Below, piece after piece: positions 1 to 64,000 of a stretch of DNA of 64,000 bases (positions are counted from its first letter, which is position 1; the number at the start of each line of letters is the position of its first letter). A model generated the notes under the pieces. That model was not told the origin of the DNA, did not search any database, and saw nothing but the letters and a program-made list of their open reading frames with translations. The stretch covers positions 310,001 to 374,000 of the forward strand of contig CACLUR010000001.1 in NCBI GenBank assembly GCA_902610175.1. Direction: 5' to 3'. This stretch comes from an uncultured Alphaproteobacteria bacterium. GTDB taxonomy: Bacteria > Pseudomonadota > Alphaproteobacteria > HIMB59. A program made the position numbers and the translations under genes.

Positions 1-1
1 C

Positions 2-1279
2 ATAGACAAATCAGATATCGCCTTGGAATTTGTTAACTCAACAAATTTGAAAAAAGTTGCTGCAATTGGAACTTCTTGCCCTGACCATTTTCTCAGAACA
101 AAAAGATTGCCTATGGTTTTACCTCCATTGTCTGATTTAATTAAAAATGAAAATAAAATTCACAGTATCGTTAAAACATATTTAGAAAAATATAAAGAAG
201 CATACACAAAGTACTATAATAGAAATAAAAGCAAAGGATCTCCAAACCTTAGGGACCCTTACCCAGTAATAATTCTTATACCTGAGTATGGAATGATGTC
301 TTTTGCAAAAAATAAATCAACTGCACGTATCTCAAGTGAGTTTTTTTGTAATGCAATGAATGTAATGAAAGGTGCGGAGGGTATTAGCAAATACACTGGA
401 CTTACTGAAAAAGAAGCATTTAGAATAGAATATTGGGAGTTGGAGGAAGCAAAATTAAGAAGAATGCCTCCAGAAAAAGAGCTTGCTGGAAAAGTAGCTC
501 TTATTACAGGTGCGGCTGGGGGAATTGGATCAGCTACTGCAAGAAAATTCCTTAGTGAGGGTTGTTGTGTAATTTTAACGGATATAGATAAAAAAGCACT
601 TAATTCAAAACACGAGGAGTTTAGTAAAGAATTTGGCAGAGATGTTGTTCATTCTATATTAATGGATGTCACTAGCGAACAAGATGTTAAGGGAGCTGTA
701 TCGAATAGTGTAAATGCTTTTGGTGGTATCGATATACTAGTTGCAAATGCAGGATTTGCATCAGCAGCTCTATTTGAAAAAACATCTTCAAAACTTTGGG
801 ATAAAAATATGGATATCTTATCAAAAGGATGTTTTTTAATAAGTCGTGAGGTATACCAAAAAATGATTGATCAAAAAAATGGAGGCTCAATTATATTTGT
901 CTCAAGCAAAAATAGCTTAAATGCATCAAAGGGAGCGTCAGCATATAGTGTAGCAAAAAGTTCTTTGCTGCACCTTTCTAGATCTATTGCGCTGGAGGGT
1001 TCAAGTCATAAAATTCGTTCAAATGTCGTAAATCCTGATGCTGTTATTCAAAACTCAAAAATATGGCAAGGTGAGTGGACCAAACAAAGAGCAATCAGTA
1101 ATAAAATTAGTGTTAATCAAGTCGAGGAATTTTACAAAAACAGAAGTTTATTGAAAGTAAGCATACTTCCAGAAGATATAGCCGAGGGAATTTACTTCTT
1201 TGCAAGTTCCAAATCGAAAAAATCAACAGGGAATATTATCAATGTCGATGGAGGTAATATAACATCATTCACTAGATAA
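2..1279 (+). CDS. rhaD: Bifunctional rhamnulose-1-phosphate aldolase / lactaldehyde dehydrogenase, C-terminal part (5' end outside window)
   Basis: Partial gene: the frame is open from the first full codon at position 2, so the true start lies upstream and the TTG at 23 is internal. The visible part starts in the aldolase moiety (GTSCPDHFLRTKR, a signature of the bifunctional family). It continues through the linker (EYWELEEAKLRRMP) into a complete short-chain dehydrogenase domain from about 480. That domain has the nucleotide loop TGAAGGIG and a catalytic Ser-Tyr-x3-Lys set (VSSK, AYSVAK). In this family the aldolase splits rhamnulose-1-phosphate into DHAP and L-lactaldehyde, and the SDR domain is thought to oxidise the lactaldehyde. 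The next gene, a sugar kinase, overlaps by one base, and a lactate dehydrogenase follows, giving a continuous pathway. The exact deoxysugar (rhamnose or fucose) is inferred. Confidence 0.88.
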   Translation: MDKSDIALEFVNSTNLKKVAAIGTSCPDHFLRTKRLPMVLPPLSDLIKNENKIHSIVKTYLEKYKEAYTKYYNRNKSKGSPNLRDPYPVIILIPEYGMMSFAKNKSTARISSEFFCNAMNVMKGAEGISKYTGLTEKEAFRIEYWELEEAKLRRMPPEKELAGKVALITGAAGGIGSATARKFLSEGCCVILTDIDKKALNSKHEEFSKEFGRDVVHSILMDVTSEQDVKGAVSNSVNAFGGIDILVANAGFASAALFEKTSSKLWDKNMDILSKGCFLISREVYQKMIDQKNGGSIIFVSSKNSLNASKGASAYSVAKSSLLHLSRSIALEGSSHKIRSNVVNPDAVIQNSKIWQGEWTKQRAISNKISVNQVEEFYKNRSLLKVSILPEDIAEGIYFFASSKSKKSTGNIINVDGGNITSFTR

Positions 1280-2649
1280 TGGTGTCTTCTAAGAAACTAA
1301 ATGTTGTCCTCGATATTGGTAAAACAAACGTCAAGTTAACATTTGTTGATAGCTTTAATAATAAGACAATAAAATTTTTTAAAACAAAACAAAAAAATAT
1401 TTATAGACATGGTATAAAAATTTTAAATTCAAATTGTATATTTGAGTGGGCACTAAAAAAAATTACATACATTGGAAGAAAACACAATTTAGATAAATTT
1501 GTTTGCACTGCTCATGGAACTTCTATTGCTCTGATAAGTTATGATGATAAAGAGCTTTTGGCTTGTACTGATTATGAATATAAATTTGATAAATTATTTA
1601 ATAATTATAAGAAAATAGCACCTAAATTTAGTGAAAGTTTCTCTCCCTTTTTAGAAAATGGACTTAATATAGGTCAGCAAATTTACTATTTGTATAAAAG
1701 AAAACAAAAACTTATTAAGAAAACAAAATACATCCTTAATTATCCTCAATATATTGTATGGAAGCTCACTTCTAGTTTTTCATCTGAGATATCATATGTA
1801 GGCTGTCATACGCATTTGTGGGATTTTAAAAGAAATAAACTCTCCTCTTTTGTTAAAAAAATAAAATTAGAAAAAAAATTTCCGCAAATAAGAAAGGCAT
1901 GGGATACCATAGGACGAAAACAAATTGGAGAGTCAAATTTAAAAATTATAAATGGGATTCATGATAGTAATGCGTCCTATTTATATTTTAAAAATTCAGA
2001 TATCAAAAATTTTACCTTGGTTTCAACGGGAACTTGGTACATCATATTTAATCAAAAAACACCTTTAAAGAACCTTAACCCTAGTCTTGACATGTTAGCT
2101 AATATTGATGTTTTTGGAAAACCTGTTCCAACTATGAGATTTATGGGTGGAAGGGAATATGATCATTTAATGGGAGTATTTAAAATTTCAAATAAAACTA
2201 GAGCTATTAAAAATTTTAGTTTTCATGATTATTTGATTTATCCTAGTTACGCATCCGGTGGAGGGTTTTCAATAAATAAAATTGATATTATTTTATATGA
2301 AAGGCTTAACAAAGGTCAAATTTATTATCTAATTTGTCTATATATTTCGTTTGTAATTAATTTTTGTTTAAACCAAATGAAATCTTCAAATACTATAATT
2401 CTTGATGGACCAATTACTAAAAATATTACAATTATGAAAATACTTTCATCATTGAGAAAAAAACAAATAGTTCTAAAAAATAAGAGAGAAATAGGAACTA
2501 CTCTAGGAGCTACAAATTTATTTAATATTAAGAAGAAAAATAAATTACAAACAGTTGTTATAAAAAAGTATCAAAATCAATCTATTCAAGTTATTTACAA
2601 AAATTGGGAGCAGAACCTTTATAAAAAAGAGTTATTTAGACATTCTTAA
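1279..2649 (+). CDS. FGGY-family carbohydrate kinase, rhamnulokinase-like
   Basis: A 456-residue kinase of the FGGY (actin-like ATPase) fold. It opens with the phosphate-binding motif VLDIGKTNVK and later shows STGTWY and an RFMGGREYD segment. The start ATG shares its A with the upstream stop codon, which implies translational coupling to the aldolase. It should phosphorylate the ketose (rhamnulose or fuculose) that the aldolase cleaves. A second, diverged kinase at 28884 shares the SEISY-x2-CH-x2-LWD segment. This copy is unusually rich in Lys, Asn and Ile, with long A runs, more so than its neighbours. Substrate assignment rests on context only. Confidence 0.82.
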   Translation: MVSSKKLNVVLDIGKTNVKLTFVDSFNNKTIKFFKTKQKNIYRHGIKILNSNCIFEWALKKITYIGRKHNLDKFVCTAHGTSIALISYDDKELLACTDYEYKFDKLFNNYKKIAPKFSESFSPFLENGLNIGQQIYYLYKRKQKLIKKTKYILNYPQYIVWKLTSSFSSEISYVGCHTHLWDFKRNKLSSFVKKIKLEKKFPQIRKAWDTIGRKQIGESNLKIINGIHDSNASYLYFKNSDIKNFTLVSTGTWYIIFNQKTPLKNLNPSLDMLANIDVFGKPVPTMRFMGGREYDHLMGVFKISNKTRAIKNFSFHDYLIYPSYASGGGFSINKIDIILYERLNKGQIYYLICLYISFVINFCLNQMKSSNTIILDGPITKNITIMKILSSLRKKQIVLKNKREIGTTLGATNLFNIKKKNKLQTVVIKKYQNQSIQVIYKNWEQNLYKKELFRHS

Positions 2650-2669
2650 TTTTTGTTTAATATAAAAAT

Positions 2670-3824
2670 ATGTTCAGTAGCATTAACAATTGTCATAACT
2701 TTGAGGATTTTCGGAGTCTAGCAAAAAAAAGACTTCCGTCACCGATATTTCATTATATTGATGGCGCAGCTGATGATGAAGTAACTTTTCGAAGAAATAC
2801 CGAAGCATATGATAAATGTGACTTAATTCCTAATGTGCTAACCGGTGTAAAAGATATTGATATGTCTACAACTGTAATGGGGCATAAAATAGAAATGCCA
2901 ATTTATTGTTCCCCAACAGCTTTACAAAGATTGTTTCACCCTGATGGAGAGATTGGGGTTGGACTAGCAGCAGAAAAATATGGAACAATGTTTGGGGTTT
3001 CTTCTCTAGGAACAGCGAGCATTGAGGAAATATCTAAATTAATTTCGACTCCAAAATTATTTCAACTTTATGTGCATAAAGACGAGGGACTAAATAATTA
3101 TTTAATTGATCAATGCAAAGAACATAATTTTGACACAATGGCCATTACAGTTGACTCAGCGGTTGGAGGTAACAGAGAAAGAGACTTATATTCAGGTTTT
3201 ACAATTCCATTAAATTTATCCTTAAAGAGTATAGTGAGTTTCGCTACACACCCTGCTTGGGCTTTTAATTATTTCACAAAACCAAAATGGGAATTAAGTA
3301 GCTTAAAAAAGCATGTAACAGAGGGCACTAATGTGATGACCAGTATTGGCGATTACTTTACAAAAATGTTAGATAACTCCTTATCTTGGAAAAAGATTGA
3401 AGACATTAATAAAAAATGGGGAAAGCCGTTAGCAATCAAGGGCATTATGTCTGTAGACGATGCCATGAAAGCTGTAGATGTTGGAGCATCTGCTATTATG
3501 ATTTCCAATCATGGTGGAAGACAATTAGATGGATCTCGATCTCCTTTTGATCAGCTTGAAGAAATTGTTAATGCTGTGGGTGATAAAATTGATGTGATAT
3601 GCGATGGTGGTATCAAAAGAGGAACTCATGTTTTAAAAGCTCTTTCATTAGGCGCTAAGGCCTGTTCGGGTGGTAGAATGTATCTATACGCTTTGGCTGC
3701 AGGGGGCCAAAAAGGTGTAGAATTAGCTTTAAGCAATCTCAAAAAAGAAATCGAGAGAGATATGATTTTAATGGGGGTTTCTAATATTAATGAGCTTTCA
3801 AAGAAAAATTTAAGATTTAGGTAG
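2670..3824 (+). CDS. lldD: FMN-dependent alpha-hydroxy-acid dehydrogenase, L-lactate dehydrogenase-like
   Basis: A 384-residue member of the FMN alpha-hydroxy-acid oxidase/dehydrogenase family. The N-terminal FHYIDGAADDE segment and the active-site stretch SNHGGRQLDGSRSP, which carries the catalytic His and Arg, are intact. So is the phosphate-binding DGGIKRGTHVLKALSLGA. It lies 20 bases after the sugar kinase in the same direction. L-lactaldehyde from rhamnulose-1-phosphate cleavage is oxidised to L-lactate, and this enzyme would carry it to pyruvate. Length and motifs fit LldD, although relatives oxidising glycolate or mandelate share the same motifs. It ends tail-to-tail with the next gene, three bases apart. 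Confidence 0.85.
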   Translation: MFSSINNCHNFEDFRSLAKKRLPSPIFHYIDGAADDEVTFRRNTEAYDKCDLIPNVLTGVKDIDMSTTVMGHKIEMPIYCSPTALQRLFHPDGEIGVGLAAEKYGTMFGVSSLGTASIEEISKLISTPKLFQLYVHKDEGLNNYLIDQCKEHNFDTMAITVDSAVGGNRERDLYSGFTIPLNLSLKSIVSFATHPAWAFNYFTKPKWELSSLKKHVTEGTNVMTSIGDYFTKMLDNSLSWKKIEDINKKWGKPLAIKGIMSVDDAMKAVDVGASAIMISNHGGRQLDGSRSPFDQLEEIVNAVGDKIDVICDGGIKRGTHVLKALSLGAKACSGGRMYLYALAAGGQKGVELALSNLKKEIERDMILMGVSNINELSKKNLRFR

Positions 3825-3827
3825 CAA

Positions 3828-4406
3828 TCATTGTTGTTTTGTTAATTCTCTTATTAAAATATTCAGGTCACTAATAAATACTCCTTGATCTATGGACTTA
3901 TCAAAGTACATGGTGCAATGGTGTCCCAAAAAGTGGTCATTTAAAAAATTCAAAGCATTTTCTTCACCGCTCCAAGTTTTACTAAAATCTTCAGACGCTT
4001 GAAAAAAAGAATTTAAAGACTCCTCGGAGCAATCATTCCAAAAAGCAGGACAGTAGTTAGTTCCGTCTCCTTTAAATAGATTGATGTATGCATCCAACAC
4101 TATAATTTCAAAATTAGGGTAATTAACTTTTTTATACTGACTGACATCAACATCACTTAAGTCAGTTAAAAACTGTTTTGATAGGGAGTCATAATATAAG
4201 TCATAGTTTAAAGCTTTTGCTCCTTCAAAATTTTCATTGAAGAAGAGTATAATTTGATCTCGTGTCTCAATCTCTTCAATCGGATCCAAAGACCAGTAGA
4301 CCTCCTCTAAATAACCTACACAATAATCTTGATCTGACGAGTATAAATTTGAATAAAAATTTAAATTAACAATGAAAATTATTACAGAAAGATATATTTT
4401 TGACAA
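3828..4406 (-). CDS. Hypothetical secreted protein
   Basis: A 192-residue protein that I do not recognise. Residues 1 to about 22 form a hydrophobic signal peptide (KIYLSVIIFIVNLNFYSNLYS). The mature part is acidic, rich in Asp, Glu, Asn and aromatics, and holds several cysteines, including the clustered pair CPAFWNDC, suggesting a periplasmic disulfide-bonded protein. It starts five bases after the end of the thermonuclease gene on the same strand, so it is probably the last gene of the operon divergent from the CsoR-type regulator. No catalytic motif is visible. Confidence 0.6.
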   Translation of the reverse strand: MSKIYLSVIIFIVNLNFYSNLYSSDQDYCVGYLEEVYWSLDPIEEIETRDQIILFFNENFEGAKALNYDLYYDSLSKQFLTDLSDVDVSQYKKVNYPNFEIIVLDAYINLFKGDGTNYCPAFWNDCSEESLNSFFQASEDFSKTWSGEENALNFLNDHFLGHHCTMYFDKSIDQGVFISDLNILIRELTKQQ

Positions 4407-4411
4407 AATAT

Positions 4412-4903
4412 TTAATTATTACTTCGAAAATCCCACGGATATTCAAATTCCATGGACCACATTCCAAGCTTATTAGATTTAGCATATTCTTCATCTTGTA
4501 TGTATTTATTTGAGTATTTTCTATATGCGAATGCAAAACCCTCTCTGACCAAGTAACTGCTTAATGACAGACCGTTGACAAAGCATTCACCTAATACTCT
4601 TCCATAGACGTCTTTTCCCTCATCAGTACAACTAATTTTATTATTTGTTACTTTTGCAATTAAAGTATCTTTTGATATTTTTCCACATGCAACCTTCCCT
4701 TCACTTGCAATACAAGTCTGATTGATTTCAGGAGCATCTATTCCACTAAAACGTATTTTAACATCACCTAATTTAATTGTATCTCCATCAACTACGGTGA
4801 CATGAGATGCAAATAGGTTATTAACGATTAAAAACAGTGAGGAAATTAGGTAAATAATAGAAAATTTTAGTGACACGCAATATTGTACTTTTTTAAACGC
4901 CAA
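4412..4903 (-). CDS. Secreted thermonuclease (SNase-like) family protein
   Basis: A staphylococcal-nuclease-like OB-fold protein of 163 residues with an N-terminal hydrophobic export segment. The core shows VVDGDTIKLGDVKIRFSGID followed by APE, then GKDVYGRVLGEC, YLVREGFAFAYRKYS and GMWS-x9-WDFR. The catalytic Arg, Glu and second Arg (IRF, DAPE, YGR) are all present. It would degrade nucleic acid outside the cytoplasm. The ATG at 4903 lies inside the end of the DUF4396 gene. A GTG at 4876 overlaps that stop more tightly and leaves a neater signal peptide, so the start is uncertain. Linkage to a metal-sensor operon is unusual. Confidence 0.83.
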   Translation of the reverse strand: MAFKKVQYCVSLKFSIIYLISSLFLIVNNLFASHVTVVDGDTIKLGDVKIRFSGIDAPEINQTCIASEGKVACGKISKDTLIAKVTNNKISCTDEGKDVYGRVLGECFVNGLSLSSYLVREGFAFAYRKYSNKYIQDEEYAKSNKLGMWSMEFEYPWDFRSNN

Positions 4904-5313
4904 TAATTATAGGGCCAAGGAGTAATAAAACCAACAAAAAGCATGATAGGAACAACCCACCAAGTAAGCATTGCCCCTCCTGTTAAAAGAACGTCTGTAA
5001 CATTCATGGCTATTTCCATTGATATCATAGAAATAAAGCTCATTCCAAGAGCAGTACTAATTGCCTGTTTTAGAGAAAAATTTTGTCTTAAAAGAATTAT
5101 TGTTTCCAGAATAATGCTAGTAATCAGTCCATTAATGATTGCTAAAATCATTATATTTAAGGTTGGCCAAGCAATTTCATTAATTTGAAAGTAGAATATC
5201 GTACCAAGATCTCCTATTGCGCATCCAATTAAACACCACTTAGTATTATGAGCACTTTTTTTCCAGGTATGTTTACATTTCCAATTAAAGTTGGTGAGAG
5301 TTGATACAAACAT
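4867..5313 (-). CDS. DUF4396-family integral membrane protein
   Basis: A 148-residue protein with about four hydrophobic segments. Conserved stretches are GCAIGDLGTIFYFQ, LETIILLRQNFS-x3-AI, GMSFISMISMEIAMN and a terminal TPWPYNYWRL. I match it to DUF4396, a family of unknown function often found in metal-resistance loci. It is the first gene of a leftward operon diverging from the CsoR-type repressor, with the candidate operator in the 45-base gap, so metal control is a reasonable inference. The Gly-Asp and Met-rich membrane helices could bind metal, but nothing in the sequence proves transport. Confidence 0.7.
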   Translation of the reverse strand: MFVSTLTNFNWKCKHTWKKSAHNTKWCLIGCAIGDLGTIFYFQINEIAWPTLNIMILAIINGLITSIILETIILLRQNFSLKQAISTALGMSFISMISMEIAMNVTDVLLTGGAMLTWWVVPIMLFVGFITPWPYNYWRLKKYNIACH

Positions 5314-5325
5314 AATTTTTTTATT

Positions 5326-5347
5326 TACTATATACTGGTATATAGTA
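5326..5347. promoter_or_regulatory. Perfect inverted repeat, candidate CsoR-type operator
   Basis: TACTATATAC-TG-GTATATAGTA is a perfect palindrome with 10-base arms and a two-base centre. It sits midway between the divergent DUF4396 and csoR-like starts. It also contains TATA-type -10-like sequence, so a bound repressor would block both promoters. Classical CsoR sites have a G/C tract flanked by TA-rich arms; here only the central ACTGGT is GC-containing. The assignment is by position. Confidence 0.6.
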
Positions 5348-5358
5348 TATTATTTTTT

Positions 5359-5652
5359 ATGTCAAATATTATTAAAATAAATAAAAATCCAGATCATATT
5401 AAAAATATTCATCGTATTAATCGAATTCATGGTCAACTTAAAGGTGTTGAAAAAATGATTGTTGAAAAAAGATATTGTCTTGAAATTTTACAACAAACTA
5501 GAGCCATAACTTCAGCAATAAAATCTCTCGAAAATAACATACTTAATAAGCACATTGACCACTGTGTTGTAGATGCTATGAAAAAAAATGACAAACAAAA
5601 AAAACAAAAAATAGAAGAATTACAAGATTTACTTAGAAAATTTAATAATTAA
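5359..5652 (+). CDS. csoR: CsoR/RcnR-family metal-sensing transcriptional repressor
   Basis: A 97-residue all-helical DUF156 protein. The family signature INRIHGQLKGVEKMIVEKRYC is clear. The presumed metal ligands are Cys40, His65 and Cys69, with the 25- and 4-residue spacing of the Cys-His-Cys Cu(I) site of CsoR. The N-terminal His typical of the Ni/Co sensor RcnR is not evident, and FrmR-type formaldehyde sensing is less likely given the full C-H-C set. It probably represses itself, the cytochrome gene five bases downstream and the divergent DUF4396 operon. Copper specificity is inferred from the ligands. Confidence 0.8.
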   Translation: MSNIIKINKNPDHIKNIHRINRIHGQLKGVEKMIVEKRYCLEILQQTRAITSAIKSLENNILNKHIDHCVVDAMKKNDKQKKQKIEELQDLLRKFNN

Positions 5653-5657
5653 AAAAA

Positions 5658-6140
5658 TTGTCGTTTCTTTTAAAAAGAATTTTAATATTTGTTATTGGTC
5701 TCGCAGCAATAATAATTTCTCTTCTGTATTTTTTAAACCCAAATAAAAAGGAAAGCAACAATATAGAAATAACTAATATCGAAATTGACGAAAAATTAAT
5801 TAGTCAAATTAACTTAGGTAAATCTCTTTATGTGACTCATTGCGCGTCATGTCATGGAGATAATTTACAAGGTCAACCCAACTGGAGTACAAAAAAAGAT
5901 AAAGATGGTCATAACCTCTCCCCACCCTTAAATGGAACAGGTCACACATGGCATCACAGTCAAGAACAGCTCTTTAATATTATTAGGTATGGATTTAAAA
6001 TTTATAATGAAAACTACGATGGTAAAATGCAAGGTAACGACAAATTAAATGATGATGACATATGGTCTATTTTAGCTTACATGAAATCTGTTTGGCCTGA
6101 GTCAATACAGAAAAAATACGATACCATAACTAAACATTAA
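5658..6140 (+). CDS. Membrane-anchored class I cytochrome c
   Basis: A 160-residue protein with one N-terminal transmembrane anchor (residues 6-26), a polar linker and a single haem c domain. The haem attachment site is CASCH (Cys62, Cys65, His66). The likely axial ligand is Met123 in DGKMQGN, followed by the usual C-terminal helix DDIWSILAYMKSVWP. The start is TTG, five bases after the csoR stop, so the two are co-transcribed. Cytochromes of this type often sit in copper-handling loci, where they may carry electrons or bind metal; the partner is unknown. Confidence 0.8.
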   Translation: MSFLLKRILIFVIGLAAIIISLLYFLNPNKKESNNIEITNIEIDEKLISQINLGKSLYVTHCASCHGDNLQGQPNWSTKKDKDGHNLSPPLNGTGHTWHHSQEQLFNIIRYGFKIYNENYDGKMQGNDKLNDDDIWSILAYMKSVWPESIQKKYDTITKH

Positions 6141-6207
6141 TTTTAAACATAGCTAATCGATAAAATACCCCTAAAAAGTAAATTTAATAAGATTAAAGCT
6201 TGATAAT

Positions 6208-6227
6208 ATTGATCTTTTGATATCAAT
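6208..6227. promoter_or_regulatory. Inverted repeat upstream of the alpha-glucoside operon
   Basis: ATTGAT-N8-ATCAAT, with an internal palindrome TTGATATCAA (6217-6226), lies about 95 bases before the start of the binding-protein gene, inside the 180-base leader that follows the cytochrome gene. The position suits an operator or activator site, but no regulator gene is nearby and such AT-rich repeats can arise by chance. Confidence 0.3.
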
Positions 6228-6320
6228 AAATTGCATGTTGTTTGGGCTTTTAATGTGTTTGAAATCATTCTCATTTTGTTAAATTCAACCACACATATTT
6301 TTTATAGGAGGAGGATTTCT

Positions 6321-7631
6321 ATGAAATTAATAAAAACACTAACGGCTTTGATAGCTATTTCTCTATTTGGAGCAAGCTATGCAAATGCTGGTTCTCACGC
6401 ATATACAGGCCCTGACCTGTCGGGAGAAAAATTAACAATCTTTGGTCCATGGTTGGCGCCACAAGATGATGATTTCAGGGATGTCATATCAATTTTTGAA
6501 GCAGCAACAGGGGCATCTGTCGAGTACGGTGGTTCAGATGAATTTGAATCAATTATTAATATTGACTGTCAGGCAGGTAGTCCAGCAGATATAGCTGTAT
6601 TCCCTCAGCCAGGATTAGCAGCAAATATTGCAGCTACAGGTTGTTTGTCACCATTAGGAAATGATGTTAAACAAATGGTTCTTGATAATTATGCTGCGGG
6701 TCAATCCTGGGTAGATCTTACTACTTATAAAGATCCAGCTGGTTTCGACAAATTCTACGGTGTGTTTTATCGAGTAAACGTAAAAAGTTTAGTTTGGTAT
6801 TCACCAGATAACTTCGAAGATAACGGTTATGAGATACCAGAAACTATGGAAGATTTACTAGCTTTAGCTGATCAAATGGTCAGTGATGGTAATACTCCAT
6901 TTTGTATTGGTTTAGGTTCCGGTGGTGCCACTGGATGGCCTGCCACAGACTGGATGGAAGACATTATGTTAAGAACACACTCACCGAATACTTATGATCA
7001 ATGGGTGTCTAATGATATGAAGTTCAATGACCAAAGAGTAATTGATGCTATGGAGTTTTTTGGTTCAATAGCGTTAAATGATTCTTACGTTAATGGTGGA
7101 ACCAAAGCTGTCGCTACAACAGACTTCAGAGACTCACCAAATGGTCTATTTACCTCACCTGCGGAGTGCATGATGCATAGACAAGCTAGCTTTATTCCTG
7201 CATTCTTCCCTGAAGGAGCAGAAGCTGGTGTGGATTATGATTTCTTCTACTTTCCACCTTTCGCATCTCAAGACTTAGGTAAGCCAGTTTTAGGTGCAGG
7301 GACTCTAATGGCTCCTACTAACTCCAGACCGGTTACAACTGAATTCATGAAATTCTTGCTTCACCCTGAAGCAAATGAAAGATTCATGGAAAAAGGTGGT
7401 TTCTTGACACCTCACAAGTATGTTGATACTAGCAAATATTCTAGTGACACATTTAGAGGTCTGCATGATATCCTAATGAATGCAACAACTTTCAGGTTTG
7501 ATGGTTCAGACTTGATGCCTGGTTGGGTTGGAGCAGGGTCGTTCTGGACAGGTATGGTTGACTACACCAACGGAAAATCAGCTCAAGATGTTGCTGACGA
7601 AATCCAAGCTAGCTGGGAAGCTGGTCAATAA
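6321..7631 (+). CDS. aglE: ABC transporter sugar-binding protein, alpha-glucoside type
   Basis: A 436-residue periplasmic solute-binding protein of the AglE cluster. The chosen ATG at 6321 follows a strong GGAGGAGG ribosome site. It starts a normal signal peptide (MKLIKTLTALIAISLFGASYANA), although the frame is open further upstream. The mature protein begins with the family-like SGEKLTIFGPWL-x5-DDF and contains SPADIAVFPQPG and WPATDWMEDI. It would capture alpha-linked glucosides such as trehalose, sucrose or maltose for the permeases encoded next. A strong hairpin follows the gene. Confidence 0.85.
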   Translation: MKLIKTLTALIAISLFGASYANAGSHAYTGPDLSGEKLTIFGPWLAPQDDDFRDVISIFEAATGASVEYGGSDEFESIINIDCQAGSPADIAVFPQPGLAANIAATGCLSPLGNDVKQMVLDNYAAGQSWVDLTTYKDPAGFDKFYGVFYRVNVKSLVWYSPDNFEDNGYEIPETMEDLLALADQMVSDGNTPFCIGLGSGGATGWPATDWMEDIMLRTHSPNTYDQWVSNDMKFNDQRVIDAMEFFGSIALNDSYVNGGTKAVATTDFRDSPNGLFTSPAECMMHRQASFIPAFFPEGAEAGVDYDFFYFPPFASQDLGKPVLGAGTLMAPTNSRPVTTEFMKFLLHPEANERFMEKGGFLTPHKYVDTSKYSSDTFRGLHDILMNATTFRFDGSDLMPGWVGAGSFWTGMVDYTNGKSAQDVADEIQASWEAGQ

Positions 7632-7649
7632 AAAAAAGTAATTTTCTTA

Positions 7650-7680
7650 TCTAAGGGCGAATAGTATATTTGCCCTTAGA
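7650..7680 (+). terminator. Intra-operon hairpin between binding protein and permease genes
   Basis: TCTAAGGGC (7650-7658) pairs perfectly with GCCCTTAGA (7672-7680), and the stem can extend inward through a G-T and A-T pair. There is no T tract after it, so it is more likely a 3' mRNA stabiliser or partial attenuator than a full terminator. The permease start at 7702 that follows has no visible Shine-Dalgarno sequence. Both features would keep binding protein in excess over permeases. Confidence 0.65.
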
Positions 7681-7701
7681 GTTTCTCTTAATCAAAACTT
7701 A

Positions 7702-8685
7702 ATGAGTATATTTTCTTTAGCACTGACTGTTCTTATTGGTGTTCTTGTCTTTGTAGCTTTTTTTCACTTTTCAAATTTTTTACTTGATTACTTTCGACTA
7801 AAAACACCTAAAAAAATTGCTTGGGAAAACTCTATAAGGGTTGTCATATTTATTGGTCCTGCTTTTATTGTCCTATTCGTCTTTATTATTTATCCTGTAT
7901 TTGAAACTATCAGGTTAAGTTTTTACGATAAGTTAGGAGATAATTTTGTAGGATTGTATAACTACGCTTGGGCTATCAAAGATCCTGATTTTAAAAGAAG
8001 TATTATTAATAACTTAGGTTGGTTAATAGTTGTGCCCACACTTAGTACATTTTTTGGTTTAATTATCGCAAATTTAGCAGATAGAATTTGGTGGGGGTCA
8101 ATTGCTAAATCAATAATATTTATGCCTATGGCAATTTCATTTGTTGGTGCGGGCGTTATTTGGAAGTTTATGTATGATTACAGAGGGCCAGGCGACCAAC
8201 AAATTGGCCTTCTCAATGCTATTGCAGTCGCATTGGGTTTTGAACCTCAAGCTTGGTTGACAATACCAATTTGGAATAATTTTTTTTTAATGGCAATAAT
8301 GATATGGATACAAACTGGTCTTGCCTTGGTCATTTTTAGTGCTGCACTTCGTACAATACCTAAAGAAACTTTAGATGCAGCTAGGATAGATGGTGCTAGC
8401 GAGCTTAAAATTTTTTGGAAAATTATAATCCCATATCTTGAACAAACAATCTTAGTAATTTGGACCATAATCACACTCTTAGTCTTGAAAGTATTTGACA
8501 TAATCTATGCCATGACCAACGGTCAATGGCAAACAGAAGTGCTAGCAAACTTAATGTATGACTGGATGTTCAGAGGTGGTGGGGACACTGGTAGAGGAAG
8601 TGTTCTGGCCTTTTGTATATTAATAGGTGTTATTCCAATATTAGCATGGAACTTGTACAGGCATAAACAAGACCAAAAAGTATGA
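7702..8685 (+). CDS. aglF: ABC transporter permease, alpha-glucoside type (MalF-like)
   Basis: A 327-residue inner-membrane permease. An extra N-terminal transmembrane helix (residues 3-30) precedes the standard MalF-type core (IFIGPAFIVLFVFIIYPVFE). The ATPase-docking EAA loop reads ETLDAARIDGASELKIFWKIIIP. It pairs with the next gene, whose start overlaps the stop by four bases, and depends on the ATPase at 12532. Family membership is clear; the alpha-glucoside label follows from the binding protein and gene order. Confidence 0.87.
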   Translation: MSIFSLALTVLIGVLVFVAFFHFSNFLLDYFRLKTPKKIAWENSIRVVIFIGPAFIVLFVFIIYPVFETIRLSFYDKLGDNFVGLYNYAWAIKDPDFKRSIINNLGWLIVVPTLSTFFGLIIANLADRIWWGSIAKSIIFMPMAISFVGAGVIWKFMYDYRGPGDQQIGLLNAIAVALGFEPQAWLTIPIWNNFFLMAIMIWIQTGLALVIFSAALRTIPKETLDAARIDGASELKIFWKIIIPYLEQTILVIWTIITLLVLKVFDIIYAMTNGQWQTEVLANLMYDWMFRGGGDTGRGSVLAFCILIGVIPILAWNLYRHKQDQKV

Positions 8686-9821
8686 AAACAATTAGATTAT
8701 CATCACTTTTCTCACAATTATTATTGCTAATTTTTGTTATTGCATGGATAGCTCCAACTTTTGGACTATTTATTAGTTCTCTAAGGGATAAAGATGTTCT
8801 TGCAATTAGTGGATGGTGGACTTCTTTTACTACGACAGAAGTGAATGAAATATATCGAACTGAAGGAAAAGATGCTCAAGTTAAAGAGGGAGACTACTAT
8901 TTTATTAAAAGTAATTTATTTGGAGAAGAGAAAGGAAAAGAAATATTTCGATTTGGTGTTACATCAAAAAATATTGATGAATATCAAGTAGGTGAGTCTG
9001 CATTATTTAAAGATGGAACAGAAATTACAGTATTGGAAAATGGTGACTATATATGGAAATCACAAAAAGAATTTAAAAAGAAGAAAGGTAAAAGGGTATT
9101 TATATCAGCTAAAAGCCCTCCAAGTTTTACTTTAGATAATTATAAAGAGGTTTTATTTAAAGAGGGTTTAGGACAAGCTTTTCTTAACACTTTTGCCGTT
9201 GCGCTACCATCAACCTTGATACCATTAATTATTTGTTCTTTTTTTGCCTATGCCCTTACTTGGATGAAGTTTTATGGTCGTGATATTTTACTAGCAACAA
9301 TAATCGCATCTCTTGTTGTTCCACTACAGATGTCATTAATACCTATTCTTACTATTTATAATGACTTTGGTGCTTTATTTGGAGTTGCTGCAAAATCATA
9401 TCCTGGTATTTGGATGGCTCACACAGGCTTTGGTTTAGCATCTACTACATTTTTATTATGGAATTTTTTAAAGTCTCTTCCACAAGAAATGATGGAAGCA
9501 GCAAAAGTCGACGGTGCGACTCATTATGATACCTTTATTAAGATTGTTGTACCTTTATCTATTCCTGCTTTTGCATCTATTTTTATTCTTCAATTTTTAT
9601 GGGTTTGGAATGATCTACTAGTTGGTTTAGTATTTTTAGATAAACATCCTAGTGAAATTATTTTAACTGCAAAATTGAAAGAATTACTTGGTTCTAGAGG
9701 AGAGAATTGGGAAATACTCACAACAGGTGCATTTGTTTCAATGACAGTGCCTTTATTTATTTTCTTTTCTCTTCAAAGATACTTTATAAGAGGATTGGTG
9801 GCAGGATCTATCAAAGGATGA
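8682..9821 (+). CDS. aglG: ABC transporter permease, alpha-glucoside type (MalG-like)
   Basis: A 379-residue permease, longer than a typical MalG-type subunit (about 280). An insertion of roughly 100 mostly polar residues (about 45-150, rich in Lys and Glu) lies between the first and second membrane helices; AglG proteins characteristically carry such a periplasmic domain. The EAA loop EMMEAAKVDGATHYDTFIKIVVP is intact. The ATG overlaps the aglF stop, and its own stop overlaps the next start (ATGA), so the whole unit is translationally coupled. Confidence 0.86.
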   Translation: MKTIRLSSLFSQLLLLIFVIAWIAPTFGLFISSLRDKDVLAISGWWTSFTTTEVNEIYRTEGKDAQVKEGDYYFIKSNLFGEEKGKEIFRFGVTSKNIDEYQVGESALFKDGTEITVLENGDYIWKSQKEFKKKKGKRVFISAKSPPSFTLDNYKEVLFKEGLGQAFLNTFAVALPSTLIPLIICSFFAYALTWMKFYGRDILLATIIASLVVPLQMSLIPILTIYNDFGALFGVAAKSYPGIWMAHTGFGLASTTFLLWNFLKSLPQEMMEAAKVDGATHYDTFIKIVVPLSIPAFASIFILQFLWVWNDLLVGLVFLDKHPSEIILTAKLKELLGSRGENWEILTTGAFVSMTVPLFIFFSLQRYFIRGLVAGSIKG

Positions 9822-11134
9822 GTAATAGAATAGTAATTATTGGTGCAGGAAGTACAAACTTTGGTCTGGGTATTGTTGGTGATTTTTTTAAATCCAAAAT
9901 TTTATCCGGCTCAACTTTAGTACTTCATGATATCAATCCAGAAACGCTTAAAAATACCTATGAAATTGCACTCTCTTACAAAGAAAAACTTGGTGTAGAC
10001 TTTAATATTGAGTCAACAACTTCACGATCTGATGCACTAAAAAAGGCTGATTTTTGTTTAATATCAATTGAAGTCGGTAATAGATTTGAACTGTGGGAAC
10101 AAGATTGGAAAGTGCCACTGCAATACGGCATCAAGCAAGTTTATGGAGAAAATGGAGGCGCTGGTGGATTATTTCATGCAATGCGTCAAGTTCCAGCAAT
10201 AATCAAAATATGTGAAGATATTGAAAAAATTTGCCCTGAGGCCTTTGTGTTTAGTTACTCAAATCCTATGCAAAGAATTTGCCATGCATTAAATACTCGT
10301 TTCCCAAATTTGAGAATTACTGGGTTGTGTCATGAGATTGCTTCAATGACTCGCCAGCTCCCTACACTAATGGAAACTGATTTAGATAATATTGAATTTG
10401 AAGCTGGAGGTTTAAATCATCTGAGCATTTTACTAAGTGCCAAATATAAAGACTCTGGTAAAGATGGATATCCTTCTATTAATAAAAACTTTGATAATTA
10501 TTATTCTGATTTGGTTAATGATCATGAAGGGTTTTTTTCAAATGCTGGTGCTGAGAGAGGTTTATTTTTTGAATTATTTAAAAGATATGGTTACCTCCCA
10601 ATTACAACAGATAGTCATTTAGGAGAATATATACCTTGGGCCTATAGCGTAGTAGATCATGATGGAATTTTAGACTTTTATGATAAATATAAAAAAAGGT
10701 GTTTGGCTTTTTTTTCTGATGACGGTTATGAAAAATTTTTTGATATGAGCCATCCTGAACCTCACGAAAGAGCTATACCTATTATCGAGAGTATTGTTGA
10801 AGACTTAAATATGCTTGAGCATGCTGTAAATATAAGAAACGATAATTTTATTGATTGTCTTCCAAATGATATTGTAGTCGAAGTACCAGCAATAATTAAT
10901 AAAACTGGCATACACGGAATTAAATTAGAAAACTATCCCAACTCTTTTGGCTCTCTTCTTAATTCACAAGTTGGCACGATACAATTAACAACAAAGGCTA
11001 TATTAAATGAGTCAAAACAAACAGCTATTCATGCTCTTTTAGCTGATCCGCTCGTTGAAAATCCAAACTCAGCTAGTTCTCTAGTAGATACAATGATAGA
11101 ATTTCAAAAAGATTATTTAGGATACTTGAAATAA
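9818..11134 (+). CDS. Glycoside hydrolase family 4 (NAD- and metal-dependent alpha-glycosidase)
   Basis: A 438-residue GH4 enzyme. The start chosen is the ATG in the ATGA overlap with aglG; a longer reading from 9707 would run back through the permease gene. The N-terminal Rossmann motif is IVIIGAGSTNFG, and YGENGGAGG, SYSNPMQRI, GLCHEI and GGLNHL follow. In GH4 the Cys-His pair binds Mn2+ and hydrolysis runs by oxidation at C3 with NAD+. Unlike the second GH4 enzyme here (CHSVQGT, MelA type), this one has CHEI. The substrate is therefore uncertain: an alpha-glucoside by context, but alpha-uronides are possible. Confidence 0.83.
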   Translation: MSNRIVIIGAGSTNFGLGIVGDFFKSKILSGSTLVLHDINPETLKNTYEIALSYKEKLGVDFNIESTTSRSDALKKADFCLISIEVGNRFELWEQDWKVPLQYGIKQVYGENGGAGGLFHAMRQVPAIIKICEDIEKICPEAFVFSYSNPMQRICHALNTRFPNLRITGLCHEIASMTRQLPTLMETDLDNIEFEAGGLNHLSILLSAKYKDSGKDGYPSINKNFDNYYSDLVNDHEGFFSNAGAERGLFFELFKRYGYLPITTDSHLGEYIPWAYSVVDHDGILDFYDKYKKRCLAFFSDDGYEKFFDMSHPEPHERAIPIIESIVEDLNMLEHAVNIRNDNFIDCLPNDIVVEVPAIINKTGIHGIKLENYPNSFGSLLNSQVGTIQLTTKAILNESKQTAIHALLADPLVENPNSASSLVDTMIEFQKDYLGYLK

Positions 11135-11139
11135 CATAA

Positions 11140-12468
11140 TTGGATAATTTCTCTTTTTTAAAGGATTTTCCCTCTAGTTTTATCTTTGGCACTGCAACTT
11201 CATCTTATCAAATTGAGGGAAATCAATATGGTGGTTGTGGCAAATCTATATGGGATGATTTTGCTAAAAGAAAATTAAATGGGATAGATGGCTTAAATGC
11301 TTGTAATCATTATGAATATTTTGAAGAAGATATAAAACTAATTAAAGATCTTGGGTTTAGGGCTTATCGATTTTCATTTTCATGGCCAAGAATATATCCT
11401 GAAAACAATCGAGAATTAAACAATGAAGGTGTTGATTTTTATCATAGACTGTTAGATAAAATTTTAGAAAATGGCTTAGAGCCTTTTCCTACACTTTACC
11501 ATTGGGATTTGCCAATTCGTTTTTCACACATTGAGGGTTGGGAAAACAGAGATACTTGTAAGCATTTTGCTGATTTTTCTTATTTTATATCAAAACAATA
11601 TGGTGACTTATTTAAAAAGATTGCAACCATTAACGAGCCTTGGTGTGTTTCATGGCTTAGCCATTATTTAGGTGAACATGCACCAGGTAAAAAAAATATT
11701 AAATCTGCTACAACGACTATGCACAATATTTTGTTAGCACATGGTTGGTCTGTTGAGGCTTTAAGAGTGAATAAGTCTCATGAAATAGGGATTGTATTAA
11801 ACAACCAGTATGCAGAACCCTTAGATCAACAGGATGAAAATATAAATGCAACAAAATTATTTGATAGTATTCACAATAGATGGTTTTCTGATGCTATTTT
11901 TAAAGGAAAATATCCTAAGTTAGCCTTAAGTGTTTTGGAGAAGCACTTACCCGAAAACTATGAAAGTGATTTAAAAAAAATATCTTGTGGCCTTAATTGG
12001 ATCGGTTTGAATTACTACACAAGATCGATTATAAAATTTGAAAAGTCTGAAGATAATATTAATTATAAAACACTTAGAGGATCTCTAAAAAAAACTGACA
12101 TGGACTGGGAATTTTTTCCTAAAGGATTGAGTTATTTTATAAAAAGAATAAACAATGAATATGATAATAAAATTCCAATATATATTACTGAAAATGGAAT
12201 GGCTAATAATGATAAATTGGACTCAAATGGAGAGGTTAATGACTCAGATAGAATAGAATTTTTTAATTTGCATTTGAGGGAAATTTTAAATTGTATAAAT
12301 GATGGATTACCTGTTATGGGATATTTTGCTTGGTCTCTACTTGACAATTACGAGTGGGCTTTTGGCTATTCAAAAAGATTTGGTTTAGTCTATGTAGATT
12401 TTGATAGTTATAAAAGAGTTCCAAAAAAATCCTATTACGAATTTTCAAAAAACTTGTTTCAAGTTTAA
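11140..12468 (+). CDS. bglA: Beta-glucosidase, glycoside hydrolase family 1
   Basis: A 442-residue cytoplasmic GH1 beta-glucosidase without signal peptide, starting at a TTG five bases after the GH4 stop. The N-terminal FIFGTATSSYQIEG matches the family. The catalytic acid/base is Glu166 (TINEPW) and the nucleophile Glu351 (YITENGMA). The sugar-binding HWDLP and the C-terminal SLLDNYEW-x4-SKRFGL-x2-VD are present. With the GH4 and GH42 enzymes it gives this operon both alpha- and beta-glycosidase activity, suggesting that the importer handles several short glycosides. Beta-galactosidase side activity is common in the family. Confidence 0.9.
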   Translation: MDNFSFLKDFPSSFIFGTATSSYQIEGNQYGGCGKSIWDDFAKRKLNGIDGLNACNHYEYFEEDIKLIKDLGFRAYRFSFSWPRIYPENNRELNNEGVDFYHRLLDKILENGLEPFPTLYHWDLPIRFSHIEGWENRDTCKHFADFSYFISKQYGDLFKKIATINEPWCVSWLSHYLGEHAPGKKNIKSATTTMHNILLAHGWSVEALRVNKSHEIGIVLNNQYAEPLDQQDENINATKLFDSIHNRWFSDAIFKGKYPKLALSVLEKHLPENYESDLKKISCGLNWIGLNYYTRSIIKFEKSEDNINYKTLRGSLKKTDMDWEFFPKGLSYFIKRINNEYDNKIPIYITENGMANNDKLDSNGEVNDSDRIEFFNLHLREILNCINDGLPVMGYFAWSLLDNYEWAFGYSKRFGLVYVDFDSYKRVPKKSYYEFSKNLFQV

Positions 12469-12487
12469 TGACTAAACCTATAGTCAT
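12468..12487 (+). terminator. Weak hairpin between GH1 and ATPase genes
   Basis: ATGACTA-AACCTA-TAGTCAT: 7-base arms beginning at the GH1 stop codon, followed by TGTTTTATATT. The stem is AT-rich, so it would at most attenuate transcription into the ATPase gene, which begins 44 bases later. Confidence 0.35.
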
Positions 12488-12531
12488 TGTTTTATATTAA
12501 TGCAAAAAAATGCTAAAGTTTTCAACGTATA

Positions 12532-13563
12532 ATGGCTAATGTAACTCTTAAAAATATAAGAAAAAACTATGATAAAACTGAGGTAATTCATGGTGTAGAT
12601 CTTGATATAAACTCTGGGGAATTCATAGTTTTTGTTGGACCATCAGGTTGTGGGAAGTCCACACTCCTTAGAATGATAGCCGGCCTAGAGGATATTACAG
12701 AGGGTGAAATATCAATAGGCGGAGAGATTGTAAATAAAATCATCGCAGCAGAAAGAGGTGTTGCGATGGTTTTTCAATCTTATGCACTGTACCCTCACAT
12801 GACAGTTTTTGATAATATGGCCTTTGCTCTTAAACAGGCTAAAACTCCGGTCGATGAAATACAAAGAAGAGTTAAAGAGGCAGCAAAAATTTTACAAATT
12901 GAAAATTTATTTGAAAGACTTCCAAAGCAACTATCAGGTGGGCAGAGACAGCGTGTGGCAATTGGTAGAGCAATTGTAAGAGACCCAAAAGTTTTTTTAT
13001 TTGATGAGCCTTTATCTAATTTAGATGCAGCACTTCGAGTTCAAACAAGAATTGAAATAGCTAAACTTCATAATCAGTTAACTGCTACGATGATATATGT
13101 TACTCATGATCAAGTTGAAGCAATGACTCTTGCAGATAGAATTGTTGTTATTAATCAGGGTATCATTGAACAAGTTGGAACGCCAGTCGAACTTTATAAT
13201 TCTCCAACAAACCAATTCGTAGCTGAATTTATTGGCTCCCCTAAAATGAATATGATTAATTTACAAGATATACGAAGTCTAAATTTAAAAAATCTTAATG
13301 TTCCAAGTGAAGCTAGCAAAATAGGAATAAGACCTGAACACATTAGTTTAGCAAATAATGACTCTCATAAACTTAGAGGTACTGTCAGACATATAGAAAA
13401 TTTAGGTGAACACTTATTGTGTTATGTCAATCTTGAAATGAATAGTGAGATCACAGCTAAACTTGACGTAAATAGTGATATCAGAGTTAATGAAATGATT
13501 AATTTAAATTGGCATCAAGATCATCAACACTTTTTTGACTCTATGGGTTTTTCGATAAATTAA
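12532..13563 (+). CDS. aglK: Sugar ABC transporter ATPase (MalK/UgpC/AglK type)
   Basis: A 343-residue ATPase. Walker A is [10 protein letters not shown], the Q-loop lies in [11 protein letters not shown], the signature is [14 protein letters not shown], Walker B is [12 protein letters not shown] and the switch His lies in YVTHDQVEA. The C-terminal third is the regulatory TOBE/OB region of carbohydrate-importer ATPases. It energises the AglF/AglG permease pair. It may also serve the galactoside permeases at 23514-25282, which lack an ATPase; ATPases of this group are known to be shared. Confidence 0.9.
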
Positions 13564-13565
13564 TA

Positions 13566-15515
13566 ATGTCTGATAATCCTGAACTAGGGGTATGTTATTA
13601 TCCAGAACATTGGTCAGAGGATTTGTGGATAACTGATGCAAAAAATATACAAAAAAATGGTATTAAATGGGTTCGAATAGCTGAATTTGCTTGGTCTCGT
13701 ATAGAGCCTAACCCTGGAGATTTCAATTGGAATTGGCTGGATAAAATTGTGGATATCTTGGGTAATAACAATCTCAAGATTATAATGTGCACACCCACTG
13801 CAACTCCTCCAAAGTGGTTAGTAGACCAAATGCCCGATATGGTTGCACTTGATGAAAATGGTCAAGCTAGGAAATTTGGATCGAGAAGGCATTATTCTTT
13901 TTCACATAAAGGCTATCAAAAAGAAAGTCAGCGGATCACTCAAGCAGTGGCAGAGAGATATGGTCAAAATAAATATGTACAAGCGTGGCAAACAGACAAT
14001 GAGTATGGTTGTCATGAAACAACTTACTCTTGGTGTAAATCTTCTTTAACTGAATTTAGAGTATGGCTTAAAAAAAAATATAAAAATATTGATGACCTTA
14101 ATAAGTCTTGGGGTAATGTTTTTTGGTCTATGGAATATCGTTCATTTGATGAAATTGATCTTCCCAATCTTACTGTTACAGAGGCAAATCCATCACATAA
14201 TTTTGATTTTCGAAAATTTTGTTCTGAGCAAGTTAAAAATTTTAATTCTCAACAAGTAAAAATATTAAATAAATATTCTCCAGGACGACCTGTAAGTCAT
14301 AATTATATGGGGCACTTTGTAGAATTTGATCATAGAGAGGTATCTAAAGATTTAGATATTACCGCTTGGAATAGTTATCCTTTAGGTAATCTTCAAAATA
14401 TGCAAATTATTGCTAGAAAAGATAAAAAACTTATCAATGATTGTTACAATATTGGTGATCCTGATTTTCAATCATACCATCATGATCTTTATCGAGGAAT
14501 GGGTCGGTTATGGATAATGGAACAACAACCAGGGCCAGTAAATTGGGCCAGATATAATCCTGTTCCCATACCTGGTGCAGTTAGAATGTGGACATGGGAG
14601 GCATTTGCTCATAATGCGGAAGTTGTAAGCTATTTTAGATGGAGACAAGCACCCTTTGCTCAAGAGCAAATGCATTCAGGTCTTATGTTAAGAGATAATT
14701 CTCCTAATATTGGTAGTCAAGAAGTAATGCAAGTAAGTAAAGAGATACAAATGATCAACTTGCCAAAAACTGAAAATTCGGAAATAGCTTTGATGCACGA
14801 TTACGAAGCTTGTTGGATGACAGAGCTGGATGGGCAAACAGCAGATTTTCACTATACGCGTTTGATGCTTGATTTTTATAAGTCAGTTAGGGTTAACGGG
14901 GGCTCACTGGACATAATTGGTAAAAATGATGATTTTAGAGGATATAAGTTAATTATTATTCCATCTTTTGTTCATTTAGATGATAAAGTTTTTCAAAAAA
15001 TTGTCTCTTCAGGAGCGAAAATATTAGCCGGCCCTCGAACAGGAATTAAAAATTCAAATTTCCAGATACCAGAAAATTTAAGTTTGGAGGGTCTAGGATA
15101 TCAAGTCACAAGAGTGGATGCATTATCATATGATCTTCCAATTAAAGTTGATTGGAAAGGTATTAAAGGTCAACTTCATGTTTGGAGAGAACAAGGGAAG
15201 AGTTCAGGAGTAGTTGAGGGCAACTCAGAGGACGGTTTTCCAGTTATGACTAGTGGAAACAAAGGAAATTATTTATGTGGATGGCCGGATGACAACTTGT
15301 TAAGTGCGATAATGAGAGAACAAATGATATCTGCAGGTTTAAAACCTATAACGCTTCCTCATTATCTTAGAGTTAGAAGAAGAGGTAATTTGTTATTTTT
15401 TACAAATTATGGAAAAGAGATTGTTGATATACCAGATTATTTTGAAGGAGATATTTTATTAGGATCAAAGAAAATGAAACAGGCAGATGTAACTATATTA
15501 GAATCTAAAAAATAA
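13566..15515 (+). CDS. Beta-galactosidase, glycoside hydrolase family 42
   Basis: A 649-residue GH42 enzyme without signal peptide. The start is family-typical (LGVCYYPEHW). The acid/base is Glu146 (QTDNEYG) and the nucleophile Glu319 (WIMEQQPG), close to the 141/312 positions of the Thermus enzyme as I recall them. Next come the trimerisation domain (MHDYEACWMT) and a short C-terminal beta domain. It should release galactose from short beta-galactosides in the cytoplasm, feeding the Leloir genes at 20-27 kb. It begins two bases after the ATPase stop and ends the operon. Confidence 0.9.
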   Translation: MSDNPELGVCYYPEHWSEDLWITDAKNIQKNGIKWVRIAEFAWSRIEPNPGDFNWNWLDKIVDILGNNNLKIIMCTPTATPPKWLVDQMPDMVALDENGQARKFGSRRHYSFSHKGYQKESQRITQAVAERYGQNKYVQAWQTDNEYGCHETTYSWCKSSLTEFRVWLKKKYKNIDDLNKSWGNVFWSMEYRSFDEIDLPNLTVTEANPSHNFDFRKFCSEQVKNFNSQQVKILNKYSPGRPVSHNYMGHFVEFDHREVSKDLDITAWNSYPLGNLQNMQIIARKDKKLINDCYNIGDPDFQSYHHDLYRGMGRLWIMEQQPGPVNWARYNPVPIPGAVRMWTWEAFAHNAEVVSYFRWRQAPFAQEQMHSGLMLRDNSPNIGSQEVMQVSKEIQMINLPKTENSEIALMHDYEACWMTELDGQTADFHYTRLMLDFYKSVRVNGGSLDIIGKNDDFRGYKLIIIPSFVHLDDKVFQKIVSSGAKILAGPRTGIKNSNFQIPENLSLEGLGYQVTRVDALSYDLPIKVDWKGIKGQLHVWREQGKSSGVVEGNSEDGFPVMTSGNKGNYLCGWPDDNLLSAIMREQMISAGLKPITLPHYLRVRRRGNLLFFTNYGKEIVDIPDYFEGDILLGSKKMKQADVTILESKK

Positions 15516-15518
15516 TAA

Positions 15519-16250
15519 TTACCTAATACTTCTTCCACCATCTACTGGTAAGGTTAGACCAGTCATAAAAGATGCGGCTTCGCTAGCTAAAAAATAAATA
15601 ACACTTGCAACCTCTTTTGGTTTTCCTATTCTTCCGATAGGATGATTTTCTTGCATTCTTTTTTCGTATTCTTTTAAAGTTAAATCTTTTTTAAAAGAAG
15701 CAAGCATTGGGGTATCTATCGCTCCTGGCGCAACTGCATTAACTCTTATATTATGTTTTGTCAAATCAAGAGCTAAAGATGCTGTAAAAGATACCAATGC
15801 ACTTTTTGATGTTGCATATGCCAACATATTCTTTGCTCCTCTAATGCTGTTAATTGAAGCTAAATTTACAATTGATGATTGCTTACACTTTTTGAGCAAT
15901 GGTAAAGCATATTTGCATGCTAAAAATGTACCAGTCACATTATTATTAAAGTGGTATGTCCATTCATTTAAAGGTGTTGTCTCTAAATTTCCGCTTAATC
16001 TGACACCTGCACTATTCACAAGCACATCAATTTTTTTATATTTTTTCTTTATAATTGAGGTTAAATTTTTCCAATCTGAGTTATTGGTTATATCTATTTG
16101 ATGATATTCAATTTTTTTACTTATGATATTTGGCTTTTTTAAGCATGTCCCAATAACTTTATATCCATTATTATGGAATAATTTACATGTACTTTTTCCA
16201 ATCCCTGACTCAGCACCAGTAATGAGAACAATTTTCCTCCTTGAATTCAA
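15519..16250 (-). CDS. Short-chain dehydrogenase/reductase
   Basis: A 243-residue classical SDR. The cofactor loop is TGAESGIG, NSAG follows, the catalytic set is Ser (NLAS), Tyr and Lys (AYATSK), and the end is SFMTGLTLPVDGG. It lies two bases downstream of the IolD-like gene, so both are one transcript, and it may oxidise a polyol or sugar acid linked to that enzyme. The start taken is a TTG at 16250. A perfect AGGAGG occurs inside codons 4-5 instead of before it, so the true start is slightly uncertain. The substrate is unknown. Confidence 0.85.
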   Translation of the reverse strand: MNSRRKIVLITGAESGIGKSTCKLFHNNGYKVIGTCLKKPNIISKKIEYHQIDITNNSDWKNLTSIIKKKYKKIDVLVNSAGVRLSGNLETTPLNEWTYHFNNNVTGTFLACKYALPLLKKCKQSSIVNLASINSIRGAKNMLAYATSKSALVSFTASLALDLTKHNIRVNAVAPGAIDTPMLASFKKDLTLKEYEKRMQENHPIGRIGKPKEVASVIYFLASEAASFMTGLTLPVDGGRSIR

Positions 16251-16252
16251 AA

Positions 16253-18097
16253 TTAAACGCCTTTACGCTGTTTACTCTTACCTATTTTGAAATCGTCTAG
16301 GGCTTTTTGATTATCATCTGTTATTGGATCTTGAAGTGTTGGGCTTTCCCAAAAAGCAGTTCCCTCTAACCATTCGTAGCCATGAGTTTTTATAGCAATA
16401 ACATAAGTTTTATCTGAGTCTTTGGCTCTTTTAAAAGCGGCCTCTAACTCTGAAGTTGAACTAACTGTCTCAGCATTTGCTCCCATACTTTTGGCGTGAT
16501 TTTCAAAATCTACAAATTGGAGATTGGTCGCTCTTGCAGCACGAAGATTACAAATATACTCCTTACCTCCTTTCGCAAGTTGAAGTCTATTGATAACCAT
16601 ATGTCCACCGTTATCACATACAATGATAATTAGTTTCTGATTGTAAAGAACTGAGCTATAAATATCACTATTATTTAGTAAGTAAGATCCGTCGCCAACA
16701 AAGACAACTACATCCTGATCGGGTTTAGCCATTTTAATTCCAAGTGCTCCCGATATTTCATATCCCATACAACTAAAACCCCATTCAGTTTCGAAAGTAT
16801 TAAGTTGCTTTGGCTTCCAAACTTGAACCACCTCACCAACAAGCCCTCCTGCAGCAGTAACAACAATGTCACTTGGATCTGAATTTCGATAAACTGCTCC
16901 CACTGCATGGGCATAGGAGGGTTCTTCTTGATTTGTAGGACCACTTTGTTTTTCAACATAAGCATCCCATTCATCTCTTTCTTTAATTGCTCTTTGGTAC
17001 CAAGTGTTAGGAGCCCTCCAGTCGCCAAGAGCATCTGATATTTGTTGTAAACCAATTTTAGCGTCACTAATGACGGATGTAGCTAAATGCTTAGTGGTAT
17101 CGAAGCGAGCTGTATTTACTGAAACTAATTTAAAATTAGGATTTTCAAAATTTGCCCATGAACCGGTGGTGAAATCAGCTAATTTTGTACCTATAGCTAA
17201 AGCCAAATCAGTGTCTTTGGATAAGCTATTTGAGGAACCCTCACCCAATGCTCCTACAGCACTTATATAATAGGGGTCATCTCTAGTCATACATCCTATC
17301 CCCATTACAGTTGAAGTTACTGGGATATTGTGTTTTTTAGCAAAAATAGATAGCTCTTCCTCTGCCTCAGAATACAGAACACCCCCTCCTGAGATAATAA
17401 TTGGTTGTTTAGAATTCATTAATTTTTCAGCTGCCTGCTTAACTTGTCTTGGATCAGGGTGAACTCTTCTTACCTCATGAATTCTCTCTTCGAAAAATAT
17501 TTCAGGATAATCAAATGTCTCTCCTTGAACATCTTGTGACATAGCAATGGTAGCAGGACCACAATCAGCGGGGTCTAGCATTAGTTGGATTGCTTGTGGG
17601 AGAGATGCAAGAATTTGCTCTGGTCTTGTAATTCTATCAAAATATTTTGATACTGATTTAAAAGAGTCATTTGCTGTTTCTATGGGAGAATTAAAATTCT
17701 CAACTTGTTGTAAAACAGGATCAGGGAAGCGACTAGCAAATGTATCTCCTGGTAAAAGCAATATTGGAAGACGATTGCTCATCGCAACAGCAGCAGCTGT
17801 AACCATATTTGTTGCACCTGGTCCTACTGATGAGGTAGCAATAAAAATTTGTTTTCTCCTCATCGCTCTGGAGTAGCCTATACCCGTTAAAGCCATACTT
17901 TGTTCATGATGTCCTCTGTAACCAGGAAGATCAGATTGAAATTCTTCCATTGCTTGACCTAAGCAAGCAACATTACCATGGCCATATATTGCAAATGCGC
18001 CAGGAAATAATGGTAGTTTTTTTCCATCAATAATCGTTTTTTGTGCAATTAAATATTTAAAAAGTGCATGAGCACAAGACAATTTAATGGTTTTCAT
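16253..18097 (-). CDS. iolD: Thiamine-diphosphate enzyme, IolD-like trihydroxycyclohexanedione hydrolase
   Basis: A 614-residue ThDP-dependent enzyme. The ATG at 18097 was chosen because GGAGGAATA precedes it; the frame is open upstream. The start (KTIKLSCAHALFKYLIAQ), FPGAFAIYGHGNVACLG, YRGHHEQSMA and TSSVGPGATNM all match IolD. The ThDP/Mg motif GDGSYLLNNSD lies near residue 490. IolD opens the ring of 3D-trihydroxycyclohexane-1,2-dione to 5-deoxyglucuronate in myo-inositol breakdown. No other iol gene (G, E, B, C) is in the window, so either they lie elsewhere or the enzyme has another substrate. Confidence 0.85.
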   Translation of the reverse strand: MKTIKLSCAHALFKYLIAQKTIIDGKKLPLFPGAFAIYGHGNVACLGQAMEEFQSDLPGYRGHHEQSMALTGIGYSRAMRRKQIFIATSSVGPGATNMVTAAAVAMSNRLPILLLPGDTFASRFPDPVLQQVENFNSPIETANDSFKSVSKYFDRITRPEQILASLPQAIQLMLDPADCGPATIAMSQDVQGETFDYPEIFFEERIHEVRRVHPDPRQVKQAAEKLMNSKQPIIISGGGVLYSEAEEELSIFAKKHNIPVTSTVMGIGCMTRDDPYYISAVGALGEGSSNSLSKDTDLALAIGTKLADFTTGSWANFENPNFKLVSVNTARFDTTKHLATSVISDAKIGLQQISDALGDWRAPNTWYQRAIKERDEWDAYVEKQSGPTNQEEPSYAHAVGAVYRNSDPSDIVVTAAGGLVGEVVQVWKPKQLNTFETEWGFSCMGYEISGALGIKMAKPDQDVVVFVGDGSYLLNNSDIYSSVLYNQKLIIIVCDNGGHMVINRLQLAKGGKEYICNLRAARATNLQFVDFENHAKSMGANAETVSSTSELEAAFKRAKDSDKTYVIAIKTHGYEWLEGTAFWESPTLQDPITDDNQKALDDFKIGKSKQRKGV

Positions 18098-18210
18098 TAT
18101 TCCTCCAAAAAAAATAACAATTTGAATATTACATGATAGAAAAGTAATTTGAATGAAAAAACCTTTTAATATTGAAACTTTTTTGAAATAACTTTTAATC
18201 AATAGATAAA

Positions 18211-19173
18211 ATGAAAATAGCTATATTAGGTAAAGTTCACCCAAATGGGCTTGAGTTTTTAAAGAAAAATAAACTAGAGGTCATTGAAATAGAAAATATT
18301 GAAAGTCAAAACTTGATAAAAGAATTAAGATTTGTTGATGGAATACTGTTAAGAACAGCAAAGCTGGAAGAGAAAGTTTTACAACATTGTGAAAATTTAA
18401 AAATTATATCAAGACACGGTGTTGGCTATGATAATGTAGATATAAATTATCTTAATAAAAAGAAAATTGCTCTTTGTATTACTTCTACTTCTAATGCAGC
18501 AAGTGTAGCAGAACATGTCTTATCTATGTTTATTTACTTAACAAAAAACCTTTCTCTATCAGATAATCTTGTTAAACAGGGTAATTTTGATAAAAGATCT
18601 GAACTACCAGACATTTTTGAATTATATAAGAAAAAAATTCTAATTATTGGTTTTGGTAGAATTGGCAAAGAAGTTGCAAAAAGATGCAAAGGGTTTGATA
18701 TGGAGGTATATGTGTATGATCCTTTTTTGAATAAAGATTTAATAATAAAAAGTAATTGCGCGCCTATCGAAAAAAATGAGGGATTAGCTTTGTCTGATTT
18801 TGTCAGCATTCACTTACCTTTGAATGAAAAGACAAAAAACTTTATATCTCAAAATGAATTAAACCTCATGAAGAAAAACTCTGTGCTTGTCAATACTTCT
18901 AGAGGAGGAATAGTTAATGAACATTATTTGTTTCAAGCATTAGAGTCAAAAAAAATCCGTGCTGCTGGTATGGATGTATTTGTATCGGAGCCCCCTGAGC
19001 CTAACCACCCTTTTTTTAGTTTAGATAATATTTTGCTAACACCTCATAATGCAGCATTAACTTTAGAGTGTAGAGAGAGAATGTCTCTTGAGGCATCACA
19101 GAATATACTTTATTTTCTAAAAAATATGTCAGCACTTAATGAAGATAATTTAGTTAATAAAAAATTTATTTAA
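18211..19173 (+). CDS. D-2-hydroxyacid dehydrogenase (phosphoglycerate dehydrogenase-like)
   Basis: A 320-residue NAD-dependent D-2-hydroxyacid dehydrogenase. Catalytic Arg lies in the SRHGVGYDNVD region, the NAD loop is GFGRIGKEVA, VNTSRGGIVNE follows, Glu lies in the EPPEP region and His in LTPHNAAL. It has no ACT domain, so it is not full-length SerA. It is transcribed away from the IolD-like gene across a 113-base gap. Reduction of a keto sugar acid or hydroxypyruvate is likely. The next gene converges from the other strand, two bases away. Confidence 0.82.
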   Translation: MKIAILGKVHPNGLEFLKKNKLEVIEIENIESQNLIKELRFVDGILLRTAKLEEKVLQHCENLKIISRHGVGYDNVDINYLNKKKIALCITSTSNAASVAEHVLSMFIYLTKNLSLSDNLVKQGNFDKRSELPDIFELYKKKILIIGFGRIGKEVAKRCKGFDMEVYVYDPFLNKDLIIKSNCAPIEKNEGLALSDFVSIHLPLNEKTKNFISQNELNLMKKNSVLVNTSRGGIVNEHYLFQALESKKIRAAGMDVFVSEPPEPNHPFFSLDNILLTPHNAALTLECRERMSLEASQNILYFLKNMSALNEDNLVNKKFI

Positions 19174-19175
19174 AA

Positions 19176-20048
19176 TCAAATATCAGATAAAAGTTGCTCA
19201 CGACCCTTAGTGCTTGTTTCAATTTTATGAATATTTCCACCAGCACGATCGTTATCTGGATCTGCTCTTAGAGATGTCACATAAAGACTTGATAATTCCG
19301 CACCTCCAAATGTAACGCAGGTAGGTGTATTAGTTGGAAGATCTATTTTTTTTATAATTTTTTCATTAATTGTATCAATACAAATGACACATTTTCCTCT
19401 AACTCTTGCTGACCAATAATTATTTTCAATATCAACAGTAGCACCATCTGGCTCTCCAACATTGTTAAAGATCATATTAGAGTCTCGTTTAACGAATGTC
19501 CTAAAATCTTGAGAATACTCAAATTTTTGTATTAACCCTGTTGGGGTATCAGCAAAGTACATTAAATTTTGTTCTTGTGAAAACGCTATTCCATTTGAGA
19601 CAGTAATGTTTGGTAAAAGGTGTGTTAAGGATAAGTCTGGAGCTAGTCTGTAAAGATTGGCTATAGGCTTTCTGTTTATTTTATCTGGATCCTCGTTATA
19701 TGTACCAAACACAATACCTCCATATGGGTCTACTTTTGCATCATTGATACGAGTTTCCTTTATATTGTTTTCAACGTCACATATTTTTTTAAAAGATGAA
19801 AAATTTTGATCAGCAATAGCAATAAAATTAGGGAAACCAATTATAAAACCATCTTTTTTTCTAGGCAGAATAAAGCCTGCCCTATCCGGTAAATTAAATT
19901 CAAAACTTTTATTTTTATCATCAAGTTTAAAAGCTTTTTTTCCCTGTATGTCAGTCCAAACTAAGCAGTCATATCTTGGGTCCCAAAAACAACTTTCTCC
20001 GAGTATATTTTCACATTTAAGTACAGTTGAAACCTGAGCATTATTCAT
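19176..20048 (-). CDS. SMP-30/gluconolactonase-family sugar lactonase
   Basis: A 290-residue six-bladed beta-propeller of the SMP-30/regucalcin family. Metal-binding elements are visible: the Glu in ILGESCFWD, the Asn in RINDAKVDPYG, the Asn in VSNGIAFS and the Asp in GEPDGATVD. Such enzymes open sugar lactones such as galactono- or arabinonolactone. It is the last gene of the galactoside operon, one base after galK, which suggests an oxidative branch beside the Leloir pathway. No sugar 1-dehydrogenase is adjacent, although the PQQ-type enzyme at 30173 could supply lactones. Confidence 0.82.
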   Translation of the reverse strand: MNNAQVSTVLKCENILGESCFWDPRYDCLVWTDIQGKKAFKLDDKNKSFEFNLPDRAGFILPRKKDGFIIGFPNFIAIADQNFSSFKKICDVENNIKETRINDAKVDPYGGIVFGTYNEDPDKINRKPIANLYRLAPDLSLTHLLPNITVSNGIAFSQEQNLMYFADTPTGLIQKFEYSQDFRTFVKRDSNMIFNNVGEPDGATVDIENNYWSARVRGKCVICIDTINEKIIKKIDLPTNTPTCVTFGGAELSSLYVTSLRADPDNDRAGGNIHKIETSTKGREQLLSDI

Positions 20049-20049
20049 A

Positions 20050-21135
20050 TTAATTAATTATATTATTTTGCGATATATTAGTAATCAAATATGATTTAGG
20101 ACAATCATTTAAAATTTTTTCTGTTATATCTTCTCTTTGAATATTAGATGTTAAAATTACTGTGCAACCACCAAATCCAGCTCCTGTAAGTCTAGCCCCA
20201 AGAGCACCATGTGACCGGGCTTTTTTAACTACATAATTTAATTCTGGACTAGAGATTTCATAATCTTTATCCATAGAGGAGTGACTCTCATTCATTAATT
20301 CTCCAAATGCCTGTGCATTATTATTTTTTAAAAATTGAACAGCTTTTTTTACTCGAAAATTTTCTGAAATGACATGCCTAGCTCTTTTTAAAATTTTAGG
20401 ATCTTTGATTAAACTTAAGTTAGTAATTTCAGCATGACGTAATGAAGGAATATTAAGAAATTTTGCAGCTGCTTCTGTCTCTCTTTTTCTTTCATTATAC
20501 AAACCTTCTGAAAGTTTACGTGTACTTCCGGAATGAATTACGACAAAAGTGTACTCGCTAAAGATAGGTATTATTTCTGTGCTCAAATTTTCACAATCCA
20601 AGAATAGTGCCTGACCAAATTTAGCTATCGCTGAAGACATTTGATCCATTATCCCACAATAGGTTCCAATAAAATTATGTTCAATCAATTGTCCTATCTG
20701 AGCAATTTTAGTTAGTGGTAATTCTAGCTTCACCATTTTACATAAAGCCTTTATCAATGCGATCTCAAGCGCTGCGGATGAGGACAAGCCAGAACCAGCA
20801 GGAATATCAGATGTCACAGACAAGTTAAGACCTGACATATGATGTCCCTCCTTTCCTAAATAAAACAAAGCACCTCTTACAAAATCTATCCAAGATCCAT
20901 CTGTTTTAGAGTCAAAAAGAGAAGATTTTTTTCCAAATTCATCGGAAATTCCAACAATTTGTGAGTCTGATCGTGGGCCAATACTAACTTCGATTTTTTG
21001 ATCAATTAAAGTAGGAAGTACAAAACCGTAGTTATAATCAGTATGTTCTCCAATTAAATTTACTCTACCATGCGCTTGTGCTGAAGAGACAGGTGAACAT
21101 TGAAAGTTAGTTTGGAATAATTTTAAACTATTCAT
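20050..21135 (-). CDS. galK: Galactokinase
   Basis: A GHMP-family galactokinase. The galactose motif is GRVNLIGEHTDYN, the ATP loop lies in GSGLSSSAALEIAL, and the third motif is GARLTGAGFGGCTVIL. The ATG at 21135 gives about 361 residues and an N-terminus of normal length, overlapping the galT stop by eight bases; GTG 21150 or ATG 21147 would add four or five residues. It phosphorylates the galactose freed by the alpha-galactosidase two genes upstream and by GH42. Confidence 0.92.
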   Translation of the reverse strand: MNSLKLFQTNFQCSPVSSAQAHGRVNLIGEHTDYNYGFVLPTLIDQKIEVSIGPRSDSQIVGISDEFGKKSSLFDSKTDGSWIDFVRGALFYLGKEGHHMSGLNLSVTSDIPAGSGLSSSAALEIALIKALCKMVKLELPLTKIAQIGQLIEHNFIGTYCGIMDQMSSAIAKFGQALFLDCENLSTEIIPIFSEYTFVVIHSGSTRKLSEGLYNERKRETEAAAKFLNIPSLRHAEITNLSLIKDPKILKRARHVISENFRVKKAVQFLKNNNAQAFGELMNESHSSMDKDYEISSPELNYVVKKARSHGALGARLTGAGFGGCTVILTSNIQREDITEKILNDCPKSYLITNISQNNIIN

Positions 21136-22186
21136 CTGGCTTTTCATCACCCCGCAAAATACGAGCTGAGCGCTCTGGAGGAAGATCTACCAGAAAAAAT
21201 CCAGCAATCTGTTCAACACCTGCTAAATATTTAAGTTTTGTTTTTGATCTGCGAATTGGTTGAAAACAAACGTGAAGATGATGGAATTTCTCATAACCTT
21301 TTGGTGATAGCTGCCATGCAAGTGTATAGGGCATAGGAGAATTAAATATTGCGTCTAATTTCTTAGAGGCTTCAAGAATTAGTTCTGCAAGATCCTGTTG
21401 CTCCTTATCTGAAAGTTCAAATAAATGAGATATTTTTCGATATGGAACAACCCAGATCTCAAAAGGGTATCTTGCCCATCTTGGAACAAAAGATATTGCA
21501 GTATTATTTTTTTTTAAAATTAATTCTTCGGGTATGTAAAATAAATATTTATTTAGTGGATTAATTTTTTGAGCAATAGATTGTTTTTTTATTATTTCTG
21601 GAATATGTCCAAAACTATAAATTTGTCCATGTGGATGTTCTAATGTTACACCAATTTCTTTTCCTTTATTTTCAAATGGTAAAATATATTTAATTTTAGA
21701 GTTATTAATTAATTCTTTAGTCCGAAAAGATAATGCTTGGATGATTAATTCAACTCTCTCCAAAGGCAATTTGGAAAATTCATCATTGTGATTTGAACTA
21801 TAAGAGATTACATCACAATTTCCAGTTGCTCTATCTGTGTTTATTTCTAAGGATGGAAATTCAGATCTTTCTAAATGAAGAGAGCTGAATCTATTAGTAA
21901 AAATAGCAACTTCATATTGATCAACTGGAATATCTGTGGGATTTTTATTATTTGTCATAGGACATAGAGGACAATCAAGTGAGTTAGGAAGAAAAGTTCT
22001 ATTTTGTCTGTTTGATGAATAACCTACCCACTCAGATCGAGTTGGGTGAAACCGAAGATGGGTTTGATTATCTAAAATAGGAGGTAAACCCTTAAAAAAC
22101 TTATAATTTAACTCATTTTTACTAAATAAAATTAGCTCTTTACCCTCACCTCTATCAATTTTTTTTATAAATGGGTCTTTAATCAT
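21128..22186 (-). CDS. galT: Galactose-1-phosphate uridylyltransferase
   Basis: A 352-residue GalT. The zinc-binding CPLCP is near residue 75, FTNRF and the nucleophilic-His motif EHPHGQIYSF are present, and the C-terminal half has the HHLHVCFQP region. The reaction transfers UMP from UDP-glucose to galactose-1-phosphate. The ATG overlaps the alpha-galactosidase stop by four bases, so it is coupled to that gene and to galK. Confidence 0.92.
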   Translation of the reverse strand: MIKDPFIKKIDRGEGKELILFSKNELNYKFFKGLPPILDNQTHLRFHPTRSEWVGYSSNRQNRTFLPNSLDCPLCPMTNNKNPTDIPVDQYEVAIFTNRFSSLHLERSEFPSLEINTDRATGNCDVISYSSNHNDEFSKLPLERVELIIQALSFRTKELINNSKIKYILPFENKGKEIGVTLEHPHGQIYSFGHIPEIIKKQSIAQKINPLNKYLFYIPEELILKKNNTAISFVPRWARYPFEIWVVPYRKISHLFELSDKEQQDLAELILEASKKLDAIFNSPMPYTLAWQLSPKGYEKFHHLHVCFQPIRRSKTKLKYLAGVEQIAGFFLVDLPPERSARILRGDEKPDE

Positions 22187-23511
22187 TTAAAGGCTGGTAG
22201 CATTGAGCCATGAGCATCTATTAGCTCATCAACCATTTTCCATATTTGATCTAAATTGAGCTCTCCCGCAGTGTGAGGATCGAGCATTGCAGCATAATAA
22301 ATTGAATCTTTTTTTCGGGTCTTAAGCGCTTCGACGGTTAATTGTTGAACACCAATATTTGTTTGAATCAAATTTGCCAAATGAATTGGCAATGGCGGCA
22401 CAACTTGTGGAACCAAATCATCTTTTTGAACAACACACGGAACCTCAACACAACTATTATTAGGTAAATTGGGTATCAGATTTGTGTTTAAAACATTACC
22501 GTAAATAATATCTTTTTTTCCTGTAATCATAGATAAAATTACTCTTGATGCATACTCCACAGATTTATTATTATCTATTTTTGGATTACTGAGCATATCT
22601 TTTTCTTGTTTATCCCATTCTAGAATTTGTTTTTCACATCGACGAATATATTCATTAATTGGAATATCAAATTTTCTGATTAAGTCTTTTTGGTGACTTT
22701 TTATAAACCAAGGAGTATACTCAGCAAAATGCTCAGATGACTCAGTAACAAAGTAACCAAGTTTTTTTAATACTTCATATCTCACTTTGTTTGAACAGCC
22801 ATCCCAATTAGTACCAAAATCTCCTGTCTCACCTTTTTGAAAGATTTTAGGATATAGATCCTCTGTTGAACCATTATTCAATTTTTTTGCAAACTTAGTA
22901 AAAAAGGACATGTGGTTGATACCAGAACACTCAAACTCAATTTTGTTAAAATCCTCACCTATGTCTCTAGCTAAATCAGCAACAGTACCTTGAACTGAAT
23001 GGCAAAGTCCTACATATCGAAGTTCTGGTACGAAGTGAGAAAGACCAAGACAATTAATGGCCATTGGATTTACATATTGAAGCATCATTGCCCTAGGGCA
23101 TAGCTCTAACATTTCTTCAGCAATTTCAACTAAAACAGGAACTGTTCTTAACCCGCGCATAATTCCTCCGATGCCTACGGTGTCTGCGATAGTTTGTTGG
23201 AGCCCATATTTGGCAGGTATTTCAAAATCAATCAAAGTTGATGGCTTGTAACCACCTACTTGTATCATTACTATAACAAAATCAGCTTTTTTTAAGGCTT
23301 TTTTTCTATCATTTGTTGATTTGATTGATGCTGAAACTTTAAGAGAGGATGCAATCTTATCTGCAACTATTTGAGAAGTTTTTAGCCTTAATGAGTCAAT
23401 ATCATATAAAGTAATTTCAGAAGAATTTAATTCTGAATCAAGTAAAATATCTGTCAAAATATTTTTCATAAAAACAGTGCTTCCCGCGCCAACAAAAGAA
23501 ATTTTTGTCAA
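22183..23511 (-). CDS. melA: Alpha-galactosidase, glycoside hydrolase family 4 (MelA type)
   Basis: A 442-residue GH4 enzyme close to MelA. It has the NAD loop ISFVGAGSTVF, then DTVGIGGIMRGLRTVP, QYVNPMAIN, GLCHSVQGT (metal-binding Cys-His) and SGINHMSFF. It needs NAD+ and Mn2+ and would cleave melibiose-, raffinose- or galactosylglycerol-type alpha-galactosides in the cytoplasm after import. It sits two bases after the permease gene and overlaps galT, so uptake, hydrolysis and the Leloir steps form one transcript. Confidence 0.9.
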   Translation of the reverse strand: MTKISFVGAGSTVFMKNILTDILLDSELNSSEITLYDIDSLRLKTSQIVADKIASSLKVSASIKSTNDRKKALKKADFVIVMIQVGGYKPSTLIDFEIPAKYGLQQTIADTVGIGGIMRGLRTVPVLVEIAEEMLELCPRAMMLQYVNPMAINCLGLSHFVPELRYVGLCHSVQGTVADLARDIGEDFNKIEFECSGINHMSFFTKFAKKLNNGSTEDLYPKIFQKGETGDFGTNWDGCSNKVRYEVLKKLGYFVTESSEHFAEYTPWFIKSHQKDLIRKFDIPINEYIRRCEKQILEWDKQEKDMLSNPKIDNNKSVEYASRVILSMITGKKDIIYGNVLNTNLIPNLPNNSCVEVPCVVQKDDLVPQVVPPLPIHLANLIQTNIGVQQLTVEALKTRKKDSIYYAAMLDPHTAGELNLDQIWKMVDELIDAHGSMLPAFK

Positions 23512-23513
23512 AT

Positions 23514-24365
23514 CTATCCCTTACTTGCGCCCAAGGTTAAACCAGCTATGAAATGTTTTTGCATTAAAAAAAACATTATGACAGGTGGTATGGCTGCCAT
23601 GATAGAACCTGCAGATAAAAGATGATATGCGGATATCCATTGACCATTTAAAGATTTCAAACCTGCTGTGATAGGCATCGCATGGTGGCCTTGTATCAAA
23701 ACAGTTGCCCAAAAAAAATCATTCCAAATAAAAGTAAAAATTAATACTGATAGTGCCGCGATAGCAGGCCTAGTCAATGGAAGAACAATTTTTAAAAATA
23801 TATTAAATTCCGAGGTACCATCTATCCTTGCGGCTTCAAATAACTCATTTGGTAAAGCTTTTATAAAGTTTCTCATAAACAAAGTGCAAAAACCTGTTTG
23901 AAAGGCAACATGAAATAAAACTAATCCTGTTACTGTATCATACAAGCCCATTTGGTAAGTTAGGTCTCTTACGGGTATCATTAAAATTTGAAATGGAACA
24001 AAATTTCCAGCTATAAATGTAAAAAATATAAACAAGTTTGCCTTAAATCTGTATGATGCAAGTGCAAATCCTGTCATGCAACTTAATGCAACAGCTCCTA
24101 TCATTGTTGGTATAGTTATTTTAAAACTATTCAATATATAAGAAAGCATTGGTGTATTTTGAAAAACATCTTTTAGATTGCTAAATAATAAAAATTCACT
24201 TGGCACTCCCCATAAATTTCCTTGAGCAATATCTCCGAGGCCTCTAATGGATGTGAGCATTATTCCAATTAGTGGTATCAACCATATTAATAGTGAAATA
24301 GGTATTAAAACTCTGTAAGAAATTTGATTAATTAATGGTCTTTTTTGAATAGGAATTGGAAACAT
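23514..24365 (-). CDS. ABC transporter permease (MalG-like), galactoside importer
   Basis: A 283-residue CUT1-type permease with six predicted membrane segments. The EAA loop reads ELFEAARIDGTSEFNIFLKI. Its ATG overlaps the final base of the preceding permease stop. With 24365-25282 it forms the membrane channel of the importer whose binding protein is encoded at 25326. The substrate is inferred from the alpha-galactosidase and gal genes immediately downstream. Confidence 0.87.
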   Translation of the reverse strand: MFPIPIQKRPLINQISYRVLIPISLLIWLIPLIGIMLTSIRGLGDIAQGNLWGVPSEFLLFSNLKDVFQNTPMLSYILNSFKITIPTMIGAVALSCMTGFALASYRFKANLFIFFTFIAGNFVPFQILMIPVRDLTYQMGLYDTVTGLVLFHVAFQTGFCTLFMRNFIKALPNELFEAARIDGTSEFNIFLKIVLPLTRPAIAALSVLIFTFIWNDFFWATVLIQGHHAMPITAGLKSLNGQWISAYHLLSAGSIMAAIPPVIMFFLMQKHFIAGLTLGASKG

Positions 24366-25282
24366 TAAAGACCTTTTTTCTCACTTTGATACATACGGTA
24401 GATAAAGAACAGAATATAAAACATCATTATTGTAAATAATACTGCTGCAATTGCAGAGCCATACCCCATTCTATAGCCATACTCACTAAGGGCTGTTTCA
24501 AACATATAATATGCTAAGACATTTGTGGAGCCCCAAGGGCCACCTTGGGTCATAATTGCTACCATGTCAAAACTTCGTAATGATCCAATAACTGTTACAA
24601 CGATAGCTAAGAATGTTGCGGGTCTCAGTTGTGGTAAAATAATATTTTTAAATAAAGAGAAACCTTTAGCACCATCCATTCTACCAGCTTCAATTTGATC
24701 GGTATTAAGATTGTTTAAGCCAGTAAGATACAAAATCATACAGTAGGCGATTTGTGGATATATGCCTGCAAAAATTATTCCATAAGTTGCAAAATCTTCA
24801 TCTGCTAAAATTGCGTAATTGCCAAGACCAATTGCCTCAAGGAATGGTCCAATCACACCGCGTGGATTATAAAACCAAGCAAAAATAATTCCAATTACAA
24901 CTTGAGAGATCACAAAAGGGAAGAAAAAAAGAGATTTAATTAGCCTAATTCCAAAAATTGTTTGGTTTAAAAAAATTGCCAAGCCTAGTCCGATAGGAAC
25001 GGCCAACATAAAAAATATTAACCACTTAATATTATTTATTAAAGATATATAAAAATACTCATCATCTAGTAATTCAATGTAATTTGAAAATCCTACGTAA
25101 ATTGCTGGTGATAAACCATCCCACTGTAACAAAGATATATATAAAGAGTTAAATATTGGCCAAATAACGTAAACGAGAAATAAAACTAGGCCTGGAAATA
25201 AAAAAATCCAAGGGGTTAATCTTTGTTGATTAAGCTTCCACCATGATGATTTTCTATAAGATATTTGAGTAGAGCTTGGCAC
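24365..25282 (-). CDS. ABC transporter permease (MalF-like), galactoside importer
   Basis: A 305-residue permease. The first helix is PWIFLFPGLVLFLVYVIWP and the EAA-type loop is DQIEAGRMDGAKGFSLFKNI. The start is GTG at 25282: an in-frame stop lies three codons upstream and no other Met occurs early, so the start is well constrained. No Shine-Dalgarno sequence precedes it; instead the region can fold into two exclusive hairpins (see the site at 25282-25314). No ATPase gene is present in this operon. Confidence 0.86.
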   Translation of the reverse strand: MPSSTQISYRKSSWWKLNQQRLTPWIFLFPGLVLFLVYVIWPIFNSLYISLLQWDGLSPAIYVGFSNYIELLDDEYFYISLINNIKWLIFFMLAVPIGLGLAIFLNQTIFGIRLIKSLFFFPFVISQVVIGIIFAWFYNPRGVIGPFLEAIGLGNYAILADEDFATYGIIFAGIYPQIAYCMILYLTGLNNLNTDQIEAGRMDGAKGFSLFKNIILPQLRPATFLAIVVTVIGSLRSFDMVAIMTQGGPWGSTNVLAYYMFETALSEYGYRMGYGSAIAAVLFTIMMFYILFFIYRMYQSEKKGL

Positions 25283-25314
25283 CTTTGTTTAGGGGGTGGC
25301 ACAAAGGCCACCCC
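25282..25314 (-). promoter_or_regulatory. Switch-like hairpin between binding protein and permease genes
   Basis: On the transcript strand GGGGTGGC, loop CTTTGT and GCCACCCC form an 8-bp GC-rich stem (25293-25314) that begins 11 bases after the binding-protein stop. The loop is exactly complementary to ACAAAG (25283-25288), the six bases just before the GTG start. Two folds therefore compete: the strong stem, or a 7-bp helix CCTTTGT/ACAAAGG that takes in the first base of the start codon. A tight pseudoknot is also conceivable. There is no T tract, so it is not a standard terminator. Confidence 0.6.
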
Positions 25315-25325
25315 TATTTCAATAA

Positions 25326-26567
25326 TTATTTATATACTCTTTGACGTACTTTTTCTAAACGCTCAAGAATTTTGTCTCTTCTATCTGGGTTCACCATATA
25401 CTCTTGAAAACCCTTCATTCCTTCAGAAGCCATTTCTGCAGGAGCATCTCTATCGTAAAATTGTGCCATAGCGTAAGCATTATTTAACATATTTAAACCT
25501 GCTTCTAAGAATGGATCTGGATCGACTTTAGAGCCACTATTGACGGGCAACTGTCCAAGAGTTTTATTCATCTCTTCTTGAACATCAGCTCTACTTAAAA
25601 AGATTAGGAATCTTTTTGCGTCTGTCTTGTTTTTTGCACCTGATGCAATATGCATTGTATCAGTTGGTGCCTCTTCAGCCATTGGAATACCTGGGGTTAT
25701 CTCCGGGAATTGGAAAAAACCAAGATTATCATTAGTTAGTCCACCCTCTTTAAATAACGCTACTGAGAAATTTCCCATGACATACATAGCAGCTTCTCCG
25801 TTTACCATTGGAGGAATTGCTTCCTGCCAAGCTAGTGATGCATGATTTTCTAAAAAATAACCCGGTTTGACTAATTCATCCCATTTATCAAATACAGCAT
25901 GAACTTTAGGATCTGTATATGGAACCTCTCCTTTTGTCAAAGCCATGTGAAATTCATAACCATTTGTTCTTAAATTTAAATAGTCAAAAACACCAGCTGT
26001 TGTCCAAAGATACTTTGATCCAATTGTAATTGGAGTGATGCCTGCAGCTTTGAGTGTTGCACAAGCGGCTACAAATTCATCCCAAGTTGTTGGTACTGAG
26101 ATGCCATTCGCTTCAAAAAGATCTTTTCTGTAATATACACCCCATTGATAATAAGTGTAAGGGATACCCCATTGTTTTCCACCAATTGTCATTGGTTTTT
26201 TTGCGTGGGACATTCCCTCTGTCAAATTTCCATCAACCCAACCAGTATCAGACCAAATATCAGATACGTCTTCTACAAGACCTGCTCTTACAAAAGGTAA
26301 CATTCTGTTTCCTGCGTACCAGTTAAAAACATCTGGTGGATTTGTGGTTAAAAAATTTCTAATTGCTTGTTTATAACCCTCATGATCAAAGTTATTCACC
26401 TCGATAGTCACATCAGGATTTTCTTCTTGGAACTTATTAAAAGCCCATTCAAATGCAGCCTTTGGAGCCGGATCAGTTAAGTCAGTATTGATAACCAGCG
26501 TGCCTGCAAAAGCAGAAGAATAACCTAAGCTAGTTACAGCAATTATTGTAGCTAAGATTTTTCTCAT
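25326..26567 (-). CDS. ABC transporter sugar-binding protein, galactoside importer
   Basis: A 413-residue binding protein. ATG 26567 follows a strong AGGAGGAG site and opens the signal peptide MRKILATIIAVTSLGYSSAFA. The frame stays open to 26591, but that extension would spoil the signal peptide. The CUT1 fold shows in FNKFQEENPDVTIEVNNFDH, PPDVFNWYAGNRM and VPTTWDEFVAACATLKAAG. It is the first gene of the operon that ends with galK and the lactonase, which supports an alpha-galactoside ligand (raffinose, melibiose, galactosylglycerol). Confidence 0.87.
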   Translation of the reverse strand: MRKILATIIAVTSLGYSSAFAGTLVINTDLTDPAPKAAFEWAFNKFQEENPDVTIEVNNFDHEGYKQAIRNFLTTNPPDVFNWYAGNRMLPFVRAGLVEDVSDIWSDTGWVDGNLTEGMSHAKKPMTIGGKQWGIPYTYYQWGVYYRKDLFEANGISVPTTWDEFVAACATLKAAGITPITIGSKYLWTTAGVFDYLNLRTNGYEFHMALTKGEVPYTDPKVHAVFDKWDELVKPGYFLENHASLAWQEAIPPMVNGEAAMYVMGNFSVALFKEGGLTNDNLGFFQFPEITPGIPMAEEAPTDTMHIASGAKNKTDAKRFLIFLSRADVQEEMNKTLGQLPVNSGSKVDPDPFLEAGLNMLNNAYAMAQFYDRDAPAEMASEGMKGFQEYMVNPDRRDKILERLEKVRQRVYK

Positions 26568-26716
26568 ATTTACTCCTCCTACAATTACCAATTTGAGATA
26601 ATAAAGGTAATATTGTTATATAACGAAGACAATATACAAGTAATTATCTACTATTAAAAATTAAAAATATAAGTATTAAATTTCGAAAAATTTATTAAAG
26701 CTTAAAAATAAAGGTT

Positions 26717-27697
26717 TTAGTTGGACTTTGACAGATACTTTTCCCACTTCCAAGCAGTCATTAATATGGTTTTCAAATCTGAGTATTTAGGAGACCAATT
26801 TAATTCATCTTTAATTTTTTTATTATCAGCAATTAATTGCGTTGGATCTCCTTTTCTTCTAGCTGATATTTCAAAAGATATTTTAGTATTTGTGATTTTT
26901 TCAGCTAAATTGAATATTTCCATGACACTGAAACCTTGGCTATTGCCAATGTTGTAAATATCAGATTTTTTTGTTTGCATTAAATTTTCCAAAGATAGAA
27001 GGTGGGCTTCAGCAATGTCCATAACGTGTATATAGTCACGTATGCAAGTTCCATCCTTTGTATCATAGTCGTCACCATAAATAGTAAAGTTTTCTCTTCT
27101 GCCTGACGCAGTTTGTAAAATGAGAGGAATAAGATGTGTTTCAGGTTTATGTCTCTCACCAATTGAGCCATCTATATGAGCTCCGCATGCATTAAAATAT
27201 CTGAGTGAGATGTATCTAAAACCGTAAGCTTTGTCATAATCTTTTAAAACTTTTTCGATAACGGCCTTTGTATTTCCGTAAGGGTTTACAGGAGATATCT
27301 TTTCATCCTCTGTAATAGGAATGTTTTGTGGCTCTCCATATACTGCAGCAGTGGAAGAAAATATAAAGTTAAGAATTTTTAGATCTAACATACAGTTAAG
27401 AAGATTAAGTGTATTAATTACGTTATTTTCATAATATTTCTTTGGATTAATATAAGACTCTCCAACATTTATAGATGAAGCAAAATGCATAACCACTTCA
27501 TACTTATTTTCTTTAAGAATTTTATAAACGTGGTCTTTATTAGATAAATCACAATTGTGTAATTTGTAGTTTTGAGAATTTAATTCAAACCCGGTTGATA
27601 AGTTATCAAGTATTTCTATTTCGTAATCAGTATCTTGAAAGCGTTTTAACATATGAGAACCTATATATCCTGCTCCGCCAACTACTAAGATCTTCAT
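26717..27697 (-). CDS. galE: UDP-glucose 4-epimerase
   Basis: A 326-residue extended SDR. The NAD motif is GGAGYIGSH, FSSTAAVYG holds the catalytic Ser/Thr, NPYGNTKAVIE the Tyr-x3-Lys pair, and RYFNACGA follows. It interconverts UDP-galactose and UDP-glucose and closes the Leloir cycle for galK/galT. It lies upstream of the importer operon on the same strand across a 149-base gap that probably carries that operon's promoter. Confidence 0.92.
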   Translation of the reverse strand: MKILVVGGAGYIGSHMLKRFQDTDYEIEILDNLSTGFELNSQNYKLHNCDLSNKDHVYKILKENKYEVVMHFASSINVGESYINPKKYYENNVINTLNLLNCMLDLKILNFIFSSTAAVYGEPQNIPITEDEKISPVNPYGNTKAVIEKVLKDYDKAYGFRYISLRYFNACGAHIDGSIGERHKPETHLIPLILQTASGRRENFTIYGDDYDTKDGTCIRDYIHVMDIAEAHLLSLENLMQTKKSDIYNIGNSQGFSVMEIFNLAEKITNTKISFEISARRKGDPTQLIADNKKIKDELNWSPKYSDLKTILMTAWKWEKYLSKSN

Positions 27698-27810
27698 GAA
27701 TTAACCTTATAATGACTCATTAAAAATTTCATAGGAATAATTTTATTTTCAAATGAAACTAAATTAAATTGTTCAAAATTCATTAAAATGCCATAATTTT
27801 ACTAATTTCT

Positions 27811-28887
27811 ATGATAAGCAAAAGTAGTAACATTTCAGCAAAAGATTATGAGCTTTTCCTCAATTACTCTAAAGAATTAGGATTAGATCGAACAATGGTA
27901 CAGGCAGCTGGGGGAAATACCTCGATCAAAGACGGCGATACAATGTGGATTAAGGCATCTGGTAAATGGCTTATCGACACAGGTTCATCAGAAACAATGG
28001 TCGCAGTAAGCATTTCTAAAATAAAAAACGCTCTTAAAAATAATAACTGTTCTTATGATGATATTCTAAAGTCAGTAGATTTAATAAATTCTCCAAAAAG
28101 GCTTCGTCCATCAATTGAATCCCCAATGCATGCCATTCTTAATTTCAGATATATTTTTCATACACATGATATTTATATTAATGCATTAGCTGTGCAGAAA
28201 AATTCCCACATAAAATTTAAAGAGCTACTTACAGATCTTAATTGGAAATTTATACCTTATGTTAAACCTGGTATCGAACTATGTCATAAAATAATGGAAG
28301 CTAAAACACAGAAGGATAATATTTTTATTCTAGAAAACCATGGTCTTATTATTTGTGGTGAGGATTTAGAGGAACTAAAAAAGTTAAATCAACTTGTTAG
28401 ATATCGCCTAAAAGAATTCAATGATAAAAATAGTATCGTTGGTAAAACTAAATCAAAAATTAAAATTGTTAATCTAAAAAATACTGGATTTAAATTTTGT
28501 GAAGATAGTTTGATCAATAATCTGGCTTTTCATCAACCTTGGATTGACAAACTTACTACAGGGACACTTCTACCTGATTTTTTAGTATTTCTTGGACCAA
28601 GACTTCTAGCTCTTGATCCAAAAAGTGATGGTTTTGTTGAGAAATTAAATAAAATATCCAAAGAGCCTTTACCCTTCAACTCATGTGTAATTTTAATTGG
28701 GCATGGAGTTATAATTCGCGATAATGCGTTAAGAGGAACAGTTGAAATAATTCGATGTATATATGATTTGTTATGTCTGATACCGGATGATGTTGATCTT
28801 AAATATTTAAGTGAAGATGAAATGAGCTTTCTTTTAAATTGGGAAGCGGAACATTATCGACAGAGTCAGAACAAAAAAATCCTATGA
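27811..28887 (+). CDS. Class II aldolase/adducin-family protein (deoxysugar phosphate aldolase-like)
   Basis: A 358-residue class II aldolase domain protein. Hallmarks are AAGGNTSIKDGD, ESPMHAIL followed by the metal-binding FHTHD, and ENHGLIICGED with the third His. About 120 extra C-terminal residues (GPRLLALDP, VILIGHGVIIRDNAL, FLLNWEAEHYRQ) resemble the tail of bifunctional-type aldolases, but no dehydrogenase domain follows. It is coupled by an ATGA overlap to a sugar kinase, so it most likely splits the phosphorylated ketose made by that kinase. Substrate unknown; L-fuculose- or rhamnulose-phosphate is the best guess. Confidence 0.8.
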   Translation: MISKSSNISAKDYELFLNYSKELGLDRTMVQAAGGNTSIKDGDTMWIKASGKWLIDTGSSETMVAVSISKIKNALKNNNCSYDDILKSVDLINSPKRLRPSIESPMHAILNFRYIFHTHDIYINALAVQKNSHIKFKELLTDLNWKFIPYVKPGIELCHKIMEAKTQKDNIFILENHGLIICGEDLEELKKLNQLVRYRLKEFNDKNSIVGKTKSKIKIVNLKNTGFKFCEDSLINNLAFHQPWIDKLTTGTLLPDFLVFLGPRLLALDPKSDGFVEKLNKISKEPLPFNSCVILIGHGVIIRDNALRGTVEIIRCIYDLLCLIPDDVDLKYLSEDEMSFLLNWEAEHYRQSQNKKIL

Positions 28888-30167
28888 AAAAACCTAATAT
28901 CAGAAACAATATTGCTGTATTGGATATTGGTAAAACACATGCCAAGGTAATCTTATTTGATGCTTATAATTTAAAAGAATTGGAGGTTTTTCAAACCGAA
29001 AATTTTATTTTGACTAACTCGCTGTATCCACACTTTGATATAGACTCGCTAAAAAATTTTATCATCAGTTCTTTAAGTAGTATTGCAGAAAAATACTTAG
29101 TCGACTCAATATTTACATCAACTCATGGAGCGTGTGTAGCTTTGATGTCTAAAGGAGAACTGGCCCTTCCTGTTATTGATTATGAATTTGATGGTCCTGA
29201 TAAACTAAAATCAGAGTACGACCGAATACGCCCATCATTTAATCAAACCGGCAGTCCACGCATGAGTGCTGGATTAAATCTTGGAGCACAATTATACTGG
29301 CAAAATAAGTATTTTCCAAAAGAGTTTGCAAAAGTTGATCAGATTTTATTTTGGCCACAATTTTGGACCTATTGGTTAACGGGTATTTGTGCAAGTGAGA
29401 TTAGTTATGCTACATGTCATTCAGATTTATGGGATATTAAAGAGAAAAAATTTGTTGAACTTAAAACTTTTGGCATTGAGTCAGATATTAGTTTTCCACC
29501 CATAAAATCTGCATCAAATATACTTGGAAATTTGAGAAAAGAGTTGGCTAATAAAACAGGCTTGTCTGAGAATACATCAGTTTATTGTGGGGCTCATGAC
29601 TCAAGTTTAGCTTTAGTTTCGGCATATTTAAAACAAGAATTACCTTGTTCAATATTGTCAACAGGCACTTGGGTAACTCTTTTTTCATTAGGTTCAAACC
29701 AGATTGATATCTCGGAAAACCCTGGTTTAATGATAAGTTGCGATTGTTTTGGTAACTTAGTTCCCAACTTCAGATTTCCTGGAGGAAAAATATATGAAAG
29801 ACAAATTTCTAAAAAGAATAAGTCTTCTTTTAATCATGAAAATATCAATATATCGGATATAAGTTTTATTGATTTTGAAGATATAGAAAAGGCTAGGTTT
29901 TTAAATAAAGTATCCAATGAAGAAATAAATTTTCATGACTTTGAGTCAAATAAAGCAGAAGCAATAATCTCCGAAGTACTTGCTAATCAAACATTGATTG
30001 GATTACAAGCAATAGGTTCAAAGGGACCAATAATTTGTTCAGGCCCTTTTGCAAAAAATAAAACATTTTTAGGTACTATTGAAAAAAAATGGGATTATCC
30101 GGTTATAGTTGAGGACAATCACCTTGGTATATGCAGAGGCATTGCTGACTTAGTAACAAGGAAATAG
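28884..30167 (+). CDS. FGGY-family carbohydrate kinase (rhamnulo-/fuculokinase-like)
   Basis: A 427-residue FGGY kinase. ATG 28884, in the ATGA overlap with the aldolase stop, was chosen over an earlier in-frame ATG at 28839 that lies inside the aldolase gene. Motifs are AVLDIGKTHAKV, YCGAHDSSLALVSAYL, LSTGTWVTLF and RFPGGKIYE. It is a paralogue of the kinase at 1279, less extreme in Lys and Asn content. Together with the aldolase it forms a second deoxysugar module in the same window, presumably for a different sugar. Confidence 0.82.
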   Translation: MKKPNIRNNIAVLDIGKTHAKVILFDAYNLKELEVFQTENFILTNSLYPHFDIDSLKNFIISSLSSIAEKYLVDSIFTSTHGACVALMSKGELALPVIDYEFDGPDKLKSEYDRIRPSFNQTGSPRMSAGLNLGAQLYWQNKYFPKEFAKVDQILFWPQFWTYWLTGICASEISYATCHSDLWDIKEKKFVELKTFGIESDISFPPIKSASNILGNLRKELANKTGLSENTSVYCGAHDSSLALVSAYLKQELPCSILSTGTWVTLFSLGSNQIDISENPGLMISCDCFGNLVPNFRFPGGKIYERQISKKNKSSFNHENINISDISFIDFEDIEKARFLNKVSNEEINFHDFESNKAEAIISEVLANQTLIGLQAIGSKGPIICSGPFAKNKTFLGTIEKKWDYPVIVEDNHLGICRGIADLVTRK

Positions 30168-30172
30168 AAAAT

Positions 30173-31258
30173 TTAAGGTTTCAAAATAAATAAATTTGAG
30201 TCTGTCTCATCTGCAATAATGTATATATTACCCGTTTGGTCTATTTCTATATCTCGGACTCTTCCAATTTGATCTTTGAAAATAATCTCTTCTTTTACAA
30301 ATTTATTATCAATTCTGTGTAAAACAGATAAGTACTGAAACTTAAGTGAAGAAACTAAAAGTGAATTTTGCCACTGAGGAAATGCATCACCATGATAAAA
30401 TTTAATGCCACTTACTGCGATAGAGGGAACCCAAATAAATTCTGGTTTTAAAAAACCAGGTTCCCAAGCATTACCATCTCCAATTTTAGTTCCAGAGTAA
30501 TTTGTTCCTCCCCATCCTATTTTCTTCCAACCATAATTAGTACCTCCAACAACTTTACCTATAAAGTCTCCTCCTTTAGGTCCATGATTAGATATATAAA
30601 TAGATTTAGTATGAGGATCCAAAGTCATCCCTTGAGGGTTTCTAACACCAATTTGAAATAACTCAGGAAGCCAATCATTACCCGACATGAAAGGATTATC
30701 TTTAGGGTGCTCACCATTTTTATGTATTCTGATTATTGATCCAATTGAATTTGAGAAGTCCTGAGCAATCATGCCTTTTCCTCTCTCGCCAATACTTATA
30801 TAAAGGTAATCATCAAGAATTTCTATTCGAGAACCAAAGTGTTTACCATTACCAAAATATGGTAAAGCCTCATATAAGAGATTTTCATTAATGAGCTTAT
30901 TTTCTTTAAGTTCAGCAGAGTACACTGCAGTTGTGTATTTGCCATTTTTCTTAATTGAGCCGGTAACCCATATAAAATTCTTTTCACTTACAATATCTAG
31001 AAGACCTCCTTGACCATGTTGAACAAAAGGAATGTTGTGATCAATTTTCGTTTGTGAATAATCGTTTGTATTGACAAGGAAAATTTCACCTGATTTTTGA
31101 GTGATCAATAAGTGATCATCTACCCAGCTCATCCCCCAGGGATTATCAAGAGAAACTCTGGTTTTTTCTAAAGTTTTTGAATATAAATGGGTGCTTAAAG
31201 GTATTAAGAAACAAAAAATAAATAAAAAAATGGTCTTAGAGAAAATTAATATCTTCAT
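30173..31258 (-). CDS. Secreted PQQ-dependent sugar dehydrogenase-like protein (YliI/Asd family)
   Basis: A 361-residue protein with a signal peptide (KTIFLFIFCFLIPLSTHLYS), so it is periplasmic. The six-bladed soluble aldose dehydrogenase fold is indicated by DNPWGMSWVDDHLLITQKSG, GQGGLLDIV, the Ca/PQQ-region GKHFGSRIEI-x7-ISIGERG, IGVRNPQGMTLDP, NHGPKGGDF and NYGWKKIGWG. It would oxidise aldoses to lactones using PQQ. No pqq synthesis genes are in the window, so PQQ is either made elsewhere or scavenged. It could supply substrate to the lactonase at 19176. Confidence 0.83.
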   Translation of the reverse strand: MKILIFSKTIFLFIFCFLIPLSTHLYSKTLEKTRVSLDNPWGMSWVDDHLLITQKSGEIFLVNTNDYSQTKIDHNIPFVQHGQGGLLDIVSEKNFIWVTGSIKKNGKYTTAVYSAELKENKLINENLLYEALPYFGNGKHFGSRIEILDDYLYISIGERGKGMIAQDFSNSIGSIIRIHKNGEHPKDNPFMSGNDWLPELFQIGVRNPQGMTLDPHTKSIYISNHGPKGGDFIGKVVGGTNYGWKKIGWGGTNYSGTKIGDGNAWEPGFLKPEFIWVPSIAVSGIKFYHGDAFPQWQNSLLVSSLKFQYLSVLHRIDNKFVKEEIIFKDQIGRVRDIEIDQTGNIYIIADETDSNLFILKP

Positions 31259-31298
31259 ACAGTCAGTAATGAACTGCCAGTTATAAGCATTTTAACAT

Positions 31299-32333
31299 TT
31301 ATTTTACACCAAGTTTTTTTTGAAGATCACTTGAAGAAGTAGTGTATCTAAAAACATACTTTTTATCACTATGACAATACTCAAACATTTTTTTTGCTGC
31401 AAGGGCAGCTTCATGAAATCCACTCAAAATTAACTTTAATTTACCAGGATAAATACAAATATCCCCAACAGCAAAAACTCTTGGAACAGAAGTTTCAAAA
31501 TTTTCAGTATTAACTGATATTAAATTTTTCTCTAAATTCAAACCCCAATCTGCAATTGGACCTAATTCTATTTTTAAACCGAAAAAAGGAAATATAGCGT
31601 CAATATCATCTATGGTTGTCTCATCATCAAGTGTCACTGTGACTTTACCATTATCATTTTTTTCAACTTTTTTTAAACTTCCCATATTGAAATTAACATC
31701 ACCTTTATCTACTAAAGACATAACTTTATTTACAGAGTCTTGAACTCCTTTAAACTCTTTTCTTCTGTGGACCAAAGAAACTTTTTTGGCTACTCCCTGA
31801 AATCCCATAACATAATCTAGCGCAGAGTCACCACCACCAATTATTAAAATATTCTTATCTTGAAAATCAGATCTTTTTTTAACAGAGTAAAAAATATGTT
31901 TATTTTCTAGCTCTTGAGAACCCTCTGCAGGAAGCTTTCTTGGAACAAAACTACCAGCACCCGCTGCTATCACAAGAGATTTGCATTTAATGGATGTGCC
32001 CTTATCTGTTTCAACTAAAATATCATTATCATTTAAAGATATTTTAGAGGTTAATTGATTGAGATGATAAGAGGGATTGAAAGGCTCAGCTTGTTTTATT
32101 AAATCATCAGTTAATTCTTGGCCGGTAATAGCAGGCCTACTTGGAATATCATATAAATTTTTATCAGGGTATAATTCTGCGCACTGCCCTCCTATTTTAT
32201 CGAGGTTGTCGATTAAATGAGCCTTCATATCTAAAAGACCCAATTCAAAGACTTGAAACAGGCCACATGGACCAGCACCGATAATAACAACGTCTGTTTC
32301 GTGGCTTCCACCTGATTTAATGATATTAGTCAT
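31299..32333 (-). CDS. Ferredoxin/flavodoxin-NADP+ reductase, thioredoxin-reductase-like type
   Basis: A 344-residue flavoprotein. The FAD motif is VVIIGAGPCGLFQVFELG and the NADPH motif IIGGGDSALD. GGQCAELYP lacks the CxxC pair of true thioredoxin reductases, and the C-terminal FAVGDI precedes SGFHEAALAAK. These traits fit the TrxR-like FNR group (YumC type), which moves electrons between NADPH and ferredoxin or flavodoxin. It is divergent from the methyltransferase-like gene across a 201-base gap. Confidence 0.82.
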   Translation of the reverse strand: MTNIIKSGGSHETDVVIIGAGPCGLFQVFELGLLDMKAHLIDNLDKIGGQCAELYPDKNLYDIPSRPAITGQELTDDLIKQAEPFNPSYHLNQLTSKISLNDNDILVETDKGTSIKCKSLVIAAGAGSFVPRKLPAEGSQELENKHIFYSVKKRSDFQDKNILIIGGGDSALDYVMGFQGVAKKVSLVHRRKEFKGVQDSVNKVMSLVDKGDVNFNMGSLKKVEKNDNGKVTVTLDDETTIDDIDAIFPFFGLKIELGPIADWGLNLEKNLISVNTENFETSVPRVFAVGDICIYPGKLKLILSGFHEAALAAKKMFEYCHSDKKYVFRYTTSSSDLQKKLGVK

Positions 32334-32504
32334 GTCTTATTATTATAATAAATGTTACTTGAGTTAGATTATTTGTTTCTTTTGTAAATATCAAAAACCA
32401 TTATCGATATTGCTGAAACTGCGACAAATATCTAATAAAAGCGAGGTTTCTAAAGTCATATTTATAAATAACCAGTTAACTCTATTATGGTAATCAATGC
32501 ATTT

Positions 32505-32528
32505 CTAGTTTAAAAAAAAACTAGGAGA
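32505..32528 (+). promoter_or_regulatory. Hairpin abutting the ribosome site of the methyltransferase-like/dddP unit
   Basis: CTAGTTT (32505-32511) pairs perfectly with AAACTAG (32518-32524) around a six-A loop. The 3' arm overlaps the AGGAGA ribosome site (32523-32528) that serves the GTG at 32535. A folded stem would partly mask ribosome binding. The 7-bp stem is AT-rich and only moderately stable. Confidence 0.4.
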
Positions 32529-32534
32529 AATAAG

Positions 32535-33647
32535 GTGGGGGCAAAAAAGTCAGATTTTTTTGATTCAAGAGATAAATATTTATCATTTGTAAATTCTACC
32601 AATGAAAAAAGTCGAATAGCTTTTCAATTAGCGAAGTATTTAAAAAATTCAAAAATTACTAAAGATTCATTTAGAATTTTTGATGCTGGGACAGGAGATG
32701 GCTCAGTTATCTGCACATTGCTATCGGCTGTTCATGACAAATTTCCTGAAGATCCAATTATAGTTGTTGGAAAAGAAATTAGTATCGATGATATTAACAG
32801 TCTTCTAAATTATCTTGGTTATAGATTTTTTGAACATAAGAATTTAGTTTTCTGTATAACAAATGCATCTTATAGAGAAATTAATGATAATCGATTCACA
32901 GATTGTAAGTTAATTAAAAAAGAATTAGTTGGAAATTCAAGTTTTAGTTTCAATCAGCAACTCATGAATATGGGTGAGGTTATAAGAAAAAATTGGGATA
33001 TAAAAGAGGATACTTCTTCAACCATATTGAGACCGAAGCAAAAGACACTGATGGTTATATATAGGAAGGATCAAAAAATTGCATTGAAGCATTTGATACC
33101 AAGTAAGTTAGAGAGTATTCCAAAGTTTTACGACTATATAATTGCATCTCAAGCTTTCAGGCTAAGATCTCCTTACGACAGAACACTTAAGCTAGTACTT
33201 ATTCCATTATTAAAAATGTTAGATGTAAAAGGTCAGCTATTTTTTATTTATTCATCCGGAAATGATTTTTCAAAAAAGCTTCTCAAATTATTCTTTCCAA
33301 AAATTAATCCCTATCAATTTAGTGATCCCAAAAAATTTGTAGAAAGCCTGAATAAAAAAATACCTCATTTTAGAAAAAAATTTAAAGTATCCATATCTTC
33401 ATTTTTATTTTCATTTATAAACCTATCATTATCCTCTAAGAAAAAATTTTCACCGATGAACTCTCTTGGATTATGGAATGCTATCACCTATGTTGGTCAA
33501 ATATCCGAAAATGAACAAAAAAGTATTAAAATAAGTATTAATTTTCTAGATAAAATTAGCAATAGTGCAAAAAAACTTAAATTGCAATTTAGTGATTATC
33601 TTTTAAGATTTGAAAAGAATAATTTTAAAAGTCATTTGGATGAGTAA
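32535..33647 (+). CDS. Putative SAM-dependent methyltransferase-like protein
   Basis: A 370-residue protein with a GTG start preceded by AGGAGA. The only clear motif is FDAGTGDGSV near residue 50, matching the SAM-binding glycine loop of class I methyltransferases. Further Rossmann-like strands follow (PIIVVGKEIS, YDYIIASQAFRLRSPYDR, GQLFFIYSSGND). Enzymatic function cannot be assigned. It overlaps the DddP-like gene by eight bases, so the two are translationally coupled and probably act in the same process. That makes a role in sulfonium or related methyl metabolism worth testing, but this is inference from position. Confidence 0.6.
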   Translation: MGAKKSDFFDSRDKYLSFVNSTNEKSRIAFQLAKYLKNSKITKDSFRIFDAGTGDGSVICTLLSAVHDKFPEDPIIVVGKEISIDDINSLLNYLGYRFFEHKNLVFCITNASYREINDNRFTDCKLIKKELVGNSSFSFNQQLMNMGEVIRKNWDIKEDTSSTILRPKQKTLMVIYRKDQKIALKHLIPSKLESIPKFYDYIIASQAFRLRSPYDRTLKLVLIPLLKMLDVKGQLFFIYSSGNDFSKKLLKLFFPKINPYQFSDPKKFVESLNKKIPHFRKKFKVSISSFLFSFINLSLSSKKKFSPMNSLGLWNAITYVGQISENEQKSIKISINFLDKISNSAKKLKLQFSDYLLRFEKNNFKSHLDE

Positions 33648-34926
33648 TTTTACAAGTAAATTTGCAGACCGTAAAATTGGCCCAAAGTTTTTCGAAACAA
33701 TTAACCAAAATTTTGAAAATCAAGTTTATAAACCTAGGCTCTACGAAGAAAAAATAGACTTCGACCGTTTACGTATGTATCGACTCAATAGAGTTTTAGA
33801 GCAACTACGATTAAATAATGTTGGTGCTTGCATATTATTTGATCCGATCAATATAAGGTATGCAACCGACAGTAGAAATATGAGTTTATTTACAATGCAT
33901 GAACTCGTGCGATTCGTATTTATTTCTGCAGAGGGAAAAGTAATACTATTTGATTATCCAAAGAGCGAGCATCTCTCAGAACATTTATGCACGATTGATG
34001 ATATTCGAGCAGTTGATAGTTGGGATTTTTTTTCAGCAAATAATTTTGTTGATAAAAATGCAAAAAAATGGGCTGGCACTGTTCAAGATTTAATGAGAGA
34101 GAATTCACCTGATAATAATTGCCTTGCAATAGATGTTTCCGATCCAGTTGGAATACAAATGTTACTTAAACAGTTTAATGTTAAACTAGTGAACGCCCAA
34201 AAGTATATTGAGCTTGCAAGATCTATTAAATCTGATGATGAGTTAATTTGCATGAAAGCTTCTATTGAGACTGCTGAAAAAGGAATGTGGCTAATGAGAG
34301 ACAAACTTCAGGCAGGTATGACAGAAGAAGAACTTTGGTCATACATGCATAAAGTCAATATTGAAAATGGTGGGGAATGGTTTGAGACTCGTCTTTTAGT
34401 ATCTGGACCACGAACAAATCCTTGGCTTCAAGAATGCAGTAACAGAGTCATTGAGTCTGGAGATTTAGTTGCTTTTGACACAGATATGGTTGGACCGTAC
34501 GGTTATTGTGCTGATATCTCTCGAACCTTTGTTGAGGGCAATCGTCTAAATGATGAACAAAAAAGGCTCTACTCAATGTCTTTAGAGCATATTAATCATA
34601 ACAAATCTCTGATTAAAGCTGGTGTAAATTTTAGAGAATTTGCAGAAAAATCCTGGAAATTGCCTGATAATTGCTACGATAATCATTATCCATGCATTAT
34701 TCATGGTGTCGGTCTTTGTGATGAATGGCCACTTGTTGCTTACCCAAATAGAGATTTTAGCAACGCGGATTACTCAGCCAATTTTGAGGAAAATATGACT
34801 ATCTGTGTAGAGAGTTATGTTGGTGAAGTTGGCGGCAAAGAAGGAATTAAACTTGAGGATCAGTTCGTTGTAACCAAAGATGGCTTGAAGCAACTAAGTT
34901 CATTTCCTTATGAGATAGATATCTAA
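33640..34926 (+). CDS. dddP: DddP-like DMSP lyase (M24 peptidase fold)
   Basis: A 428-residue protein of the M24 aminopeptidase fold with the hallmarks of DddP, which cleaves dimethylsulfoniopropionate to DMS and acrylate. Conserved stretches are FDPINIRYATDS, GGEWFETRLLVSGPRTNPW, AFDTDMVGPYGYCADISR and HGVGLCDEWPLVAYP. The candidate metal ligands are Asp280, Asp282, Asp292, His355, Glu391 and Glu406, with catalytic Asp361. Their spacing matches the Ruegeria enzyme as I recall it (His371/Asp377, Glu406/Glu421). The start at 33640 overlaps the preceding gene. DddP-related M24 proteins without lyase activity exist, so activity is likely but unproven. Confidence 0.78.
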   Translation: MSNFTSKFADRKIGPKFFETINQNFENQVYKPRLYEEKIDFDRLRMYRLNRVLEQLRLNNVGACILFDPINIRYATDSRNMSLFTMHELVRFVFISAEGKVILFDYPKSEHLSEHLCTIDDIRAVDSWDFFSANNFVDKNAKKWAGTVQDLMRENSPDNNCLAIDVSDPVGIQMLLKQFNVKLVNAQKYIELARSIKSDDELICMKASIETAEKGMWLMRDKLQAGMTEEELWSYMHKVNIENGGEWFETRLLVSGPRTNPWLQECSNRVIESGDLVAFDTDMVGPYGYCADISRTFVEGNRLNDEQKRLYSMSLEHINHNKSLIKAGVNFREFAEKSWKLPDNCYDNHYPCIIHGVGLCDEWPLVAYPNRDFSNADYSANFEENMTICVESYVGEVGGKEGIKLEDQFVVTKDGLKQLSSFPYEIDI

Positions 34927-34930
34927 ACTG

Positions 34931-35248
34931 ATTGGATATTTTTATTTAGTTGCAGCGGTCTTCTTCGGGATACTTTCAAATAATTTTGCAAAAATATCAA
35001 ATGGATACGAGAAATTCATACCAACCTCACTAAGTGCTATTTCCATAGTAATCGCGGTCTTTTTTATTTCTAAGGTAATGAAGTTTTTACCAATGGGAAT
35101 TGCCTATGCCTCTTATGCTGGTTTAGTGATTTTTGGAACGTTCATATTAAGTATAATTAAGTTTGGTCAGAGTCCAAACTTATTTGGAATTCTTGGTTGT
35201 GGGCTGATTATACTTGGTATTGTTATGGTAAACGCTCTGGGTAAATAA
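34931..35248 (+). CDS. SMR-family (EmrE-like) small membrane protein lacking the essential Glu; non-standard start
   Basis: A 105-codon frame fills the gap between dddP and the next gene exactly. The product has four hydrophobic helices and aligns with EmrE without gaps at the N-terminus: YFYL, K21/S23/G25, PMGIAYASYAG (EmrE PTGIAYAIWSG), then G89, G96 and N101. The site equivalent to EmrE Glu14, which binds proton and drug, is Gly13. No ATG, GTG or TTG occurs at the start; ATT at 34931, four bases after the dddP stop, gives a family-length protein, with CTG 34928 as alternative. Intact coding over the full length argues for a real gene, but a decayed start cannot be excluded. Confidence 0.7.
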   Translation: MGYFYLVAAVFFGILSNNFAKISNGYEKFIPTSLSAISIVIAVFFISKVMKFLPMGIAYASYAGLVIFGTFILSIIKFGQSPNLFGILGCGLIILGIVMVNALGK

Positions 35249-36142
35249 TTACTTCATTCCAGTCATAGTAATACCTTCAACAAATCTTTTTTGAGCAACT
35301 ATGAAAGCCACAATAAGTGGAATGGTAACAGTAACAATCGACGCCATCATAGGTCCAAATTCATCACTATCTATACCACCTCTAAATTCTCTAATACCAA
35401 GTGGTGGTGTAAATAAATCACGATTACCTGTGATAACAATCCTAGGCCAAAAATAATCATTCCAGTGAGCAACAACTGAGAAAATTGCAAAAGCTAGTAA
35501 CGCTGGTATAGCTACAGGAAGCATGACTTTCCAAACAATAGAATATTCTCCCATACCATCCATCCTTGCAGCATCAATTAGTTCATCTGGTACTGTCATA
35601 AAGAATTGCCGCATTAGAAAAATTCCAAACACAGATATCGTCCACGGTATTATTAAGGCTGCATAGGTATCCACCAGTCCAGCTTTTGCTAACATGACAT
35701 ACAACGGTAAAGCGATTGCATGTACAGGTATTAATAAACAGAACAGAACCATTGAAAAGACAAATTCCCTGCCTTTAAACCTAAGCTTGGCTAGTGCATA
35801 AGAACATGGAAGTGCAATCAATACTTGTATTAAAAAGATTGAAACAGTCACAATCAAACCGTTCATTAAATACCTTGGAATTGGGGCTTTTTTGAATGCA
35901 AACCAGAAATTGTATTTATAAGGTCGCATTGTGCATACCTCTTCAGTGTATCCGTGCTTAGTACAAACTGGGAATGTTTGAATCTCCTGTGCTCCGACTA
36001 AACCTCCAGATATTGACTGAATTTCTTGTTGAGATTTAAGTGACATTGAAACCATCATGTAGAATGGGATCAACACAATTAATGCTCCAATGATGAGCAG
36101 CCCATGCTTCCATGACTCTCCAATATAATGTCTAGCTAACAT
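35249..36142 (-). CDS. ABC transporter permease (UgpE-like), phosphonate island
   Basis: A CUT1/UgpE-type permease of about 297 residues from ATG 36142; a TTG at 36166 would add eight residues and overlap the upstream gene. The EAA loop is ELIDAARMDGMGEYSIVWKV. A periplasmic insertion of about 40 residues after the first helix contains two cysteines (PVCTKHGYTEEVCT) and may form a disulfide. It is the last gene of a leftward ATPase-permease-permease operon. Its stop is directly adjacent to the SMR gene stop on the other strand. Confidence 0.86.
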   Translation of the reverse strand: MLARHYIGESWKHGLLIIGALIVLIPFYMMVSMSLKSQQEIQSISGGLVGAQEIQTFPVCTKHGYTEEVCTMRPYKYNFWFAFKKAPIPRYLMNGLIVTVSIFLIQVLIALPCSYALAKLRFKGREFVFSMVLFCLLIPVHAIALPLYVMLAKAGLVDTYAALIIPWTISVFGIFLMRQFFMTVPDELIDAARMDGMGEYSIVWKVMLPVAIPALLAFAIFSVVAHWNDYFWPRIVITGNRDLFTPPLGIREFRGGIDSDEFGPMMASIVTVTIPLIVAFIVAQKRFVEGITMTGMK

Positions 36143-36143
36143 T

Positions 36144-37100
36144 TTAGTAATGTACCCTTTTCTCAATCACATATCTTTGGAAGAATGTTAGCAAGATTAT
36201 AAAAATTATAAACACAACAGTAATCGCTGCACCAATACTTGTAATATTTTGTTGAATTGCTTTTTCAAAAATTGCGTACATCATTACATACGTTGTTTTG
36301 GCAGGACCTCCTTTTGTAAGAATTTCAATTGTGTCAAATACTTGAAATGACCTTATTGTCGTTATGGTAACAACAAAAAGAGTTGTAGGACCTAACATTG
36401 GCCAAGTTACAAGTTTAAATTGTTCCCAAGTTGACTGAGCACCATCCATTTCTGCAGCATGATACAATTCTCTTGGTATGCTTGTTAAACCAGCTAAGTA
36501 TAACACCATATTAAATCCAAAGGCTTGCCATACTCCAATAAAACAAATTGTCCAAATCGCTGTTTTTTTATCTTTGAGCCAATACGGGAAATCCATATTG
36601 TTAGCACAAGCAACACTGTACCAACTGTCCTCGGAACTAACCCACGGTAGCCAATGAAAACCTAAAATAAATTCTCTAATACCTCCGCATCCATTGGCAA
36701 GAAAAGAATTTATTATTCCAAGAGTTGGATGAAGAGTAAATTCCCAAGCAATAGCCATTGCCAATAAAGTAGCCATCACCGGAAGAAAGAAAATTGTTTT
36801 ATAAATATCAGCTCCAAATCGAAGAGAGTTGAGCATAATGGCTGCAACTAAACCTAATACCACTGAAACAGGGACAACTATTAACACGTAAGTTGCCGTT
36901 GATATAATCATTTTTATATAAGTTTTTCTGGAGAACATTTTTTCATAATTCTCCGTACCTACCCATTCGAAACTAGAATTACCAAGATTGTAATTAGTAA
37001 ATGAGATACCTCCGGCTAAAAAAATTGGAAGTATTAATATGACAATCATTAGTATGATTGCAGGCCAAACAAACCAAATATGTGCTTTAGAGTGGTGCAT
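36144..37100 (-). CDS. ABC transporter permease (UgpA-like), phosphonate island
   Basis: A 318-residue permease with first helix WFVWPAIILMIVILILPIF and EAA loop ELYHAAEMDGAQSTWEQFKL. Between helices (about residues 130-175) there is an unusually long periplasmic segment with two cysteines and many aromatics (NGCGGIREFILGFHWLPW, VACANN). The partner permease also carries a two-Cys loop, suggesting a channel adapted to its own binding protein at 41165. It begins two bases after the ATPase gene. Confidence 0.86.
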   Translation of the reverse strand: MHHSKAHIWFVWPAIILMIVILILPIFLAGGISFTNYNLGNSSFEWVGTENYEKMFSRKTYIKMIISTATYVLIVVPVSVVLGLVAAIMLNSLRFGADIYKTIFFLPVMATLLAMAIAWEFTLHPTLGIINSFLANGCGGIREFILGFHWLPWVSSEDSWYSVACANNMDFPYWLKDKKTAIWTICFIGVWQAFGFNMVLYLAGLTSIPRELYHAAEMDGAQSTWEQFKLVTWPMLGPTTLFVVTITTIRSFQVFDTIEILTKGGPAKTTYVMMYAIFEKAIQQNITSIGAAITVVFIIFIILLTFFQRYVIEKRVHY

Positions 37101-37102
37101 AT

Positions 37103-38218
37103 TTATCGGATACGCTCACCGGATGTTTCAAAAAGCATAGCCTCTGCATGAGAAGGACTTATTCTAACTGTTTCCCCATTTGAAATTAGTCCAGCTGGTG
37201 AGCCTCTGACTATGATCTTAGAGTCAGATTGATCAACTTGAACATGGTAAAATATATCCGAACCAAGGTTTTCTCTGTATGAAACTGCAGCCTCAAATGC
37301 AGGTTTGTTTGAGTCTTTTGTAATTTCTAAATGTTCTGGCCTCACAGCAACTAAAGCTTTTTGACTATTAGTATTAAATTTTCTTTCAAGCTTAATACCC
37401 ATAAATTCAACAGAACCATCAGAGCTAATCTGAGCAGCAAATGTGTTAATCTTTGGGCTACCGACAAATTCTGCAACCCTTAAAGATGATGGATTATTAT
37501 AAACCTCACTTGGTGTATCAAGTTGCAAAAGTTCCCCATCAATCATTACAGCCATTCGAGTTGACATTGTGAGTGCTTCAGCTTGATCATGTGTCACATA
37601 AATGAAAGTGGTCTTTAAAGAATTATGAAGCTCAGATAGTTCAGATCTCATATGAACTCTTAATGCAGCATCAAGATTTGATAAAGGTTCATCCATTAAG
37701 AATGCAACTGGTTCTCTTACCATCGCTCTTCCTAGTGCCGCTCTTTGTCTTTGACCACCTGATAGTTGACCTGGCTTCCTATCAAGTAGTTCTGTTATTT
37801 TTAAAGTTTCAGATGTTTTAAAAACAAGGTCATCAATTGATTTCTTTTTTTCTTTTCTACTAGGTACAAAATTACCAACTAGAGGCAACCTCTCTACAAA
37901 ACTATAGTCTCTTAATTTCAAAGGTGTTTCTAGATTTTTTCTGACAGTCAGGTGCGGGTAAAGAGCGTAAGATTGGAAAACCATTGCTAAGTCTCTCTTG
38001 CTAGCTCTGGTGCTGTTAACATTCTTATCATCAATAATTACATCGCCACTATTTTGTTGCTCTAATCCAGCAATAATTTTTAACAAAGTGGATTTTCCAC
38101 AACCGGACGGACCGACTAATGTTAAAAATTCACCATCTTGGATATCAAGGCTTAGTTGTTTAAGCACCTCAGTTGAGCCAAATGACTTATTGATGTTCTT
38201 TAAAGAAATTGTCCCCAT
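37103..38218 (-). CDS. ABC transporter ATPase (UgpC/MalK type), phosphonate island
   Basis: A 371-residue ATPase. Walker A is [10 protein letters not shown], the Q-loop lies in [11 protein letters not shown], the signature is [14 protein letters not shown], Walker B is [13 protein letters not shown] and the switch His lies in YVTHDQAEA. There is a C-terminal TOBE region. Relative to AglK it has an insertion of about 20 residues after the Q-loop (LRDYSFVERLPLVGNFVPSR). It heads the leftward importer operon, divergent from the PhnA gene, and is the second of only two such ATPases serving three permease pairs in the window. Confidence 0.9.
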   Translation of the reverse strand: MGTISLKNINKSFGSTEVLKQLSLDIQDGEFLTLVGPSGCGKSTLLKIIAGLEQQNSGDVIIDDKNVNSTRASKRDLAMVFQSYALYPHLTVRKNLETPLKLRDYSFVERLPLVGNFVPSRKEKKKSIDDLVFKTSETLKITELLDRKPGQLSGGQRQRAALGRAMVREPVAFLMDEPLSNLDAALRVHMRSELSELHNSLKTTFIYVTHDQAEALTMSTRMAVMIDGELLQLDTPSEVYNNPSSLRVAEFVGSPKINTFAAQISSDGSVEFMGIKLERKFNTNSQKALVAVRPEHLEITKDSNKPAFEAAVSYRENLGSDIFYHVQVDQSDSKIIVRGSPAGLISNGETVRISPSHAEAMLFETSGERIR

Positions 38219-38300
38219 CTATTTTTATTCCTCAAAACTAAAATAGTTCTGATTAAGACATTTTAAAAGTAAATTTGTAATATTTATGTTAAGACTTTAT

Positions 38301-38332
38301 GAACAAATTTTAAAATAATCAAAAATTTGTTC
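38301..38332. promoter_or_regulatory. Long inverted repeat in the divergent promoter of the phosphonate island
   Basis: GAACAAATTTT (38301-38311) and AAAATTTGTTC (38322-38332) are perfect 11-base arms around a 10-base AT-rich centre; arm centres are 21 bases apart, two helical turns. The repeat lies in the 136-base gap between the importer ATPase gene (leftward) and phnA (rightward), 22 bases before the phnA ATG. It is well placed to bind a dimeric regulator controlling both operons. No regulator gene is adjacent. Confidence 0.6.
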
Positions 38333-38354
38333 TTTGTAGAGAGCAGTTATAATT

Positions 38355-39590
38355 ATGAGTGATAAAATTGACATTAATAAAAGACATTATAATAAGTCAC
38401 TTACTTCAACTGTAGTAGTTATATGCCTCGATGGTAGTCAAAAAGAGTATATTGATATCGCCTCTTCAAAAGGATTGACACCAAATCTTGATAAAATATT
38501 GGAAAATGGCCAATATCTGATGGCTAACAGTGCTATTCCTAGTTTTACAAACCCTAACAACATTTCGATAGTCACAGGGCAGCCTAGTGATGTTCATGGA
38601 ATAAGTGGTAATTTCTTTTATACCCCATCAACCGGTGAAGAAGTGATGATGAATGATCCACAATATTTAAGAGCTCCAACTATTTTTGAGAAATATTATA
38701 ATGAAGGTTATAAAATAGCAGTAATCACTGCTAAGGATAAATTAAGAACTCTTTTAGGTAATGGTTTAAAATTTAATGAAGGAAGAGCAATCTGTTTTTC
38801 ATCAGAAAAATCAGATCAGGCCACTCTCAGTGAAAATGGTATAGAAAATATTAATGACTGGATTGGAATGAAAGTACCTGAAGTATATTCTCAGGATCTA
38901 TCAGAATTTGTTATGGCTGCTGGGGTAAAATTACTTGAGGAATTTAATCCTGACATTATGTATTTATCTACCACTGACTTTATTCAACACAAATATGCAC
39001 CTGGAGATAAAGAAGCAAATGATTTTTATCAGATGTTTGATAAGTATGTCAGTAAAATTTGTAGTAATGGGAATTCGGTTGTTATCACTGCAGATCATGG
39101 AATGAAGTCTAAAGCAAATATTAATGGAGAACCTAATGCCATCTTCCTTCAAGATTATTTAGATGACCAAATGGGTAAAGATGAGGCTAAAGTAATACTT
39201 CCAATTACTGACCCTTATGTAGTTCATCATGGTTCACTGGGATCGTTTGCCACAATATATGTAAAAGATAAATCAAAAATTGATGAAACAATCAGCAAAA
39301 TATCATCAATTAAAGAAATTGAAGTAGTTGTTAAACAAGAAGAAGCATGTAGAGAATATAGGCTACCTTCAGATAGAATAGGTGATATCGTATGCATGTC
39401 ATCCGAAGATATGACAATTGGTACCTCAAAAGCTAATCATGATCTTTCAAAATTAAAGGAACCCCTTAGATCTCATGGAGGTCATCATGAAAGAGAAGTT
39501 CCTTTTATTTCTAATAAAAAACTAAACATTGCCAAAGATCAAAGTTTAAATAACTATGATGCATTTTTTTATGCTATTAATGGAGCTTAA
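38355..39590 (+). CDS. phnA: Phosphonoacetate hydrolase
   Basis: A 411-residue alkaline-phosphatase-superfamily enzyme that splits the C-P bond of phosphonoacetate to acetate and phosphate. Di-zinc ligands and nucleophile are in place: Asp26, Thr65 (IPSFTNPNN), Asp208 and His212 (TTDFIQH), Asp247/His248 (TADHGM) and His374 (RSHGGHHE). Each is three residues short of the Sinorhizobium PhnA positions as I recall them (29, 68, 211, 215, 250, 251, 377), a very strong match. The aldehyde dehydrogenase that makes its substrate starts two bases later. Confidence 0.92.
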
Positions 39591-39592
39591 TC

Positions 39593-41032
39593 ATGGCTGA
39601 TAAAATTATTAATGAGGGTATGAGGATTGGTGGAAAAACTGTTCACACCGATAACAAGATTGATGTTATCTATCCCTTCACAGGTAAAGTTATAGGCAAA
39701 GTACCAGCTGGCACAGCAGAACATGCTCAAAAAGCCTTTGATATTGCAGCAAATTATAAACCTAATTTATCTAGATATGATCGTCAAAAAATACTTCAAA
39801 AGACTGCTGAAACACTTGTTGAGAGAAAAGAACAAATCTCTGATCTAATTTCACTTGAGTCTGGGCTATCGAAACAAGATACGCTTTATGAAGTTGGTAG
39901 AGCCTTTGATGTATTTTCTCTTACTGCTCAGCTTTGTATCCAGGATGACGGAGAAATTTATTCTTGTGATTTAACACCTCATGGAAAACAAAGAAAAATA
40001 TTTACAATTAGAGAACCACTTAACACTATATCTGCAATCACTCCATTTAATCATCCTTTAAATATGGTTGCTCACAAAATAGCTCCATCAATAGCAACTA
40101 ACAACTGTACTGTTTGTAAACAAACTGAATTGACCCCTTTAACAGCTATGCTACTAGCAGATATTTTATATGAATGTGGCCTTCCTCCAGAAATGTTTTC
40201 AATTTTAACAGGATGGCCTGAAGACATTGGGAATGAAGTAATTAAAAATAAGAATATAGATTTAATTACTTTTACAGGAAGCGTTGGTGTTGGAAAACTG
40301 ATAGCTGAAAATGCAGGTTACAAAAGAACTGTTTTAGAGTTAGGTGGAAACGACCCTTTAATAGTTTTGAGTGACTTAGATGATGATGATTTAAATAAAG
40401 CAGCTGATCTAGCAATCATGGGAGCAACAAAAAACTCTGGTCAAAGATGCACTGCTGTAAAAAGAATATTAGTTCAAGAATCAGTTGCTGATAAATTTGT
40501 CGAGCTTGCTTTGGAAAAAGCAAAAGCAATAAAATTTGGTGATCCCATGGATATTAATAATCAGTTGGGCACAGTAATTAATAAAGAGGCAGCAAGTATG
40601 TTTAATGACAGAGTAAATAAAGCTGAACAGGATGGTGCAAAAATTCTTTATAACCCTGGGGTCCAAGAAGCTCTTGTGCCGCCAATTTTTATAGACAACG
40701 TTAATTATAAATCAGAACTTGTTGTTGAAGAAACCTTTGGTCCAATTGTGCCTGTCATAAGAGTTCCCAATGATGATGAAAAAGTAATGGAAATTTCAAA
40801 TTCAACGGCCTTTGGTTTGTCATCAGGTGTTTGTAGTAACGATTTTAGAAGAATTAAAAAATACATAAGCGGTCTTAATGTGGGCACAGTTAATATTTGG
40901 GAAGTGCCCGGTTACAGAATTGAGATGTCACCTTTTGGCGGAATAAAAGACTCAGGATTAGGCTATAAAGAGGGTGTAATAGAGGCTATGAAAAGTTATA
41001 CAAATGTAAAAACCTTCTCATTACCTTGGTAA
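39593..41032 (+). CDS. phnY: Phosphonoacetaldehyde dehydrogenase
   Basis: A 479-residue NAD(P)-dependent aldehyde dehydrogenase with general base Glu249 (VLELGGNDP) and catalytic Cys286 ([11 protein letters not shown]). The cofactor segment [10 protein letters not shown] and the C-terminal [16 protein letters not shown] are intact. Adjacency to PhnA (two bases) identifies the likely substrate: phosphonoacetaldehyde oxidised to phosphonoacetate, as in the PhnWAY pathway. PhnW (the 2-aminoethylphosphonate transaminase) is absent here, so the aldehyde must come from another source, possibly the alcohol dehydrogenase at 43559. Confidence 0.85.
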
Positions 41033-41164
41033 TTAATAGCTTTTAGGAATTATTCACAGATTTTTTCTCACACATACTGATTATTTATACTTTGCTTTAA
41101 AAATTTAACTTATTCTTAACATTAAGGATTTAATAATTAATTATTATTATTTTAAGGAGGGACT

Positions 41165-42400
41165 ATGAAAAAAGTAATCTTAGGATTTTTTGCATCAGTT
41201 TTCGCATACAACGCTAATGCGGTAGAAATTGAATTTGCATATCCTTATTCAGGTTTGTTCGATGTGACATACCAGGCAATTATGCCAGAGTTTGAAAAAG
41301 CTTATCCTGACATTAAAGTTAAGTTCAGAGCAACTTATGAAAACTATGAAGATGCTACTGCTACTATACTAAGAGAGTCAACATCAGGAAACTTACCTGA
41401 TATCACCATGCAAGGTCTTAATAGACAAGCACCTTTAGTAGACAAAGGTATCGCTTTATCTTTAGAGCCTTTCATTGCTAATGAGCCAGATTTTGCAAAA
41501 GACGGTTATCATGAAGCTATGTTGAGCTTATCTACCTTTGGAGGAGAGGTTTATGGCTTGCCATTTTCAGTATCAACTCCAGTTGGTTACTACAACATGG
41601 ATCTTTTAGCAAGTGCTGGTGTTAGCAGCATTCCATCAAATTGGGATGAAGTCATTGACGCTTGTAATAAATTAGAAGCTGCAGGACACGGTACACTTTA
41701 CTTTGGATGGAATATTACAGGTAACTGGTTCCATCAAGCTCTAATGCATAGCCAAAATGTTCCAATGGTTAAAGATGGAGCTGTTAATATGGGAGGAGAT
41801 GCTGGTCTAAAAACTTTAGAACAAATGAAAGATATCATGGGTGGCTGTAATATGCCTAACTATTCTATTGCTGACGGACAAGCTGCGTTTAATGCAGGTA
41901 CTATTGGTATGATGTTTTGGAGTACTAGTAGTTTAGGCTCTGTTGAAGCTGCAAAAGCTGACTTTGAACTAAAGACTGCGCCTTTCCCAGGAATACCTGG
42001 TGTTAATGGTGGAACTCCAGCTAGACTACCTGCCGGTGGTAACGCAGCGATGTTAGTTACTACTTCAGATGATCCTGAAAGAGTACAAGCGGCATGGACA
42101 TTTTTAAAGTTTATCACATCAGGTGTAGGAGCAGCTGCTGTTGCAGAAACAACAGGTTACGTTCCTCCTAACAAAGCTGCAAATGACCTGTTAGGTGATT
42201 TTTATGATGCAAACCCCAACAAGTTAACTGCTGTTAATCAGCTGCCTTTGTTAGCTGATTGGTTCGCATATCCTGGAGAAAACGGTCTTGCTGTGACTCA
42301 GGTAATCTATGACTATACTGAGACCATTGCTACAGGTGACGCCGACGACATGGGCGATCTTCAGGAAGAAATGATGGAGGAAATTGAAGACTTAATGTAG
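41165..42400 (+). CDS. ABC transporter substrate-binding protein (UgpB-like), phosphonate island
   Basis: A 411-residue binding protein with signal peptide (MKKVILGFFASVFAYNANA) and a strong AAGGAGGG ribosome site. The mature start VEIEFAYPYSG and the segments GNLPDITMQGLNRQ and TWTFLKFITS-type C-lobe are UgpB-like. UgpB relatives bind sn-glycerol-3-phosphate and its diesters, so a phosphonate alcohol or phosphonate ester is a plausible ligand. The C-terminus is strikingly acidic (MGDLQEEMMEEIEDLM). It lies in the rightward phn operon, apart from its permeases. A terminator-like hairpin follows it. Confidence 0.84.
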   Translation: MKKVILGFFASVFAYNANAVEIEFAYPYSGLFDVTYQAIMPEFEKAYPDIKVKFRATYENYEDATATILRESTSGNLPDITMQGLNRQAPLVDKGIALSLEPFIANEPDFAKDGYHEAMLSLSTFGGEVYGLPFSVSTPVGYYNMDLLASAGVSSIPSNWDEVIDACNKLEAAGHGTLYFGWNITGNWFHQALMHSQNVPMVKDGAVNMGGDAGLKTLEQMKDIMGGCNMPNYSIADGQAAFNAGTIGMMFWSTSSLGSVEAAKADFELKTAPFPGIPGVNGGTPARLPAGGNAAMLVTTSDDPERVQAAWTFLKFITSGVGAAAVAETTGYVPPNKAANDLLGDFYDANPNKLTAVNQLPLLADWFAYPGENGLAVTQVIYDYTETIATGDADDMGDLQEEMMEEIEDLM

Positions 42401-42434
42401 GTCTTTTCAATTCCGTTTATCATTAGATTTTTAA

Positions 42435-42468
42435 ACAGCAGCTAGTATACTGGCTGCTGTTTTTTTTT
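42435..42468 (+). terminator. Rho-independent terminator after the binding-protein gene
   Basis: ACAGCAGC (42435-42442) and GCTGCTGT (42453-42460) form a perfect 8-bp GC-rich stem, followed by an unbroken T tract to 42468. This is the clearest intrinsic terminator in the window. It ends only two bases before the ATG of the MetE-like gene at 42471, which therefore has no Shine-Dalgarno sequence of its own. Confidence 0.85.
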
Positions 42469-42470
42469 AA

Positions 42471-43553
42471 ATGAGCATCAAAACTACAACCATTGGGGCT
42501 TATCCAAAACCTAATTACACACCTATAAGAGATTGGTTTCTCCAAGATAAATCTGACGAAGAAAAAAAACAATCCAAGGGATTGTTATCAAATTGGGATC
42601 CCAAAAGTGAAGACCATAAAGTATATGAAGAGAAAGATGAGGAAAAAGAAAAACTATTCTTAAAAGCTATTGAAGAAGTAATTCTTGATCAGACAAGTAG
42701 CGGAATAGATATCCCCACAGATGGTGAAGTAAGGCGAGAAAACTATATTTTTTATCAATTGAGATTTTTTAATGGGGTAAGCTTTGAACACTTAACGACT
42801 AAATCAGTCAGGAAAGGAGCTTTTGAAGCAACACTCCCAACAATTACAAGTAAAGTTTCAAATAAATCATTACGATTAGTAGATGATTGGAAATCTGCAC
42901 AGCAGTTTACTAATAACCCAGTGAAAATAACTATACCTGGTCCTATGACAATAACTGACTCCATTGCTGATGACTATTATAATGATCCCAAAAAAATGGG
43001 TTATGATCTAGCTTTATGTATTAGTAATGAAGTTAAGGCTCTATCCGAAGCTGGTTGTCAATACATTCAAATTGATGAACCAGTGTTCGCCAGAAAACCA
43101 GAAGAAACACACGATTATGGTATGGAAAATTTAGAAAGAGCAATGCATGGAATACTAAAAGAAACTCAAAAAGCTTGTCATATTTGCTGCGGTTATCCTA
43201 ACTCGCTTGACTCAGAACACTACAAAAAAGCAGATCTAGATGCATATGATAAAATTGCTGACTTAGTTGAAGACTCTAGTATAGACGAAGTTTCTTTGGA
43301 AGACTCTCACCGACCTTTAGATTTAAAATTATTAGAAAAATTTAAAAAAACCAAAGTTATTATGGGTTTGATTGATGTAGCTAAAAGTCGTATGGAAAGT
43401 GTCGAGGAAATTCAAAAAAGGATCAGAGAAGTTCTTGAGCATATTGATGAGGAAAGATTAATTGCTGCTCCTGATTGTGGTCTAGGGTTTTTTGATAGAA
43501 ATCAAGCAAAACAAAAAATGCAAATTCTCTCAAAAGCTGTTAAAAATCTCTAA
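42471..43553 (+). CDS. MetE-like (core, C-terminal-domain-only) methyltransferase
   Basis: A 360-residue protein matching only the catalytic C-terminal domain of cobalamin-independent methionine synthase; full MetE is about 750. The start TTTIGAYPKP, PGPMTITDS, IQIDEPVF and the zinc ligands His237-x-Cys239 (CHICCG) and Cys336 (APDCGLG) are present, with a ligand Glu probably in DEVSLED. Such core proteins may act as methionine synthases with a donor other than methyl-folate, or as other methyl transferases. The ATG directly follows a terminator T tract, so it may be read from its own leaderless transcript. The donor is unknown. Confidence 0.75.
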   Translation: MSIKTTTIGAYPKPNYTPIRDWFLQDKSDEEKKQSKGLLSNWDPKSEDHKVYEEKDEEKEKLFLKAIEEVILDQTSSGIDIPTDGEVRRENYIFYQLRFFNGVSFEHLTTKSVRKGAFEATLPTITSKVSNKSLRLVDDWKSAQQFTNNPVKITIPGPMTITDSIADDYYNDPKKMGYDLALCISNEVKALSEAGCQYIQIDEPVFARKPEETHDYGMENLERAMHGILKETQKACHICCGYPNSLDSEHYKKADLDAYDKIADLVEDSSIDEVSLEDSHRPLDLKLLEKFKKTKVIMGLIDVAKSRMESVEEIQKRIREVLEHIDEERLIAAPDCGLGFFDRNQAKQKMQILSKAVKNL

Positions 43554-43558
43554 ATCTT

Positions 43559-44671
43559 ATGTGGGAATATTATAATCCGGTAAATGTTATTTTTGGTTCG
43601 GAAAAATTTAGTGAAATTGAACATATAATAAGTAATCGAAAGTACATTCTTGTTACCCATCCTGATGATAACTTTGATACGTACAGAGAGTTTTTTAACA
43701 ATTTATCAAATAAGCCTCTAGAAATCTTTGATGATGTTCAACCAAATCCAGACTATCAAGATTTAATTTCTGTAGGGGAAAAATTTTCAAAAATAGAAAG
43801 TCAAATTGATACAGTTGTTGCTCTTGGAGGCGGCTCTGTCATGGATACGGCCAAATTACTTGCAGCTTTTAAAGGTGAAAATAAATATTTAAATGATTTT
43901 GTAAGAAATAAAAAATCAGCTTACGTTCAAGATCCAAAAAAAATTATAGCTATACCTACTACTTCGGGCACATCGAGTGAACTTACGTGTTGGGCTACAG
44001 TCTGGGATAAAGAATATAAAAGTAAATTTTCATTAGCAGATAAATCTTTATATCCTGAAATATCAGTTATTGACCCTAAGTTAATGATCAACAAGCCAAA
44101 AAATCTGACTATTTCTACTGGTCTTGATGCATTGTCCCACTCCTTAGAAAGCATTTGGAATGTAAACTCAAATCCGATTTCAACATTTCATGGAATTGCA
44201 GGTGCTCAAACCGTGATCGATACACTTCCAAAACTTGTAAATGATTTAAATAACATAGAGTTGAGAACTTTAATGGCTAAAGCTTGTGTTCATGCAGGTC
44301 TAGCTTTTTCAAATACTAAAACTGCAATAGCACATAATATTTCATACCCGATAACAATTAATTTTAATGTTCCACATGGAATAGCTTGTTCTTTTACTTT
44401 GCCGACAATAATGAGGAGTCTGATTGGCCAAGATGAAAAAACAGAAAAATCCCTAGAAAAAATTTATAATGTCGATCTCATTGAGAGTTCAAAAAGACTA
44501 TCTGAGACATTGAGAATTCTTGAAGCACCATTAAATTTAAATGAAATTGGAATACCAAAAATTGAATGGGATAAATATGTTGAGGATGCTTTTCAAGGTG
44601 AGAGGGGAAAAAATTTCATTGGAAATAAAATCTCATTTGATAAAGCGTGTTCTGAGATGAATTTCTTCTAA
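43559..44671 (+). CDS. Iron-containing alcohol dehydrogenase, candidate 2-hydroxyethylphosphonate/phosphonoacetaldehyde oxidoreductase
   Basis: A 370-residue group III (Fe/Zn) alcohol dehydrogenase. The NAD motif is ALGGGSVMD, and the metal ligands are Asp190, His194 (GLDALSHSLES), His259 (IAHNISYP) and His273 (VPHGIACSF), with normal family spacing. The start WEYYNPVNVIFG resembles phosphonoacetaldehyde reductases of phosphonate biosynthesis (PhpC type). In this catabolic setting it could run in reverse, oxidising 2-hydroxyethylphosphonate to the substrate of PhnY. Family assignment is firm; the substrate is inferred. It overlaps trxA tail-to-tail by four bases. Confidence 0.78.
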   Translation: MWEYYNPVNVIFGSEKFSEIEHIISNRKYILVTHPDDNFDTYREFFNNLSNKPLEIFDDVQPNPDYQDLISVGEKFSKIESQIDTVVALGGGSVMDTAKLLAAFKGENKYLNDFVRNKKSAYVQDPKKIIAIPTTSGTSSELTCWATVWDKEYKSKFSLADKSLYPEISVIDPKLMINKPKNLTISTGLDALSHSLESIWNVNSNPISTFHGIAGAQTVIDTLPKLVNDLNNIELRTLMAKACVHAGLAFSNTKTAIAHNISYPITINFNVPHGIACSFTLPTIMRSLIGQDEKTEKSLEKIYNVDLIESSKRLSETLRILEAPLNLNEIGIPKIEWDKYVEDAFQGERGKNFIGNKISFDKACSEMNFF

Positions 44672-44994
44672 AGTTTACTGTTAATCCAACTTCTTAAGTC
44701 CGCTTCTGAGCCTAAGCCAATCTTTGCATCAGCCATTGATCCATCTTTAAAGAGTATCATTGTGGGTATACTCCTAATACTAAAGTTTGCTGGTGCTTGA
44801 GGATTTTCATCTATATTAATTTTTTTTATAGATATCTTATCGCCCATTTCAGAAGCTAAATTATCCAAAATAGGAGCAATAGCCTTACATGGACCACACC
44901 ACTCAGCCCAAAAATCAACCAAAACAGGCTTATCTTTTGATCCTTCAAGAACTTTTTGATTAAATTCATCGTCATTTATTTGTTCAACTGTCAT
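44668..44994 (-). CDS. trxA: Thioredoxin
   Basis: A 108-residue classical thioredoxin. The redox motif WCGPCK, the preceding VDFWAEWC strand, the cis-proline in IRSIPT and the C-terminal helix are intact. There is no signal peptide, so it is cytoplasmic. It would reduce ribonucleotide reductase and other disulfides. Confidence 0.93.
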   Translation of the reverse strand: MTVEQINDDEFNQKVLEGSKDKPVLVDFWAEWCGPCKAIAPILDNLASEMGDKISIKKINIDENPQAPANFSIRSIPTMILFKDGSMADAKIGLGSEADLRSWINSKL

Positions 44995-45013
44995 ATATTT
45001 AATATGGTTATTA

Positions 45014-45655
45014 TTATTTGTATTTCAAATACTCATCCTTAGTCCCAACATGAGCATTGATTTTAGTAGTCTCATATCCATAGATTTTTTCATTTAACGA
45101 ACAATCTTTCCAAAAGTCTTGAATGTTAAAAATTTCAGGGTAAGGATGCAAAGAGTTTTTTCTAATAATATGACAACCTTGAAATGAAGTATTGCATATT
45201 TTTGATGGAAAGTTAATAAGCCCTTCATTATTTACTTCAAGATCAAAATTATTATTTTTAGAATTTATAAGAAGGACACTATCAAAACTTTTATTTTCAT
45301 CAAAAAATTTAATTGATTTTTCTAATTCATTTTCAAAGGACTGGTCCCATAAATTATCTGTATTTAGAATTACTGTATCGTTTGTTTGTATGTTTTTTAT
45401 ACCACCTCCTGTTCCTAAGATAGTTTCTTCATAAGAAATTGTAATATCAGGGTAATTTTCAGAGATAAATCTTTCTAACATATTATGTTTATAGTGGGTA
45501 TTGATATAAATTTTATCAAATGACATGTTTTTAATGAGATCGATTGCATAGCTAATAAGTGTTTTATTTTTTATTTTTAATAAGGGTTTAGGGATATCTT
45601 TGGTTAAGTTATCCATTCGCATTCCATAACCTGCAGCTAATATTAGAGCGTCCAT
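45014..45655 (-). CDS. murU: Sugar-1-phosphate nucleotidyltransferase, MurU-like
   Basis: A 213-residue nucleotidyltransferase with the signature LILAAGYGMRM-x10-KPLLKI and the product-site GTGGGIKNI. Its ATG is adjacent to the end of the phosphotransferase gene. In alphaproteobacteria and Pseudomonas, MurU makes UDP-MurNAc from MurNAc-1-phosphate in peptidoglycan recycling, next to AmgK. The order here, tsaE-amgK-murU, supports that role over other sugar nucleotidyltransferases of the same fold. Confidence 0.75.
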   Translation of the reverse strand: MDALILAAGYGMRMDNLTKDIPKPLLKIKNKTLISYAIDLIKNMSFDKIYINTHYKHNMLERFISENYPDITISYEETILGTGGGIKNIQTNDTVILNTDNLWDQSFENELEKSIKFFDENKSFDSVLLINSKNNNFDLEVNNEGLINFPSKICNTSFQGCHIIRKNSLHPYPEIFNIQDFWKDCSLNEKIYGYETTKINAHVGTKDEYLKYK

Positions 45656-46624
45656 TTAACTTGTTTTGTTATATATCTCCATAAATATTTCTCTTAAATC
45701 CCAAAGTCTTAAATATTCGACATGTTTAAATATTTGAGCCCATGTATTTTTTCTAAAGACTTTAAGATATTTTGGTTTTCCAGCATTATATAATTGCACC
45801 CAATTACCAAGAATTCTCAGATTACGTAAAAGACTAATCATATGAATGTCTGACCTAAGCTGCTTGAGATTAAGTTTCATTCTTCTTGCATAAAGCTTCA
45901 ATAATTTATCTTCGACTTTGGTAGAATAAGATCTCCTAGCATCAAAAATCAATGAAGAAATATCTAATAATGGATGGTTGTAGTGAGTATCTTGATGATC
46001 AATAACATAAACTTTTTGATTGTAATAAATTAAATTATCTAAAAAAAAATCACCGTGAGTTAAAGTTGGTTTAAATTTTCTATATTTTTCAGTACTTTTT
46101 TTCAGAGATACTTTCACAAGTTTATTGAGATAAAAACCAATTTGGATCTTGTGATCATAGTGGTCAATAAAAGTCTCAATACCGTTCAATGCATCCTTTA
46201 GTAAATTATTTTGTGATTTTACTTGAACGCCTGAAAACTTTTTCTTGGTTTTTTGAAGATTTGTAAGAGCTCTCACAGCCAATGGAAGTATTTTTTTAAT
46301 TTGTGGTTTTTGGAAATATTTTGATGCATTTGCAATAGGGAAATAATCCATGATTACAAACTTATATAAATTACTTTGGTCAATTATTTTTGGTGTATTA
46401 ACATTTTGAGAGATTAAAATATCAGTTGCTTTAATATATTTTTGATAATCGCTAGGTTTATTTAAAAAAGAGAGGACAAGTAATGATTGATTTGCTGTTT
46501 TACATAATTTGAAAATTTTTTCTGATGCATCAGACTTGAAATTTAAAAAGCCCCCTATTTTAAAATTTTTATTTTGAAGGTGGTTTTTTATTTTGATTAG
46601 ATTTATTTTATTTTGTGAAGCCAT
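45656..46624 (-). CDS. amgK: APH-fold sugar kinase, AmgK-like
   Basis: A 322-residue aminoglycoside-phosphotransferase-fold kinase. The catalytic loop is THGDFFLDN (Asp192, Asn197) and the metal-binding Asp lies in YVIDHQD (Asp209). The protein is very basic. AmgK phosphorylates the anomeric position of MurNAc or GlcNAc ahead of MurU, the next gene. Similarity beyond the kinase core is modest, so the substrate is assigned by neighbourhood. It overlaps tsaE by 22 bases. Confidence 0.72.
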   Translation of the reverse strand: MASQNKINLIKIKNHLQNKNFKIGGFLNFKSDASEKIFKLCKTANQSLLVLSFLNKPSDYQKYIKATDILISQNVNTPKIIDQSNLYKFVIMDYFPIANASKYFQKPQIKKILPLAVRALTNLQKTKKKFSGVQVKSQNNLLKDALNGIETFIDHYDHKIQIGFYLNKLVKVSLKKSTEKYRKFKPTLTHGDFFLDNLIYYNQKVYVIDHQDTHYNHPLLDISSLIFDARRSYSTKVEDKLLKLYARRMKLNLKQLRSDIHMISLLRNLRILGNWVQLYNAGKPKYLKVFRKNTWAQIFKHVEYLRLWDLREIFMEIYNKTS

Positions 46625-47052
46625 TTTTTATTACTTGATTTTATCTCTATATTTCTTTTCTCACCAGTAACCGAAATATTAATAGATAAAGCCATATGAT
46701 TATATCTTTTAATAAGATTTTCTAATGGCCACTCAATAAGAACACAATTATCATTAAAATACTCATCCAAATCTAGTTTGTTATTTTGGACTTGATAAAA
46801 ATCAAAGTGAATAATATTAAACTTATTAAAATTGTAAATATGTTCTCTTTGATACGTGGGGCTCCCTTGGAAGGAAAAAGTTTTTTTTTCTGACTTGCTA
46901 ATTTCACTTAAGATATATCTGATTAGAGTTGTCTTACCAGAACCGGCCTCTCCCTCAAAAAAAATAATCTGGTTTTTAGAAATAGACCTAGATATTTTTC
47001 TAGCTAAAGGTTTTAACTCAATTTCATTTGAGACTGCAAATCTCAAACTCAA
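46603..47052 (-). CDS. tsaE: tRNA threonylcarbamoyladenosine biosynthesis ATPase TsaE
   Basis: A 149-residue P-loop protein. Walker A is GEAGSGKTTLIRYIL, a SPTY motif follows, then IHFDFYQ and the Walker B-like VLIEWPLE typical of TsaE. It drives the TsaB/TsaD complex that modifies A37 of ANN-decoding tRNAs. The start is a TTG directly after the metK stop. Confidence 0.88.
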   Translation of the reverse strand: MSLRFAVSNEIELKPLARKISRSISKNQIIFFEGEAGSGKTTLIRYILSEISKSEKKTFSFQGSPTYQREHIYNFNKFNIIHFDFYQVQNNKLDLDEYFNDNCVLIEWPLENLIKRYNHMALSINISVTGEKRNIEIKSSNKKWLHKIK

Positions 47053-48225
47053 TTAAGCTAGCGATTTGAAATCGGACACTAAATCTAGAGCTTCCCATGA
47101 AAAAGCTCCTGAAGAGCTGTCATGTGTTCTACCAAAGTGACCGTAAGCTGCTGTTTGTTCGTAAATTGGCTTGTTTAACTGTAATTTCTCTCTGATTCCT
47201 CTTGGAGAAAGATTCATAATGTCAGGTATCGCAGACTCAATTTTTGCTTCATCTATTTTATTAGTGCCTTGAGTATTCACATATATTGACAACGGTTTGG
47301 CTACACCGATTGCATAAGACAACTGGATAGTACACTGATCACATAAACCGGCAGCAACAATATTTTTTGCTAAGTATCGTGAAGCATAAGCGGCAGAGCG
47401 GTCGACTTTTGTAGGATCTTTTCCAGAGAAAGCCCCTCCACCGTGAGGTGCTGCACCACCATAGGTGTCGACAATAATTTTTCTTCCTGTTAATCCCGTA
47501 TCACCATCTGGTCCTCCAATTACAAAATTACCTGTTGGATTTACGTAGTATTCTTTATCATCTAAATTTTTTAATAACTCTTCAGGGATAGATTCTTTTA
47601 ATGCTGGATTTACTATTTCTTTAACATCAGCAGGAGATAATCCATCAGCATGTTGTGTTGATATCACAACAGATGTAACTGCACTTGGTTTACCATCAAC
47701 GTATTTAAGAGTTACTTGGCTTTTTGAGTCAGGCTCTAATCCTTTTAAGCTACCGTCTTTTCTACCCTTAGCCATTATCTCTAAGATTTTATGAGAATAA
47801 AAAATTGGTGCCGGCATCAGTTCAGGTGTTTCCGTACAAGCGTATCCAAACATAATTCCTTGGTCACCTGCCCCCTCGTCTTTGTCAGATGATGAGTCTA
47901 CACCCATTGCAATATCTGCAGATTGTCCGTGAAGTAAATATTGGATATCTGCGGTTTGCCAATGAAAACCATCTTGCTCATAGCCGATGTCTTTTATGCA
48001 CTCCCTTACTTTTAAAATAATTTCATCTTTGTCTTCTTGGACTGGTCCTCTTACTTCACCAGATAAAACAACTTTGTTGGTTGTTGTTAATGTTTCGCAA
48101 GCGACTCTAGCAAATGGGTCTTTGGAGATAAAATGATCGACAACTGCATCAGAAATCCTATCAGAAACTTTATCTGGGTGTCCCTCAGACACTGACTCAG
48201 ATGTAAAAATATAATTTTTTCTCAT
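47053..48225 (-). CDS. metK: S-adenosylmethionine synthetase
   Basis: A 390-residue MetK. Start ATG 48225 was chosen because the protein then begins [19 protein letters not shown]; a longer frame from 48270 would run back through ahcY. Motifs are [17 protein letters not shown] and [20 protein letters not shown]. It makes SAM from methionine and ATP. One base separates it from the ahcY stop, so synthesis of SAM and removal of SAH are co-expressed. Confidence 0.95.
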
Positions 48226-48226
48226 T

Positions 48227-49507
48227 TTAGTACCTATATGTATCTTTCTTAAATGGACCTTGTTGCTCAACTCCTAAATAATCGCTTTGTTCCTTGGACA
48301 TTTCAGTCAATTTAGCACCAACTTTTTGTAAATGAAACATTGCAACCATTTCATCTAGTTTTTTAGGAAGGACATAGACTTTATTTTCATAGTTTTTGTA
48401 ATTCTCCCAGATTTCGATTTGAGCTAAAACCTGATTTGAGAATGACGCACTCATCACAAAACTAGGATGGCCAGTGGCATTACCTAGGTTCACTAACCTT
48501 CCCTTTGAAAGAATTATTAGCTTCTTACCATCCGGAAATGTTACTTGGTCAACTTGAGGTTTTATCTCTTCCCATTTATAGTTTTGCAAATCATCTATTT
48601 GAATTTCATTATCAAAGTGTCCGATATTACAGACAATTGCTCGGTCTTTCATTTCTCTCATATGGTCTTGGGTAATGATATCTTTGTTGCCTGTTGCAGT
48701 TACAAATATATCAGCATACTTACATGCATCATCCATAGTGACAACCTCATAGCCTTCCATTGCTGCTTGAAGTGCACAAATAGGATCAACTTCTGTTACT
48801 TGAACTCTAGCCCCGGCCCCTCTTAATGAAGCTGCGCTACCTTTTCCAACATCTCCAAACCCAGCAACAACTGCAACTTTACCAGCCATCATTACATCAG
48901 TTCCTCTTCGAATACCGTCTACTAAACTCTCCTTACAACCATATAAATTATCAAATTTACTTTTTGTTACCGAGTCATTCACATTTATAGCTGGAACTTG
49001 AAGAGTTCCTTTAGATGCCATTTGCTCTAAACGAAGAACGCCTGTGGTAGTTTCTTCAGATAGTCCTCTAACATTTTTTAATAGCTCAGGGTACTTCTCG
49101 TGCATTCGAAGTGTTAAGTCTCCGCCATCGTCTAGTATCATATTAGGCTCCCACCCATCTGCCTCAATTGTTTGATCAATACACCACCAAAATTCCTCTT
49201 CATTCATACCCTTCCAGGCAAAAACAGGTGTACCGCTTTGGGCAATCGCAGCAGCTGCATGATCTTGAGTAGAGTAAATGTTACAAGAACTCCATCTACA
49301 TTTGGCGCCAAGTGCTACAAGTGTTTCAATTAAAACAGCAGTTTGGATGGTCATGTGAAGGCAACCCATAATATTGGCTCCAGCCAACGGTTTTGAATCT
49401 CCATATTGTTCACGAATAGCCATTAATCCTGGCATTTCAGTTTCTGCTATTTCAATTTCTTGTCTCCCGAATTCATGTTGGGAAATATCTTTTACTTTGT
49501 AATCCAC
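48227..49507 (-). CDS. ahcY: S-adenosylhomocysteine hydrolase
   Basis: A 426-residue AhcY with GTG start and a strong AAAGGAGGG site. Motifs are [36 protein letters not shown], the NAD loop [10 protein letters not shown], and a C-terminus ending DTYRY. It splits SAH into adenosine and homocysteine. Adenosine goes to the kinase encoded just upstream, and homocysteine is the acceptor for methionine synthesis, possibly by the MetE-like protein at 42471. The 55-base upstream gap is too short for a known SAH or SAM riboswitch. Confidence 0.95.
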
Positions 49508-49562
49508 TTAACCCTCCTTTTAGATAGACTATTTAAAATAAAATATGATTTATTCTTCATTA

Positions 49563-50516
49563 TCAAGCTCTTTTTATCCTTGGTCCCAGCTGCTGAATAA
49601 CTTCTTCAGCCTTTCTATTACCATTTTTAAGCGCTTCATCGACAGGTTTTCCAGATAAGTAAAAATCTAAAAATCCTGCAGCAAAATTATCTCCAGCACC
49701 TGTTGTGTCCAAAACATTTTCTATTTTTTGAGCAGATTGATGTTTTACATCGTCTTCAAAAAAATAATATGCACCCTCAGCACCAGAGGTCATAACAATT
49801 TTTTTTCCAAAATTTTTAAAAAAAGAACTCACATCTGCCATTGAATCAGATTGTGTAAACATCTTTGCTTCATCAAAATTACAAAAAACTAAATCTACAT
49901 TATCAGTTATAAAATTTTTTAATTCATCTCTGTGTCGATCAACACAAAAAGGGTCTGACAATGAAAGAGATATTTCTATGTTTTTTGATTTTGCAATATC
50001 TGAAAATTTTTTGAGTGTTTTTTTTGTTAGTTCATGATCCCAAAGATATGACTCCATGTACACATGATCAATTGAATTGAGTATATCCTCATTAACTTCG
50101 TCTGGATTTAATTGTGAACCTATTCCTATGTGTGTAGCCATTGTTCTTTCACCATCGGGTGAAACTAAAATATTACAGCAGCCAGTTGGAAGATCTGTTT
50201 TATTGGAGACACCTTTAAACGAGATATTTTCTTTTTGTAAATCTTGAACAAAAGCATTTCCATACTCATCATCATTGACCTTGCCGTAAAAACTTGCCTC
50301 ATGAGAGCCAAAGTTTAATTCATGGATAGTATTACATACTGACCCACCCGAAGTAATTAATGGATTATCGAAATTTGACCTAATTTCCTTAATTTGAGAC
50401 TCCTCAATCAATGTCATAGAGCCTTTAGTTAATTTCAGATTATTGATGACACTGTCCTCTACCTGGCATATGACATCAACCAAAGCAGTCCCTACCCCTA
50501 GAATTTTTTTCACCAC
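49563..50516 (-). CDS. PfkB-family kinase, probable adenosine kinase
   Basis: A kinase of about 317 residues from GTG 50516. An open frame continues to 50609, but only from 50516 does the protein start in family style (KKILGVGTALVDVICQVED). PfkB signatures are GGSVCNTIHEL near the start and DTTGAGDNFAAGFLDFYLSG near the end. Position beside ahcY suggests removal of adenosine from SAH hydrolysis. Ribokinase-like substrates cannot be excluded. No clear ribosome site precedes the start. Confidence 0.8.
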   Translation of the reverse strand: MVKKILGVGTALVDVICQVEDSVINNLKLTKGSMTLIEESQIKEIRSNFDNPLITSGGSVCNTIHELNFGSHEASFYGKVNDDEYGNAFVQDLQKENISFKGVSNKTDLPTGCCNILVSPDGERTMATHIGIGSQLNPDEVNEDILNSIDHVYMESYLWDHELTKKTLKKFSDIAKSKNIEISLSLSDPFCVDRHRDELKNFITDNVDLVFCNFDEAKMFTQSDSMADVSSFFKNFGKKIVMTSGAEGAYYFFEDDVKHQSAQKIENVLDTTGAGDNFAAGFLDFYLSGKPVDEALKNGNRKAEEVIQQLGPRIKRA

Positions 50517-50802
50517 ATGAAAGTAAGGGATTTTAAACAGAGATCTATTAAAAAATCCTGAATTTCTTATGAAAGTTGAACATAAATGTGAATTGTTTTT
50601 GATGTGCAAAATGCGAATCAGGTCAGAATTAGGGCTATTAAAAATGGACCTAAATAATATTTTTTAAGAGATATTCGTAGTTTTGGAAAATTTGATAAAA
50701 ACCTGTGAATATTTTCAAATTACTTGTTAATTGAATCTTTAATTTCCAATTGAATTTATTGGCTTTTCAGAATTTAATACAAAATAAATTGACTAAGATT
50801 GT

Positions 50803-50847
50803 CTATAGATTGTATAGTCACTAGGCAATAAACACTACATCTAGTGA
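50803..50847 (+). promoter_or_regulatory. Candidate NrdR boxes upstream of nrdA
   Basis: ACACTACATCTAGTGA (50832-50847) has perfect CACTA/TAGTG arms around four bases and fits the NrdR-box consensus. A weaker partner, CTATA-N5-TATAG (50803-50817), lies about 30 bases upstream, near the usual three-turn spacing of box pairs. NrdR would repress nrdAB when dATP is high. The rest of the 367-base gene-free stretch (50517-50883) is AT-rich, holds the presumed promoters, and shows no small gene or RNA I recognise. Confidence 0.6.
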
Positions 50848-50883
50848 TTATTCAAAAAAGTACACTTAAACTTGGTAGGAAGA

Positions 50884-53622
50884 ATGGAAACAAATAACGC
50901 AGAATCACTTGAAAATTCAACAAAAAACACAGTTATAAATAAGCAAAACGAAGAAATAAACTTGCTAAGTCTCAGTGTTGTAAGGCGTGATGGATCTATA
51001 ACACCTTTTAAATCTGACAAAATTGCAAATGCTATAAGAAAAGCATTTTTGGCACAAACTGATCTTCGTGATAGCAAACAAATTGACAAAAATGTTTCAG
51101 TGTTAACTGAAACAGTCACCGCGGCTCTAACTAGACGTATTGCAAACGGTGATATGATTCATATCGAGGATATCCAAGACCAAGTGGAATTGGCCCTCAT
51201 GAGAGGTGAGCATCATAAAGTAGCTCGCGCTTATGTACTTTACAGAGAACAAAGAGCTAACCAACGTTATAAGACTGCTCAGCTGAATGAACAAATTGGT
51301 GCCAAAGTATCCACAATGGCTGTTACCAAAAGAGACGGTAACAAAGAGGATATCTCTTTAGAAAAAATTACAAATCGCATTTCTATTTTGTCAAACGGTT
51401 TAGAGATAGATCCTATTACAATTGCTCAAAAGGCAATTCAAGGTCTTTACGATGGTATCACAACAAATGAAATTGATACTTACCTAGCAGAAACAGCTGC
51501 TGCTTTGACAGTTGAACATCCCGATTACTCATATCTAGCTGGGAGGATTAAAGCTAATGCTCTACATAAAGAAACACCAGGTTTTATAATTGCAACAAAA
51601 AATCTTTATGAGGATGGTTTATTGCGCGATGAATACTATGAAAAAGTAAAAGCTAACGCTGAAGAGATTGAAAAAATTATTGACTACGATCGTGATTATT
51701 ACTTTGATTATTTTGCATTGACTACTTTGTTCAGAGCTTATCTTTTACAATCAAATAATAAAACAGCAGAAAGACCTCAGGATTTATGGATGAGAGTCGC
51801 TTTATGTGTGTCTGGAGATAAGTTTGATTTTTATCAAGTCAAGAAAACTTATGACAGCCTATCTCAAGGTTTCTACACACACGCAACTCCCACTCTATTT
51901 AATAGTGGTTTAAAGATGCAACAATTGTCGTCCTGTTTTCTAATTGGAATGGAAGATGACTCTATCGAAGGAATTTTTAATACTGTAAAAGACTGCGCTT
52001 TAATCTCAAAAACCGCTGGTGGCATTGGTCTTCATGCTCATAACATTAGAGGTGGCGGTAGCCGTATTAAGTCAACCAATGGCAAGTCTAATGGATTGAT
52101 ACCTTTCCTTAAAATTTTTAATGAAACAGCAAGGTCTGTTGATCAGGGTGGAGGTAAAAGAAAAGGCTCTTTTGCTGTCTATTTGGAGCCATGGCATGCA
52201 GACATTGAAGCTTTTTTAGAGCTTAGAAAAAATACGGGAGCTGAAGAATTTAGAGCCAGAGACTTATTCTATGCTTTATGGATCCCTGATTTATTTATGG
52301 AAAGAGTCGAAGAAGATGCCGATTGGACTCTCATGAGTGAACACGAGTGCCCTGGTTTATCAGATACATATGGCAAGGAGTTTGTTGATCTTTATACAAA
52401 ATATGAAAATGAAATGCCTGACTTAAAAAGAATAAAGGCAAGAGCATTAATGTCTAAAATCATTGAAGCCCAAATTGAAACTGGTCAGCCATACATGCTT
52501 TACAAAGATGCTGTTAATAACAAGTCTAACCAAAAAAATATTGGTGTCATTAAATCTTCTAATCTATGTGCAGAAATAGTGGAGTATTCTGAAAAAGATG
52601 AAACTGCTGTTTGTAACCTTGCATCAATTGCATTACCAAAATTTGTAACTGATGAAAGTAAATTTGATTATCAAAACTTATATCAGGTTGCAAAACTGGC
52701 GACTAAGAATTTAGATCAAGTTATTGATATAAATTTTTACCCTACTAATAAAACTGAAAACTCGAATAGTCGTCACCGCCCTATTGGTCTTGGTATACAA
52801 GGTTTAGCAGATGTTTATTTTAAAATGAATATTCCTTATGACTCCGTTCAAGCGCAAATAATTAATAAACAAATTTTTGAGACAATTTATTTTGGAGCTT
52901 TAGAAGCATCAATGGAACTTGCTACTGATAAGGGGCCTTACTCTACTTTTAAAGGTTCCCCTCTATCTGAAGGGAAATTCCAATTTGATCTTTGGGATGT
53001 GAAACCATCAAGTATGTGGGACTGGAAGGGATTAATGGAGAAAATCCAAAAGCATGGTGTTCGAAACTCTTTGACTACTGCATGTATGCCTACAGCCTCC
53101 ACTGGTATTATCCTAGGAAATACTGAAACGTTCCAAGTACAAACATCAAACATTTATAAAAGACAAACTCTCTCAGGTGAATTTTTATTAGTAAATCGTC
53201 ACCTTGTTAAAGAGCTTATGAAGAGAAACTTATGGAGCAAAGAATTACGTGATCAAATTATTTTGGAAAATGGCTCTGTACAAAATATTGAAGGATTTCC
53301 TGAAGACTTAAAAGATGTTTATAAAACTGTTTGGGAAACATCTCAAAAAACAGTTATAGATATGGCAGCTGATAGAGCGCCATTTATTGACCAAACCCAA
53401 TCTATGAACTTATGGTTGGCAACACCTACTTTTGGAAAAGTAAACTCCATGCATATGTATGCATGGAAAAAAGGCTTAAAAACAGGCATGTATTACCTGC
53501 GAAGCCGATCAGCCGTAGACGCAGTTAAAGTAACAGTGTCTTCTGAAAAAAAAGCAAAAGAGTCTTATGTCAAAGAGGCGCAATCTAATGAACCCGAAGA
53601 TTGTGTAACATGTAGTGCGTAA
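50884..53622 (+). CDS. nrdA: Class Ia ribonucleoside-diphosphate reductase, alpha subunit
   Basis: A 912-residue NrdA. ATG 50884, preceded by TAGGAAG, was chosen over an in-frame TTG at 50872. The N-terminus carries an ATP-cone (VVRRDGSITPFKSDKIANAI), with a second cone-like repeat at about 145-235 (VTKRDGNKEDISLEKITNRI). The catalytic domain has TPTLFNSGL-x5-SSCFL, NLCAEI and SAVDAVKVTVSS. The C-terminal CVTC is the redox-relay pair reduced by thioredoxin or glutaredoxin. It makes deoxynucleotides with NrdB and is probably controlled by NrdR. Confidence 0.95.
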   Translation: METNNAESLENSTKNTVINKQNEEINLLSLSVVRRDGSITPFKSDKIANAIRKAFLAQTDLRDSKQIDKNVSVLTETVTAALTRRIANGDMIHIEDIQDQVELALMRGEHHKVARAYVLYREQRANQRYKTAQLNEQIGAKVSTMAVTKRDGNKEDISLEKITNRISILSNGLEIDPITIAQKAIQGLYDGITTNEIDTYLAETAAALTVEHPDYSYLAGRIKANALHKETPGFIIATKNLYEDGLLRDEYYEKVKANAEEIEKIIDYDRDYYFDYFALTTLFRAYLLQSNNKTAERPQDLWMRVALCVSGDKFDFYQVKKTYDSLSQGFYTHATPTLFNSGLKMQQLSSCFLIGMEDDSIEGIFNTVKDCALISKTAGGIGLHAHNIRGGGSRIKSTNGKSNGLIPFLKIFNETARSVDQGGGKRKGSFAVYLEPWHADIEAFLELRKNTGAEEFRARDLFYALWIPDLFMERVEEDADWTLMSEHECPGLSDTYGKEFVDLYTKYENEMPDLKRIKARALMSKIIEAQIETGQPYMLYKDAVNNKSNQKNIGVIKSSNLCAEIVEYSEKDETAVCNLASIALPKFVTDESKFDYQNLYQVAKLATKNLDQVIDINFYPTNKTENSNSRHRPIGLGIQGLADVYFKMNIPYDSVQAQIINKQIFETIYFGALEASMELATDKGPYSTFKGSPLSEGKFQFDLWDVKPSSMWDWKGLMEKIQKHGVRNSLTTACMPTASTGIILGNTETFQVQTSNIYKRQTLSGEFLLVNRHLVKELMKRNLWSKELRDQIILENGSVQNIEGFPEDLKDVYKTVWETSQKTVIDMAADRAPFIDQTQSMNLWLATPTFGKVNSMHMYAWKKGLKTGMYYLRSRSAVDAVKVTVSSEKKAKESYVKEAQSNEPEDCVTCSA

Positions 53623-53655
53623 GATTTTCAATCAATTTAATTTAAGGAGCAAGTC

Positions 53656-54645
53656 ATGATATCTAAAGGATGTAAATCAATTTTCCCTATTCAACACCAA
53701 GAAATTTTCGATCGTTACAAGCAACACGTTCAAGCATTTTGGACACCTGAGGAGGTGTCTCTTCAAGATGATTTAAGAGATCTAAAAACCCTAGGAGAAG
53801 GAGAAATACATTTTATCAAACATGTGCTTGCATTTTTTGCAAATTCAGAGGCAATGATAAATGAAAATCTAGCATCCAGATTTTATAATGAGATTTTAAT
53901 TCCTGAGTCTCGATTGTTTATCACCATGCAAATGCTAAATGAGTCTATTCACGCAGAAATGTATGGTTTACAAATTGAAGCTTATGTAGAGGACCCTTCA
54001 GAAAAAGATAAGCTATTTTCTGCTATTCAAAACGTTCCTTGTATTAATAAAAAAGCACAGTGGGTTTCAAAATGGCTAAATGGAAATCAAAATTTATTAA
54101 CACGCTTAATTGCCTTTGGTTTAGTTGAAGGATTATTTTTTGCTGGATCCTTTTGTGCCATATATTACTTTAGAAAAAGAGGTTTGCTTCCAGGCTTAGC
54201 CTTATCAAATGACTGGATAGCCAGAGATGAGGGAATGCACTTCAGTTTCTCAGCTTTGATGTTTAAAACATTAAGTGAAAAGTTTAATAAAGGAACCTTG
54301 TCAGATGAAGATATTAAATCAATGGATTTAATACCTGGTCCTGTTCCACAGTCTGAGTTCGAAGAAATAGTCAGAGAAGCAGTAGAGTTTGAAAAAGAAT
54401 TTGTTACTGACGCACTTCCTGTTGATCTCATTGGTATGAACAAGGAAATGATGTGTATGTATATTGAAGCTGTTTCAGATCGAATTGCTGATCTTTTTGG
54501 ATTTGAAAGGGTATTTAATACCGAAAACCCATTTGATTTCATGAGAGCTCTTGATGTTCAAAACGTGACTAATTTCTTCGAAAAAAGGGTGTCTGAATAC
54601 CAGCGTCCAACAGATCGTTCTTTGTCTTTTGACGAGTCTTTCTAA
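53656..54645 (+). CDS. nrdB: Class Ia ribonucleoside-diphosphate reductase, beta subunit
   Basis: A 329-residue NrdB of the di-iron ferritin-like fold. Iron ligands lie in LAFFANSEAMINENLA, NESIHAEMY, LVEGLFFAGSF and WIARDEGMHFSF. The radical Tyr is expected in the NESIHAEMYGLQIEAY segment. It has its own ribosome site (AAGGAGCAA) 33 bases after nrdA and provides the tyrosyl radical. Confidence 0.95.
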   Translation: MISKGCKSIFPIQHQEIFDRYKQHVQAFWTPEEVSLQDDLRDLKTLGEGEIHFIKHVLAFFANSEAMINENLASRFYNEILIPESRLFITMQMLNESIHAEMYGLQIEAYVEDPSEKDKLFSAIQNVPCINKKAQWVSKWLNGNQNLLTRLIAFGLVEGLFFAGSFCAIYYFRKRGLLPGLALSNDWIARDEGMHFSFSALMFKTLSEKFNKGTLSDEDIKSMDLIPGPVPQSEFEEIVREAVEFEKEFVTDALPVDLIGMNKEMMCMYIEAVSDRIADLFGFERVFNTENPFDFMRALDVQNVTNFFEKRVSEYQRPTDRSLSFDESF

Positions 54646-54885
54646 GTGGAAGTCAAGATTTATAGTAAAGACAACTGTATTTTTTGCACTAAAGCCAAGG
54701 CAGTTTTATCCTCACATAACCCCCAAGTATTAATGCTTGATGAGGATTACAGCCGTGATCAGTTTTTTGAAATATTTCCAACTGCCAAAACATTTCCCCA
54801 AATCATAATCAACGGTGAGAAAATTGGTGGCTACCATGAGCTAGAGCGTTGGATGGCATTTAATAAACCTGACGATGATTTCTAG
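54646..54885 (+). CDS. Glutaredoxin (NrdH/Grx-like electron donor)
   Basis: A 79-residue glutaredoxin-fold protein with redox pair CIFC, cis-proline in TFPQI and GSH-site-like IGGYHELERW. Its GTG directly follows the nrdB stop, so it is translated with the reductase and is probably its dedicated reductant. The YSKDNCIFCTKAK start is of class I Grx/NrdH type. Confidence 0.85.
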   Translation: MEVKIYSKDNCIFCTKAKAVLSSHNPQVLMLDEDYSRDQFFEIFPTAKTFPQIIINGEKIGGYHELERWMAFNKPDDDF

Positions 54886-54891
54886 TTTTAA

Positions 54892-57570
54892 CTAGTGAGC
54901 TAATCCCCAGTTCAAGCCACCACCGAAGTCGACTTTTATAGGAGTTTTAAAAGATTTGTATTTTTGATGTGATGTTTCCATCAACTTAGTTATTTGTGGA
55001 ATAATATCTTTTTCTTTTTTATGAATTTCAAATAAAAGCTCATCATGGACTTGTGATGTCATTTTAGATTTACATTTATTTTTCACTAAATAGCTATGAA
55101 TATCCAACATTGCAATTTTAATTAACTCAGATGCTGTGCCTTGAATAGGTGCATTGATAGCTTGTCTTTCTGCAAAAGATCGGAGCATAAAATTTTTAGC
55201 ATTGATATCTTTAATGTGAGACTTTCTTCCAAAAAGGTTTTCAACGTAGCCTAGTTTTTTTGCTTTATCGGTAGTTGCTTTCATAAAATCACTAATGTTT
55301 GGAAATTTTTGAAAATAGTTATCTATGAAAAGCTTTGCTTCAGCATTGCTAACACCTAACTGTTTAGCTAAACCATATTGGCTAATTCCATAGATTATTC
55401 CAAAATTAATAATCTTGGCCATTCTTCGATCATTAGCATTAATTGTTTTTTTGTTAAAAACTAATTGGCCTGTACTTTGATGAATATCTTGATCCTCTTG
55501 GAAAGCTTTTAATAAATTAGGGTCTTCGCACGCTTCACAAAGCACACGAAGCTCGATTTGGGAGTAATCGAAGCTATATAACTCATGATCTTTTTCTGCA
55601 ATAAATGCTGTTCTAATTTTCTTTCCGATCTCAGTTCTGATAGGGATATTTTGTAAATTAGGTTCAGATGAGCTTAATCTACCCGTAATAGTAGCTGCAA
55701 TATTAAATGTGCTGTGAACTCGATCGTTATTATCAGCATGTTCAGCTAAAGAAGATGTATAGGTCGAGACGAGCTTGGAGTATTGACGCCATTGTAAAAT
55801 ATGCGAGGCAATCTCTACTCCCTCAGTTTCTAATTGTTCTAAGACTTTGACATTAGTTTGAAAATCTCCTGCTTTTGTTTTTTTTGTTACCTTCACATCG
55901 AGTTTCTTGAAGATTTCGGTAAGTTGCTTTGGCGAACCAATATTGAACTCCTCACCTGCGATTTTGAAAATTTTCTGTTCAATTTTTTCAATTTCTTTAT
56001 TTAGATCTTTTTCCAGTTTTGTTAAAAATTTAAGGTCAATCTTACAACCATTGTTTTCAACCTGTTGAAGGACTAAGCTTAATTTTTTATCGATATCAAA
56101 ATATATATAACTATCGGGGGCATCTAATATTTGATCTTGTAATGTTTCATATAATTTATAAGTGGCATAAGCATCATGAGCAGCGTAATTTGTTGCAGAC
56201 TGTAAAGGCACTTCAGAAAAATCTTTATAATTTCTTTTAGACTCATTTTTAATGACATCTTTAAATTTTTCTTTTTCTTCTCCAAAATAATAATAATATA
56301 AATCCTCAAGATTGTGTTTTGTTAAACCGTTATTTACAAAAAAAGACATTAATAAGGTATCTTGAAAAGAAATGGTATTTACGTTAAAGCGTTTTAAAAT
56401 AACACTATCGTATTTAGCATTATGAAAAATCTTTAAAATTGAAGGATCTTCACATAATAAATTCAGCTCTTTTAATATTTTTTTTTGATCTGTCTCAGAT
56501 ATTTCATTTTCAGGTGATTTAAAAGGTAGGTAATAAGCTTGCTGTGCATTAGATAATGAAATGCCAATGATATTTGCTTCATTTACGTCTAAACTATCTG
56601 TCTCTAAATCTATCGCTAAGGTTTTTTCAGATTGAAGAGACTTTAGATATTCGATTATATCTTTTGTCTTAATAAGTGATTTAAATTCTAAGTTTTTTTT
56701 GGCCGCATGCGGCTTTGTTTCATGAGCGCTATTTCTAATTAATGATTTAAATTCATATTTTTTGAAAAAGTTATTAAGTTTTAGTGAGTCTTCAAAATCT
56801 TTTAACTTTTCGATTGTAATAGGTAGTTCAAGATCATTTTTTAGAATTACTAGTTGATGGCTTATTTTTGCTTTTTCCTCGTGATCATTAATAAGATTTT
56901 TAATTCTTTCATTTGATATTTTCTCTTTATTTGCCAAAAGACCCTCAAAAGAACCAAATTCATTAATTAATTTAGAGGCTGTTTTTGGTCCGATGCCAGG
57001 GACGCCAGGAATATTATCAACACTATCACCAATTAAAGCTTGTACATCTGTAATCTTATCTGGGCCAACACCAAATTTTTCCATTACCTTTGCTTCATCA
57101 ATTTCAATATTTTTCATTGGATCCATGATGCGATTATTAGCTGATAACAATTGAAAAAGATCTTTGTCTGAACTAAATACTGTGGTGGGTATATTATTGT
57201 CTTCACCATATTTAACGTAACTAGCTATAACATCATCGGCTTCAAAGTCTTTTTTTTCAATAACATCTAAACCAAACGCATCAATAGCTTCACGAATAAT
57301 ACTAAATTGAGGAATCAAATCCTCTGGTGCCTCACCACGATTTGCTTTGTATTCAGGAAATAAAGTATTTCGAAAAGTATTCCTTCCTGCATCAAGAATG
57401 ATTAGTATTTTGTCATTTGGATGCTCTTCAATAAGTCTAAGCATCATATTGCAAAACCCATAAACTGCATTTGTGGGGATGCCCTTAGAATTATTCATTG
57501 GGGGTAAGGCGTAATAAGATCGGAAAATATATCCGGAACCATCAACAAGTATTAGTCTCGGCTTAGACAT
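54892..57570 (-). CDS. polA: DNA polymerase I
   Basis: An 892-residue PolA with all three domains. The 5'-3' exonuclease occupies about 1-260 (VDGSGYIFRSYYALPP, DDVIASY, GDSVDNIPGVPGIGPKTA). The 3'-5' exonuclease spans about 300-480, with acidic residues kept (AIDLETDSL, FHNAKYDS, NYAAHDAYATYKLYE). The polymerase has motif A SFDYSQIELRVL-like YSFDYSQIELR, motif B RRMAKIINFGIIYG and motif C QVHDELLFE. Proofreading therefore appears retained. It performs gap filling in repair and Okazaki-fragment processing. Confidence 0.95.
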   Translation of the reverse strand: MSKPRLILVDGSGYIFRSYYALPPMNNSKGIPTNAVYGFCNMMLRLIEEHPNDKILIILDAGRNTFRNTLFPEYKANRGEAPEDLIPQFSIIREAIDAFGLDVIEKKDFEADDVIASYVKYGEDNNIPTTVFSSDKDLFQLLSANNRIMDPMKNIEIDEAKVMEKFGVGPDKITDVQALIGDSVDNIPGVPGIGPKTASKLINEFGSFEGLLANKEKISNERIKNLINDHEEKAKISHQLVILKNDLELPITIEKLKDFEDSLKLNNFFKKYEFKSLIRNSAHETKPHAAKKNLEFKSLIKTKDIIEYLKSLQSEKTLAIDLETDSLDVNEANIIGISLSNAQQAYYLPFKSPENEISETDQKKILKELNLLCEDPSILKIFHNAKYDSVILKRFNVNTISFQDTLLMSFFVNNGLTKHNLEDLYYYYFGEEKEKFKDVIKNESKRNYKDFSEVPLQSATNYAAHDAYATYKLYETLQDQILDAPDSYIYFDIDKKLSLVLQQVENNGCKIDLKFLTKLEKDLNKEIEKIEQKIFKIAGEEFNIGSPKQLTEIFKKLDVKVTKKTKAGDFQTNVKVLEQLETEGVEIASHILQWRQYSKLVSTYTSSLAEHADNNDRVHSTFNIAATITGRLSSSEPNLQNIPIRTEIGKKIRTAFIAEKDHELYSFDYSQIELRVLCEACEDPNLLKAFQEDQDIHQSTGQLVFNKKTINANDRRMAKIINFGIIYGISQYGLAKQLGVSNAEAKLFIDNYFQKFPNISDFMKATTDKAKKLGYVENLFGRKSHIKDINAKNFMLRSFAERQAINAPIQGTASELIKIAMLDIHSYLVKNKCKSKMTSQVHDELLFEIHKKEKDIIPQITKLMETSHQKYKSFKTPIKVDFGGGLNWGLAH

Positions 57571-57602
57571 TTAAGCAGAATAACAAAGATTGTAGTGAGT
57601 TT

Positions 57603-58163
57603 CTATTCTTTAGGGGCGTGCTTATTTAAAATTCTTTGAAGAGTTCTTCTGTGCATTTTTAGTCTTCTAGCAGTTTCAGAAACATTACGGTTACACTGTG
57701 TAAAAACTCTCTGAATATGTTCCCACCTTATTCTATCAGCAGACATTGGGTTCTCAGGTGGTGGGGGCAAGGATGTAGCGGTAGCAGACATTAATGATTT
57801 TTCGATATCATCTATGTTTGCAGGTTTGGTTAAATAATCGTCAGCACCCAATTTAACGGAGGATACAGCCGTAGCTATGTTGCCATAACTTGTCAACATT
57901 ACTGTTCTACATTCTGGATTTTGCTCCTTGATCACCTTAATAACATCGAGTCCTGAACCATCTCCTAAACGAAGATCAACTATTGCATAATTAAAATTAT
58001 TTCCAGCTAGAACATCTAAAGCCTCTTTTTTTGAAGCTGCTGCTGTCACTGTGAAATCTTTACGTTGAAATGAGGTGGTTAAACGCTCACGAAAAGGTTT
58101 GTCATCCTCAATAATAAAAAGTGTTTTATCTTTGACTAATGTATTTTGCTCTAAATCCGCCAT
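57603..58163 (-). CDS. regA: Redox response regulator RegA/PrrA/ActR
   Basis: A 186-residue response regulator. The receiver has the acidic patch IIEDDK, phosphoacceptor Asp63 (IVDLRLGDGSG), switch Thr in VMLTSYG and Lys in YLTKPAN. A proline linker (LPPPPENP) leads to a Fis-type HTH (NVSETARRLKMHRRTLQRIL). The linker and HTH are diagnostic for RegA/PrrA, the global redox regulator of alphaproteobacteria. It overlaps the regB end by 13 bases. It and the CsoR-like sensor are the only DNA-binding regulators I recognise here. Confidence 0.92.
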   Translation of the reverse strand: MADLEQNTLVKDKTLFIIEDDKPFRERLTTSFQRKDFTVTAAASKKEALDVLAGNNFNYAIVDLRLGDGSGLDVIKVIKEQNPECRTVMLTSYGNIATAVSSVKLGADDYLTKPANIDDIEKSLMSATATSLPPPPENPMSADRIRWEHIQRVFTQCNRNVSETARRLKMHRRTLQRILNKHAPKE

Positions 58164-59395
58164 GTTAAAGTTACTTCTGCTCCATCATTACTTTGTACTA
58201 ATATTTCACCGTTTAGATTTTCAATCATTTGTTTTGTTATGAATAGGCCGAGGCCCATATTTACACCTTTTTCAGGCCTGCTAGAATAGAATGGTTTTCC
58301 AAAATTAGCTATAAACTTCTTGTCAAAACCAGGGCCATCATCTCTGATTTTAATGGAATAAGAATTTTTCGATGTCTCTGAGATTACTAATATTTGTCTA
58401 TAAGCGAAACTTATGGCATTTTTTATAATATTATTCATCGCTATGTTTAGTTCGGGTGTAATTTTAATGTTAATATTTTTAGAATTTTCATCAGATCTGT
58501 AATCTAATTTCACAGCACGATAGTTATTTGAAAATTGATCACATAAAGATTGCACATAAGCATCTAGTGACATATTTGTTATTTCAGAAGATAGTTCTTT
58601 TGACTCTGGATTTGTTGAGAGCTCTTTTAGTATTTCCTTACACCGATCTAACTCTAATAATAAAGTTTTAATATCTTTACCATATTCATCTTTCAATTTT
58701 TGATCTTTTTTTAAATCATCTACTATCAAGTTTATAGTATTTAATGGTGTGCCTAATTCATGAACAGCTGCAGCTGCTAAACCTCCAACTTTTAAAAGCT
58801 CTTTTTCATTTTGAAGTTGTTTGCTAGCTAGCTCATATGCCTTTTGGGTACTTTTGTAATTTAATGAAAAGTAATAAAGATAAAAAACTAAAAAAATACT
58901 ACTTATGAACAAAGAAATCATAATAGCTAGGCTATATGTAAAATTAATATTAGGATGCACAGACAAAGGAAGATTAATGTAGAAGTTAAATATCAAAGCA
59001 AAACAAACTAATGCTAAACTTAAGATAATTATTATTCTTTCTATGGTGAGATATGATGCTGCAATAGCAATAGGAGCTAAGATAATAAATATAAAAGGGT
59101 TTGTGTGTCCACCATTTAAAGCAATCAAACTTGAAATTTGAACAATATCAAAACATAAAAATAGGAAGACTTGTTTTTCAGAAATAATTTTATCTCCTTT
59201 ATTTAAATAAAATCCAAGGAGAATACTAGCCATTAAGATAAAAGCTATTATCCAAGAGCTCATTGCTACTGTCTTAGAAATTTCGAAAAAATACTGTGTT
59301 ATAAATAAAGTGGAGGCCTGACCTCCAAAAGCAATTGCACGTATAATTAAAAAATCTGAAGAATTAACAAAAAGAAAGTTTTTTTGATTATTCAA
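58151..59395 (-). CDS. regB: Redox sensor histidine kinase RegB/PrrB/ActS
   Basis: A 414-residue kinase with about six transmembrane helices (residues 15-180). The quinone-sensing heptad GGHTNPF is at 95-101, the phospho-His is His212 (VHELGTPLNTI), and the likely redox Cys is Cys252 (DRCKEILKEL). An ATPase domain (NNIIKNAISFA, DDGPGFD, GLGLFI) follows. It starts with TTG directly after the gyrB stop and phosphorylates RegA under reducing conditions. All known redox elements are intact, suggesting respiratory control survives in this small genome. Confidence 0.92.
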   Translation of the reverse strand: MNNQKNFLFVNSSDFLIIRAIAFGGQASTLFITQYFFEISKTVAMSSWIIAFILMASILLGFYLNKGDKIISEKQVFLFLCFDIVQISSLIALNGGHTNPFIFIILAPIAIAASYLTIERIIIILSLALVCFALIFNFYINLPLSVHPNINFTYSLAIMISLFISSIFLVFYLYYFSLNYKSTQKAYELASKQLQNEKELLKVGGLAAAAVHELGTPLNTINLIVDDLKKDQKLKDEYGKDIKTLLLELDRCKEILKELSTNPESKELSSEITNMSLDAYVQSLCDQFSNNYRAVKLDYRSDENSKNINIKITPELNIAMNNIIKNAISFAYRQILVISETSKNSYSIKIRDDGPGFDKKFIANFGKPFYSSRPEKGVNMGLGLFITKQMIENLNGEILVQSNDGAEVTLTWRI

Positions 59396-62931
<3,536 letters not shown>

Positions 62932-64000
62932 TTAAACTCTCATAGGCATTAAAATAAATAAACTTGTTGTATCCTTGGGGTCCTTTACTATTACTGGTGA
63001 TGATTGGTTTAGTAACTCTAGAATCAAAGTATCTCCTTCAACAACATCTTGTAAATCCAATATATATTTTGAATTAAAGAGTATTTCAAGACCATCTGCA
63101 GCGTAATTTGCTGCGACCTCTTCATCGCCTTTGTTACTGTCAGTGCTTGTGGCCATTATCTTAATACTATTATTTTCAAATTGTAACTTAACTGTTGGTG
63201 TTTTGTCTTGATTAACAGTTGAGACCCTATCAATTGCATTAAAAAAAGGATCTGCCTCAACTTGTAATAATTTGTCATTGGATACAGGTATAACTTTTTC
63301 ATAATCTGGAAATGTTCCATCTATTAGTTTACTTACTATTATGAAATTACCTGCTTCTAGACTCACTTGTGTATCAGTACATATTATTTTAACCTTATCC
63401 TCAAAATCACCTAAAATGCGATCTAATTGAAGTATAAGTTTTCTTGGGAGTATAATTCCAGGTATATTTATGACATTTTTTAAATCTAGCTCTGTCTTAG
63501 CAAGTCTGTGGCCGTCTGTAGCAACACACCTCAAAGTTGACTTCGGTCCGTTAGTTACAGTGTGTAAATATATACCATTTAAGTAGTATCTCGTCTCTTC
63601 AGCAGATATAGCAAATTTTGTTTTATTAAAAAGCCTTTTAATCTCAGAAATTGTTAGCTCGAATGAGTTTGTTTGTTCTAAAGGAACGAATTTTGGGAAT
63701 TCATCTGCAGATAATGCATTTAACTCAAAGACTGAGTTATCAGAATTAATTATTAATCTGTTTCCCTCTAATTTACATTTTACAATAGAGTTTTTTTTTG
63801 TCTTACGAATTATATCAGTTAAAATTCTTGAATTTACAGTTGCTTCTCCGCTTTTTGATGAGTCGGTTGACACAAATTCTCTGATGGAAATATCCATATC
63901 TGTCGATCTAATTTCTATTTGGTTATTATCGCATTTTATATAAATGTTGGAGAGAATTGGAATTGTAGATCTACTGTCAACAATTGAGCTAACGTGAGTT
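62932..64000 (-). CDS. dnaN: DNA polymerase III beta sliding clamp (5' end outside window)
   Basis: Partial at the right edge. The frame stays open from the stop at 62932 to the window end, and the upstream part (HVSSIVDSRSTIPILSNIYI) matches the first clamp domain, so the Met at 63897 is internal. The clamp repeats are clear: FVSTDSSKSGEATVNSRIL, ATDGHRLAKTEL, RKLILQLDRIL, and the end SSPVIVKDPKDTTSLFILMPMR. About 355 of roughly 370 residues are visible. It tethers polymerase III to DNA. Confidence 0.95.
   Translation of the reverse strand, partial: THVSSIVDSRSTIPILSNIYIKCDNNQIEIRSTDMDISIREFVSTDSSKSGEATVNSRILTDIIRKTKKNSIVKCKLEGNRLIINSDNSVFELNALSADEFPKFVPLEQTNSFELTISEIKRLFNKTKFAISAEETRYYLNGIYLHTVTNGPKSTLRCVATDGHRLAKTELDLKNVINIPGIILPRKLILQLDRILGDFEDKVKIICTDTQVSLEAGNFIIVSKLIDGTFPDYEKVIPVSNDKLLQVEADPFFNAIDRVSTVNQDKTPTVKLQFENNSIKIMATSTDSNKGDEEVAANYAADGLEILFNSKYILDLQDVVEGDTLILELLNQSSPVIVKDPKDTTSLFILMPMRV

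Follow-up and report, generated by a model that had tools for sequence, protein, structure and literature searches.

How does phosphonoacetaldehyde reach the enzymes PhnY and PhnA in a genome from which the aminotransferase PhnW is missing? The question is raised by a phosphonate island in a 64-kb window (the whole stretch of DNA analyzed here) from an uncultured alphaproteobacterium, which is probably marine. An earlier note on this DNA proposed that an iron-dependent alcohol dehydrogenase (Fe-ADH) oxidizes 2-hydroxyethylphosphonate (2-HEP) to phosphonoacetaldehyde, and that PhnY and PhnA then complete its degradation.

A PhnA-PhnY island and its neighbors

All genes described are open reading frames at the coordinates given. 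The minus strand carries a UgpE/MalG-like ABC permease (35249..36166; PF00528), a UgpA/MalF-like ABC permease (36144..37100), whose gene overlaps the former by 23 bp, and a UgpC/MalK-type ABC ATPase (37103..38218). Across a divergent intergenic region of 136 bp (38219..38354), the plus strand carries the genes for PhnA (38355..39590), PhnY (39593..41032), a UgpB-like/CUT1 solute-binding protein (41165..42400), a MetE-like "core" zinc-thiol alkyltransferase-type protein (42471..43553) and, starting 5 bp after it, the Fe-ADH (43559..44671), a proposed 2-HEP:NAD+ oxidoreductase. The importer, the MetE-like gene, and the ADH form one module around PhnA-PhnY. We recovered PhnA, the adjacent PhnY, the importer on both sides, and the Fe-ADH as the earlier note had described them; the MetE-like gene between the binding protein and the ADH had been omitted. 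Of the shared promoter that it had placed between the divergent genes, the gap is real, but the promoter itself is putative and unproven, because the region has no more promoter-like matches than its shuffles (37, against 43.2 expected). A terminator-like hairpin on the plus strand (42433..42462; 13-pair stem with 6 G-C pairs, T run) sits between the binding-protein gene and the MetE-like gene; the region holds 9 terminator-like sites against 5.6 expected. A DddP-like neighbor was rejected as a DMSP lyase (369 bits, cut-off 600).

PhnA passes model TIGR02335 with 486.2 bits (curated cut-off 407.55, rounded 407.6) and aligns over its full length with the phosphonoacetate hydrolase 3szy (E 2.5e-162). 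In agreement with the complete zinc site claimed before, every predicted ligand motif was located (D26, T65, D208, H212, D247, H248, and H374, which we take to be the zinc-binding residues). The protein keeps the metal-ligand motifs and the AKDK lysines of characterized PhnA, with residue roles that we presume to be conserved. For two of these lysines, a role is also given in the accessible portion of PMC10574752. PhnY passes TIGR03250 (758.7 bits; curated cut-off 635.65, rounded 635.7) and matches 4i3t at E 4.7e-236. Its SGQRC motif (residues 282-286) contains what is presumably the catalytic Cys. The predicted functions of both proteins are thus assigned by strong homology to characterized enzymes.

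The S. meliloti-type PhnW-PhnY-PhnA pathway for 2-aminoethylphosphonate (2-AEP) uses the same PhnY and PhnA enzymes, here above curated cut-offs, but in the window's genome PhnW has no match and an Fe-ADH occupies the entry position. Neither PhnW nor PhnX gave a match at E 0.001 in this genome (94.6% complete), as the earlier note had surmised for PhnW from the window, and no other known source of phosphonoacetaldehyde was found in it. PhnW was above cut-off in 0 of the 52 genomes of the genus. Another feeder exists within the genus: HpnW-like FAD oxidoreductase clusters (G002, G014, G018, G029, and G037) share the PhnA-PhnY core, and in them an FAD amine oxidase-type protein and a PhnS2-type importer replace the ADH, the MetE-like gene, and UgpBAEC.

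A phosphonate-linked clade of Fe-ADHs

The metal ligands Asp-His-His-His and the fold fit the previous assignment of the window ADH to group III Fe-ADHs. Its closest NCBIfam model is TIGR03405 "PsrA" (Phn_Fe-ADH), in which we do not class it because it scores 385.1 bits against a cut-off of 423.7; it shares a supported clade with rows above that cut-off, and the phosphonate gene neighborhood associated with the family is present at the locus. The TIGR03405 score alone cannot separate ADH roles, since a PepM-linked ADH (G680) reaches 368 bits, near the window protein. RefSeq PsrA proteins (Leisingera, Ensifer, Agrobacterium, and Comamonas plasmids) fall in the same 44-row clade and keep the same PhnA-PhnY or PhnX company, whereas the window protein is below cut-off and has UgpBAEC-like and MetE-like genes in place of PhnDCE. 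The literature searched did not reveal where the name PsrA comes from.

Both trees place the window ADH in a phosphonate-linked clade, of 44 rows in one (support 100/100) and 26 rows in the other (95/96), apart from the other Fe-ADHs compared, including the three others of its own genome. The grouping with lactaldehyde or butanol dehydrogenases that the earlier note had named as a sign against its proposal was not observed, and on the strength of this placement we rejected the idea that the ADH is a generic dehydrogenase of the lactaldehyde, butanol, or ethanol type. The ADHs of the order join that of G520 with support 100/99 in the 26-row-clade tree and 87/97 in the 44-row-clade tree, from which, as from the residue table, L193, L173, and L202 were excluded. 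L236 sits on a very long branch in each tree, which leaves its own placement unsure. Among solved structures, the closest to the window ADH is the sulfoacetaldehyde reductase BkTauF (6jko), at 28% identity. Fold, metal-site positions, and key residues match (T257/T255, F265/Y263), and its substrate is likewise a C2 aldehyde with an anionic group, but this group is a sulfonate, the enzyme comes from a gut bacterium, and its proposed physiological direction is reduction.

Outside the order, we compared 34 loci, all within the 44-row clade and not all independent, as several share a genus or species (two Vibrio pelagius plasmids, L118/L119, L251/L252). PhnA or PhnX accompanies the ADH in 18 of the 34, against 0 of 70 other Fe-ADH loci, and PhnW occurs in the flanks of none of the 34, some of which end at contig ends. 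In the other 16, neither PhnA nor PhnX is in view, and two of these show no reference gene at all. The PhnA, PhnX, and PhnD labels come from BLAST against a reference set to which some of the counted loci themselves belong; curated models confirm PhnA of L122 and PhnX of L131 and L134. Two in-order loci (L129 and L130) lie outside the count of 34, L124 is in no count, and the ADH of L135 adjoins PepM and Ppd. A search of genome contigs, with the best 80 loci listed, gave 10 close relatives among the matches listed, of which at least eight (L125-L128, L131-L134) lie outside the order; the remaining matches listed were mostly generic Fe-ADHs. The clade is uncommon, found in 10 of 384 other genomes of the class (E 1e-70) and 10 of 397 other genomes of the phylum (E 1e-90), some PepM-linked ADHs included. 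It recurs with PhnA-PhnY or PhnX, without adjoining PhnW, in alpha-, beta-, and gammaproteobacteria, which is the co-occurrence that the earlier note had suggested looking for in genomes.

The PhnX and PhnY-PhnA contexts interleave within the 44-row clade. For this reason we rejected a role of the ADH as scavenger of PhnX-made acetaldehyde, since the same clade also accompanies PhnY-PhnA, where no acetaldehyde is formed. Phosphonoacetaldehyde is the only intermediate common to the PhnX, PhnYA, and PepM-Ppd contexts, which makes interconversion of phosphonoacetaldehyde and 2-HEP the most likely reaction of the ADH, predicted here to run as oxidation.

Direction and substrate of the dehydrogenase

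The ADH could run in the reducing direction, with excess phosphonoacetaldehyde excreted as 2-HEP and nitrogen kept from 2-AEP, much like the role proposed for TauF in the use of taurine. BkTauF has that proposed role for a sulfonate, and PhnW and the ADH co-occur in the sister family: PhnW is above cut-off in 57 of its 64 ADH-bearing genomes (listed at E at most 7.6e-64, leaving out the PepM-Ppd-linked ADH of G012, 205 bits). In eight mapped loci with both, PhnW lies 1.5-2.7 kb past the ADH, and it is farther away in G137, G132, and G084 (8.9-9.9 kb). The sister-family ADH could serve another purpose, because PhnW is in the same neighborhood in many genomes. The earlier note had held that phnW or phnX always lying nearby in relatives would count against it, and the sister family, though not the genus, bears this out in part. 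We nevertheless consider a reducing ADH unlikely: the genus has no PhnW above cut-off, the window's own genome has no other known phosphonoacetaldehyde source, five distant genomes have the ADH with PhnA or PhnX and no PhnW match (at E 1e-60), and some operons combine importer, ADH, and PhnX. Given the genus and these five genomes, we read PhnW and the ADH of the sister family as two entries into one pathway. It also seems improbable that the cluster degrades 2-AEP with the help of a so far unrecognized enzyme from elsewhere in the genome, be it an aminotransferase, an oxidase, or a lyase, while the ADH serves an unrelated alcohol that accompanies the importer ligand. One survey (PMC11366302), in its accessible part, does call phnY and phnA alone a partial 2-AEP pathway. 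However, proteobacteria whose importers differ show the ADH clade linked to phosphonate genes, and in five genomes the ADH stays beside PhnY although the mapped loci contain neither UgpBAEC nor a MetE-like gene. In G036 the ADH is partial (191 aa) and may be a broken gene, because its stop codon lies 241 bases short of the contig end.

Two other readings appear far less plausible. A PhpC-like phosphonoacetaldehyde reductase of phosphonate biosynthesis would account for T147, W149, N201, T255, Y263, and R349, which are common to all four PepM-linked Fe-ADHs (the role of R349 being a guess from conservation). However, the ten window proteins scanned gave no PepM or Ppd match, the neighbors are PhnA and PhnY, and the 44-row clade excludes the four PepM-linked ADHs, in which Phe and Ile replace the clade's W145 and F250; we regard this reading as very improbable. 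Hardly more weight can be given to a module for a sulfonate such as isethionate. The similarity to BkTauF and a distant match of PhnY to the sulfoacetaldehyde dehydrogenase SafD (321 bits, cut-off 700) point that way, but PhnA and PhnY both exceed phosphonate-specific cut-offs, and PhnX-linked ADHs exist.

A probable hydrolytic route for 2-HEP

Judged from sequence comparison, the cluster is thus probably a hydrolytic pathway for 2-HEP or a 2-HEP derivative, entered by the Fe-ADH. The ABC importer would take up 2-HEP or its derivative; the ADH, as context, phylogeny, and residues suggest, would oxidize 2-HEP to phosphonoacetaldehyde with NAD+, standing in for PhnW; PhnY would convert this to phosphonoacetate, and PhnA would release acetate and phosphate. 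The earlier proposal that the ADH feeds 2-HEP-derived phosphonoacetaldehyde to PhnY and PhnA thereby gains strong comparative support, but its suggestion that the UgpB-like protein suits 2-HEP is unsupported. The UgpB segment that bears an arginine near the C terminus, presumably ligand-binding, is not conserved (SRGLRFGS of a UgpB above cut-off aligns with PGENGLA), and importers of clusters elsewhere are often PhnD-type. A structure model of the binding protein from three sequences was unusable (pLDDT 36.6). All four curated UgpBAEC cut-offs were missed: UgpB with 66 of 411 bits, UgpA with 99.6 of 335, UgpE with 128 of 297, which makes this permease a distant relative only, and UgpC with 383 of 432 (382.6 for PRK11650).

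Free 2-HEP does not explain the importer and the MetE-like protein. The latter scores 209.3 bits against PRK09121, a model that we take to cover MesD, below its cut-off of 392; it has Ala (IGAYP), presumably at the position of E. coli-numbered Ser433 (homocysteine carboxylate), where paralog L227 has Ser, and the MesX model is absent from the matches of the ten window proteins scanned. The core methionine synthase MesD (3rpd) is its closest solved relative, and the zinc ligands His-Cys-Glu-Cys, given for MesD in the available part of PMC7857596, are kept; H237, C239, E277, and C336 are invariant in 18/18 rows. We tentatively regard the UgpBAEC-like importer and the MetE-like protein as a lineage-specific add-on, most likely for taking up and releasing a 2-HEP derivative. 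A more specific version, which we hold to be doubtful, starts from a 2-HEP ester or conjugate of dissolved polysaccharide: after CUT1-type import, the MetE-like protein would transfer an alkyl or sugar-like group to a thiol, and ADH, PhnY, and PhnA would finish the degradation without C-P lyase and therefore without ethylene. To our knowledge, such transfer by a MetE-like zinc enzyme is not known for phosphonates.

The open-access literature searched yielded no catabolic 2-HEP dehydrogenase; PbfF, another dehydrogenase, was negative when tested on HEP, according to the accessible part of PMC12366243. The ADH-entered cluster is a new form of the known PhnYA route. We rejected a flexible phosphonate island of the type in PMC10734472, since those described in its accessible part are C-P lyase islands. 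The available text of PMC5649143 describes 2-HEP esters as part of marine dissolved polysaccharide, and documents 2-HEP use by C-P lyase, with ethylene released. If true, the ADH-entered hydrolytic route would be a second, ethylene-free fate for 2-HEP. It could also account for the 30% of "Ca. Nemonibacter" genomes that have phnY and phnA but lack the entry step, a combination described in PMC11366302 (in part) as a partial 2-AEP pathway, provided that the window's genus belongs there. One survey (PMC9381506), as far as its accessible text goes, used other phosphonate genes in the vicinity to verify the biosynthesis gene phpC. It may count some ADH-bearing consumers as producers, and W145/F250 versus Phe/Ile may help to separate the two.

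Gene content of the cluster

The cluster is divergent, with the UgpE-, UgpA- and UgpC-like genes on the minus strand and phnA, phnY, a UgpB-like binding protein gene, a MetE-like gene and an iron-dependent alcohol dehydrogenase (Fe-ADH) gene on the plus strand. Intergenic spacing is small: 2 bp between phnA and phnY, 5 bp between the MetE-like gene and the ADH, and 136 bp between the UgpC-like gene and phnA. PhnA and PhnY are both secure by curated models (486 bits versus a cut-off of 407.6, and 759 versus 635.7, respectively). None of the four transporter parts meets its Ugp cut-off, and the best model for the ADH is TIGR03405 (Phn_Fe-ADH/PsrA), at 385 bits, under the cut-off of 423.7. The binding protein gene is separated from the MetE-like gene by a strong terminator-like hairpin (42433-42462; 13-pair stem plus T run); the MetE-like gene and ADH may form a separate or attenuated transcript.

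Two other genes accompany the cluster. A 370-aa protein (32535-33647) with an FDAGTGDG motif matches nothing in Pfam at 1e-8 or in NCBIfam at 1e-12. In the window's genus its homologs sit upstream of the cluster; many sister-family loci have one directly 3' of the ADH or of PhnY. A DddP-like protein of the M24 peptidase family (33610-34926; 369 bits versus a DddP cut-off of 600) adjoins the cluster in loci of the window's genus.

Putative feeders of the PhnA-PhnY core

The absence of PhnW, reported in the earlier note, holds at the level of both genome and genus. In the window's own genome (1.385 Mb, 16 contigs, 94.6% complete) we found no match to PhnW (TIGR02326) at E 0.001, none to PhnX, and none using an HpnW-like FAD oxidase of the same genus as query, a query that had no positive control. 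PhnW scores over the cut-off in 80 of 150 genomes (own included). All 80 belong to the sister family, where most mapped loci place PhnW several genes away from the PhnA-PhnY core; none of the 52 genomes of the window's genus, of which many are incomplete, has it over the cut-off.

Within the window's genus, PhnA is present in 26 of the 52 genomes, and 17 of these 26 have the full ADH. Two more (G036 and G043) show just the ADH start, near a contig end. The contigs of G015 and G046 end in the MetE-like gene and in PhnY, respectively, with UgpA and UgpC upstream. In the other five (G002, G014, G018, G029 and G037; loci L066-L070), the ADH module is replaced by a PhnS2-type importer and a TIGR03364 ("HpnW") type of FAD oxidoreductase; the TIGR03364 model was run on one of these oxidoreductases (344 bits, cut-off 285), to which the other four are homologous. 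We consider this oxidoreductase a putative third feeder into the core. A feeder is therefore visible in 24 of the 26 PhnA clusters, PhnW in none, and the remaining two stop at a contig end. The L066-L070 loci also hold an EamA-like protein and a HAD protein.

Of the 150 genomes, 78 have both ADH and PhnA (ADH only, 4; PhnA only, 35; neither, 33); in 75 of these the two genes share contig and strand, with no more than 5.3 kb between them. In the window and 40 other mapped loci, the module, where present, places the UgpEAC genes upstream of PhnA and the binding protein, MetE-like gene and ADH downstream of PhnY. Of the 77 genomes with a MetE-like gene (at least 70% identity), 74 have the ADH; the other three are G015, G036 and G043, where it lies near contig ends. 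By the same list, eight ADH genomes lack it: G049, G059 and G141, where the locus is at a contig end, and G082, G084, G091, G102 and G140, where the ADH lies directly 3' of PhnY and the UgpEAC genes, binding protein and MetE-like gene are absent from the mapped loci. Because these five genomes keep the ADH alone after PhnY, the ADH is the part tied to PhnY-PhnA, with the importer and MetE-like gene as an add-on.

The ADH clade and its loci beyond the order

Strong matches to TIGR03405 were found in 11 of 385 genomes in a scan of the class (E 1e-70) and in 11 of 398 in a scan of the phylum (E 1e-90), own genome included in both. A scan of named genomes gave at least 80 loci, with eight close relatives outside the order among the matches listed, and a plasmid search gave nine records. 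Three of 28 flanked loci (L123, L236 and L256) belong to PepM-Ppd biosynthesis; the remaining 25, together with the nine plasmid loci, give the 34 counted here. PhnA or PhnX is carried in 18 of the 34, a PhnD-type binding protein in 11 further (weakly in L125, 110 bits), a phosphonate LysR regulator alone in two, a Ugp system in one, and none of the reference genes in two. The flanks of all 34 lack PhnW, using references that recovered 5/5 known distant PhnW genes; likewise, PhnW is not annotated in seven annotated plasmid stretches, the other two records being unannotated there. None of 70 flanked loci with another Fe-ADH has PhnA, PhnX or PhnD, and one of them (L135) has PepM and Ppd.

Gene orders include lysR-psrA-phnDCEE-phnA-phnY in Leisingera thetidis, psrA-phnA-phnY in Ensifer, phnA-ADH-phnY in Variovorax and phnDCE-psrA-phnX in Comamonas. 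PhnW has no match at E 1e-60 in five genomes that combine the ADH with PhnA or PhnX: G520, G721, G789 and G598, each a single contig, and G701 (140 contigs). Other ADH genomes carry PhnW elsewhere, e.g., G523 and G747, about 12 kb away. In the PhnA-ADH cluster of G520 (L122, 10510-11952), the aldehyde dehydrogenase is not PhnY by cut-off (256 versus 636 bits) and its best model is BADH (437 bits, cut-off 669); another family may fill the PhnY step there. In G150 (L121, 4349-10548), a phosphonate-clade Fe-ADH shares a single gene run with a UgpB over its cut-off (569 bits), an SpdA-like phosphodiesterase, Ugp-like permeases and a Ugp-like ATPase.

In a 60-row tree, one 44-row clade (100/100) unites the window ADH and nine more from its order with all 34 ADHs of the counted loci; an earlier 44-row tree agrees (26-row clade, 95/96). 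Outside the 44-row clade fall the PepM-linked L123, L135, L236 and L256, as well as L124 and a further 11 Fe-ADHs, of which three come from the window's own genome. PhnX- and PhnA-linked rows interleave within the clade, with L131 and L249 (PhnX) amid L247, L250, L262 and L265 (PhnA). All 44 rows of this catabolism-linked clade share W145 and F250 (window ADH numbering), and the PepM-linked rows have Phe and Ile there (4/4), a possible marker separating consumers from producers. Within the window's genus, G012 carries a PepM-Ppd-FeADH set (L236, 8016-11428) that probably makes 2-hydroxyethylphosphonate (2-HEP), whereas its relatives carry the putative 2-HEP consumer.

Possible imported compounds and the proposed place of 2-HEP

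The earlier proposal of 2-HEP as ligand of the UgpB-like protein is unsupported, because the UgpB arginine segment is absent and many aromatic residues are conserved. The MetE-like protein keeps the four zinc ligands in 18/18 rows; among solved structures MesD (3rpd; PMC7857596) is closest to it, but the protein scores 209 against a cut-off of 392. For relatives about 50% identical, 7 of 10 retrieved loci have a nearby ABC importer, of Pot, PhnS2 or peptide type (the last judged from gene sizes), and one paralog (L228, 6100-8689) adjoins a PehA-like phosphoric/sulfuric ester hydrolase (411 bits, cut-off 900). The wider MetE-like family may therefore be tied to imported compounds. Elsewhere, clusters with the same ADH include another ABC importer with a phosphodiesterase (Variovorax) or a CehA/McbA metallohydrolase (Ensifer), which would fit uptake of 2-HEP derivatives.

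The association of this Fe-ADH with phosphonate genes is already encoded in NCBIfam (TIGR03405), and RefSeq names some members phosphonoacetaldehyde reductase. We found no report of 2-HEP oxidation as a catabolic entry in the open-access literature searched; PbfF was inactive on HEP when tested (PMC12366243). According to PMC11366302, 30% of "Ca. Nemonibacter" genomes have phnY and phnA but no first step, a state termed a partial 2-AEP pathway, with transcripts exceeding the study's reference level at one station. If the window's genus is that genus, the window cluster likely explains this partial pathway. The cluster thus presents known enzyme families in a new combination, and catabolism of 2-HEP would be its function under a testable and well-supported hypothesis.
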